Below, one piece after another: positions 1-41,806 of a stretch of DNA of 41,806 nt. The notes beneath the pieces are model-generated. The model was not told the origin of the DNA, did not search any database, and was given only the letters and a program-made list of their open reading frames with translations. The stretch covers positions 1 to 41,806 of the forward strand of contig JAAYVH010000087.1 of the NCBI GenBank assembly GCA_012517255.1, in the 5' to 3' direction. Origin of the DNA: Chthonomonadales bacterium (GTDB taxonomy: Bacteria; Armatimonadota; Chthonomonadetes; Chthonomonadales; CAJBBX01). The first letter of the stretch is position 1; each line of letters opens with the position of its first letter. The translations under genes and the position numbers were made by a program.

Positions 1-1197
1 CACAATACGCCGTCCTACGGTCGGAGTCTCCTCGAGGAAGCTCGCCAGTTTGTCGCCGACGATCGAGTTCACGATGCCCTCGACCTCGGCATTGGCCAGC
101 TTCACCTTCGTCTGCGACTCGAACTGCGGGCTCGGCAGCTTGACCGAGATGACCGCTGCCAGACCCTCGCGCACATCATCGCCGCTGAGGTTCGCTTCCT
201 TCTCCTTGATCAGTCCCTGCTTGCGAGCGTACGCATTGATCACGCGAGTCAGCGCGGTTCGGAAGCCCGAAAGGTGGGTGCCGCCGTCCGGCGTGTTGAT
301 CATGTTCGCGAAGCACAGTACCGCCTCGGAATAGCCCAGGTTGTACTGGATGGCCACCTCGACGACGACGTCGTCCCGTTCGCCGCCGAAGAAAATGGCC
401 GGGTGCAGCGGGTCCTTGTTCTCGTTGAGATACTCGACGAATGCCTGCAGTCCCCTCCGGTAGTGGAAGACCTCCTCGTCGCCGCCGTCTCGCTCGTTGC
501 GAAACACCAGCGTCACGTTGGGGTTCAGGTAAGCGAGCTCGCGCATGCGTCGGGTGATGCGTTCCGGATCGTACTCCAAGTCGCCGAATATCCGGGGATC
601 TGCCTTCCAACGCACCAGCGTTCCGACCTGCTTTCCCCCGCTGCCGACTTCATGGAGCGGTTCGACCGTCTCGCCCCGGGAAAACCCGATGCGATGGTGC
701 TTCCCGTCCCGCCACACATCAACGGTCAACCATTCAGCGCACGCATTGACGCACGAGACGCCGACGCCGTGCAGGCCGCCCGAGACTTTGTAGGAGCCGC
801 TGTCGAACTTGCCGCCTGCGTGCAACCGGGTCAGGGCGAGCTCAACACCTGGCAGACCGGTCTGTTCATTGATGTCCACAGGGATGCCGCGCCCGTTGTC
901 GAGGACCGAGACACTTCCATCTGCGTGCAACGTCACGATGATGCGGTCACAGTGGCCCGCAAGGGCTTCATCTATGGCGTTGTCGCACACTTCGACGAAC
1001 AGATGATGGAGCCCCTTGAGGTCGGTTCCGCCGATATACATGGCGGGCCGACGCCGCACTGCCTCCAGCCCCTCCAGGACCTGGATCTGCTGGGCATTGT
1101 AGGCGCCTTCTACACGCTCTGTTTCATGCATTACTGGTAGACTGGCGTCTATTTCAGGCGTCGTGTCGCTCGTGACGTTGTTCTCGGCTTTCTCCAA
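1..1197 (-). CDS. gyrB: DNA gyrase subunit B, N-terminal part (cut by left window edge)
   Basis: ATP-hydrolysing subunit of type II topoisomerase. The frame stays open to base 1, so only the GHKL ATPase and most of the transducer domain are present; the TOPRIM part lies outside the window. Visible family motifs are QVLEGLEAVRRRPAMYIGG, EVCDNAIDEALAG (catalytic Glu and Mg-binding Asn), DNGRGIPVD and GGLHGVGVSCVNA, followed by the transducer segment SQTKVKLANAEV. The start is uncertain. I chose TTG at 1197-1195 because AGGGGGTGG lies just upstream and the codons between look coding. ATG at 1131-1129 gives a more typical N-terminus but has no visible Shine-Dalgarno sequence. A promoter sits at 1237-1265. 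ParE cannot be fully excluded without the C-terminal part. Confidence 0.93.
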   Translation of the reverse strand, partial: MEKAENNVTSDTTPEIDASLPVMHETERVEGAYNAQQIQVLEGLEAVRRRPAMYIGGTDLKGLHHLFVEVCDNAIDEALAGHCDRIIVTLHADGSVSVLDNGRGIPVDINEQTGLPGVELALTRLHAGGKFDSGSYKVSGGLHGVGVSCVNACAEWLTVDVWRDGKHHRIGFSRGETVEPLHEVGSGGKQVGTLVRWKADPRIFGDLEYDPERITRRMRELAYLNPNVTLVFRNERDGGDEEVFHYRRGLQAFVEYLNENKDPLHPAIFFGGERDDVVVEVAIQYNLGYSEAVLCFANMINTPDGGTHLSGFRTALTRVINAYARKQGLIKEKEANLSGDDVREGLAAVISVKLPSPQFESQTKVKLANAEVEGIVNSIVGDKLASFLEETPTVGRRIV

Positions 1198-1236
1198 GTT
1201 CCGACCACCCCCTGTTGCGCGTCGCGCTGCTACTGC

Positions 1237-1265
1237 ATTGTACCCAATACACAGACACATATCAA
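1237..1265 (-). promoter_or_regulatory. sigma70-type promoter of gyrB
   Basis: On the minus strand, TTGATA (1265-1260) is followed after exactly 17 bases by TACAAT (1242-1237). Each hexamer matches consensus at five of six positions. Transcription would begin near 1230, giving a leader of about 30 bases to the TTG start or about 100 bases to the ATG. The rest of 1266-1388 holds only a 10-base GC palindrome (1307-1316) and no gene. Confidence 0.7.
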
Positions 1266-1388
1266 CTCGATTTGACCCGCTGCCATCCGTTCTCCAGCGG
1301 GATTCCGCCGGCCGGCAACCGTGACGGCAGAGTCAGGCATCCCTATCGGCCACCGTCGGCCTTCCGCGGCAGTCACCACGAGACCCGG

Positions 1389-2456
1389 TTAGCCGTCCAC
1401 GCAGGCGCCTCTATCAACCGATACGGTGACGGGGACGCCGCCTACTCGAGCGATGGCTTCGCTGACCTCAGCCTCCCGTCCCGGAGCGTACGCAAACATG
1501 CAGCCGCCGCCTCCCGAACCATTGATCTTGCCCCCGACCGCGCCGGCATCGAGAGCCGCATCGAGCATTGCCTCGATCTTCGTAGTCGAGAGGTCGAGTC
1601 CGTCACGAAGCTGAGCGTGGTGCGCCAGCAGCAGCGGGCCGATCGCGTTCATGTCGCGCGACCGGATCGCCGCCAGCGCCCTGCGCGTGATGTCACGATT
1701 CACGAGATTGGCGCGCAACCGGCGTGCCGGTCCCGCCGGCATGGCCTTGAGCAACTCATCAGCCTGGTCCAGAGGCGTCGACGTCAGATCGAAATCGGGC
1801 AGTCGCCGCTTGATAAGCTGCATGCCCTCGGCAACTTCGGACCGGGCTCGGGCCAATGTCTCGATGGTCGCTTTGGGCTGCTGCGAATCGCCGAGCACGA
1901 TACCGGCTAGATGGACGTCGAGCCGCTCGGCTCTGAAGGGAGGCTGCGTATCAATATACAGCGCTCCTCCCAGCGCAGCGCAGAAATGGTCCATCATTCC
2001 GCCGGGCTCGCCGAACTCCAGAACCTCGGCTGCATGGCCGAGGCGCGCCAGCTCATCGGCGTCAAGCTCGGTCCGCTCGGTCGCTACCTCCCACAGGAAT
2101 CTCAACCACATGACCACCATCGCCGACGAGCTGCTGACGCCGGCCCGAATCGGGATTGCGCTGGTGATGCGCACGGCATACCCCTGCCGCCATGAGCAGC
2201 CGCGACGCCTCAAGACGTTCACGCAGGACCTGAGATAGTCGCGGCTGCCTTCATACGTTTGATCCACAGAAGGATCGAGCGCGATGGCGCTGCCGATGTC
2301 GGGCATGTGTACCTCGATCCCGGGAGAGCTCGATGGCGTTGCTTCGGCGGCAATCCGCAAGCTCACAGCGGCCGCGATCACCGGCAGCCCAAGGTAGTCC
2401 TGATGCTCGCCGAACAGGCAAATGCGTCCGGGCGCGCTAACGCGCAGCTTGCTCAT
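1389..2456 (-). CDS. GHMP-family sugar kinase (galactokinase-like)
   Basis: ATP-dependent small-molecule kinase of the GHMP superfamily, 355 residues, close to the usual galactokinase-like length. All three family motifs are present: an N-terminal sugar-binding GEHQDYLG at 16-23, the phosphate-binding serine-rich PIRAGVSSSSAM at about 102-113, and the C-terminal GSGGGGC at 313-319. The start is fixed by GAGGAGA placed 5-6 bases before ATG 2456; the frame is open further upstream, but that part lies in the divergent neighbour. The substrate is not determined: galactose, a uronic acid, arabinose or a heptose are all possible. It is divergent from a Gfo/Idh/MocA gene, a pairing that fits sugar metabolism. 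A weak promoter-like TTGTTC-N16-CATTAT lies upstream inside that neighbour. Confidence 0.85.
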   Translation of the reverse strand: MSKLRVSAPGRICLFGEHQDYLGLPVIAAAVSLRIAAEATPSSSPGIEVHMPDIGSAIALDPSVDQTYEGSRDYLRSCVNVLRRRGCSWRQGYAVRITSAIPIRAGVSSSSAMVVMWLRFLWEVATERTELDADELARLGHAAEVLEFGEPGGMMDHFCAALGGALYIDTQPPFRAERLDVHLAGIVLGDSQQPKATIETLARARSEVAEGMQLIKRRLPDFDLTSTPLDQADELLKAMPAGPARRLRANLVNRDITRRALAAIRSRDMNAIGPLLLAHHAQLRDGLDLSTTKIEAMLDAALDAGAVGGKINGSGGGGCMFAYAPGREAEVSEAIARVGGVPVTVSVDRGACVDG

Positions 2457-2535
2457 CGTCTCTCCTCGTTGCGATGGCCCAACCCCGCTCGCCGCGCGCG
2501 TCGGTGCCATAATGAAGGTTTGGTGGATCCGAACA

Positions 2536-3609
2536 ATGACTAACGCTTCCTCGGCAGGCGAGCTCCGCATCGGCGTCGTCGGTTGCGGAGGGTCCAGGCA
2601 GACCTTCGGCCCGGCCCTCGCCAGACTGCATGGCGCATGTCCCGCGGCGTTCATGGACGTTGACATCATCCCTGCGCGGCTGTGGGCCAAACAGGCGCGC
2701 GGCGCTCGGGCATACTGCGACTTCGACGAGTTCGTGGCCGAGTCCGACACGCATGCCGTTATTGTGGCATCACCTCCGGACGTTCGCGCTCACCACGTCG
2801 CACAGCTGCTGCGCGCGGGCAAGCATGTGCTGGCCGAGACGCCCATGGCTCCGACAGCGTCCATCGGTCTCGAGCTGTGCGATCTGGCTCGGCGCTCAGG
2901 GCTGGTCCTTCTGCCCGCTCTGCCGCTGAGGTACGAACCTGCGTTGACCGAGGCCGAGCAGCGTGTTAGGGCCGGCAGCATCGGCGAAGTGCGCGAGCTG
3001 CGGTGTGAATGGGCCTATTCCTCCGCATGGTCCGAGCGCAAGGCCATATTCGGGTCCTGGCCGGCGGCGCTGCTGCGGCATTCCATACGCACGCTTGATG
3101 TCGCCAGACGCATGCTGGGAGAAGCGCACGCGGTCAGCGCAGACATAGACCGAGCAGGTTCGCACCGTCGCGGCGGCAACCTCGCCAACCTCATCGTGCA
3201 ACACGACCGTGGCGTGTCCGTCCACCACATCCATCGCACTTCACGCCGTGCGCGATTCGAGCAGTATGTGCTGACAGGCACGGTCGGAATGCTCGAACTC
3301 GCCGCGCCCGCCGCAGGCGCTCTCGACGGGTCGAGCGTGTTCTTCCTCTCGGCGCGCTCGGCAGGCTCCCACAACCACGAGACGAGCGGCCCGTTCTGCG
3401 ATCCCGAAGGATCAGACCGGACGGACTGCGCCATCGACCGGCTTCTCGCCGACTTCGTGAGGACCGCTCTCGGCAACGCGTCCCCACGCGTCACGGGCTA
3501 CGACGCCGTCGCGGCTCAGGCGGTGTTTGAGGCGGCCCTGGTTTCCTCGGCGGAAGGCCTGAAGCTTACCGTCACCGCGCCGGCACGAGCAGCCATCGCG
3601 GCGGTGTAG
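2536..3609 (+). CDS. Gfo/Idh/MocA-family oxidoreductase with altered EKP motif
   Basis: Cytoplasmic NAD(P)-dependent sugar or polyol oxidoreductase fold, 357 residues. The N-terminal Rossmann motif RIGVVGCGGS lies at 11-20 and the strand IVASPPDVRAHHV at 76-88. The position of the family's conserved Glu-Lys-Pro reads Glu-Thr-Pro (101-103), so the usual catalytic or NAD-contacting lysine is missing; activity is therefore uncertain. I chose ATG 2536 because it sits close to the Rossmann strand with GGTGG nine bases upstream; ATG 2512 is an in-frame alternative. It is divergent from the GHMP kinase, with starts only about 80 bases apart. The substrate is unknown. Confidence 0.8.
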   Translation: MTNASSAGELRIGVVGCGGSRQTFGPALARLHGACPAAFMDVDIIPARLWAKQARGARAYCDFDEFVAESDTHAVIVASPPDVRAHHVAQLLRAGKHVLAETPMAPTASIGLELCDLARRSGLVLLPALPLRYEPALTEAEQRVRAGSIGEVRELRCEWAYSSAWSERKAIFGSWPAALLRHSIRTLDVARRMLGEAHAVSADIDRAGSHRRGGNLANLIVQHDRGVSVHHIHRTSRRARFEQYVLTGTVGMLELAAPAAGALDGSSVFFLSARSAGSHNHETSGPFCDPEGSDRTDCAIDRLLADFVRTALGNASPRVTGYDAVAAQAVFEAALVSSAEGLKLTVTAPARAAIAAV

Positions 3610-3666
3610 TCGGCGGTGCCGTCCACGCCTGCGAGATCAGCGTGGTCACGCCCAGGTTGCAGCCCC

Positions 3667-4443
3667 TTACCCTCGAGCGCCAGGCGCGAGAGCCTCGCAA
3701 AGCAGAGCACGCAGGCGACTGGGTGCAGCTACAAAGTGGCGGCTCGTGCGCCACTCGGCCAGCAAATCACCGGCAGTGAGCGCGGAACCGTCCAGATAGG
3801 CGAAGCCGCAGCCAGCCTCCTCGCAGATGCACATCGCCGCGGCCATGTCCATGATGCCCTCGTGCAGACCGATGGCGCCGACTGCGCGACCCTCGGCCAC
3901 GAGACACAGCTCCAACGCTATGCTCCCGAGACACCGCAGACGCGCCTCAACCCCTGATGTCGGCAGTGTCTTGAGGCCGTTCGTCGAAATGCAGAGCAGG
4001 TCCTCGTACTCGATCGCGTCGCGATCCGGAGCTGCGAGACGCACATCGTTGCAGTAGGCCCCTTCGCCGCGCACCGCCCAATACAGCCGATTCAGCACGG
4101 GAGCCCAGATGACCCCTGCCTCGGCAACTCCGTTCCGTACGAGTCCAAGCGACACGCACCAATGCGGGAGTCCCCGCACATAGTTCGTGGTCCCGTCAAT
4201 GGGATCGCAGACCCAGGTGTCGGCCCGGTCGCCATTCCTACGGCCGAACTCCTCGCCGGCGAACCCGGCATCAGGATGGAGACGCGCTATGCCCTCCCCG
4301 AGGAACGCCTCTATTGCGCGATCCACTTCCGTGACCAGGCTCCTGTCGGACTTGGCCTCGGCGGCGACGGTGCCCCATTGCCTCAAGGCACGCGTCCCAG
4401 CCTCGATGACCAGGTCCCGGATCGGCCGGATGTCCACGCGCAT
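3667..4443 (-). CDS. Inositol-monophosphatase-family phosphatase, candidate histidinol-phosphatase
   Basis: Mg-dependent phosphatase of the IMPase/SuhB superfamily, 258 residues. The metal-binding motifs are GEE at 63-65, DPIDGTTN at 80-87 and GIMDMAAA around 196-203, where the usual WD is MD. Start: ATG 4443 has AAGGTG just upstream; GTG 4455 overlaps the mdh stop as GTGA and is an alternative. This is the last gene of the long his/sucD/mdh operon. The operon's HisB carries only the dehydratase, so a separate histidinol-phosphate phosphatase is required. IMPase-like HisN enzymes do this job in actinobacteria and plants, which makes HisN a reasonable inference here. Inositol or fructose-1,6-bisphosphate are alternative substrates. 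Confidence 0.85.
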   Translation of the reverse strand: MRVDIRPIRDLVIEAGTRALRQWGTVAAEAKSDRSLVTEVDRAIEAFLGEGIARLHPDAGFAGEEFGRRNGDRADTWVCDPIDGTTNYVRGLPHWCVSLGLVRNGVAEAGVIWAPVLNRLYWAVRGEGAYCNDVRLAAPDRDAIEYEDLLCISTNGLKTLPTSGVEARLRCLGSIALELCLVAEGRAVGAIGLHEGIMDMAAAMCICEEAGCGFAYLDGSALTAGDLLAEWRTSRHFVAAPSRLRALLCEALAPGARG

Positions 4444-4451
4444 CGGCACCT

Positions 4452-5462
4452 TCACAGATTCGGGTTGAGAGATGTCCAGTCAGCCACCGGCGGGAGCAGG
4501 CCCGCTCGAATGACCTCATCTCTGAGCGAACACAGGTGGCGGTAGCTGTCCTGCAGCGCTGCAACGTCCTCGTCGTCGCCATCGGGAACCGCGGCGGTCA
4601 TGCCAAGGGTTGAGAATGTGACCGGCGCCGCCATCATCACATGCGCATAGGGACCGTCGGCGAAGTAGGCTCCGCACGGCCATGGGTAGGCGCTGCACTC
4701 AATCCGCGCCTTGAGCATAGCGACACTCTGGTGCGCCGGCGACTGAAACGAAGACCGTCCGCGAAGCTTGATGATGGCCGCGCCGCCGTTCCGAACGCGA
4801 TCCTTGATCGCATTCCACTCATCGGGGCTCATCGTGCGACCGTTCACCGCGCGCCCCGCAAGGATCTCGGCCAGAGGAACGCCTGCGACCTCGATGCCGT
4901 CTTTGAACACCGCCATCTTCTCGCCGTGTCCGCCAAAGGTGGCGCACCCCGTGACTGCATCCGGCAGGAGGTCGAAGTGCTGCGCCAACGCTGCTCGGAG
5001 ACGCGTGCTGTCCAGCGCCGCCAGCGTCGTCACACAGGATGGCGACAGACCCGAATGGACCAGGGTGACCAGACCGGTGATATCCGCTGGATTGAAGACG
5101 ATGATGACGAACTCGGCGTTCGGCGCATGCGCGCGAATGTCGCGGCCCAACTGCCGGGCAATCTCGCAGTTGCCGAGGAGCAGGTCCTCGCGCGTCATCC
5201 CCTCCTTGCGCGGAGCCCCTCCCGAGGAGATGACATACGACGCATCCGTGAGGGCTTCCGCCGCATCTGTCGTCCAGGAAACGTCGGCATCAGGGTAGGC
5301 ACAATGCAGTATCTCCTCTGCCGCGCCTTTCAGTCCCGGCTCATAGGGATCGTACATGGCGATCCGGCTCGCCACACCGCAACTGAGAAGATCCTGCACG
5401 ACGTTGGAGCCGATCGCTCCAGCGGCGCCCATGACGGCAACCTTCCGGGCCGTACGATACAT
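4452..5462 (-). CDS. mdh: Malate dehydrogenase (LDH/MDH family)
   Basis: NAD-dependent oxidation of malate to oxaloacetate, 336 residues. Visible motifs are the nucleotide-binding GAAGAIG near residues 12-18, the mobile substrate loop APRKEGMTR, LDSTRLR (Asp of the catalytic dyad and a substrate Arg) and the catalytic His in FGGHGEKM. The Arg in APRK falls where MDH has Arg and LDH has Gln, which favours malate over lactate. ATG 5462 is chosen because GGAGG lies seven bases upstream; the GTG six bases earlier is too close to it. It lies 53 bases after sucD, with a hairpin in the gap, and its TGA overlaps the possible GTG start of the next gene. With sucD it forms a TCA-cycle pair inside a histidine operon. 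Confidence 0.9.
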   Translation of the reverse strand: MYRTARKVAVMGAAGAIGSNVVQDLLSCGVASRIAMYDPYEPGLKGAAEEILHCAYPDADVSWTTDAAEALTDASYVISSGGAPRKEGMTREDLLLGNCEIARQLGRDIRAHAPNAEFVIIVFNPADITGLVTLVHSGLSPSCVTTLAALDSTRLRAALAQHFDLLPDAVTGCATFGGHGEKMAVFKDGIEVAGVPLAEILAGRAVNGRTMSPDEWNAIKDRVRNGGAAIIKLRGRSSFQSPAHQSVAMLKARIECSAYPWPCGAYFADGPYAHVMMAAPVTFSTLGMTAAVPDGDDEDVAALQDSYRHLCSLRDEVIRAGLLPPVADWTSLNPNL

Positions 5463-5481
5463 ATCCACCCCTCCGTGTGCT

Positions 5482-5496
5482 TCCCCTGATAGGGGA
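5482..5496. other. Hairpin in the sucD-mdh gap
   Basis: A perfect 6-base inverted repeat (TCCCCT / AGGGGA) with a 3-base loop lies between the sucD stop and the mdh ribosome binding site. No U-tract follows it in either direction, so it is not a typical terminator. It may stabilise or separate transcripts, or affect access to the mdh ribosome binding site. Confidence 0.45.
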
Positions 5497-5515
5497 GGGT
5501 CCTGAGATTGCGAGG

Positions 5516-6397
5516 CTAGCCCGAACGGCCAGCCAGCGCTGCCGCAACCAGCGAAGCCACCTCGTGCGTCGTCTCGGCCACAGGCGAGCCGGCTGCGGTG
5601 AGGGCCGCCACCTTGCCCGCCGCGGTGCCGACGCGTCCGCTTACAATGGCGCCGGCATGCCCCATCCGTTTGCCGGTCGGGGCCGAGCGTCCGCCGATGA
5701 AGCTGACAACCGGCTTGCTCATCTGCGGAATATACTCGGCAGCCGTCTCTTCGTCGCTGCCGCCGATTTCGCCTATGAGAACGACGGCTCGCGTCTCGGG
5801 ATCGGCTTCGAAAAGCTGCAGTGTCTCGAGAAATGAGGTGCCGATGATCGGGTCACCGCCGATCCCCACGCACGTGCTCTGTCCCAGACCGGCACGCGTG
5901 AGCTCGTCCACGATCTCATAGGTCAGCGTGCCGGATCGAGACACTACCCCGACAGGGCCTGCCGTGAAGACGTTGCCGGGCATGATGCCTAGCTTGCAGT
6001 GGGGCGGCGATATCACTCCCGGGCAGTTCGGGCCAATGACACGCGTACCTGACTGCCGGACCACCGGCAGAATGCTGATCATGTCGTGCACCGGTATGCC
6101 GTCGGTGATCGCAACCACGAGCCCCAGCCCTGCGTCCGCGGCCTCCAGAATGGCGTCGGCGGCAAACGGTCCCGGCACGAACACGATGGAGGCGTTGGCG
6201 GCAGTTTCGTCGACGGCATGCCGCACCGTATCGTAGACGGGCACCCCATCCGCCGTGATGGATCCGCCTCGGCCCGGCACCACGCCCGCGACCACGCGAG
6301 TCCCATAGGCCAGCATCTCGCCCGTATGGAACGATCCCTCTCGCCCCGTAATGCCCTGAACCAGCACGCGCGTGCCGGCGTCGACCAGAATGCTCAT
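5516..6397 (-). CDS. sucD: Succinate-CoA ligase (ADP/GDP-forming) alpha subunit
   Basis: Alpha subunit of succinyl-CoA synthetase, which couples succinyl-CoA cleavage to nucleotide triphosphate formation; 293 residues, the normal length. The CoA-binding N-terminus has [11 protein letters not shown] (14-24). The phosphorylated active-site histidine is His247 in [13 protein letters not shown], and IGPNCPGVI (121-129) is typical. Its ATG overlaps the stop of the small membrane protein upstream as ATGA, with GGGGGAG as ribosome binding site. The partner sucC is not in this window, although the two are usually adjacent. It sits between the his genes and mdh in one operon. Confidence 0.95.
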
Positions 6398-6732
6398 CGC
6401 TCCCCCAAGCGAACCTGATTGGCCTGAACCGTCTCGCTCGGCGCGGCAACGCCTTCGAGACGTTTGAGACGTTCATCCAGAAGGTCCATACGCGATTCCA
6501 GCCGCTGAAGCGCCGAGTCGAAACTAAGGTCATACTCGGTGGCCGTCGCCCGCAGATCGGCTATCTGCCGCGCAAGGTCCTTCACTTCATTCGTCGAGTC
6601 CGCGCGTTCCGAGCGCAACCGCGCCTGAAGCTCCGCCATCTTGCGCCTGTGTTCCGTCCAGATCGCGACGATCGGGACCGAGAAGATGATCGCCATCAGG
6701 GCGAGCACGAATAGGAACGGGTTGAACGCCAT
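6394..6732 (-). CDS. Small membrane protein with coiled coil (second of a tandem pair)
   Basis: Protein of 112 residues. One membrane segment at about 5-24 (rich in Phe, Leu, Val, Ile) is followed by a positively charged stretch TEHRRKM and a long coiled-coil region to about residue 95. The layout recalls PspB or YhcB envelope proteins, but I see no diagnostic motif and assign no function. It is a paralogue of the preceding gene: both share a TM-HRRKM/HQRRM junction and a block of the form ATxYDLSFDxxLQRLExR. The pair is two bases apart, ribosome binding site GAGGAGA, and the stop overlaps sucD as ATGA, so its translation is coupled to central metabolism genes. Confidence 0.75.
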
Positions 6733-6734
6733 GG

Positions 6735-7061
6735 CTATGGATCTCCTCTCGCCTCGCCGAGGACCGCTGAGATCCCCGTCGTCGTGCCCTGAATGGTCCG
6801 AACCTGGCCCTCCAGTCGCTCAACGCGTTGCTCGAGCCGTTGGAGCATCGCATCGAAGCTCAGATCGTACTGCGTTGCCGTCTCGCGAAGCTGACGCACT
6901 TCCTCACGCAACGCCGCGAGGTCCTCGGCGGAGGACTTGCCGGCGGCCTCCCGCAGCCGCAGCTTGAGCTCGATCATCCGGCGTTGATGGGAGGTCACGA
7001 TGGCTATGATAGGGATACCGAAGACGCACAGCACCGCCGCCAATCCAACGATGTCAGGCAT
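6735..7061 (-). CDS. Small membrane protein with coiled coil (first of a tandem pair)
   Basis: Protein of 108 residues with one N-terminal membrane segment at about 4-22, then TSHQRRM and an amphipathic coiled coil (EELREL-type heptads around residues 38-90). It is of the same design as the next gene downstream, with the shared ATQYDLSFDAMLQRLEQRV block, so the two look like a tandem duplication. ATG 7061 is preceded by GGAGG at six bases and lies inside the last codons of hisA (8-base overlap). It resembles PspB-type proteins only in architecture; the role is unknown. Confidence 0.75.
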   Translation of the reverse strand: MPDIVGLAAVLCVFGIPIIAIVTSHQRRMIELKLRLREAAGKSSAEDLAALREEVRQLRETATQYDLSFDAMLQRLEQRVERLEGQVRTIQGTTTGISAVLGEARGDP

Positions 7062-7785
7062 GGGCCGCCTCCATTGCCTCTGAAAGGGTGAGGCTCCCGG
7101 AATACAGCGCTCGACCGACAATAACGGCCTCCACATTGCGGGGCGCTTGCGCCGCAAGATCCCGGATGTGCCGGGCATTGCCGATCCCGCCGGAAGCTAT
7201 CACAGCCACGCCTGCCGCCTCGGCCACATCGCGCAGCGATGCCAGGTTCGGGCCGTCCTGCGTGCCGTCGCGGGCAATGTCCGTATACACGATCCGGCGG
7301 GCGCCCAGCCTGACCATGCGCCGCGCGAAGTCGGTCGCGCAATGGCCCGAGGTATCGGTCCAGCCGTGCACAGCCACAAGGCCCTGTCTGGCATCAATGC
7401 CGGCTATCACCTGCTCGCCGAGCTGATCGAAGAGGTTTGCCGCGGCGGTATCGTCGGAGGCTATCGCGGTGCCGACGATCACTCGGTCCACCCCCAGGCT
7501 CAGCGCACCGCGGGCCGTCTCGAGATCACGGATACCGCCGCCAAGCTGCACCGGAATGGGCGCCGCGCTGACGATAGTCCGCACTATCTCCCAGTGGCGG
7601 GGGTTGGGTGATCCCTCACGCGCGCCATCAAGGTCCACCACATGAAGCCGCTCGGCGCCTTCTGAAGCCCAACGGCGTGCGTAGGCCACCGGGTCCAGAC
7701 CGAACACGGTCTCGCGCCCATAGTCGCCCTGATGCAGGCGCACGCACTGGCCTCCGCGCAGGTCTATGGCAGGTATCACGATCAT
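7054..7785 (-). CDS. hisA: HisA isomerase of histidine synthesis
   Basis: 1-(5-phosphoribosyl)-5-[(5-phosphoribosylamino)methylideneamino]imidazole-4-carboxamide isomerase, the fourth step of histidine synthesis; 243 residues as a (beta/alpha)8 barrel. Visible are the N-terminal IPAIDLRGG with catalytic Asp, VVDLDGA, the phosphate-binding LGGGIR, VYTDIARDGT with the second catalytic Asp, and the second phosphate site IASGGI. The start is preceded by AGGA overlapping the hisH stop region. The HisH partner gene lies directly upstream, but hisF is not in the window. The 3' end overlaps the small membrane protein gene. Confidence 0.95.
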   Translation of the reverse strand: MIVIPAIDLRGGQCVRLHQGDYGRETVFGLDPVAYARRWASEGAERLHVVDLDGAREGSPNPRHWEIVRTIVSAAPIPVQLGGGIRDLETARGALSLGVDRVIVGTAIASDDTAAANLFDQLGEQVIAGIDARQGLVAVHGWTDTSGHCATDFARRMVRLGARRIVYTDIARDGTQDGPNLASLRDVAEAAGVAVIASGGIGNARHIRDLAAQAPRNVEAVIVGRALYSGSLTLSEAMEAAHA

Positions 7786-7796
7786 TCGTCTATGTC

Positions 7797-8423
7797 CTAC
7801 GGTGCCAGCGCGACGAAGTTTCGCAGAATGGCGAGGCCGACCTTGCCGCTCTTCTCCGGGTGGAACTGGGTGGCATACACGTTGCCGCTTCGGATGGCGC
7901 TGCAGAACGGGTAGCCATATTGGGTCGTGGCGACGATGACGCTCGTGTCTTCAGGCTCGGCATAGTACGAGTGGACGAAGTACGCCATGGCCCCGTTCGG
8001 GACGCCGGCAAGCAGTGGGCACGTGCCGTCGTGGATCAGGCCGTTCCATCCCATATGAGGCACCTTGAGACCGCTGTTCCTCGGGTCCCTGTCCAACGCG
8101 AACCGACGCACGACGCCTTTCAGCACGCCCAGGCCGGCGGTCTGCCCCCCCTCCTCGCTGGTGTCGAACAGCATCTGCATACCGATGCAGATGCCCAGGA
8201 ACGGCCGCCCGGAGCGAATGAACTCACGTGTCGCGTCTACCAGCCCGGCGCGTCGCAGGCCCTCCATGCAATGGCCCAGCGCCCCGACGCCGGGCAGAAC
8301 GAGGGCATCAGTCCGGAGGACCGTTGCCGGGTCATCGGTGACGACGGCCGGAGCGCCGATGAAACGCAACGCCTTCTCCACGCTCCCGAGATTCCCGGCG
8401 CCATAGTCCACGATGGCTATCAT
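7797..8423 (-). CDS. hisH: Imidazole glycerol phosphate synthase glutaminase subunit HisH
   Basis: Class I glutamine amidotransferase that feeds ammonia to HisF; 208 residues. The nucleophile is Cys79 in GICIGMQ, and the triad is completed by His188 and Glu190 in QFHPEKSG; the oxyanion segment LPGVGALG is at 43-50. The ATG overlaps the upstream epimerase gene's TGA as ATGA. The synthase partner HisF is absent from the window and must be encoded elsewhere. Confidence 0.95.
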   Translation of the reverse strand: MIAIVDYGAGNLGSVEKALRFIGAPAVVTDDPATVLRTDALVLPGVGALGHCMEGLRRAGLVDATREFIRSGRPFLGICIGMQMLFDTSEEGGQTAGLGVLKGVVRRFALDRDPRNSGLKVPHMGWNGLIHDGTCPLLAGVPNGAMAYFVHSYYAEPEDTSVIVATTQYGYPFCSAIRSGNVYATQFHPEKSGKVGLAILRNFVALAP

Positions 8424-9436
8424 AGGCGAGTACCGCCAGAGACCTGGGAAGCCCGCCAGGCCTCCAGGATCGCGCGCTCACGTTCAGCGCTCAGTCCGGC
8501 GCGCCACGTCAGATCCGCGGGTCTGGTTCTGTGCCAGTCGAGCGTGTCTGTCACCGTCTCCCGAACGGCCCGGCAACTCAATCCCTCTGCCCGCGCTCGC
8601 ACACCGGAAACCGTGTCCAGGCCAGCCATCGTGCCGTCGTCCGGCACCCAGAGCGGCAGCTCCGTCCACGGCTCGACGCCTTGATCCAGCAGAAACGCAT
8701 CGGGCGCCCATGTCAGTCTCGCGCCCGAGTTGCACACGCTCGCACACTCGTCGAGTAGTTCGCCGAACGTGATGGGCTTGTCCGGTCCGACGGCATTGTA
8801 TGTCCCGCCTTGCCTCCGCTCGCAGAGGTTCACGATCCATGCCGCAAGATCGCGCGCATCGATGAACTGCACGGGCCTGTCGGGTGCGCCAGGAGCAAGC
8901 GTCTCTCCGCCACGGTCTACGCGGGCAGGCCAGTAGGTGAAGCGATCCGACGGATCGTACGGCCCGACGATGAGTCCCGGACGGACGATCGCGCACCGAT
9001 CGCCAAACGCGTCGCGGACCTCGTTCTCGCATAGCGCCTTGAGCGGACCGTAGGACTCGCCGGTGATCTCCTCGGTCGCAGGATCCTCGAGTACGCCGAC
9101 CTCCGCATCCTCGGTCAGGCCCACCGCGGCAAAGTCGGCATACACCGAGACGGACGACACAAAGACGTAGAACTCGCTGGACCGCGCCAGCATGCGAGCC
9201 GACGCGCCAACCACGCGGGGCAAATAACCCGACGTGTCGATGACGGCGTCCCACGAGCGGCCCCTCAGCGCGTCGAGACCTCCGTCACGGTCGCCAATGA
9301 TCCGCTCGACACCGGCGAACAGGTCGGCCCCGTGACGCCCGCGATGGAACAGGGTGACCTCATGCCCGCAAGCAAGGGCGTGCTCAACGGCGTGTCGCCC
9401 GAGGAAGATCGTACCGCCGAGTATCAGCAGCTTCAC
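8420..9436 (-). CDS. NAD-dependent epimerase/dehydratase-like reductase inside the his operon
   Basis: Extended short-chain dehydrogenase-like protein of 338 residues. The Rossmann motif ILGGTIFLGRH lies at the very N-terminus; GGTxFLG is typical of the atypical branch that includes CSP41-like proteins. HRGRHGADLF follows the second strand. VDRGG and QFIDARDLAAWI are typical of the substrate-domain region. The classic YxxxK is represented by a Tyr in GESYGPLKA, where a Lys follows at +3, so it may be an active dehydrogenase or epimerase. The start is GTG 9436, one base after the hisB TGA. It is not a known histidine enzyme, so its place between hisB and hisH is unexplained. Confidence 0.85.
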   Translation of the reverse strand: MKLLILGGTIFLGRHAVEHALACGHEVTLFHRGRHGADLFAGVERIIGDRDGGLDALRGRSWDAVIDTSGYLPRVVGASARMLARSSEFYVFVSSVSVYADFAAVGLTEDAEVGVLEDPATEEITGESYGPLKALCENEVRDAFGDRCAIVRPGLIVGPYDPSDRFTYWPARVDRGGETLAPGAPDRPVQFIDARDLAAWIVNLCERRQGGTYNAVGPDKPITFGELLDECASVCNSGARLTWAPDAFLLDQGVEPWTELPLWVPDDGTMAGLDTVSGVRARAEGLSCRAVRETVTDTLDWHRTRPADLTWRAGLSAERERAILEAWRASQVSGGTRL

Positions 9437-9437
9437 C

Positions 9438-10022
9438 TCACAGGACCCCCTTCGTCGAGGGCACATCGCCGGAGGGATCGGTGATGCGCGTCGCGTCCCG
9501 CAGAGCGAGCGCCAGCGCCTTGAACGCCGCCTCGGCCATATGGTGAGCGTTCCATCCCGCGACGCTCCGCACGTGGAGAGTGATGCCGGCGTTGTGAGCA
9601 AAGGCCCGGAAGAACTCGGGCACCAGCTCCGTGGCAAACCGTCCTATCGCTTCAGATGTGAACGCCAGATCGCAGGCGCAGAAGCCCCGCCCGCTGATGT
9701 CCAGGGCGCAGAGCACGAGACTCTCATCCATGGGCGCGAAGCTGTGGCCGTATCGCGCAATGCCGGCTCGATCCCCCAGCGCACGGCGGACGGCTTCCCC
9801 CAGAACGATGCCCACATCCTCGACGGTGTGGTGATCGTCTATGTGCGTGTCCCCCTGACATGTGATGTCAAGGTCAAACCTGCCGTGTCTGGCCAACTGC
9901 TGCAGCATGTGATCGAAGAAACCTACTCCGGTCGAGATGCTCCCCTGCCCGGTACCATCAAGAGTGACGAGCACGCGTATGTCCGTCTCGTTGGTCTTGC
10001 GCTCCACGGTCGCCGTCCGCAT
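9438..10022 (-). CDS. hisB: Imidazoleglycerol-phosphate dehydratase (monofunctional)
   Basis: Mn-dependent dehydratase of histidine synthesis, 194 residues. It corresponds to the dehydratase alone, without the HAD phosphatase domain found in the bifunctional enterobacterial enzyme. The two metal-binding repeats are DDHHTVED (62-69) and NAHHMAEA (158-165). [13 protein letters not shown] at 35-47 is also conserved. ATG 10022 has AGGGGGC upstream and lies 12 bases after hisD. Because it is monofunctional, histidinol phosphate must be hydrolysed by another enzyme; the IMPase-family gene at the operon end is a candidate. Confidence 0.96.
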
Positions 10023-10034
10023 CGCAATCGCCCC

Positions 10035-11330
10035 CTATCCGCCTGCACCCGACGCGACGCGCTCGGTCACCGCGGCGGCGTGCGCGCCGAATCCCTCGGA
10101 GTCGGCCAGCCGCACCAGATCGTCCGCTGCCCGCCCCAGAGCGGCGGCGTCATACCCGATGAAGCTAGTTTTCTTCATGAAGGTGTCCACGTTCAGCGGC
10201 GACCAGAATCGAGCGGTCCCGCCTGTCGGCAGCACGTGACTAGGTCCGGCCATGTAGTCGCCCACGGTCTGCGGCGTCATGTGCCCGAGGATGACGGCAC
10301 CGGCATGACGCACCATGGACAGCGCACCCATCGGGTCTGAGACCATCAGCGCGAGATGTTCAGGCGCGCAGGCGTTGGCCACCTGCAGGGCTTCGTCCAG
10401 GTCACGCGCGACGATGATGGCTCCATGAGCGTCAAGGGCAGATCGCAACGTCTCGCGTCGAGCAAGCGCCGCCATCTGTCGGTCGAGCTCCGAAGCCGCA
10501 GCGTCGGCCATCGCTTCGCTGATTGTGATGAGGTACGCGGCACAGTCGGGATCATGCTCGGCCTGGCTCAGCAGGTCGGCCGCGACATAGCGCGGGTCTG
10601 CCGACCCATCCGCCACCACGCAGACCTCGCTGGGACCCGCGAGCATATCCATGTCCGTGACGCCCCAGAGGAGCTTCTTCGCAGCGCAGACGTAGGCGTT
10701 CCCGGGTCCCACGACCTTGTCAACATGCGGGATCGTCATGGTGCCGTAGGCCATGGCAGCGACGGCCTGCGCTCCGCCGACCTTGTAGACTGCCCGGACC
10801 CCCGCGATCCTCGCCGCATAGAGCACCGTCGGAGGCAGCGTGCCGTCGCGTCGCGCCGGAGTGCACAATCGAATGTCCGCAACGCCTGCCACCGAAGCCG
10901 GCGCCGCTGACATGAGCACACTGCTCGGGTATTCGGCGCGCCCTCCCGGCACGTAGACCCCCACCCGGTCGAGAGGACGCAGCATCTGCCCGAGAACCCG
11001 ACCATCGGCCATCGTCATCCACGTTGAGCGCCTCTGGGGCTCATGAAAGGCGACGATGGAGGCGTGGGCCCGATCGAGCGCATTCCGGACATCCATGGGG
11101 ACTTCTGCGCAACCGGCGTCCCACTCTCCTTGAGACACCTCGATGCTGCCCAGGCCCTGTGCATCGAAGCGCCGCCCCAGCTCCAGCAGCGCATCGTCGC
11201 CCCGCTCGCGCACCTGACGGATGATCTCCCGCACCGTCACCACGAGCTGGTCGTCGTCCTCCGGCAGGGACCTGCGCACGGCATCCAGCGCCGCAGCCAA
11301 TCCATCCTTTTCGATCGAAATGCGCTTCAC
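10035..11330 (-). CDS. hisD: Histidinol dehydrogenase
   Basis: Zn-dependent NAD enzyme carrying out the last two oxidations of histidine synthesis; 431 residues, normal length. Conserved features include VYVPGGRAEYPSSVLM, the zinc-site segment LLSQAEHDPDC (Gln and His), the catalytic pair in CAPEHLALM, and GPSHVLPTGGTARF. The start is GTG 11330 with GGAGG six bases upstream. It is the first gene of the ten-gene minus-strand operon. A TATAAT element (11357-11352) lies only about 20 bases before the start, so the leader is very short and has no room for a his-leader attenuator. Confidence 0.96.
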   Translation of the reverse strand: MKRISIEKDGLAAALDAVRRSLPEDDDQLVVTVREIIRQVRERGDDALLELGRRFDAQGLGSIEVSQGEWDAGCAEVPMDVRNALDRAHASIVAFHEPQRRSTWMTMADGRVLGQMLRPLDRVGVYVPGGRAEYPSSVLMSAAPASVAGVADIRLCTPARRDGTLPPTVLYAARIAGVRAVYKVGGAQAVAAMAYGTMTIPHVDKVVGPGNAYVCAAKKLLWGVTDMDMLAGPSEVCVVADGSADPRYVAADLLSQAEHDPDCAAYLITISEAMADAAASELDRQMAALARRETLRSALDAHGAIIVARDLDEALQVANACAPEHLALMVSDPMGALSMVRHAGAVILGHMTPQTVGDYMAGPSHVLPTGGTARFWSPLNVDTFMKKTSFIGYDAAALGRAADDLVRLADSEGFGAHAAAVTERVASGAGG

Positions 11331-11351
11331 GGCCCACCTCCAAGCTCCTCC

Positions 11352-11376
11352 ATTATACCGATGGGTATGCTACAAT
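11352..11376. promoter_or_regulatory. Compact divergent promoter between hisD and dapL with an inverted repeat
   Basis: On the minus strand a perfect TATAAT (11357-11352) faces hisD. On the plus strand TACAAT (11371-11376), preceded by TGC as an extended -10, faces dapL. Between and partly covering them is the inverted repeat ATACC-N4-GGTAT (11355-11368). Neither side has a convincing -35 hexamer. A single regulator binding the repeat could control both the histidine operon and dapL; this is an inference. Confidence 0.55.
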
Positions 11377-11456
11377 CGGCGGTTCCGGCGCGGCAGCGTC
11401 GGTTCAGGAGTCCGGTGCGCGTTGCGACACATCCCCGCCCATGCTGGAGGTTCCCC

Positions 11457-12641
11457 TTGGTCTCACGTTCATCCCGTCTCGATGCCATACCGCCCTATCT
11501 GTTCGGAGAGATAGCACGGCTCAAAGCGGAGGCCATCCAGGCCGGCAAGGACCTGATTGACCTCGGCATCGGTGATCCCGATCAGCCGACTCCCGCAGAC
11601 ATAGTGGAGGCGCTCGCCCGCGCAGCCCGTGATCCCGAGACCCATCGGTACGACGAATCGCCGGCAGGCGACCCGGCTTTCCTTGAAGCCGTCACCCGCC
11701 GATTGGCTCGTCAGTTCGGCGTGACCCTGGACCCTGCATCGCAGGTACTGGAGCTCATCGGCTCCAAGGAGGGACTCGCCCATCTCGCATGGGCGTTCCT
11801 CGATGCGGGCGACGTCTCGCTCGTACCGGATCCTGCCTACACCGTCTACCGCGTGAACTCGTTGATGGCGGGCGCCGAAGTCTTCGCCATGCCCCTGCTC
11901 GCAGAGAACGCCTTCCTGCCCGACCTCTCCGCCATTCCTGGCGAGGTCGCCAGGCGCGCTAAGCTCCTCTGGGTCAACTATCCCAACAATCCGACGGGAG
12001 CCACGGCCGAGCGTGCCTTCTTCGAGGACGCCGTCCGGTTCTGTCGTGACTACGACATCCTGCTCGTGAACGACGCCGCTTACGCCGAGGTCACCTTCGA
12101 CGGTTACGAGTGCCCGTCGGCACTGCAGGTCCCCGGTGCATTGGACGTGGCCATCGAGTTTCACTCATTCTCCAAGATGTTCAACATGACCGGCTGGCGC
12201 ATCGGCATGGCGGCAGGCAACGCCGATGCCATCGCGGCGCTCAACAAGCTGAAGTCCAACGTGGACAGCAAGCAGTTTCGTGCCGTCGCTCAGGCGGCTG
12301 CCTATGCAGCCGATCATGCATCGAACGCCGAGGCGCTCGAGCTGATCCGGAAACGGCGGGATATCCTCGTGGACGGCCTCAATAGCCTCGGCTGGCAGAT
12401 CCCGCGGCCCCGAGCGACGTTCTATGTCTGGGTGCCCGTTCCATCGGCCTTCACGAGCATGACCTATGCCGCTGCCCTGTTGGAACGTGCGGGAGTGCTG
12501 GCCATTCCGGGGATCGGCTATGGCCAGTACGGCGACGGCTATGTGCGCATGTCGCTGACCGTCTCGGGCGACACGTCCGGCGAACGCCTGGCCGAGGCAG
12601 TCCGACGCATCGCCGACGCGCGGCTGGGTCCCAGGGGATGA
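11457..12641 (+). CDS. dapL: LL-diaminopimelate aminotransferase
   Basis: PLP aminotransferase that converts tetrahydrodipicolinate directly to LL-diaminopimelate in the short lysine/peptidoglycan route; 394 residues. Family features are IPPYLFGEIARLKAEA near the N-terminus, DLGIGDPDQPTP (35-46), IGSKEG, NYPNNPTG (174-181), DAAY (206-209), the PLP Schiff-base Lys240 in SFSK, and GWRIG with Arg248. The start is TTG 11457: TGGAGG lies six bases upstream and the sequence that follows matches normal DapL N-termini, while in-frame ATGs further upstream overlap the promoter. It lies one base before hflX. A HisC-type role is possible in principle, but the sequence looks DapL-like. Confidence 0.9.
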   Translation: MVSRSSRLDAIPPYLFGEIARLKAEAIQAGKDLIDLGIGDPDQPTPADIVEALARAARDPETHRYDESPAGDPAFLEAVTRRLARQFGVTLDPASQVLELIGSKEGLAHLAWAFLDAGDVSLVPDPAYTVYRVNSLMAGAEVFAMPLLAENAFLPDLSAIPGEVARRAKLLWVNYPNNPTGATAERAFFEDAVRFCRDYDILLVNDAAYAEVTFDGYECPSALQVPGALDVAIEFHSFSKMFNMTGWRIGMAAGNADAIAALNKLKSNVDSKQFRAVAQAAAYAADHASNAEALELIRKRRDILVDGLNSLGWQIPRPRATFYVWVPVPSAFTSMTYAAALLERAGVLAIPGIGYGQYGDGYVRMSLTVSGDTSGERLAEAVRRIADARLGPRG

Positions 12642-12642
12642 T

Positions 12643-13914
12643 ATGCCACGATCAGCGCTGCACATCGTAGACCCCGTCGAGCGAGCGTGCCTCGTCTGTG
12701 TTGAGAGCGACGACGCTGTGGAGCCGTTCGCCATGGCCGAGCTGCACGCGCTTGCGGCAACCGCCGGGGCAGAGCCGGCTTGCGAAGTCCATCAGCATCG
12801 CCGCGAGCCTGACGCCGCCTACTACGTCGGCAAGGGCAAGGCCGATGAGATCGCCGAGGAGGTGCGCCGTCATCGTGCAGACCTGGTGATCGTGGACACC
12901 GAGCTCAGTCCGATCCAGCAGCGGAACCTGCAGGACGTCGTGGATACGCGTGTCATTGACCGGACGCAGCTCATCCTCGACATCTTCGGCCAGCGCGCCC
13001 ATACCCGCGAAGGCAAGCTGCAAGTTGAACTCGCGCAGCTCGGCTATCTGCTGCCGCGCCTGATGAACCTCTACACCAAGTTCGAGCGACAGCAAGGCGG
13101 TATCGGCGTGAGGGGCGGCGCAGGAGAGACCAAACTCGAGACCGACCGTCGCAAGGTCCGCCAGCGCATCGCCGACCTCGAGGAGGAGCTGGCCGAAGTC
13201 CGGAGTCAGCGCCAGCAGCAGCGCGCCATGCGACGGCGCCTGCCCTTCCCGACCGCGTCCCTGGTTGGGTATACGAGCGCAGGCAAGTCCACCCTGCTCA
13301 ACAAGCTGACGGGCGCCGACGTCTACGCGGATGCTCGCCTGTTCGCCACGCTGGATCCGACGACGCGCCGCGTCGTCCTCCCAGACGGTTGGGCGGTCCT
13401 CGTGACCGACACCGTGGGCTTCATCCGCAATCTACCGCACCATCTGGTCGCGGCATTCCGGGCGACCCTCGAAGAGGTCACGGAAGCGGACTTTCTGATC
13501 CACGTCGTTGATGCCAGCCACCCCGAGATGGAAATACAGGAAGAGGCCGTGCTCGAGGTGCTCGATGAGCTGGGAGCAGGCTCGAAGCCGGTCGTGACCG
13601 CCTACAACAAGAGCGATCTCGTCTCGGATCAGTACGCCCTTCGCGCCCGCGTGGCGCGAGCGCATCGCGCCTGCTACGTGTCGGCGTTGACGGCGGAAGG
13701 CATTCCGGCTCTCATGGACTGCATTGTGGCCACCCTGCAGTCATTGCTCCATCGCGTGTCCGTGCGCATCCCGTATGACCGGTCCGAGCTCGTCGCTCAG
13801 TGCTATGAATGCGGGCGGGTGGTGAGAGCCGACTATCGCGACGACGGTATCCACGTGGTGGCAGACGTTATCGCCGACCTCGCCGGCAAGCTCGAACCAT
13901 TCGGCAACCGCTAG
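12643..13914 (+). CDS. hflX: GTPase HflX
   Basis: Ribosome-associated GTPase that helps split stalled or stress-arrested 70S ribosomes; 423 residues. The N-terminal domain has YYVGKGKADEI (60-70) and a helical linker. The HflX hallmark GGAGETKLETDRR is at 158-170. The G domain has G1 GYTSAGKST (209-217), G3 DTVGFIRNLPHHLV (256-269) and G4 NKSD (322-325). ATG 12643 follows the dapL stop by one base with AGGGGA upstream, so it is in the dapL transcript. Its TAG overlaps the convergent mttB stop in a shared CTAG at 13911-13914. Confidence 0.96.
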   Translation: MPRSALHIVDPVERACLVCVESDDAVEPFAMAELHALAATAGAEPACEVHQHRREPDAAYYVGKGKADEIAEEVRRHRADLVIVDTELSPIQQRNLQDVVDTRVIDRTQLILDIFGQRAHTREGKLQVELAQLGYLLPRLMNLYTKFERQQGGIGVRGGAGETKLETDRRKVRQRIADLEEELAEVRSQRQQQRAMRRRLPFPTASLVGYTSAGKSTLLNKLTGADVYADARLFATLDPTTRRVVLPDGWAVLVTDTVGFIRNLPHHLVAAFRATLEEVTEADFLIHVVDASHPEMEIQEEAVLEVLDELGAGSKPVVTAYNKSDLVSDQYALRARVARAHRACYVSALTAEGIPALMDCIVATLQSLLHRVSVRIPYDRSELVAQCYECGRVVRADYRDDGIHVVADVIADLAGKLEPFGNR

Positions 13915-15338
13915 CTGTCGTGCTCCCGATCGGCTGCGGCCACAATGGCCGTGATCTCCCTGTCCACATCAGGAGACAGCGGATCCGCCACATGCTTCGC
14001 TAGAAGCGCTGCACGCCTGTCCCGACACACCTGTTCGAGCGACCACGATCCTGCCTCGCGCCACGGCTCATAGAACATCCTATCCAGCACCTCAGGGAAC
14101 CAGAGCTCCCGGCGGAAACTCCGGGCCGTGTGCATCCGATCAAGGAAGGAACCGCCCGGACCAACCTCGGCCACGAGGTCCGCAGCAATGGTGTCGTCGG
14201 TCACGCTGACGTCCCGCAGGACGCTCTCGACATACCGCACGGCTTCGTGCTGCATGACGAGCATGTCGAGAGACGAAGCCTGATCCACTCCCGCTATGCC
14301 GAGATGACCGAACACGTCAGCTCCGGCGGCTGCCCCCAGCATGAGCGTGATGCCGATCTCCAGGCCGGCTTGAGCGTCAGGTCGCTTGGCGTCGGTCAGT
14401 CCCACGTTGATGTAGACCGGCAGGCCCAGCCGCTTGCCCATCTCCGTCATGCCCACGCCGAAGAGCGCCTGCTCGGGACCGGCGAAGATCATCTGCGTGG
14501 TGCGCATGTCGAGCGCGTGGCAGATGCCGCCGTAGCAGACCGGCGTGCCAGGCGCGATCGCCTGAACCACGCAGATGCCCGCCAGGATCTCCGCGTGTTC
14601 GTGCGCCATCGTTCCCGCTATCGTGCACGGTGCGGAGACACCCATCTGCGCCATGGGACCGATAGCCACGGGCATGCGCAGGCGCGCAGTCTCGTAGATC
14701 AGGTCCACGCCATCGTGAGGAAAGCGGAGCGGACTGATGGGCTCCAGCAGATGGTAGGTGTACGGGCGCTCGATGGCCGCCTGCTCGCTTCCTCGGAGGG
14801 CTACGACGAGGTCGCAGACATGGCGCGCTGACCGGCGGTCGCTGAACCAGAAGAGCACGGGCTTCGTTGTGTTGCGCATGAGTTCGGCAAGGACGTGCAC
14901 GCACCGCACCTGCGGGGCGAGCTCCTGTGGATCGGCCATCGCGCCGACGATGGTCAGGTTGGCGAGCGCATCGCCGAGTCGGGCAGCTACGGCCACATCT
15001 TCCAGCCGGCAATACCGCCGCGGACCGCCCGGTTCCTCAACCCACAGAGCCTCGCCGGCGATGGAGTTGTAGTTGCGCTTGCCGACGCCGAAAGGGGCCG
15101 CCTGCGACAGATCACGTCCGTACAGCGCGAACTCCTTGCCCGCCATCGCAATGCATTGATCCACCACATCCGGCGGCAGGAAGACGCGCTCGGAGTCGCC
15201 CTCGGTTCTGGCGCCCAGGTCGGCAAGCCGCCTCCGCGTCTCCGCATGAGGCAGATCAAAGCCCACATGATCGAGCGTATGAAGCGCCGCGCCGTGCATG
15301 CGCTCGAGTTCCGATGGACTGAACAGCGATACATTCAT
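13911..15338 (-). CDS. MttB-family trimethylamine/betaine methyltransferase homologue without pyrrolysine
   Basis: Corrinoid-dependent methyltransferase barrel of the MttB/MtgB superfamily, 475 residues. The frame is complete with no in-frame TAG, so it is a non-pyrrolysine member; such proteins include glycine betaine, proline betaine and carnitine demethylases. Conserved-looking parts include MTEMGKRLGLPVY, ADVFGHLGIAGVDQASSLD and the C-terminal FGPGGSFL-type segment (here VGPGGSFLDRMHTA). ATG 15338 has GGAGG ten bases upstream. No corrinoid protein or activation gene is adjacent, which leaves the methyl acceptor unknown. It is divergent from the Tat-exported Gfo/Idh gene. Confidence 0.85.
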   Translation of the reverse strand: MNVSLFSPSELERMHGAALHTLDHVGFDLPHAETRRRLADLGARTEGDSERVFLPPDVVDQCIAMAGKEFALYGRDLSQAAPFGVGKRNYNSIAGEALWVEEPGGPRRYCRLEDVAVAARLGDALANLTIVGAMADPQELAPQVRCVHVLAELMRNTTKPVLFWFSDRRSARHVCDLVVALRGSEQAAIERPYTYHLLEPISPLRFPHDGVDLIYETARLRMPVAIGPMAQMGVSAPCTIAGTMAHEHAEILAGICVVQAIAPGTPVCYGGICHALDMRTTQMIFAGPEQALFGVGMTEMGKRLGLPVYINVGLTDAKRPDAQAGLEIGITLMLGAAAGADVFGHLGIAGVDQASSLDMLVMQHEAVRYVESVLRDVSVTDDTIAADLVAEVGPGGSFLDRMHTARSFRRELWFPEVLDRMFYEPWREAGSWSLEQVCRDRRAALLAKHVADPLSPDVDREITAIVAAADREHDS

Positions 15339-15410
15339 CGTCGCGACGCCTCCCATGCGCTGCGCTCGCATTCCCGTGCCGCATGACGGTGCCGGTCCGA
15401 GCGCCGACGC

Positions 15411-15416
15411 ATCATA
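15411..15416 (-). promoter_or_regulatory. Possible -10 element of the mttB homologue
   Basis: TATGAT on the minus strand lies 73 bases before the ATG. No good -35 hexamer is visible at 16-18 bases. The 195-base gap 15339-15532 otherwise holds only the opposite -10 element. Confidence 0.3.
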
Positions 15417-15496
15417 TTGGCACAACCGGCCCATTCCACCTACCGGTCGGCGACTGTGCCTTGCGCGGACGCGCGGCGTCACTCGCTATGACGCGG

Positions 15497-15502
15497 TATA
15501 GT
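15497..15502 (+). promoter_or_regulatory. Possible -10 element of the Tat-exported Gfo/Idh gene
   Basis: TATAGT on the plus strand lies 30 bases before the ATG at 15533, with the ribosome binding site AGGAGG between them. The expected -35 region has no clear hexamer. Confidence 0.4.
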
Positions 15503-15532
15503 GTAGGTCAGGTCCGTGCATAGGAGGACACC

Positions 15533-16840
15533 ATGTCGCATCAACTATCTCGTCGCGACTTCGTCAAGAGCGCCGGAGCCGCTTTCGCCATCCCCGCCAT
15601 CGTGCCCGCATCGGTCCTCGGGCGCCAGGACACGCCGCCATCCGAGCGCATCACCGTCGGCGTTATCGGTGTGGGCTATCAGGCACGGGGCCACCTCGGC
15701 CTGCTTATCCGTCATCCCGACACCAAGGTACTGGCCGTCTGCGAGGTGGATCAGAAGCGACGCGAGCATGCGCAGAACATGGTGAACGAGTGGTACTCGG
15801 ACGACAAGGAGTACAAAGGCTGTGCCGCCTATACCGATTTCCGCGAGCTTGTGGCCCGCGATGACATTGATGCCGTGCTCATCGGCACGCCGGATCACTG
15901 GCACGCGATCCCGGCCGTTGAGGCCATGAAGCATGGCAAGGATGTCTATTGCGAGAAGCCGCTGACACTCACGATCGCCGAAGCGAAGCTGCTGATTGAT
16001 GTCACGAGGCGGCGCAACCGCGTCTTTCAGGTTGGCAGCCAGCAGCGCTCCGACAAGGAGTTCCGCATCGCCTGCGAGGCCGTACGCAATGGCAGGATCG
16101 GCAAGATCAAGCAGGTCTACGTCGCCGTCGGCGGTCCGAGCAGACCCTGCGACCTCGGCGAGGAACCCATGGAGCCAGGCCTCGATTGGGACATGTGGCT
16201 GGGACCGGCCCCCATGCGGCCCTATCATTCGGTGCTCAGTCCCCGTGGCATCCACAACCACTTCCCCGACTGGCGCAGCTTCAAGGAGTATTCGGGCGGC
16301 GGCATGACGGACTGGGGCGCCCACCACTTCGATATCGCCCAGTGGGGTCTCGGCATGGACGAGTCCGGACCCGTGGAGATCATCCCTCCCGACGATCCCA
16401 AACGCGGCAACGGCGTTCGGTTCATCTATGCCAATGGAGTCGAGGTGATCCACGGCGGCTGGACGACCCCGGACGGCAAGGGCATCGGCGGCGTGAACTT
16501 CGTCGGCGAGACGGGATCCGTCCATGTGGACCGAGGCCAACTGCAGAGCTGGCCCGACGCGGTAGTCAAGGAGCCGCTTGGAACCTCAGAGAAACCCCTG
16601 TACAAATCTCCGGGCCATCATCAGGACTGGTTCAACAGCATTCGCAACCGCAAGCGGCCCATCTGTGACGTCGAGATCGGCGCTCGCTCGGTAACCGTCT
16701 GCCATCTGGGCAATCTCGCCTACTGGAACGGACGCAAGCTTCGCTGGGACCCCAAACGATGGCGATTCGTCGGCGACCGCGAAGCCGACACGTGGCGCGA
16801 TCGTGAGAGGCGGAGCCCCTGGGACAAGTGGAAGGCATAG
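15533..16840 (+). CDS. Tat-exported Gfo/Idh/MocA-family oxidoreductase
   Basis: Protein of 435 residues with a twin-arginine signal: SRRDFVKSAGAAFAIPAIVP at 6-25, likely cleaved near Gly30. The mature part has Rossmann motif GVIGVGYQARGH (43-54) and the intact EKP motif (141-143). The C-terminal substrate domain contains GGGMTDWGAHHFDIAQWGLG. Tat-targeted members are common in Planctomycetes- and Armatimonadetes-like genomes. Some, such as GH109, use bound NAD to cleave glycosides, so a periplasmic redox-assisted glycosidase is one possibility. The start is fixed by AGGAGG seven bases upstream. It stands alone, 48 bases before the thioredoxin-domain gene. Confidence 0.9.
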   Translation: MSHQLSRRDFVKSAGAAFAIPAIVPASVLGRQDTPPSERITVGVIGVGYQARGHLGLLIRHPDTKVLAVCEVDQKRREHAQNMVNEWYSDDKEYKGCAAYTDFRELVARDDIDAVLIGTPDHWHAIPAVEAMKHGKDVYCEKPLTLTIAEAKLLIDVTRRRNRVFQVGSQQRSDKEFRIACEAVRNGRIGKIKQVYVAVGGPSRPCDLGEEPMEPGLDWDMWLGPAPMRPYHSVLSPRGIHNHFPDWRSFKEYSGGGMTDWGAHHFDIAQWGLGMDESGPVEIIPPDDPKRGNGVRFIYANGVEVIHGGWTTPDGKGIGGVNFVGETGSVHVDRGQLQSWPDAVVKEPLGTSEKPLYKSPGHHQDWFNSIRNRKRPICDVEIGARSVTVCHLGNLAYWNGRKLRWDPKRWRFVGDREADTWRDRERRSPWDKWKA

Positions 16841-16888
16841 CGCTCCAGGAATGCCGTAACCAGGGGTCGCCCATGCGTAATACAGAGC

Positions 16889-18979
16889 ATGAGCGACCCC
16901 ATCCCATCTCACGCTAACCGCCTGATCCTCGAGACAAGCCCGTACCTCCTGCAGCATGCCCATAACCCGGTGGACTGGTATCCATGGGGACCTGAGGCGT
17001 TCGCCGCCGCGCGCCAGCGAGATGTCCCCATTCTGCTGTCCGTCGGATATTCCGCATGCCACTGGTGCCACGTCATGGAGAGGGAGAGCTTCGAGGACGC
17101 TGTGACCGCGGACCTGATGAACCGGAACTTCGTGTGCGTGAAGGTTGATCGCGAAGAACGGCCCGATGTGGACGCTCTCTACATGCACGCGACACAGGCC
17201 ATGGCCGGCCATGGAGGCTGGCCCATGACCGTGTTCTTGACCCCCGAAGGCCGTCCTTTCTATGCAGGCACCTACTACCCACCGGAGCCGCGCCACGGTA
17301 TGCCTTCCTTCCGTCAGGTACTCAACGGTGTTGCTGACGCATGGGCGAACATGCGCGGCGCCATCGCGACGCAGGCAGAGAGCATCGCCCGCGATTTCCG
17401 CGCTGCGCTCCAGCAGACCAGCGCGCCCGAAGCGCTCAACGACACCATCGCGACTGCCGCCATCGCCAGTCTGGAGCGGCGGTTCGACCGCGTGCACGGC
17501 GGTTTCGGGGGCGCGCCGAAGTTTCCGCAGCCCATGCTGCTCGACTTCCTTCTCAGACACGCTCGCAGAACAGGTCGTGACAGCGCGCTGAGCATGGCGC
17601 TGCACACGCTCGATGCCATGGCCGCCGGCGGCATTCGCGATCACGTCGGGGGCGGCTTCCACCGCTACTCGGTAGATGCCGAATGGCTCGTGCCACACTT
17701 CGAGAAGATGCTCTATGACAATGCGCAGCTGGCAACGGTCTATGTGCGAGCCTGGCGCCGGACCGACGAAGCACAATATCTCGCAGTCGCAGAGAGCGTT
17801 CTCGACTACGTGCGCACGGAAATGACCCTGCCATGCGGCGGATTCATGGCTGCGCAGGATGCCGACAGCGAGGGCGAGGAAGGCTTGTACTACACCTGGA
17901 CACCGGATGAGCTTGGCAGCGTCCTCGGCGACGATGCAGAGGAAGCGTGCCGACTTCTCGGTGTGACGCCGACGGGGCATCTGGAGGGGCGGAGCATAGT
18001 TCATCGTCCTGTCGTCGTCGAGGATGAGGCGCGCGTTCAGGGCTGGCTTCGGGCCCTCGCGGAAGCCCGCCGCAGGCGCATCCCGCCGACTACCGACTGC
18101 AAGGTCATCGCATCGTGGAACGGCTTGATGCTCTCCGCATTCGCGGAGGCGGCTCTGACGACAGGCCGATCCGACTACCTGCAGACCGCGATCAACAACG
18201 GCATCTTCCTCTTCGACCAGATGTGCGACGCAGATGACAGGGGACGGCTGCGCATCTTCCACAGCGGCATCGAAGTGCGTGACGAGTCGCCGCACCATCC
18301 GACGGCTGTGGTGTCTACGTTTCGCGTGTCCCCTGTGGAAGGGTTCCTCGACGACTATGCCATGGCCGCATCGGGTCTGCTCGACCTCTATCAGGCATCC
18401 GGCGACATGCGCTGGTACGAGCTCGCCCGCGCGCTCACCGAAACCATGTTGGAGGCGTTCGCGTCTGGCGGCCCGCTGCTCCATGCGGTAGCGCCCGAAG
18501 CGTGCGAGCTGTTTGCCAATCCTCTGCCGACCGAAGACAACGCGGTGCCTTCCGGCAACGCCGTTGCGGCCGAGTTGTTCCTGCGCATGGCAGCGCTGAC
18601 TGCCGATATGCGCTATGAGACCGCCGGCGTCGCGGCCCTGCGCGTCATGGCAGCCGACATGGCCCGCCATCCGATGGCGTTCGGACGATGGCTCTGTGCG
18701 TTGGAGGATTGGCTCCAACGGCTCATCACGGTGACGATCGCCGGCGACACCGAGGACCCTCGAACGCATGCGCTGCTGGAGGTCGTCCGGCTGCGCTACG
18801 GCCCCGATCTGCTCATCGCTCGAGCAATCCCTGAGATCGCCAGTCCCGCCATCACCGCGGGCAGGGAGCCGGTGAACGGGCGGCCTGCAGCCTATGTGTG
18901 TGTCGGCGGGTCCTGCCTGGCGCCTGCCACGGACGCGAACATGCTGGCGGCCGCTCTGGACGATCTACGCTCCCGTTAG
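16889..18979 (+). CDS. Thioredoxin-domain protein of the DUF255 / YyaL (spermatogenesis-associated protein 20) family
   Basis: Protein of 696 residues, the normal length. The N-terminal thioredoxin-like domain begins [21 protein letters not shown] and carries the CHWC redox motif (57-60) followed by [10 protein letters not shown]. Residues from about 180 onward form an (alpha/alpha)-barrel region like N-acylglucosamine epimerase or cellobiose epimerase, with [17 protein letters not shown] and [13 protein letters not shown]. The biochemical role of the family is not established. The ribosome binding site is weak. A hairpin lies just after the stop (18985-19009). Confidence 0.95.
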
Positions 18980-18984
18980 GTACT

Positions 18985-19009
18985 CTCAGTCCGAAAGGGC
19001 GCGACTGAG
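18985..19009. other. Hairpin after the DUF255 gene
   Basis: A perfect 7-base inverted repeat (CTCAGTC / GACTGAG) with an 11-base loop begins six bases after the stop codon. No T-run follows, so classical Rho-independent termination is doubtful. It may protect the 3' end or separate the next transcription unit. Confidence 0.45.
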
Positions 19010-19030
19010 CGGCAGTCGCGGCGTCAATGC

Positions 19031-19984
19031 ATGGACTGGGACTTCCTCAAAGAGCTGACCGATACTCTTTCGGTGGCCACCGCCTGCGAGCCGGTGATGG
19101 CCCTTGCCGCCGACTGGTTAGGCGACGCCTATGCACGTACGGACGGACAGGATTCCTTCGCCCTGTTCACGCAGCGCGGCGCCTCCATCGCCGACCTGCG
19201 CTACGTGATGGTTGCGCACGTGGATGAGATCGGCGGCTGCGTTCTCTCGGAGGATAGTGGCGGCTGGTTCCGAGCTCGCTGCTGGGGCTGCTCGCCTTCG
19301 CTGTTCACACGGCACGGCCTGCAAGCCATGGACTACCTATCGGCGTCCCACGCTGAGGCATTCGCCATCGAAAGCGGGCTGGATGTCGTGGGGGGCGAGC
19401 TGCGGCTCCGCGTGCGAGGAGACGGCATTCGCCCCTACCGAACCGTGTTTGCGTTCGATACGAGAGGCGCCATCGAGGGTGGCTTCATCGAGGGCAAGGC
19501 GCTCGATCCTCGGGCAACGGCGTTCTCGGCGCTTGCAGCGCTGCGCCGGCTGAATGATCCCCGGGCGGGCGTTCTGCTGGTGATGGCCGAGGAGTGCTTC
19601 ATGGATGCCGCACGCAAGGCCGTGACGTTCCTGCAGCGCCATGCCCCGAGCCTCCGGCTCATTGCCAACGCCGACGTACCGTCCGTCGCCAATCTGGACG
19701 GCGCTGACCTCGCCATTCCGGCCATACGCCCGTTCGAGGGCCGCAACCTTGTGGACCCCGGTTTTGGCATGAGAACCTCCGAACGGCTGGCCGCCGACGG
19801 CGTGGTCCATCATCTTACTGGCGCCCGATCGGGCAGCCAGACCGCCCTGTTCGCGCCGCTTGCTCCCACCGTCTCCGTAGCCCTCCCCGGCGACGGCATT
19901 CACACCGAGCGGGCGCGTATGTCGCTTACCGGCATCGAGCGGTGCACGGATCTACTCGCAGCGCTGGGGAGCCATGCGCTGTGA
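19031..19984 (+). CDS. M42-family-like metallo-aminopeptidase homologue
   Basis: Protein of 317 residues related to the M42 glutamyl/deblocking aminopeptidases, probably cytoplasmic. The di-metal ligand positions can be traced: His63 and Asp65 in VAHVDEIGG, the bridging Asp159 in GKALDPRAT, the Glu-Glu pair 187-188 in MAEECF, Asp215 in NADVPS and His291 in GDGIHTERA. The usual DDR is DPR and HSP is HTE, so it is a divergent member that could be active on something other than ordinary peptides. The start ATG 19031 has no strong ribosome binding site; ATG 19027 is out of frame. The stop overlaps the GTG of the HAD gene as GTGA. Confidence 0.75.
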   Translation: MDWDFLKELTDTLSVATACEPVMALAADWLGDAYARTDGQDSFALFTQRGASIADLRYVMVAHVDEIGGCVLSEDSGGWFRARCWGCSPSLFTRHGLQAMDYLSASHAEAFAIESGLDVVGGELRLRVRGDGIRPYRTVFAFDTRGAIEGGFIEGKALDPRATAFSALAALRRLNDPRAGVLLVMAEECFMDAARKAVTFLQRHAPSLRLIANADVPSVANLDGADLAIPAIRPFEGRNLVDPGFGMRTSERLAADGVVHHLTGARSGSQTALFAPLAPTVSVALPGDGIHTERARMSLTGIERCTDLLAALGSHAL

Positions 19985-20886
19985 CAACACGTCAGGAATC
20001 ACGCGACCGCATGAACGAGCCGCCACCGCCGGCAGCAGTCTGCCTGCCGCCGCCTGATCTGACTGCCACCATCGAGATCATCCGAAAGCCGGAGAGGCAC
20101 CTGCCCCTCCGTTTCGCTCTCTTCGATTTCGACGGTACCCTCTCGCTGATACGCGAGGGCTGGCAAGGGGTCATGATCCCCTACTTCGTCGAGGTGCTGC
20201 AGGAAACGGGCACAGACGAGACCACGGAAGCGCTCGAGGCGATCGTCCGCGAGTTCGTGACCCGCCTGACGGGAAAGCAGACCATCTACCAGTGCTTCGC
20301 CCTGGCGGATGAAGTCGAACGCCGGGGCGGCAGGCCTCTCGATGCACTGACCTATAAGCATGAGTACCTGCGTCGGCTGTGGGAGCGCATCGCCCATCGC
20401 GTGGAGGCGCTGAAGTCGGGCGAAGCAGACCCCGACACGATGCTGGTGAGGGGCTCCCGCCCGCTCCTCGAGGCTCTGCGTGAGCGCGGAGTGACGTGCT
20501 ACCTCGCAAGCGGCACCGATATTGCGTATGTGCGAGACGAAGCTGCCGCGCTCAAGATAGACGGCTACTTTGGTCCACACATCTACGGGGCGCTCGACGA
20601 CTACAAGAACTTCTCCAAGCAGATGATCATCGACCGCATCCTGCGCGAAAACGACCTCCACGGCACCGAGCTCATCGTGATCGGCGACGGTTACGTCGAG
20701 ATCGAGAACGGCCGAAGCGTCGGCGGGAGGACTCTGGGGGTCGCATCCGATGAGGCCCATCCGGGCGGCCTCGACGAATGGAAGCGCGCGCGACTGATCG
20801 GCGCCGGAGCCGACGCTATCGTGCGCGATTTCGCCGATCTTCCCACGCTGTTATCCTATCTGTTCGGACAGGGAGCCACGCCATGA
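19981..20886 (+). CDS. HAD-superfamily phosphatase
   Basis: Haloacid-dehalogenase-like hydrolase, 301 residues. Motif I is DFDGT (49-53). Motif II is probably the Ser or Thr in YLASGTD, motif III a Lys in DDYKNFSKQ, and motif IV IGDGYVEIENG. The cap is helical (about residues 65-150), as in phosphoglycolate-phosphatase types. GTG 19981 overlaps the M42 stop as GTGA and has GGGGAG nine bases upstream; ATG 20011 is an alternative. Its own TGA overlaps the next ATG as ATGA, so M42, HAD and Gfo/Idh are translated in a coupled way. The substrate is probably a sugar phosphate, by context. Confidence 0.88.
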   Translation: MTTRQESRDRMNEPPPPAAVCLPPPDLTATIEIIRKPERHLPLRFALFDFDGTLSLIREGWQGVMIPYFVEVLQETGTDETTEALEAIVREFVTRLTGKQTIYQCFALADEVERRGGRPLDALTYKHEYLRRLWERIAHRVEALKSGEADPDTMLVRGSRPLLEALRERGVTCYLASGTDIAYVRDEAAALKIDGYFGPHIYGALDDYKNFSKQMIIDRILRENDLHGTELIVIGDGYVEIENGRSVGGRTLGVASDEAHPGGLDEWKRARLIGAGADAIVRDFADLPTLLSYLFGQGATP

Positions 20887-22325
20887 ACACCGTGCGTATC
20901 TTCGACACACCGCGGCGGATCAAGCTCGGCATCTGGGGTCTGGGACGAGGTCTGCATCTATCGGGTCCCTGCGACGCTCTGAACTTCGATGTCGTGGCCG
21001 GGCTCGATTTCAACGCATCCATGCGGGCGGATTTCGCGCGCCGTTTCCCGGGAGCTCTCGTCACCGACGATCTCGACTCGTTCCTGGGCTCCGACTGCGA
21101 GGCAGTGCTTCTGGCGTCGTTCTTCCCCAACCATGCGGATGACGCGATTCGATGCCTCGAAGCTGGGAAGCATGTGCTCTCCGAGGTCACAGCGTTCATG
21201 ACCATCGCCGACGCCGTGCGCCTCATCGAGACTGTCGAGAAGACGGGCCTCGTCTACCAGATGGCGGAGAACTATCCCTATTCGGCCCCGAACATGTGGC
21301 TCGCGCGCAAGTGGCGCGAAGGGCTGTTCGGCGAGCTCATGTACGGCGAGTACGAATACGTCCATGAGGTGCTGACGCTCGGTTTCACCCACATTAACGG
21401 CGAGCCGATCATGCCGGGCCACCGGGTCCATGCATGGCGGAGCTGGCTGAACTTCCACTACTACAACACCCACTCGCTTGGGCCGATCATGCACATCACC
21501 CAGACGCGCCCCGAGACCGTGGCCGCCCTGCCCGGAACGGTGCGCTTGCCCGGCTATGTGGTCCGCAATGCCAGGGGCATGGGGGGCGTGACGCCTTCGC
21601 TGATCCGCATGTCGAACGGCTGCCTTGTCCGCAACCTCATGGGAGCAACCACCAACGACTCGCACATCCAGCGGCTGTGGGGAACTCGCGGATCGGCGGA
21701 GCAGATCGAGGGACGTCTCCTCCTTCGCCTCGGCGGGCACGGGTCGGCCCCCAAGTGCGAGGTCCGACCGCAGCTAGATGAGCTGGGCCAAATGGCAGCC
21801 AGAACCGGCCACGGCGGCGGCGACTTCTGGGTGCTCTACCACTTCGCCCGTGAGATACTGGAAGGCGTGCCCGGGCCTTTCGACGTCTACACATCCGCCG
21901 ATTGCACCATCGCGGGCATACAGGCCTATCGGTCGCAGTTGCAGGGCGGCAGTCCTCTTCCAGTCCCTGATCTGCGCGACAAGTCCCAGCGTGACCGGTA
22001 CCGCGATGATACGTTCCGTCAGGATGCCTACGATGCCGACGCCGGGCCGTTCGGGAGCCCGAATCCTGCGCCGCCTGCGGATCGTTTCACCACCGTCATG
22101 CGTGACTTGATCGCAGCCACGAACGCCGTCTGCGCCTATCGTCACTGGTCGGAGGTCGCATCGGACATAGCCGACGCCGAGCTGCTCGATCGCCTCAGGG
22201 TCGAGGCTGAAGCCGCCTCGCCGGCCCTTGCAGCATCCCGCGAGCAGGCCGAAGCCATCATCGCAGCCTATCCCTCCAGCGATGCCGCCCGCATCCTGCG
22301 CGAGGTTCTGAGCCGAACCGCCTGA
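20883..22325 (+). CDS. Gfo/Idh/MocA-family protein with lost EKP motif and long C-terminus
   Basis: Protein of 480 residues. The N-terminal Rossmann domain begins IKLGIWGLGRGLH (13-25). The place of the conserved EKP reads Glu-Val-Thr (101-103), so the catalytic Lys is absent. It has a long middle and C-terminal region (residues about 290-480) beyond the usual 340-390 length, with a helical tail rich in Ala and Glu. ATG 20883 overlaps the HAD stop (ATGA) with AGGGAG upstream. The coupling suggests a shared pathway with the HAD phosphatase and the following SSS transporter. A binding or isomerase role is as likely as a dehydrogenase role. Confidence 0.82.
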   Translation: MNTVRIFDTPRRIKLGIWGLGRGLHLSGPCDALNFDVVAGLDFNASMRADFARRFPGALVTDDLDSFLGSDCEAVLLASFFPNHADDAIRCLEAGKHVLSEVTAFMTIADAVRLIETVEKTGLVYQMAENYPYSAPNMWLARKWREGLFGELMYGEYEYVHEVLTLGFTHINGEPIMPGHRVHAWRSWLNFHYYNTHSLGPIMHITQTRPETVAALPGTVRLPGYVVRNARGMGGVTPSLIRMSNGCLVRNLMGATTNDSHIQRLWGTRGSAEQIEGRLLLRLGGHGSAPKCEVRPQLDELGQMAARTGHGGGDFWVLYHFAREILEGVPGPFDVYTSADCTIAGIQAYRSQLQGGSPLPVPDLRDKSQRDRYRDDTFRQDAYDADAGPFGSPNPAPPADRFTTVMRDLIAATNAVCAYRHWSEVASDIADAELLDRLRVEAEAASPALAASREQAEAIIAAYPSSDAARILREVLSRTA

Positions 22326-22344
22326 GCGCAGGCAGGAAGCGCTC
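22324..22344. other. Hairpin overlapping the Gfo/Idh stop
   Basis: A perfect 6-base inverted repeat (GAGCGC / GCGCTC) with a 9-base loop starts in the TGA stop codon at 22323-22325 and ends 24 bases before the SSS transporter ATG. There is no T-tract. It could limit read-through or tune expression of the transporter. Confidence 0.4.
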
Positions 22345-22367
22345 TGGCGGGGCGCGAACCGAGCGCC

Positions 22368-23885
22368 ATGAACCATAACCTACCGATTACCGACATCGTG
22401 GTGCTGGTGGCCTACCTATCCGGCATCGTGGGCGTGGGCCTGTATTTCTCCCGGCGCAACCGGAGCGCCGATCAGTACGTCACCGCAGGACGCACATTCC
22501 CCGGCTGGGCGGTCGGCATGTCCATGTTCGGCTCCTACATCAGCAGCATCAGTTTCCTGGCCAACCCTGGGAAGGCCTTTCACGACAACTGGTGCGCCGC
22601 GGGCTTCACCGTAGCGACGCCGATCGGCCTGCTCATCGCCACGCGCTGGTTCTGCGATTTCTACCGCAAGGGCGGCGTGGTGTCGGCCTACGACCATCTC
22701 GAGCACCGGTTCGGCCCATGGGCAAGGACCTACGCCGTGGTCTGCTACCTGCTGCTGCAGATGGGACGCATGGGCATGATCACGTTCTTGCTCGCCAAGG
22801 CCGTCGTGCCGCTGCTGGCAGGAGGAGAGGCGCCTGGCTGGCTCATGCCGGCGATCATCATCGCGACCGGCGCCCTGATGACAGGCTACACCCTGGCAGG
22901 CGGCATACAGGCGGTCGTGTGGACCGGCGTCGTCCAGGCTTGCGTGCTCATCGCAGGACCGATCATTTGCGTCATCGTGTTGATCATGGGCATGCCAGGC
23001 GGCGCGCCGGAGGTCTTCCGGATCGCCCACGAAAACGGCAAGTTCGGCTTCGGTCCGTATGACGCCTCGCTGCTGCATCAGACCTTCGGGCTGGTCGTCC
23101 TGAACGCCATCATCGAGCATATGCGCAACTGGGGCGTCGATCAGAGCTATGTCCAGCGCTACATCAGCGCCAAGAGCGACTCGGAAGCGCGCAAGAGCAT
23201 CTGGATCGCCGGACTGATGTACATGCCTGTCGGTTTCTTCTTCTTCTTCATCGGTTCGGCGCTGTTCGCCTACTACAAGGTACAGCCCGATCTCCTGCCT
23301 GCGACGCTGGATGTCGCCAAGGACCCCGACGCCGTCTTCCCCTACTTCATCACCCATCAGTTGCCTGCGGGGCTGAGCGGCCTTGTCATTGCCGCCATCT
23401 TCGCGGCCTCCATGGACACCAACCTGAACAGCATGGCCACCCTCACGCTCCACGACGTCTACAAGCGCTACTTCAGACCGCAGGCAGGCGACCGGGAGTC
23501 CCTTCGCGTGCTCTACGCAGCCACGCTGTTCTGGGGGATCATGTGCATCGGCTTCGCGCTCATCATGACCCTGAAGATCGGGCCGACCATAGACTTCGGC
23601 TGGAAAGTCGGCGGTCTTCTCGGCGGCGGCATGCTGGGGCTGTTCCTGCTGGGCCTCCTGACGCGCGCCGGAAACGGCGCTGCGGTTGCCGGCGTTCTGG
23701 TCGGCGTCCTCTTAATCCTGTGGATGACCCTCTCGAAGATGCCCGTATGGCCGAAGGCCTGGAGCGGGGCCGTGAGCCCCATCCACGACCTCGCCATACC
23801 CGTCGCAGGCACCCTCGCCGTCCTGATTGTGGGGAGCATAGGAGGAGCCATCCGAGGCAGGCAATCCGTCCGATCTGCGGGATAG
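22368..23885 (+). CDS. Sodium:solute symporter (SSS family)
   Basis: Inner-membrane Na-coupled symporter, 505 residues, with about 13 membrane segments beginning at residues 8-27. It has the SSS-type early region SADQYVTAGRTFPGWAVGMSMFGSYISSISFL and GYTLAGGIQAVVWTGVVQ, plus the later AAIFAASMDTNLNSMATLTLHDVYKR, all typical of the family (compare SGLT, PutP, NanT types). The solute cannot be read from sequence; a sugar, sialic acid or small organic acid is consistent with the upstream oxidoreductase and phosphatase. The gap from the preceding gene is only 42 bases. It is convergent with the aldolase gene across 28 bases with no clear terminator. Confidence 0.93.
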   Translation: MNHNLPITDIVVLVAYLSGIVGVGLYFSRRNRSADQYVTAGRTFPGWAVGMSMFGSYISSISFLANPGKAFHDNWCAAGFTVATPIGLLIATRWFCDFYRKGGVVSAYDHLEHRFGPWARTYAVVCYLLLQMGRMGMITFLLAKAVVPLLAGGEAPGWLMPAIIIATGALMTGYTLAGGIQAVVWTGVVQACVLIAGPIICVIVLIMGMPGGAPEVFRIAHENGKFGFGPYDASLLHQTFGLVVLNAIIEHMRNWGVDQSYVQRYISAKSDSEARKSIWIAGLMYMPVGFFFFFIGSALFAYYKVQPDLLPATLDVAKDPDAVFPYFITHQLPAGLSGLVIAAIFAASMDTNLNSMATLTLHDVYKRYFRPQAGDRESLRVLYAATLFWGIMCIGFALIMTLKIGPTIDFGWKVGGLLGGGMLGLFLLGLLTRAGNGAAVAGVLVGVLLILWMTLSKMPVWPKAWSGAVSPIHDLAIPVAGTLAVLIVGSIGGAIRGRQSVRSAG

Positions 23886-23913
23886 ACCCTGGAGGTCCGA
23901 AGCTCGCCTCGAT

Positions 23914-24822
23914 TCAGCCCTCGGGGATGCGGTCCGCCGTGCCTTCGAGGGCCAGCTCATCGCGGATGACCTGGGTTGTGGCCTCGTACACAGCCCTTCG
24001 AGCGGCGTCGGGACCTGAGGGAATCGCGGCCTCATAGGCCTGACGCAGGGTCGTGCCGACGTTGATTTTTGCGATGCCATTGCGCATCCCTTCATGCAGG
24101 GACTCGCGCCGAATGCCGCTGCCGCCATGCAGAACCAGGGGCACCCGTGTGGCCGACACAAGCTTCTGCAAATGCGGAATGCTCAGGCGCGCCGCGGGCT
24201 TCTTCTGGCTCTTGGCAGCGCCCGAGATGGCCCCATGGATGTTGCCCACGGCGACCGACAGCCAGTCCACGCCCGTCAGCTCCACAAACCGGCGCGCCTC
24301 ATCCACGTCGGTGAAACCGCGGCCCGAAGCGAAAAGCTCTTCGTAGTCCGGGAGCGGGCCGCTTTCATGTCCCAGCACAGCGCCGAGCTCAGCCTCTGCC
24401 GGAATACCGGCCTCATGGGCGGCGTGAACCACGCGGCGCGTCGCCTCGACGTTCTCCTCGAAGGCAAGCCTCGATCCGTCCACCATAACGGAGTCGTATC
24501 CCAGTGCGATGGCTTCCTCGATGATCGCCATGTAATCGACGGCGAGCAGGTCCTCGTCAATCACGGGCGTATGATCGAGGTGCAGGCGCGTGAAACGCTC
24601 GTCCTTGACGCGCTCGTACTCCTCGCGCACCGGTCGAGGCCCGCCGGCCTCGAACTTCTCCCATTCGAGGCGCGCCACGGCGACGAAGCCGAAGCAGCGC
24701 GTGTCGCGCAACGCCTGAACGACCGGCTCGATCATGGGCAAATAGGGCACATTGAAAGCAGGGATGGCGAAGCCGGCGGCATGCGCCCGGCGGATGACGG
24801 CGGCTGATGTCGGTCTGGTCAT
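23914..24822 (-). CDS. Class II fructose-bisphosphate aldolase family protein (GatY/KbaY-like)
   Basis: Zn-dependent aldolase barrel, 302 residues. HLDH at 81-84 holds the catalytic Asp and a zinc His, VMVDGS (112-117) and the Glu in AEAELG (about 143) follow, and the other zinc His residues are in GNIHG (His196) and LHGGSGI (His232); NVGT is at 254-257. It could cleave fructose- or tagatose-1,6-bisphosphate or a related ketose phosphate. The residue AFNVPY near the N-terminus is typical. It is the last gene in a minus-strand set with the methyltransferase and the Tat/lipoprotein glycosidase, 57 bases after the methyltransferase. Confidence 0.92.
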   Translation of the reverse strand: MTRPTSAAVIRRAHAAGFAIPAFNVPYLPMIEPVVQALRDTRCFGFVAVARLEWEKFEAGGPRPVREEYERVKDERFTRLHLDHTPVIDEDLLAVDYMAIIEEAIALGYDSVMVDGSRLAFEENVEATRRVVHAAHEAGIPAEAELGAVLGHESGPLPDYEELFASGRGFTDVDEARRFVELTGVDWLSVAVGNIHGAISGAAKSQKKPAARLSIPHLQKLVSATRVPLVLHGGSGIRRESLHEGMRNGIAKINVGTTLRQAYEAAIPSGPDAARRAVYEATTQVIRDELALEGTADRIPEG

Positions 24823-24879
24823 GGATGGCCTTTCTTGATGCTTCGTTCTACGACGTCGGCATTCGGCGCTGGATGCCCT

Positions 24880-25626
24880 TCAGGGGTGAACGCCGCAGAA
24901 CATCTCGCGCGGACCTTCATGGAACGTGCTGTGCTCATAGGGGACCGCATATGCCTCAAAGCCTACCTCACGCAGCGCGCGAAGCCAGTCGAGCCGCGAG
25001 AACAGACCGAACTGGTGCGTCTCCTGGATGCCCCTGATCCCGCTGCCGTCCTTCAGTACATAGGCGAAGACGATGCGATAGGATGTCGCGCCGGCGTCGG
25101 CAGGGAGCGTCCATGAGAGATACCGCATCGCCCGGTCCGGCCCATCGTGACCACCGTGATCCGTGGATGGCACGAAGGTCTCTCGGGTGAAGTCGGGCAC
25201 GAAGAGCGCAGCGCCTCCGGCAGCCAGATGCTCATGGGCCGTCCGGAGCGCGGCCCGCAGGTCGTCATAGGTCAGCATGTATCCGATGGCATCGTGCACG
25301 AACACCCCATCGAAGCGCCGATTCAGCCGGAGCGTCCGCATGTCGCCCAGCACGTGCTCACACTCCGGGTTCAGCGCCTCGCTGACGGCGAGCATCGCCG
25401 GAGAGATGTCGGTGAGCGTCATGCAGAAGTCCCGCTTCAGATGGAGCGCATTGTTGCCGCCGCCTGCGCCCAGTTCGAGCACGCATACAACAGACCGACG
25501 GCTGTACGCTCGTATCGTGTCTCGGAAGATGCCTGCTTCCTCGGCGTAGTCTGCCGGGTCGGACATGAGCGGCCACCACGACGCCAGCTCGGAGTACATC
25601 AGCAACCGGTCAGACACGGGCGCCAT
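24880..25626 (-). CDS. Class I SAM-dependent methyltransferase
   Basis: Soluble methyltransferase of 248 residues. Motif I is VLELGAGGGNNALHLK (49-64), followed by the acidic end of strand 2 at TDIS and the motif around DMRTLRLNRRFDGVFVHDAI. The N-terminal LMYSELASWWPLMS is typical of small-molecule methyltransferases of this branch. It overlaps the upstream glycosidase gene by 17 bases. ATG 25626 is directly next to its AGG, so GTG 25617, with GAGG nine bases upstream, may be the true start. The substrate is unknown. Confidence 0.88.
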   Translation of the reverse strand: MAPVSDRLLMYSELASWWPLMSDPADYAEEAGIFRDTIRAYSRRSVVCVLELGAGGGNNALHLKRDFCMTLTDISPAMLAVSEALNPECEHVLGDMRTLRLNRRFDGVFVHDAIGYMLTYDDLRAALRTAHEHLAAGGAALFVPDFTRETFVPSTDHGGHDGPDRAMRYLSWTLPADAGATSYRIVFAYVLKDGSGIRGIQETHQFGLFSRLDWLRALREVGFEAYAVPYEHSTFHEGPREMFCGVHP

Positions 25627-26974
25627 CCTCAGGCAGGACCGTCGGTTTTTCCGTCAGGGAGAGCCGCCTAACGCGACCGCTCCACCAGACGACGGCCTCA
25701 GCACGCGCCGGAGTGTTCGGCAGCCCGTCAGGAGCCTCAGCCCACGCCACCAGCACGCGCCGCCGGCCCGACTCGAAGGTATGGCCGGCAGCTCGGCCCG
25801 CCAGCACGCACGCCGTCATCGGACCAGCATAGCGGCACCCGTCGAGAAGCCTGACCGTCATGGCGTAGGCGTCGGCAGCAGGCGTCGGTCCCTCGGCGGT
25901 GATCAGCGCGAAGCCCGGCTCGGTGACCGTCGCCGAAGTATTGCCCTCAGGATAGCCCTGGTACCAGAACGCACGCTCGACTCCGAGCGACAGTATGGTG
26001 ACGAGAGCCTTTGGCACGAACGCCGCTACGTCCTCGCTGGCGAATGGCCGGCCGCCTCGGGCCTGCCGACGAACCGCTGCGCCGACCTCGCTCATCCAGA
26101 TCGGCTTTCTCAGTCCGTGAAGCGCCATCATCCGCCGTGCCCGCATGACCGATGCTCGGATCGCGCCGAGCGTGTCGTATGCATGAACGTCGAACGCGTC
26201 CATCAGGCTGCCGTACCGTCGAGCCATCAGCCACGGGATGAAGTCGGGGTCAACCCGTCCGTGGATTGAGAATGCGCCGCTCAGCACGGTGCACGTGGGG
26301 TCGGCCTGCTTGGCCTCGGCATAGGTGATCTTCTGCATGACGAGGAATGCTTCGCGGCGCCGCAGAAGGAACCGGCTGTCTCGAGCCTCGGCTTCCGTGC
26401 GCGGCGGACAGAAGAGATCCAGGTTATCGGGCTCGTTGTACGGCGACCAGATGCGGATTCTCCCCGCATAGCGACGGACGATCCGCCGCACGTATTCACG
26501 CCAGGCATTCATGTCATCCGGCGGATAATCCGACCAGCCCCACGGATTGGTCTCTCGGTTCGGGTCGAGAGAACTGGCCCAGGATGCCGACGGTCCCAGA
26601 TGCCCCATGGGCTCCAGTCCTGCACGCTCGACCGCCTCGACCTGCGCATCGGTCGCTTCCCACTTCCAGCGTCCGCGCGGAGCCTCCACGTGGGACCACG
26701 GAAACACGACGCCGCGCACCGAGCCAATCCCGAGCGTCTTCACTATAGCCAGAACGCCGTCCAGTTGCTCGGGCGGGTAACGCTCGAGATGGACTACGAC
26801 CCCGAAACGCCTGGCTTCGACCCGAGGCGTCAGAGACCCATCGCCACGCCGTGCGCACCCGGCCAGGCTGACCAACGGGGCAGCCAGAGCCGTTTGCAGG
26901 ATGCGTCGCCGCGAGACCTCGCTGCCCATGCCCGGGGATTCGCTCATCGTTCCGTCGGCTCCTGCGCGAAGCAA
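25610..26974 (-). CDS. Secreted clan-A glycosidase-like lipoprotein with Tat signal
   Basis: Protein of 454 residues. The N-terminus has SRRRILQTALAAPLVSLAGC (21-40): a twin-arginine-like motif and a lipobox ending at Cys40, so it is probably exported by Tat and lipid-anchored. The rest is a TIM barrel with the clan GH-A signature: acid/base Glu181 in YNEPDN and likely nucleophile Glu296 in WMSEVG. It recalls GH39, GH5 or GH10-like enzymes; the family is not settled. The start is TTG 26974, with GGAGG exactly six bases upstream; ATG 26947 with AGGAG at eleven bases is the alternative. It is divergent from the acetyltransferase gene. Confidence 0.83.
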   Translation of the reverse strand: MLRAGADGTMSESPGMGSEVSRRRILQTALAAPLVSLAGCARRGDGSLTPRVEARRFGVVVHLERYPPEQLDGVLAIVKTLGIGSVRGVVFPWSHVEAPRGRWKWEATDAQVEAVERAGLEPMGHLGPSASWASSLDPNRETNPWGWSDYPPDDMNAWREYVRRIVRRYAGRIRIWSPYNEPDNLDLFCPPRTEAEARDSRFLLRRREAFLVMQKITYAEAKQADPTCTVLSGAFSIHGRVDPDFIPWLMARRYGSLMDAFDVHAYDTLGAIRASVMRARRMMALHGLRKPIWMSEVGAAVRRQARGGRPFASEDVAAFVPKALVTILSLGVERAFWYQGYPEGNTSATVTEPGFALITAEGPTPAADAYAMTVRLLDGCRYAGPMTACVLAGRAAGHTFESGRRRVLVAWAEAPDGLPNTPARAEAVVWWSGRVRRLSLTEKPTVLPEDGARV

Positions 26975-27031
26975 GGGTATCCTCCATAGGCCGGCCTGCT
27001 ACAAGCCATGAGACGAGGAGCGTGATCTGGG

Positions 27032-28201
27032 ATGATGGAAGTGCGACAACTTCGAGACGATGAGAAGGAGATGGCCTATGCGCTCTCTTCGTTGGCCTTC
27101 ATGCAGGGCTCGCGTCGGATACCGTGGGCCGACGATCCCAATCAGCCCAAAGCGACTGCCTACGGCGTCTGGGATGAGCGCGGCTTTCAGGCGCAGGCTG
27201 TCGTCCTGAGCTACCGGGCCCACATGGGACCCAAGGCAGTGCTGCCACTTGGGGGGATTGCGGGCGTGGCGTGCAAGCCGGCGTCACGCGGCCGCGGATA
27301 CGCGAAGGCGGCGCTGGTCGCGACGCTGCGCCATATGCGCGATGCTGGCGAAGTCATCTCCACGCTGTATCCATTCAGTTGGCGGTTCTACCAGCAGCTT
27401 GGATGGGAGTGGACCGGCGTCAACCGCCGGTGCTCGGCAGCCACACGCATATTCGAGCCGACGTCGGATACCGCGCGGTGCCGTGAGGCGACGAAGGACG
27501 ATCGGCCCCACATCGAAGCGGTCTATCGGCGTTTCGCCGGGCGCTACCGTGGCCTGCTCGATCGCGATGAGAAGCAATGGAACGCGATCCTCGAGGACAC
27601 GCCGGAGCAGTGGACGTACACCTACGTCTATGAAGGAGCCGAGGGCATCGAGGGCTATCTGACGTACCGGGGCGGCTCGGGCGAGACGACGGACCTCAGG
27701 GAGTTCATCTGCTTGAGCCCCCGCGCGCAGAGGGCCATGCTCGGCCTGCTGGGACGCATGGACATGCAGACCCGACGGGTGACATGGACGGCTCCGTCCG
27801 ACGACCTGCTCTGGTGTTCTGTCTGCGACTACGAACTGGATGTCAAGGTGTGTCCAATGACCCAGGCGCGTGTGGTGGATGTTCACGGAGCGATGAGCCA
27901 GTGGTCGCCCGCGCATGAGCGGACGGGCCGGTACGTGATGAAGATCGCCGATGAGCATGCCGACTGGAACGCGTGCGCATGGGAAGTGGCTTTCGCTGAT
28001 GGACACATCGAGATTGCGCCGACATCAGCCGCACCCGACATCTCCATGCATATCCGCGCCTTCTCGCAGGCGTTTTTCGGCACCCCGACTCCCGAGGACC
28101 TTCGCCGCGCAGATCTCGTTGAGGTCCACAACGAACACGGGTTTCAGGCGTTCTGTGAGTGCCTTGCAGGGCCGCCCATGTGGACCAACGACTTCTTCTG
28201 A
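27032..28201 (+). CDS. Eis-like GNAT N-acetyltransferase with SCP2-type C-terminal domain
   Basis: Protein of 389 residues, close to the Eis family (about 400). The N-terminal GNAT domain has the acetyl-CoA loop CKPASRGRGYAKAAL (81-95). A second GNAT-like domain covers about 150-270, and a C-terminal SCP2-like region about 280-389. It ends with two Phe residues; in Eis the terminal carboxylate serves as general base. Known members acetylate aminoglycosides or peptide lysines, but many are of unknown substrate. ATG 27032 follows AGGAG by 11 bases. Confidence 0.87.
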   Translation: MMEVRQLRDDEKEMAYALSSLAFMQGSRRIPWADDPNQPKATAYGVWDERGFQAQAVVLSYRAHMGPKAVLPLGGIAGVACKPASRGRGYAKAALVATLRHMRDAGEVISTLYPFSWRFYQQLGWEWTGVNRRCSAATRIFEPTSDTARCREATKDDRPHIEAVYRRFAGRYRGLLDRDEKQWNAILEDTPEQWTYTYVYEGAEGIEGYLTYRGGSGETTDLREFICLSPRAQRAMLGLLGRMDMQTRRVTWTAPSDDLLWCSVCDYELDVKVCPMTQARVVDVHGAMSQWSPAHERTGRYVMKIADEHADWNACAWEVAFADGHIEIAPTSAAPDISMHIRAFSQAFFGTPTPEDLRRADLVEVHNEHGFQAFCECLAGPPMWTNDFF

Positions 28202-28254
28202 TCCGCAGGTTCGTCCGGACTGACCCAGCGCCCCATCAACTGACAGCCAACCCA

Positions 28255-28275
28255 CGCCAGGCTCCGGGTCTGGCG
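28255..28275. other. Hairpin between the acetyltransferase and the membrane protein
   Basis: A perfect 6-base inverted repeat (CGCCAG / CTGGCG) with a 9-base loop lies in the 131-base gap 28202-28332. There is no T-run, no clear promoter and no small gene in the gap. Confidence 0.35.
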
Positions 28276-28332
28276 CCGTTGACGCCGGGAGCACGAGGAA
28301 TCCCGGCGGCGCGCGCCGAATAGCAGCCATGG

Positions 28333-30306
28333 GTGCCGCAACGGCATTCCGTTCGGGAGGCGCATCCCTCGGTGCATCAGCCCATAAGATTCCGCATCAT
28401 TGTGCTCGGCGCCATGCTGGCCGTGGCCCACACGGTCTGGGTCGTGTACGAGGAGACGGTATGGGGTCACCTCGGTACCTCGATCACTGCCGCTTCTCTG
28501 GTATCGAGCGCCATCGCCGTGCTGGTCGCCATGCTGGCATGGAATACGCTCGCGGCACGGCTCGGCCCCAACTGGCGGCTGCGGCCCGGCGAACTCATGG
28601 TCCTGTTCACCATGGTCACGGTCGCCGCAATCATGGCGGGCTTCGACCTCATTCAGAACCTGCCGCCCATTCTCATGCTTCCCTTCCGACACGCCAACGA
28701 AGCCAACCGTTGGGACCGCATGTTTCCGTTCATCAAGTCGTGGCTCGCCCCGCATGACGACGCCGTCGTCAAGGCGTTCTTCATGGGCGGGACAACCGTG
28801 TTTGAGCCCCAGACACTGAGAGCCTGGCTCGTTCCCATGGCTGCATGGAGCGGCCTGCTGCTGGTTATCGCCTACTCCATGCTCTGCATGAACACCCTCA
28901 TGCGGAGACGATGGGTTGAGGAAGAGCGACTTCCCTTCCCGCTGTTGCAGGTGCCCATGCTGATGGTTCGCGAAGGCGACATTCGCGGCCTGTTCCGCAG
29001 CCGCATGCTGGCGCTCGGGGTTGCCATTCCTGCGGTCGTCGAGTCGCTGAACGTGATCCACGGCATCTATCCGTCGGTGCCAGGCGTGCAGCTCAATGTC
29101 TACAATCTCGTTCGGCTCATGCCGACGCCGCCCTGGAACGCCCTGAACCCGCTGTTCATGTCGTGGGCGCCCATGGGTATCGGGCTTGCGTTCCTGATGC
29201 CGCTGGATCTTCTGTTCAGTTGCTGGGTCTTCTACCTGCTCCGCAAAGCGTTCGAAATGGAGTGGGTCGTGTTCGGATGGGGAGCCGGTGGCGGCGCCTT
29301 CCCCTATATCCGCGAGGTGACCTACGGCGCGTTCGCCGGCGCCTTCGTGATCCTCCTCCGAGGCTCCCATCGCTATCTCGCCCGGGTGATCCGCCGTGCG
29401 CTGGGACTGGCGCGCGAGCCCGACGACACACAGGAGCCCATGAGCTACCGCGCGGCGCTCGTCGGGTTGATCGTGAGCGCACCGCTGCTGGTGGGTTTCG
29501 CCATCGCTGCGGGCATGACTCCGTCGCTGGCCGTGGTCTACTTCACCATCTACCTGCTGGCCACCGTCGTCATGACGCGCATCTATGCCCAGGTGGGCAC
29601 CTCTCTGCTCGAGTTCTACTTCTTCAACACCGAAGCGGCCATCGCGACGTTCGCAGGCAGCAAATCGCTCAGCATGGCGGACAAAACGCTGTTCGCCCAG
29701 TTCTTCTGGTTCAACCGGTGCTATCGGCAGCACCCCATGGGCCATCAGATCGAGGCCATGCGCTTCGCGGGACTGACGCGCGTGGGTCTGCGGCCCATCA
29801 CGCTGATCCTCGCTGTCGCGACCATCATTGGCGTGATCGTCGGTCTGATGACTACCCTGAACATCTACTATTCACACGGGGCGGGGACGGCGAAAGTCCT
29901 GGGGTGGCAGATGGGAGTCGCCTGGGAGACCTACGGACGCGCCTCGGCATGGATGGACGCTCCGCAGTCGCCCCAGCCGTCCGCGCTTACTGCGGCAGGC
30001 ATCTCGTTCGTGCTTGCGCTCGGCATCGCTGGCCTGCGCAATGCATTTCTGGGCTTCCCCCTGCATCCCCTCGGCTACGTTCTTGCCGTCTCGTATGCCA
30101 TGGAGTACATCTGGTCCATCTTCCTGGTTGTGTGGATGGTGAAGGCGCTCATCGTGCGCTATGGCGGTCTGCGGGCCTACTGGCGCGCCGTGCCCTTCTT
30201 CGTGGGTCTGGTGATCGGCGACGCGTGCACGGTCATCTTCTGGGGCCTCGCAGCGACGGCGCTCGGCCTGCGGAACATCTCCCCGTACCTGCACCACATG
30301 TGGTAA
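28333..30306 (+). CDS. Large polytopic membrane protein, DUF6785/DUF6784-like
   Basis: Integral membrane protein of 657 residues with about 12-14 hydrophobic segments. The first is IIVLGAMLAVAHTVWVVYEE at about 22-41, and there is a strongly hydrophobic C-terminal half (about 370-640). The pattern NWRLRPGELMVLFTMVTVAAIMAGFD is like the family annotated DUF6785/DUF6784, which is widespread in Planctomycetes- and Armatimonadetes-like genomes and has a distant resemblance to oligopeptide transporters. The start is GTG 28333; an in-frame TAG lies four codons upstream and no good ribosome binding site is seen. The transported substrate is unknown. Confidence 0.85.
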   Translation: MPQRHSVREAHPSVHQPIRFRIIVLGAMLAVAHTVWVVYEETVWGHLGTSITAASLVSSAIAVLVAMLAWNTLAARLGPNWRLRPGELMVLFTMVTVAAIMAGFDLIQNLPPILMLPFRHANEANRWDRMFPFIKSWLAPHDDAVVKAFFMGGTTVFEPQTLRAWLVPMAAWSGLLLVIAYSMLCMNTLMRRRWVEEERLPFPLLQVPMLMVREGDIRGLFRSRMLALGVAIPAVVESLNVIHGIYPSVPGVQLNVYNLVRLMPTPPWNALNPLFMSWAPMGIGLAFLMPLDLLFSCWVFYLLRKAFEMEWVVFGWGAGGGAFPYIREVTYGAFAGAFVILLRGSHRYLARVIRRALGLAREPDDTQEPMSYRAALVGLIVSAPLLVGFAIAAGMTPSLAVVYFTIYLLATVVMTRIYAQVGTSLLEFYFFNTEAAIATFAGSKSLSMADKTLFAQFFWFNRCYRQHPMGHQIEAMRFAGLTRVGLRPITLILAVATIIGVIVGLMTTLNIYYSHGAGTAKVLGWQMGVAWETYGRASAWMDAPQSPQPSALTAAGISFVLALGIAGLRNAFLGFPLHPLGYVLAVSYAMEYIWSIFLVVWMVKALIVRYGGLRAYWRAVPFFVGLVIGDACTVIFWGLAATALGLRNISPYLHHMW

Positions 30307-30391
30307 GAGAGGTCACCCTCCGGACCAGGCTCTCGGCCGGTGGCCCTATCGATTCGGTCCGGTATGCCTCGCCGAATGGGTCAAAGGTCCC

Positions 30392-30421
30392 ATGACGGGT
30401 CGGCCTGTGCCGCCCTACAAT
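30392..30421 (+). promoter_or_regulatory. Possible promoter of the zinc-ribbon membrane protein gene
   Basis: ATGACG (30392-30397) and TACAAT (30416-30421) are 18 bases apart, matching sigma70 at four and five of six positions. The start codon follows 28 bases later with GAGGAGG between. Confidence 0.4.
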
Positions 30422-30449
30422 GTTGACATTCCCATGAGGAGGTACCGGG

Positions 30450-31493
30450 ATGGATGACGCTGTCCTTTGCCCGCAATGCCGGGCCGACGTAACCGAGGCG
30501 GCACAGGGATTCGTGCGGCGACACATCGACTCCTGGCAATCGCGCCACATGATCTCCCCTGAGCAGGCCGACCTGCTGCGCGGCGATCTCACGAGCTCGG
30601 CTGCCGCCCCAGACGCTCGACCCGCTCCACGTTGGCCTGGCGCAGCGCTCACGCCCTCCATGGCCCTGCTCCTCATCGGCGGGATTCTGGTGGTCAGCGC
30701 CATTGTCATGGTTGTCACCGAGTTGTGGGACGGGTTGAGTCCTTCGGGCAGGTTCGCGGTGGTTGCAGCGCCCGCCGCGCTCTTCTATGCTTGCGCAGCC
30801 TCATTCCGGATACGGAAGCTGACGAGCGACTGGGTGGCGGCAAGCTTCGCGCTGATCGGCGCATGCATGGCGCCCTTCGTCGTATGGCTCGCCCTCGGCA
30901 TGACCCTGCCGATGGATGCCGGCCATGCTGCTGAAGCCGGATGGGTCGCGATAGCGGCGGGCGTCGGACTTGTCGTTCAGATCGCGACTCTCGCCTGGCT
31001 CCGCTCGGCAACGCTTGCGGTCCCGCCATCCATCGCGCTCGTCTGGCTCGCCGCCTCTCTTGCCGAATGGCGATGGTCGGGAAGCAGCAGCGGCGCCCAT
31101 GTGTCCGTGGCAGTGATCGTTGCAGGGGTCTTGCTCATGGGGGCGGGACAGACGTTCGTGCAGCGAGGCTGCCCGCGCCATGCCCTTGCCCCCAACTTCG
31201 TCGGCGTTGCCGTCGCGCTGTTCGGTCTTACAGTACTAGCCGCGGAGCAGAAGAGCCTGTATGAGGCGCTCTCGCTTGCGGCGCCGATCGGACTGATCGT
31301 CGCGGCATGCAGGCCCCGTTTCCGCCCCTATCTGTGGGCAGGCGCCGTGTTTCTGGTGATCAACACGTTCAGGGTTGGTCTCTCCCAGTTCGGCACCACG
31401 CTGGGATTGCCTATCGCACTCCTGATGTCCGGCCTCGTTACCGTCGTCATCGGTTACGTCGTCCATCGGGTCAGGAAGGAGTACGCGGCATGA
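30450..31493 (+). CDS. Zinc-ribbon/DUF2157-like membrane protein
   Basis: Protein of 347 residues. The N-terminus has CPQC (7-10), half of a zinc ribbon, then a helical stretch (SRHMISPEQADLLRGDL) like the cytoplasmic part of DUF2157 proteins. About nine membrane segments follow, from ALLLIGGILVVSAIVMVV at about 71-88 to the C-terminus. GGAGG seven bases before ATG fixes the start. It is convergent with the GH5-like gene, with only nine bases between the stops. No function is known for the family. Confidence 0.8.
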   Translation: MDDAVLCPQCRADVTEAAQGFVRRHIDSWQSRHMISPEQADLLRGDLTSSAAAPDARPAPRWPGAALTPSMALLLIGGILVVSAIVMVVTELWDGLSPSGRFAVVAAPAALFYACAASFRIRKLTSDWVAASFALIGACMAPFVVWLALGMTLPMDAGHAAEAGWVAIAAGVGLVVQIATLAWLRSATLAVPPSIALVWLAASLAEWRWSGSSSGAHVSVAVIVAGVLLMGAGQTFVQRGCPRHALAPNFVGVAVALFGLTVLAAEQKSLYEALSLAAPIGLIVAACRPRFRPYLWAGAVFLVINTFRVGLSQFGTTLGLPIALLMSGLVTVVIGYVVHRVRKEYAA

Positions 31494-31502
31494 CTGCGCG
31501 CC

Positions 31503-32630
31503 CTACCGAAGCGCGCCCAGTTGCCGGTTCGCTTCGGCGACTGCGTCGAGCTGATAGGCGCGCTCGTTATCGGCCCGGACGTTCCACTCCCTGTCTTGAT
31601 GCGCGAAGTCAAAGACCCAGAGAGCAGAGAAAGGAACGCGCATCTCGACGATCTGCGACAGCATCGTACGGAAAGCGCGCTCGCTGTCGGCGGTCTGTGG
31701 CCCCGGCACGCCGAACTCACCGACGAAGAGGGGCTTACCGACCTCGCGCGAGGCCGCCAGAGCATGCCCGAGCCGCTCGGTGTCCTCTGGAGCGTAGGCG
31801 TGGATGCACAGCGTATCGAGCGGATCAGGGTTGTCGCCCTTGAGCATCTCGCGGAACTGCTCCGGCGTATCTTTCGTCCAGCTCAGCTCTCGCTGCTGAT
31901 GCCAGGCGCTCGGACGCGGGATGCTGTTGCCCGAGATGATCACGCGCTCCCTATCGTGCTTGCGCACCTCTTTGCCGAACTCCCGGAGCGCCGTTCGCAT
32001 CATCGCGTGAGTGATCTCGTCCTTTTCGGATCGGCTCGACGGTGTGCCCAGCGTTGGCCAGACCGGCGGGCGATGATCCTTCGCATTGGGTAGATCGGCG
32101 GCAAGGTTGTACTCGTTGCCGAGCTCCCATCCCCATATGGCCGGCGACCGACGGTAGCGCCGTACCACCTCGGAGGTGTACTTCCGCATCCATGCGTGGG
32201 TCTTGCTCGCCGGATCCCCCCACGAGTTCACCGGCTCGCCTACGAGGTCGGGCACCGTGCTGAGCGTCCAGAAGAGCGAAGGGATGAGGCCGATCCCAAG
32301 ACGCTCGGCGGCTTTCACGACGCGGTCCATTCGGCTGAAGTACTCCTTCGGGTTCTCCGTATAGAGCTTCATGTCCACCGGCCAGAAGCCCGTCGCCATG
32401 AAGCGCACGAACGGAATGCCGCGATCCTTGAGCTGGCGAAAGCCTTGCTCGTAGGATGTGTCCTGCGGGTCCTTCAGGTGGCGCGCAAAGCAGTCGAAGT
32501 AGTTGACGCCGATACCGTAGAATGGCTTTCCCGCGCGCATGAGCGCTCCGTCGCGGACGTAGAGCCCGGGAGGCGGCGCCGATGCGCCATAGACTGCCGT
32601 CACTGCAAGACACACTGCGCCGATAAGCAT
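31503..32630 (-). CDS. Secreted GH5-like glycoside hydrolase (cellulase/mannanase fold)
   Basis: Protein of 375 residues with an N-terminal signal peptide (MLIGAVCLAVTAVYGASA). Clan GH-A barrel: acid/base Glu173 in WELGNEYN (168-175) and likely nucleophile Glu305 in LFVGEFGVPG, with IHAY at 277-280 and RFMATGFWP early. These match GH5-type cellulases or mannanases; the exact subfamily is not readable. AAGGAG ten bases upstream supports ATG 32630. It lies directly downstream of the 1554-residue secreted protein, at the end of the ABC locus, and may act on the same polysaccharide. Confidence 0.88.
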   Translation of the reverse strand: MLIGAVCLAVTAVYGASAPPPGLYVRDGALMRAGKPFYGIGVNYFDCFARHLKDPQDTSYEQGFRQLKDRGIPFVRFMATGFWPVDMKLYTENPKEYFSRMDRVVKAAERLGIGLIPSLFWTLSTVPDLVGEPVNSWGDPASKTHAWMRKYTSEVVRRYRRSPAIWGWELGNEYNLAADLPNAKDHRPPVWPTLGTPSSRSEKDEITHAMMRTALREFGKEVRKHDRERVIISGNSIPRPSAWHQQRELSWTKDTPEQFREMLKGDNPDPLDTLCIHAYAPEDTERLGHALAASREVGKPLFVGEFGVPGPQTADSERAFRTMLSQIVEMRVPFSALWVFDFAHQDREWNVRADNERAYQLDAVAEANRQLGALR

Positions 32631-32667
32631 CGTGGGTGTTCTCCTTGAGTGGATGGGACCGCTGAGA

Positions 32668-35600
32668 CTACTGAATCGGGATGAAGAGCGCAACGCGCAC
32701 AACATGGACCGGACCGCCGCTGAAAGAGAGACGGAAGTCGGCGCCGTTGCAGTTGTCCTCGAAACGCGGATCCGGCAGAGAAAAAACGGCGGTACGCCGC
32801 CTGCCTGAGTTGGTCAGTGATACGGGTGCGGCAGCGTCCTTGAAGGCTCCGGGAATCTCGCTCTTGCGGACCGCCTCATCGAGCGAGTCGTAGTGCAGCT
32901 CCATCGAAGCACGGCCGATGTCGAGATACTCAACGGCCACGAAGACCGGCTTGCCACGGACTCGCTTCGCCGTTTCGGGCAGCACGTCAAAGTAGGTGAA
33001 CTGCTGGGGTTGCCCGTTGGGCGCCAGGCCCGGCGTGAGGCACCACGTGCTGCCGATCTGCTTCCGCGCCGATGCGCCTTCGTCGGGATTGTCCTTGTTA
33101 CGCAGGCCGTCTTCGTCATCAGGCCGCCCCGCCGCGAACAACGCCGTGGTCTGCCCGACAACCCGCTGCTCCCATCGGTCCGCGTCATCCTCCTCCAATG
33201 CGATGGGCCCCGGCGTGCGTCGTACTGCCCGGCCGCCAACACGCTCCTCCACGGCGAACTGCACGATGCCGATGGGCTCCGCTTCGGCGGCCATGGCCTC
33301 GGGACTCAGCGATACAGGCACGATGCGCCAGACATCAGACACGAACCGCCCGATGCCGGTCGCGCGCCCGATATGCACCCCGATGAGGTTGCCGTCCTCC
33401 GCGGTGAAATACGGCGCAGGTTCGTTACGATCCGGGCGCAGATCGAGCGCGACAATGGCCAGCTCGCCCTGGCGGGCCCATGAGCCGTGCTCGCCCTGCT
33501 GTCCGCCTGACTTTCCAGGCCGAGGCTCCGCCGGCGCGTACCGGACCTCCATGGGCCGGGTCCATCGCGTATCGGGGTCGGTGATCGTGTAGGCCACCCA
33601 GTTATCGGCCCGCATATCATCGGCATACAGGCGCACGTACCACTCGGCCACGCCCTTGACGCCCGCCGCCCGTGACCCGGCTGTGCCGACGCCTGCGAAC
33701 GACACCGCCGTTCCCGCGCCATAGATGCGCAGATTGCCGAACCGGACAGTCGTCGCCAGCGGTCCGCTGTCCACAACCTCCACCGTCGCATCGTCGGTCT
33801 GGAGCGCCCCGAAGTCGTACCAGGTCACGTTGTCCTGACAGGCGCACAGATGGGCGAAGCCTGCATCGTGGCCCGTCGGACCCAGCCAGTTCGGGCCTCG
33901 CTCAGGACCGAGCTCCATCATTCGCGGTCCAATGCCTTTGCCGGACAGATCGAACGCCATGCGGAGCTTGCCGTTGCTGAGGATGGCCCGCGGCCCCTCG
34001 CGCGTGAAGCGAACGGATCCGCCCGGCATTTGTCTCTTGCTGCCGGCTCTGGCTGGACCGAAGTAGACGGCAATGGTCTGTGCGCTGCGCGGCTTCGGCA
34101 GGCGGAGCAACAGGTCACCCCGTGACGGGTCCGATGCGCTGTCCGGACAGAACTGCGCCGCAATGCGAGTCGGCTTCGCGTATCCGGCGCCGATGGCATA
34201 GGCCTCGACGCTGTCGGGGTCGGGCTCCTTCTGAATGCCGACCTGCCGCAGCAGAACTCGGAGATCCTGACGAACGCGCACTACCCGCGCCATCGAGGCC
34301 CCCAGCGGCGCATCGAGCTGCACGATGAACCGGTAGGGCAGGCCAGACGTCCACGGATACGCTGCGGGGACGTGCTTGGTTGGCTGCTGGATGCTGCGAT
34401 ACGCATGAAGCTTGCGAAGGCTTGCTTGCTTCGCGCGGAGAGCGGCGATTGCATCGCGCGCAACCGGAGTTCGGGCTGATACCACCCCGAAAAGCAAACT
34501 GCTGCCCTGAAGCGTGAGGCTTCGAATGCTCTTGCCGGCCTTGCCGACCGCGAACGCTCGCAGCCACCATTCCTTGTCGTACCATTCCATGCCGCGACTG
34601 ATCTCGACGCCGTCCTCGTAGTTCACCACGACCGTCTCCGACGTGCCGTCGCGGTAGTCGATCGAACACCGGGCGACGCGGGTGCCGCCGAACACGGGCC
34701 TGGGCGCCCTGGTCTCGCCCAGGATGATCACGCATGGCCCGCCTTCCGCCACCGGAACCGAGACTGGCTCGGCCATGCCCACCGCGCCCCGTCCTTCGTT
34801 GACGCTTGGATCCATCAGCGTGAAGTGGATGCGCGAAGCCACCCGCGGGCCGGGCACCAAGCCGCCCCACGGGCCTGACCAGCGATTGTCCACCGCTACC
34901 GTGGGCGCAGCGCCTCGACGCATCCCGGCTGCCTCTTTGCGCCGCACGATCGCGGCCTGCCGGCGAAGGTCTATCTGAAGCCAGTCCGGCGTCGGCGCAG
35001 GATGAAACGCCCGGCGCTCGGGCAGGATGGCCTCGGTCGGGCCCGGTTCCCGTTGTCCGCCGGCTCCCGGATCACCAATCGTCACCACATCGCCCACGCG
35101 TACGCCGCGGATCAGGGCGTTGACGCCGTCAGAGCCGATCACATAGCGCTGTTCGTCCAACGGTTGCCCGTTGATGCGGACGGCCTTGCCCAGAATCCCC
35201 TCGTGGGGGCTCGTGACCATGATGTCGAAGGGATCGGTCGGGACCTCGGCAGACGGCCCGATCGCAACAACCCGAAACCGGTAGTTGGCAGGCCGCGCAT
35301 AGGCGAACTCATCCACGTCGAGCGCACGCGTCCCTTTGCAGAATGCCAGCGCAGCCCTGGGACCGACATCAACCTGCAGAATGGCGCTGCCCAGTGGCTC
35401 AGCCAGCCATCGGAAGTTGTTCGCGCCCCATCCGCCTGACATGCCGCCGCCCTTGAAGACCAGCAGGTTCTCGGTGTAGTGACCGGCGGCGTTGATGGTG
35501 CCGATGTAGTACCGCTCGAGGCACCCGCGCACGAGGTACTTCAGGAGCGGGTCGCCTGTCTCGAGGTACATGCGGATCCACATCTCGGGCACGCGGCCCA

Positions 35601-37332
35601 TCTCGCCCCACGTCACCGCGCCGATCCAGTAGGCGCTGTTGACGGCCTGAAGCAGGAAGCTGGGGTCGAGGCTGTCGCCGTCCATCGGATCGCCGAGATA
35701 GGGGTAACTGTTGCGATAGACGATCATCTCGGCCAGTCGCCATGCCTCTTCAGCAAGCTGGCCTCGTTCCGGGTCGTCGCGGAAGGTGTAGTAGTAGTCC
35801 AACAGGAACTCGCCGCCGTTTGCCGCTCCCATGGAGAACACAGCCCACGGCAGATCGGCCATACCGGCACGGTCATAGAGGCAGTGCCGGGTCCACTTCA
35901 CCATGCCGTCTATGTACTTCAGGTACCGCTGATCGCGCTCGGAACGGTAGAACCAGAGCATGGCGGACGCGATGCCCCAGTTGAACATGTGGCGCGTGCC
36001 GGTGGCGTTCGCGCCGCCCAGACCTGCCTTGAACTGCCCATGAAGCGGATGCTTCCATACGTAGCAGACATCGTCGCCGTACCGCTCCTCGACGGCCTCA
36101 GGCATGAGCATCTCGATCTGCCGCTTGAGCTCGGCGAGTCCTGCCGAATCGCCCACGGAGAAGGCATAGCGGCACGCCTTGCCGGTCTGATGCGCGATCA
36201 GTTGAACCGCGCCGGGATCGAAGAACGCCTTCTCGCAGCGTTCGTAGGGCACCAGCAAGATAGGCGCGACGCCCTGAGTAGGGTACGTCTTGGCGAGACC
36301 GAGATCGTGCAGGAATCGCGTCTGCGACGCTTCCAGACCCTGCTTGAGCCACGCCATGTCGTTCATGCGCGGCGCCGGCGGAAGACTGTCGCGATACCGG
36401 CTCGTCAGGGATCGGAGCACGAACCGATTGGGATCGTCATGGGAGGGAAGGTCGGTGTGATACAGGATGCGGAACGTCGTCGCAACGGTGACAGGCCCTT
36501 CGGGGAGCCTCAGGCGCATCCAGTCTTCGGCATACGGCCATGATAGGCAGAAGAACTGCCCTGGGTGATCCTCGAGCCTTGCGCAGTAGCTTGATGCGAC
36601 GTACTTCGCCCACCGATCCGAGAACAGCGTCTCGCCGAACTCGTAGGCCACAAAGAGGCGGCTCTGCGGGGACCACAGGCCCACCGCAGGCACAGGCGCA
36701 GCGCCCATGGCGGGAGCATAGCTCCAGTTGTCGCACCAGTCCCCCCTCATCGGCCCCATGGTTATGGGATAGGGATCAATGGATGGCCCGGGATAGAGGA
36801 TGCTGTGCTGATAGAACATCTGCCCCTGATCGGCATCAGCCGGCAGCGAACAGCGCAGGAAGTAAACCGGGCTCAGATTGCGCCACGCTGACCGCCAGCG
36901 TTCCTCGTCGAAACGCTTCATCACCAGACGAAAGCTAACCTCAGGCCAGGGATCGCCCGCCGTAAGGGCAACCGTGACCGTCGTATCGGGGCCGAGTTCG
37001 GGCGTGCCCGTCCCCGGCGTGTCGAATCCTGTGAAGTGCAGGGCCTTGCCGTCGGCCCTCACGCCGGTGCATGTCCATCTCCCGCCCGACGACCAGCGCA
37101 CTTCCGCAACCGGCTTCCATCCGTCGCGACTCTGCGCAGCCAGGTCGAAGCCTACGCAGACGTCGTCGTGACGGATCGCCCTTACCCGCGTATGGTCGTT
37201 GGCGATTTCCTGGGCAGCGCATCGTACAGCCAGCGCGCAGGCACAGGCTAGAAGGAGCAACCGGCAGGCGGCAGCTACCCGTGAGCGAACCTGATCGCGA
37301 CGCTTCGCGTGGCAACGGTTGATGTCACTCAT
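32668..37332 (-). CDS. Giant secreted protein of unknown function (1554 residues)
   Basis: The longest gene in the window. It has a signal peptide (LLLLACACALAVRCAAQ, about 24-41). Residues about 45-330 look beta-rich. About 435-665 form a helical repeat with (alpha/alpha)-barrel character: HMFNWGIASAMLWFYRS, LPWAVFSMGAANGGEFLLDYYY, and SAYWIGAVTWGEMG. About 700-1430 is mostly beta, with Trp/Gly-rich segments. The last about 115 residues resemble a carbohydrate-binding-type beta domain (FVAVEYLDIG, HYDSLDEAVR, GADFRLSF). I do not recognise the family. An extracellular polysaccharide-active or binding role is inferred from the fold and the GH5-like neighbour. AAGGAG six bases before ATG fixes the start. 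Confidence 0.85.
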   Translation of the reverse strand: MSDINRCHAKRRDQVRSRVAAACRLLLLACACALAVRCAAQEIANDHTRVRAIRHDDVCVGFDLAAQSRDGWKPVAEVRWSSGGRWTCTGVRADGKALHFTGFDTPGTGTPELGPDTTVTVALTAGDPWPEVSFRLVMKRFDEERWRSAWRNLSPVYFLRCSLPADADQGQMFYQHSILYPGPSIDPYPITMGPMRGDWCDNWSYAPAMGAAPVPAVGLWSPQSRLFVAYEFGETLFSDRWAKYVASSYCARLEDHPGQFFCLSWPYAEDWMRLRLPEGPVTVATTFRILYHTDLPSHDDPNRFVLRSLTSRYRDSLPPAPRMNDMAWLKQGLEASQTRFLHDLGLAKTYPTQGVAPILLVPYERCEKAFFDPGAVQLIAHQTGKACRYAFSVGDSAGLAELKRQIEMLMPEAVEERYGDDVCYVWKHPLHGQFKAGLGGANATGTRHMFNWGIASAMLWFYRSERDQRYLKYIDGMVKWTRHCLYDRAGMADLPWAVFSMGAANGGEFLLDYYYTFRDDPERGQLAEEAWRLAEMIVYRNSYPYLGDPMDGDSLDPSFLLQAVNSAYWIGAVTWGEMGRVPEMWIRMYLETGDPLLKYLVRGCLERYYIGTINAAGHYTENLLVFKGGGMSGGWGANNFRWLAEPLGSAILQVDVGPRAALAFCKGTRALDVDEFAYARPANYRFRVVAIGPSAEVPTDPFDIMVTSPHEGILGKAVRINGQPLDEQRYVIGSDGVNALIRGVRVGDVVTIGDPGAGGQREPGPTEAILPERRAFHPAPTPDWLQIDLRRQAAIVRRKEAAGMRRGAAPTVAVDNRWSGPWGGLVPGPRVASRIHFTLMDPSVNEGRGAVGMAEPVSVPVAEGGPCVIILGETRAPRPVFGGTRVARCSIDYRDGTSETVVVNYEDGVEISRGMEWYDKEWWLRAFAVGKAGKSIRSLTLQGSSLLFGVVSARTPVARDAIAALRAKQASLRKLHAYRSIQQPTKHVPAAYPWTSGLPYRFIVQLDAPLGASMARVVRVRQDLRVLLRQVGIQKEPDPDSVEAYAIGAGYAKPTRIAAQFCPDSASDPSRGDLLLRLPKPRSAQTIAVYFGPARAGSKRQMPGGSVRFTREGPRAILSNGKLRMAFDLSGKGIGPRMMELGPERGPNWLGPTGHDAGFAHLCACQDNVTWYDFGALQTDDATVEVVDSGPLATTVRFGNLRIYGAGTAVSFAGVGTAGSRAAGVKGVAEWYVRLYADDMRADNWVAYTITDPDTRWTRPMEVRYAPAEPRPGKSGGQQGEHGSWARQGELAIVALDLRPDRNEPAPYFTAEDGNLIGVHIGRATGIGRFVSDVWRIVPVSLSPEAMAAEAEPIGIVQFAVEERVGGRAVRRTPGPIALEEDDADRWEQRVVGQTTALFAAGRPDDEDGLRNKDNPDEGASARKQIGSTWCLTPGLAPNGQPQQFTYFDVLPETAKRVRGKPVFVAVEYLDIGRASMELHYDSLDEAVRKSEIPGAFKDAAAPVSLTNSGRRRTAVFSLPDPRFEDNCNGADFRLSFSGGPVHVVRVALFIPIQ

Positions 37333-37358
37333 ACCATGCTCCTTAGGCAGCCGGAGCC

Positions 37359-38915
37359 CTACTCGTTCGAGAGGAACGCCCGGATCCGCTCGGCAATGGC
37401 GTCGGCATCTCTCAGGAGCGGCGTATCGGTTCCGGCCGTGCGAACTGCATCAGAGGCGTTGGCCTCACGACGGAAGGCCTCGATGGCGTCGAGAGTGGCC
37501 CTGGCGGCTGCGCGGGCCTCATCCTTGCGTCCCATCTCCGCAAGGATGTCGAACCGTGCCGACAGCGCGCGGAATCGCTGCCGCACGTCGGCCACGGCGG
37601 CCCAACGCTCTGCGGTTTCGGCTGCGGCGACCAGATCGCCAGTCTGACGGCGCACCTGGGTCAGCATCCGCAGCGCCTCCGATGCCACCCTCTGACCGGG
37701 TTGCGCTCGCAGCGCGGACTCGCACGCTTCGGCTGCCGCGCCCATGTCGCCAAGGTCCACATACTCCCGAGCCATTCGAACCAGCATCCCCGGGGCATGC
37801 GGTCCGTTCGGATAGGCACCAACCGCCGTCTTGAACACGGCTATGCGCTCCGCCGGAGTCTGCGCATGCTGACCGACGAGACGCGTGTAGAGCTCCGCGA
37901 TGTTCGATCCCCAGATGCTGCGCGTGCGCCTTCTCATGAGGTTCTCGACGTCTCGCCGGTGCCGTGCCGTGTTGCCATACACGTCGGCGTCCTCCCCTGC
38001 CGCAAGGCGCCACGTGTTCGGGATCTCCCCCACGTACGCGGCGAATGCCGGGCCAAAGAGCCATCGGACCGGCAGCGGACCGAACGGCCCAAGCTGTTGC
38101 CGTATCCATGCCGTGTCGTCGGGATAGAGGTCGGCCCGATGGGCATAGAGGTAGCCCACCTTGAGCGCTGCGCCCGATGCGGCATAGAGGATGGGAATGG
38201 CGAGTGCGGTCGCCAGAGCCCGACGGCGCTGGCGTGAGGACGCCTGCGAACCCAGCGTGAAGATCAGCCGCCTGTGATAGAGATACAGCGCAGCTGCGAG
38301 GCAGAGCAAGATGGCTTTCGCATGCCAGGGGTAGCGCGTGAACACCGTCGTGCGGTGGACCGCCTCCGACACCATCGAATCGGACACGGTCTGCAGAGAG
38401 AGAAACGGCTGGATCGCCACGCCCGGCGCAAGATCCATGGCCCACCACGCTGCAGCGACCGCGAACCCGGCCCACGCGTTCCTGAACAGCGTGGCGAACG
38501 TGAGCGCGAGAAGGGCCATGAACAACGTCGACGGGATGCACGCGAGCGCCGCCGGCGCGATGGGATACGGCTCCCACCCGTAGTAGAACGCCGCCAGCGA
38601 CAACGCGGCAAGCGCCCAGACGAGCGCCATGACCACAATCAGCCGGATCAGCACCACCTTGGCAATGTCCACCGGCTTGGACGCGAGTATGGCGCCGATG
38701 CCGCTCCTGTACTCGGCGCTGAGCAAGTGCGCGCTCAGGAATGCCGCCAGCAAGGGGGGCGTCGTCTCCACCACATGCGCGGGTAGATTCTCGTTGAACC
38801 GCAGCGTGATCAGGTTCCAGAAGACCACAAGCTGGCTCGCCGCGATGGGAAAGACCAGCAGCCACCAGTTGCGGAACATAACGACTCGGAAGTTATAGCG
38901 GAGCAGACGGATCAT
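37359..38915 (-). CDS. ABC-2-type permease fused to a TPR-like helical domain
   Basis: Protein of 518 residues. The first about 255 form an ABC-2-type membrane domain: segments near 18-37, 87-111, 120-142, 147-165, 199-214 and 233-255, with the typical LSAEYRSGIGAILASKPV after the first segments. Residues about 340-480 are a soluble helical array with TPR-like pairs (PNGPHAPGMLVRMAREYVDLGD; GDLVAAAETAERWAAVAD). The ATG overlaps the stop of the preceding permease as ATGA. The pair presumably forms a heterodimeric channel with the ATPase. A TPR tail on an ABC-2 subunit is unusual and may recruit a partner protein. Confidence 0.82.
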   Translation of the reverse strand: MIRLLRYNFRVVMFRNWWLLVFPIAASQLVVFWNLITLRFNENLPAHVVETTPPLLAAFLSAHLLSAEYRSGIGAILASKPVDIAKVVLIRLIVVMALVWALAALSLAAFYYGWEPYPIAPAALACIPSTLFMALLALTFATLFRNAWAGFAVAAAWWAMDLAPGVAIQPFLSLQTVSDSMVSEAVHRTTVFTRYPWHAKAILLCLAAALYLYHRRLIFTLGSQASSRQRRRALATALAIPILYAASGAALKVGYLYAHRADLYPDDTAWIRQQLGPFGPLPVRWLFGPAFAAYVGEIPNTWRLAAGEDADVYGNTARHRRDVENLMRRRTRSIWGSNIAELYTRLVGQHAQTPAERIAVFKTAVGAYPNGPHAPGMLVRMAREYVDLGDMGAAAEACESALRAQPGQRVASEALRMLTQVRRQTGDLVAAAETAERWAAVADVRQRFRALSARFDILAEMGRKDEARAAARATLDAIEAFRREANASDAVRTAGTDTPLLRDADAIAERIRAFLSNE

Positions 38916-40198
38916 CGTGGCTCCTCCGCGATGCGCTGCAATACCGACTGCAAGAGCCGAGGTCCGTCATAGGTCGAGATGCCCTCGATCATGTCCCGGA
39001 TGCGTCTGCGGCGGTCCGTCACGACGACGAACGGCATGTCCGTTACGCGATACGCCCCCGCCACCGGCGACGCATCGGCAGCCCTCGGGGCGTGATGCGA
39101 CCCCCAATCGGTTAGCACGGGGAAGCGCACCCCCTCGCCGCGAGCCAGTGTCGCTCCGGCTCCGGTATCGTTGGAAATGCAGACCGCCACGGGAAGCACG
39201 CCGAAGCGCCCATAGGCGCGATGCAATGCTCGCATCCTGCCGAGGAGCAGCGCGCCCTCCTCCGAATGAGGGTCCAGCAGCCCGACGACAAACACCTTTC
39301 CGGGTGCATCCGCGAGCGAAAACAGCCGACCGTGTTGGTCGGGCAACAGGAAACCGGGAGCGACTCCCTCGACAACGGCGTCCTGGCGGGCGATCTCCGC
39401 CATCAGAGGCGACTCCCGCATCAGCGGATCATGGCCGTCGCGCACCGTAATCCATGAGGCCCACAGAGCGATTGCCAACCCGGCCGGCGGCAGGACCCGA
39501 CACCACAGGGCTGGAACGCTCAGTCCCCGTCGCGATGGCCGGTAGAAGCGCGCGGCAAAACCGACAAAGAACAAGCCAAGGGCCGCGAACGCAAGCAGAT
39601 TCTGCGTGTAGTAGGGATAGTAGACCTTGGCGAGGAAGGCCTGTCCCGCCATGGTAACCACCCAGTAGAGCCCCACCAATGCGCCCGCTAGCGGCGTGTC
39701 TGCAATGAGCGCAAGGGCGTAGGCCGCGCTTGACGCGAAGAACAGTACGATGGCGGCGCGCCCAAACTGCGTCACGAATGCCGTCGCGCCCATCAAGGTG
39801 CCGGAATGAAACCAGCGGGAGATCAGCGCCCCGAAGAACAGCGCCGACAACAGGAGCAGCAACTGCAGATATGCCCCCACGTATCGAGCCGCGACCAGCC
39901 GCTCTGTCGTCTGAGGTTTGGACCAGACCATCGCAGTCGCGCCCAGCGCAGTGTCGCGAGCCGCCGTCATGGAGAGGAAGTAGACCGCCACAAAGGCCAG
40001 ATAGGTGCATGCGGCATCGCCTGTGGTGATCGCTGCCAGTCCCGCGCCTCCGCCGCCGGCGCGACCAAGGAACCACCCCGCCAGAAGAGCTGCGAACACC
40101 GCGACGCGCTGTGCCGTGCCGCCCAACGCGATGCGCGCTTCGGCCCGGGCGAGCGCATAGAGCGGAGCGCGGCCTGACGCCGATGATGCGTCAGTCAT
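38912..40198 (-). CDS. ABC-2-type permease fused to a cysteine-less thioredoxin-fold domain
   Basis: Protein of 428 residues. Residues 1-255 hold about six membrane segments (30-47, 58-80, 105-125, 146-168, about 172-190, 200-217, 235-252). From about 273 on there is a redoxin/TlpA-like domain: VAPGFLLPDQHGRLFSLAD (279-297), the strand KVFVVGLLDPHSEEGALLLGRMRALH, and the cis-Pro MPFVVV (388-393). At the CxxC position the sequence is DPHS, so no redox cysteines are present. ATG 40198 has GGAGAGG upstream. It lies 99 bases after the ATPase gene. Its partner permease is coupled by ATGA. Confidence 0.85.
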   Translation of the reverse strand: MTDASSASGRAPLYALARAEARIALGGTAQRVAVFAALLAGWFLGRAGGGGAGLAAITTGDAACTYLAFVAVYFLSMTAARDTALGATAMVWSKPQTTERLVAARYVGAYLQLLLLLSALFFGALISRWFHSGTLMGATAFVTQFGRAAIVLFFASSAAYALALIADTPLAGALVGLYWVVTMAGQAFLAKVYYPYYTQNLLAFAALGLFFVGFAARFYRPSRRGLSVPALWCRVLPPAGLAIALWASWITVRDGHDPLMRESPLMAEIARQDAVVEGVAPGFLLPDQHGRLFSLADAPGKVFVVGLLDPHSEEGALLLGRMRALHRAYGRFGVLPVAVCISNDTGAGATLARGEGVRFPVLTDWGSHHAPRAADASPVAGAYRVTDMPFVVVTDRRRRIRDMIEGISTYDGPRLLQSVLQRIAEEPR

Positions 40199-40268
40199 GA
40201 CGACCTCTCCGTCGCGTCAGTTGGCCGACTAGTGGCGGCCCGTGCCATGGCCGGGGATCAAGCAAGGC

Positions 40269-40282
40269 CGCAAAAACTTGCG
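40269..40282. other. Small hairpin between ATPase and permease genes
   Basis: A 5-base inverted repeat (CGCAA / TTGCG) with a 4-base loop lies in the 99-base gap 40199-40297. No T-run follows. The rest of the gap shows no promoter or gene. Confidence 0.3.
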
Positions 40283-40297
40283 CAGGTAACCAAAGCA

Positions 40298-41179
40298 TCA
40301 GTTCGTCGCCGGAGCCGCGTGCATCAAGCCGATATAGGCGTCGTCCATCGTCGGCTCAACCGGCGTCGCCTCTCGGCCATCCACCTGATCGGCAATGATG
40401 CGCACCGTAATATGATCGCCTGTGCGCTGGAGCGCAGTCTCGACGTATTGTCCTCGGATGGCCGCCAGTTCGGGCCCAGTAGCCTGAACTTCCCAGACGC
40501 GGCCGCGCACCGCCGTTCGCATGTCATCGGGAGTACCCGTGAATCGGATGCGACCTTCATGAAGCACCGCAACGGTGTCCGCGATGGCTGCCACATCCTC
40601 GATGAGATGCGTCGAGAGGATCACCACCCTGTCCTGTCCCAGCTCGGTTAGCATGGACCGGACGCGGATACGCTCCTCGGGGTCGAGGCCGGCCGTCGGC
40701 TCATCCACGATCAGCAGCCTGGGTTCGTTGAGCAATGCCTGAGCAAGGCCGACACGCTGCCGCATGCCGCCTGACAGGTGCGCGATAGCCCGGTCGCGCA
40801 CGTCCATCAGATTGACGCGCGCCATGGCGTCCTCGATGCGCCGCGTCCGCTCCGCGGTGTCTTTGATGTTGTAGAGCAGACCGATGTAATCGAGCGTCTC
40901 GAACACGCTCAGCGACGGATACAGCCCGAAGTCCTGCGGCAAGTAGCCCAGGAGGGAGCGCACCTGATGCTTCTCTCGCCGTATGTCGTGGCCGCCCACA
41001 CGGGCCGTGCCGCGCGTGGGCTCCAGCAGGGTTGTCAGCATGGACATCAGCGTGCTCTTTCCTGCGCCATTCGGTCCGAGAAGGGCGAAGATGCCCTGCC
41101 CGATGGTCAGGGTAGTCTCATAGAGGCCAACGACACCGCCCTCGTAGTCCTTCCGCAGGCCGTCAATCTCGATGTTCAG
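40298..41179 (-). CDS. ABC transporter ATPase, starting with CTG
   Basis: ABC-2-type exporter ATPase, 293 residues. Walker A GPNGAGKST is at 35-43, Q-loop Gln82, signature LSGGM at 135-139, Walker B LLIVDEP at 155-161 and H-loop His191; the domain is complete. It powers the two fused permeases downstream. No ATG, GTG or TTG lies between an in-frame TGA (41194-41192) and residue 45, which is already past Walker A. The only start that gives a whole domain is CTG 41179, with AAGGAGG exactly six bases upstream and overlapping the previous stop as CTGA. Confidence 0.92.
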   Translation of the reverse strand: MNIEIDGLRKDYEGGVVGLYETTLTIGQGIFALLGPNGAGKSTLMSMLTTLLEPTRGTARVGGHDIRREKHQVRSLLGYLPQDFGLYPSLSVFETLDYIGLLYNIKDTAERTRRIEDAMARVNLMDVRDRAIAHLSGGMRQRVGLAQALLNEPRLLIVDEPTAGLDPEERIRVRSMLTELGQDRVVILSTHLIEDVAAIADTVAVLHEGRIRFTGTPDDMRTAVRGRVWEVQATGPELAAIRGQYVETALQRTGDHITVRIIADQVDGREATPVEPTMDDAYIGLMHAAPATN

Positions 41180-41806
41180 CTTCCCCCTCCTTCAGCAAGC
41201 TTCCTCGTGCCCTTGCTTGGATCCATCCCTCCGGCCTGTGCCAGCTCCGGCACAGTCACGCGGCGAATGGCGTTGGCGTCGGTATCAGCGACGATGATGC
41301 GACCACGCGCATCCATGGCAAGACCGCCGATACGCCCGAAGAGAGCCCGATCTCCCGCGAAGTCGCGCCAGCCCCGCATACTGCCGGGGTCCTGGAATCC
41401 GCCGGCGAGCACCTGTGCAGTCCCGTCACGTATCCACAGGAGCGCGCCCTGGGTCGCGTCCGCGGCGATGTATCCGCCCGCAGGGCTCGGCAGTATCGCG
41501 CCGGGGTGTTTGAGCGGCATAGCGTCCATGCCAACCGTAACGGGCGGCATCCCGGTTCCATTGACGAGGATCACTCCGGCGTCCGGGGCCGATGCAATGA
41601 AGGGACTGGCCCCTGTGACCCAGACCGGAGCAGCCTGCATAGGCGTTCCGGCGTCCGCGACGCCATTCAGCGTAACGCGCCTGATGCGCCGGTTGCCGGC
41701 ATCCGCCACCCACAGCCCGGGGGTCGGCAGCGCGGTGAAGCAGAGCGACACGGGCGTATGGAATCGGGCTGCATTGCCCGCGCCCGCTGCGAAGCCCATA
41801 TGGCCG
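41176..41806 (-). CDS. NHL-repeat-like beta-propeller protein, C-terminal part (cut by right window edge)
   Basis: The frame runs off the right edge; the last 209 residues are visible. They contain NHL-type blade motifs: PGLWVADAGNRRIRRVTLNG, GGLAMDARGRIIVADTDANAIRRVT, and GGYIAADATQGALLWIRDG. Such propellers usually bind proteins or glycans outside the cell or in the periplasm, and signal-sequence information is outside the window. The stop overlaps the CTG of the ATPase (CTGA). It appears to be the gene before, or the first of, the ABC locus, and an in-frame ATG at 41799 is not evidence of the true start. Confidence 0.75.
   Translation of the reverse strand, partial: GHMGFAAGAGNAARFHTPVSLCFTALPTPGLWVADAGNRRIRRVTLNGVADAGTPMQAAPVWVTGASPFIASAPDAGVILVNGTGMPPVTVGMDAMPLKHPGAILPSPAGGYIAADATQGALLWIRDGTAQVLAGGFQDPGSMRGWRDFAGDRALFGRIGGLAMDARGRIIVADTDANAIRRVTVPELAQAGGMDPSKGTRKLAEGGGS
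41177..41192 (-). promoter_or_regulatory. Ribosome binding site and CTG start of the ABC ATPase
   Basis: AAGGAGG (41192-41186), a full match to the 16S 3' end, is followed after GGGAAG by CTG (41179-41177). The preceding gene ends with TGA at 41178-41176. This is the strongest ribosome binding site in the locus and supports initiation at CTG. Confidence 0.7.

Follow-up and report, generated by a model that had tools for sequence, protein, structure and literature searches.

Organization of the Locus

The window, by which we mean the entire 41,806-nucleotide stretch of the Chthonomonadales contig that was analysed, contains part of a five-gene cassette on the minus strand. In gene order, the cassette encodes a transmembrane (TM)-anchored propeller-like protein, a TM-anchored NHL β-propeller protein, an ABC ATPase, an ABC-2-like permease with a C-terminal thioredoxin fold lacking the active-site cysteines (permease-Trx), and a second permease with a C-terminal TPR domain (permease-TPR). 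It is incomplete in the window because the end of the contig cuts through the NHL gene and leaves only its C-terminal part (41176..41805, minus). The N-terminal part was located on another contig of the same genome (G000:C252, locus L145), where it reaches the contig end, and the fifth gene, which encodes the propeller-like protein, lies directly upstream of it (L145 4681-5721).

The permease-Trx gene (38912..40198, minus) is an open reading frame of 428 residues, and its stop codon overlaps the start of permease-TPR (37359..38915, minus, 518 residues) in the sequence ATGA. The ATPase gene (40298..41179, minus) likely starts at a CTG codon that overlaps the NHL stop codon (CTGA, 41176-41182, minus) and lies downstream of the GGAGGGGG stretch. 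Stop/start overlaps of this kind fit an operon. The ATPase contains all of the expected motifs (Walker A, Q-loop, signature, Walker B, and H-loop), and no ATG, GTG, or TTG codon is present upstream of its Walker A motif. Downstream of the cassette is a gene (32668-37332, minus) whose product of 1554 residues has no Pfam match at E values up to 1. In a genome of the same genus (L021) the cassette is likewise followed by a copy, 73% identical; the remaining cassette loci that were inspected yielded none.

A Permease Fused to a Thioredoxin Fold

The initial annotation described permease-Trx as a membrane half followed by a redoxin/TlpA-like domain, and our analysis bears this out. Residues 1-255 (39434..40198) form the membrane part, with seven hydrophobic segments whose family-average peaks fall at positions 38, 71, 118, 157, 174, 210, and 244; the redoxin domain (residues 275-428; 38915..39376) is C-terminal to all of them. 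Since the N-terminus is positively charged and the loop between segments 6 and 7 carries a charge of +3.6, the seven segments are predicted to have an N-in/C-out topology, which would place the thioredoxin fold outside the cytoplasmic membrane. TlpA and ResA likewise act on the outer side of this membrane. The window protein matches Pfam ABC2_membrane_5 at 0.0078, under the cut-off, and among the Pfam and named-system models scanned neither permease of the cassette reached the cut-off of any named family.

When compared with Pfam on its own, the window protein gives sub-threshold matches to Redoxin (7e-4) and AhpC-TSA (9e-4). One relative does exceed the Redoxin cut-off (1.1e-8; 35.5 versus 26.6 bits), and a family profile built from 11 sequences finds ResA structures at 3.9e-11. 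An AlphaFold2 model of permease-Trx (pLDDT 81.4, pTM 0.84) has seven predicted membrane helices, and the best 50 Foldseek matches to it all fall on the thioredoxin domain; the top ones are ResA/DsbE-type structures with an E value of 2.5e-7 and a target-normalised TM-score of up to 0.90. The structure prediction and fold search suggested in the initial annotation thus did not yield a structure unlike thioredoxin, and on the model and profile matches the C-terminal domain is a ResA/TlpA-type thioredoxin fold.

Distribution and Conservation of the Fusion

A profile search of 291 Armatimonadota genomes identified 37 full-length fusions in 35 of them, 34 strong and 3 divergent, all with open frames. 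Other phyla were covered by one narrow scan of a genome collection with a single peptide pattern, in which the named matches belonged to Armatimonadota (including Chthonomonas) or to the lineage Zipacnadia. A search of plasmids gave no match. Recovery of the same open fusion in 35 genomes rules out a sequencing error or a missed stop codon between two separate genes, an explanation that the initial annotation had left to be checked. A partial search of the literature for the fusion, the five-gene cassette, and close analogues returned no description.

In the tree, a branch supported at 98/88 sets the fusions apart, which places them as one clade. The thioredoxin part is under strong purifying selection: its dN/dS ratio is 0.04-0.15 and mostly under the value of the membrane part. 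Synonymous change is near saturation in the two pairs that include the window protein, but for the three pairs with the least divergence the ratio is 0.05-0.07.

The Vacated Active Site

As had been noted for the window protein, the place of the CxxC motif (residues 309-312; 39263..39274, minus) reads DPHS, and the cis-proline is intact (P389; 39032..39034, minus). In the alignment of the fusions P389 is invariant, and not one of the 37 has a cysteine at position 309 or 312. The loss is therefore not peculiar to the window protein, and the question of its generality, raised in the initial annotation, can be answered in the affirmative. As the loss extends to all 37 members of one clade and is accompanied by a low dN/dS, it is fixed, and the thioredoxin domain is constrained. 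P310 occurs in 35 of the fusions, and D364, G366, S377, P378, P310, and P389 are each conserved in at least 32. Conservation of H368 is partial (26/37).

The sole cysteine of the thioredoxin domain in the window protein is Cys340 (39179..39181, minus), which is present in 33 of the 37 fusions. According to the structure model and the profile match, it sits where the strand after the helix that would bear CxxC comes to its end.

As a control set we used the 45 best remaining non-fused redoxin matches in the phylum. CxxC is retained in 29 of these and a peroxidatic-type cysteine is found in 2. As they were picked by similarity to a Cys-less profile, the set is biased toward Cys-less domains, and the contrast with the fusions is conservative. 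The earlier statement that the domain lacks redox chemistry can be upheld in part: an absence of dithiol chemistry is well supported by the alignment, but Cys340 could still serve monothiol or metal chemistry.

Armatimonadota also have TlpA-like domains that lack CxxC and are not fused, at loci L095, L128, L100, L125, L099, and L116; the L116 protein carries one CxxC domain and one Cys-less domain in tandem. In a further cassette with an ATPase and two permeases, divergence of the C-terminal domain has gone further in one permease (L132 692-2110, genome G004). There the active-site place has no cysteine and the cis-proline is apparently gone.

Partner Proteins of the Cassette

The ATPase gene adjoins the fusion at 35 of the 37 loci, and the remaining two are at contig edges. 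A second permease is present at 32 loci and an NHL gene at 30; several of the absences coincide with contig ends. Loci L025 and L075 have no recognisable second permease although they lie inside their contigs. Permease-Trx, viewed by itself in the initial annotation, thus belongs to a conserved system of five genes. Outside these genes, comparison of the partly annotated neighbours among themselves revealed none common to the loci, so that gene context gave no clue to a substrate.

An hhalign comparison shows the two permeases to be related in their membrane parts (E value 1.8e-5), which suggests that they form a heterodimer. The NHL protein consists of an N-terminal TM segment and an NHL propeller, with a Gly-rich linker in many members, and the best solved-structure matches of the propeller profile include SOQ1 and NHLRC2. 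In the cassette the thioredoxin and NHL domains are encoded by separate genes, and no chain in which these domains are fused was found in a small sample from the phylum. The propeller-like protein encoded by the fifth gene has an N-terminal TM segment, as do its homologues, and no match in Pfam; its profile (alignment A5) finds YWTD propellers of the LRP type, with a best E value of 7e-17. Direct comparison with the NHL protein by hhalign gave a probability of 6%, leaving homology between the two unsupported.

Comparison with Known Systems

The thioredoxin domain has its fold, predicted side of the membrane, and cis-proline in common with ResA/TlpA-type proteins (Pfam Redoxin and AhpC-TSA). 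It differs from them in that the catalytic cysteine pair is missing from every fusion and in its attachment to an ABC-2-like permease.

Several ABC systems resemble the cassette in composition. The GldA-GldF-GldG gliding system also has one ATPase and two permeases, one of them with a large outer domain, and the cassette ATPase matches GldA at 8.1e-55. However, its score of 186.4 bits is below the GldA cut-off of 402.6, and no Gld permease model was matched. In NosDFY, an ATPase and an ABC-2 permease act with an extracytoplasmic partner, and NosF is among the solved-structure matches of the cassette ATPase (1.2e-34). The Nos partner, on the other hand, is a β-helix, there is one permease gene instead of two, and no Nos model matched the cassette proteins scanned, permeases included. 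The PQQ-associated system (TIGR03864, Ped-type) combines an ATPase and a permease with a β-propeller protein. The cassette ATPase matches TIGR03864 at 1.9e-48, but with 165 bits against a cut-off of 302.25, and the permeases matched no model of that system. The match of the ATPase to the DrrA model was also below the cut-off. By analogy, then, the cassette resembles multi-part ABC-2 machines such as GldAFG, NosDFY, and the Ped-type system, but the models scanned do not place it in any of them.

NHLRC2 and SOQ1 each combine a Trx-like domain with an NHL propeller in a single chain, and the cassette encodes both side by side. Here, however, they are separate proteins, and the thioredoxin domain resides on an ABC permease. 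The Trx domain of NHLRC2 touches the cup of the propeller with its active-site region, and the cleft between them is lined by conserved residues; no reductase activity of the Trx domain was detected in an insulin assay (PMC6107167). The Trx motif of the NHLRC2/SOQ1 family is CC(I/V)NC, and NHLRC2 retains it as CCINC (PMC6107167), whereas the permease-Trx domain lacks this and any other cysteine motif.

Role of the Thioredoxin Domain

The fusion, its fold, the general loss of cysteines, purifying selection, the predicted topology, and the conservation of the cassette were all obtained by computation. From these features we infer complex formation, the docking partner, and the kind of work done, as follows. 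In the reading that we prefer, to which we assign a probability of roughly 0.45, permease-Trx would pair with permease-TPR as the two halves of an ABC-2-type membrane machine, and its redox-dead thioredoxin fold would serve for docking, with the NHL protein as the probable partner. A single ATPase, probably dimeric, would power the two related seven-TM permeases, which would present different outer domains, the thioredoxin fold on one and TPR repeats on the other. The thioredoxin fold would most likely offer a protein-docking surface through the face formed by the vacated active site and the cis-proline. Its most likely partner is the NHL propeller, comparable to the Trx-like domain packed on the propeller cup of NHLRC2: as the two domains are fused in NHLRC2 and SOQ1, the permease domain would bind in trans to the NHL protein and so link the outer assembly to the ATP-driven permease. 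Movement of the permeases, driven by ATP, would then pass to the outer domains and to the two membrane-anchored extracytoplasmic propeller proteins, so that a substrate is moved or remodelled at the cell surface.

Other explanations are compatible with parts of these data. The presence of outer domains without catalytic function on a membrane ATPase, together with the ligand binding that is common among propeller proteins, could indicate a signal-transducing module in which the outer domains sense an envelope ligand, with the Cys-less thioredoxin fold as sensor, and the permease and ATPase report it. We consider this unlikely, given that no histidine kinase or regulator was recognised among the common neighbours in the comparison described above. 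That the domain is still chemically active through Cys340, by monothiol exchange or by binding a metal, for example in maturation of a metal centre as in NosDFY-type systems, would agree with the prevalence of this cysteine, with its position after the would-be CxxC helix, and with the NosF match of the ATPase. Yet Cys340 is absent from 4 of the 37 fusions, both CxxC positions are empty in all of them, and the conserved histidine is only partial, which makes such chemistry quite unlikely.

With two outer proteins on tethers and two more outer domains fused to the permeases, the cassette might also work like an importer, the thioredoxin fold and propellers binding a small solute while tethered and handing it to the permease. 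This is improbable, as ABC-2-type permeases are mostly exporters and no solute-binding family appears among the domain matches of the cassette proteins. Finally, the loss of catalytic residues, carried further in the L132 relative that seems to lack even the cis-proline, could mean that the domain is a decaying remnant without a role. The low dN/dS, mostly below that of the membrane part, the conserved residues D364, G366, S377, P378, P310, and P389, and the confidently predicted fold make decay very hard to credit.

A binding role at the transporter, as put forward in the initial annotation, is thus the favoured inference, and the loss of cysteines in every relative examined suggests that the thioredoxin domain grips a partner protein rather than performing redox chemistry. 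A catalytic fold of the envelope, as in TlpA and ResA, has apparently been turned into a transporter component without catalysis that is fixed throughout a deep clade; in a bacterial operon it is encoded next to an NHL propeller. More tentatively, the cassette may represent a class of ABC-2 machine without a known description, in which ATP-driven motion would reach a tethered two-propeller assembly through thioredoxin docking and the TPR domain of the partner, with the pairing seen in NHLRC2 and SOQ1 split between proteins. For Armatimonadota the cassette adds a recurrent system, with no description in the part of the literature searched. No molecular role is known for NHLRC2, and bacterial thioredoxin and NHL domains that reside on separate proteins next to an ATP-driven machine could make the contact between the two domains directly testable.

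An exclusive role in docking to the NHL protein is spoken against by a divergent clade (L034, L035, and L092), in which the fusion is present and no NHL gene is adjacent. In this clade (L034 8977-11645; L092 6320-8864) the second permease is limited to its membrane part, and it is the next gene that encodes the TPR part, at L034 together with a CarboxypepD_reg-like domain.
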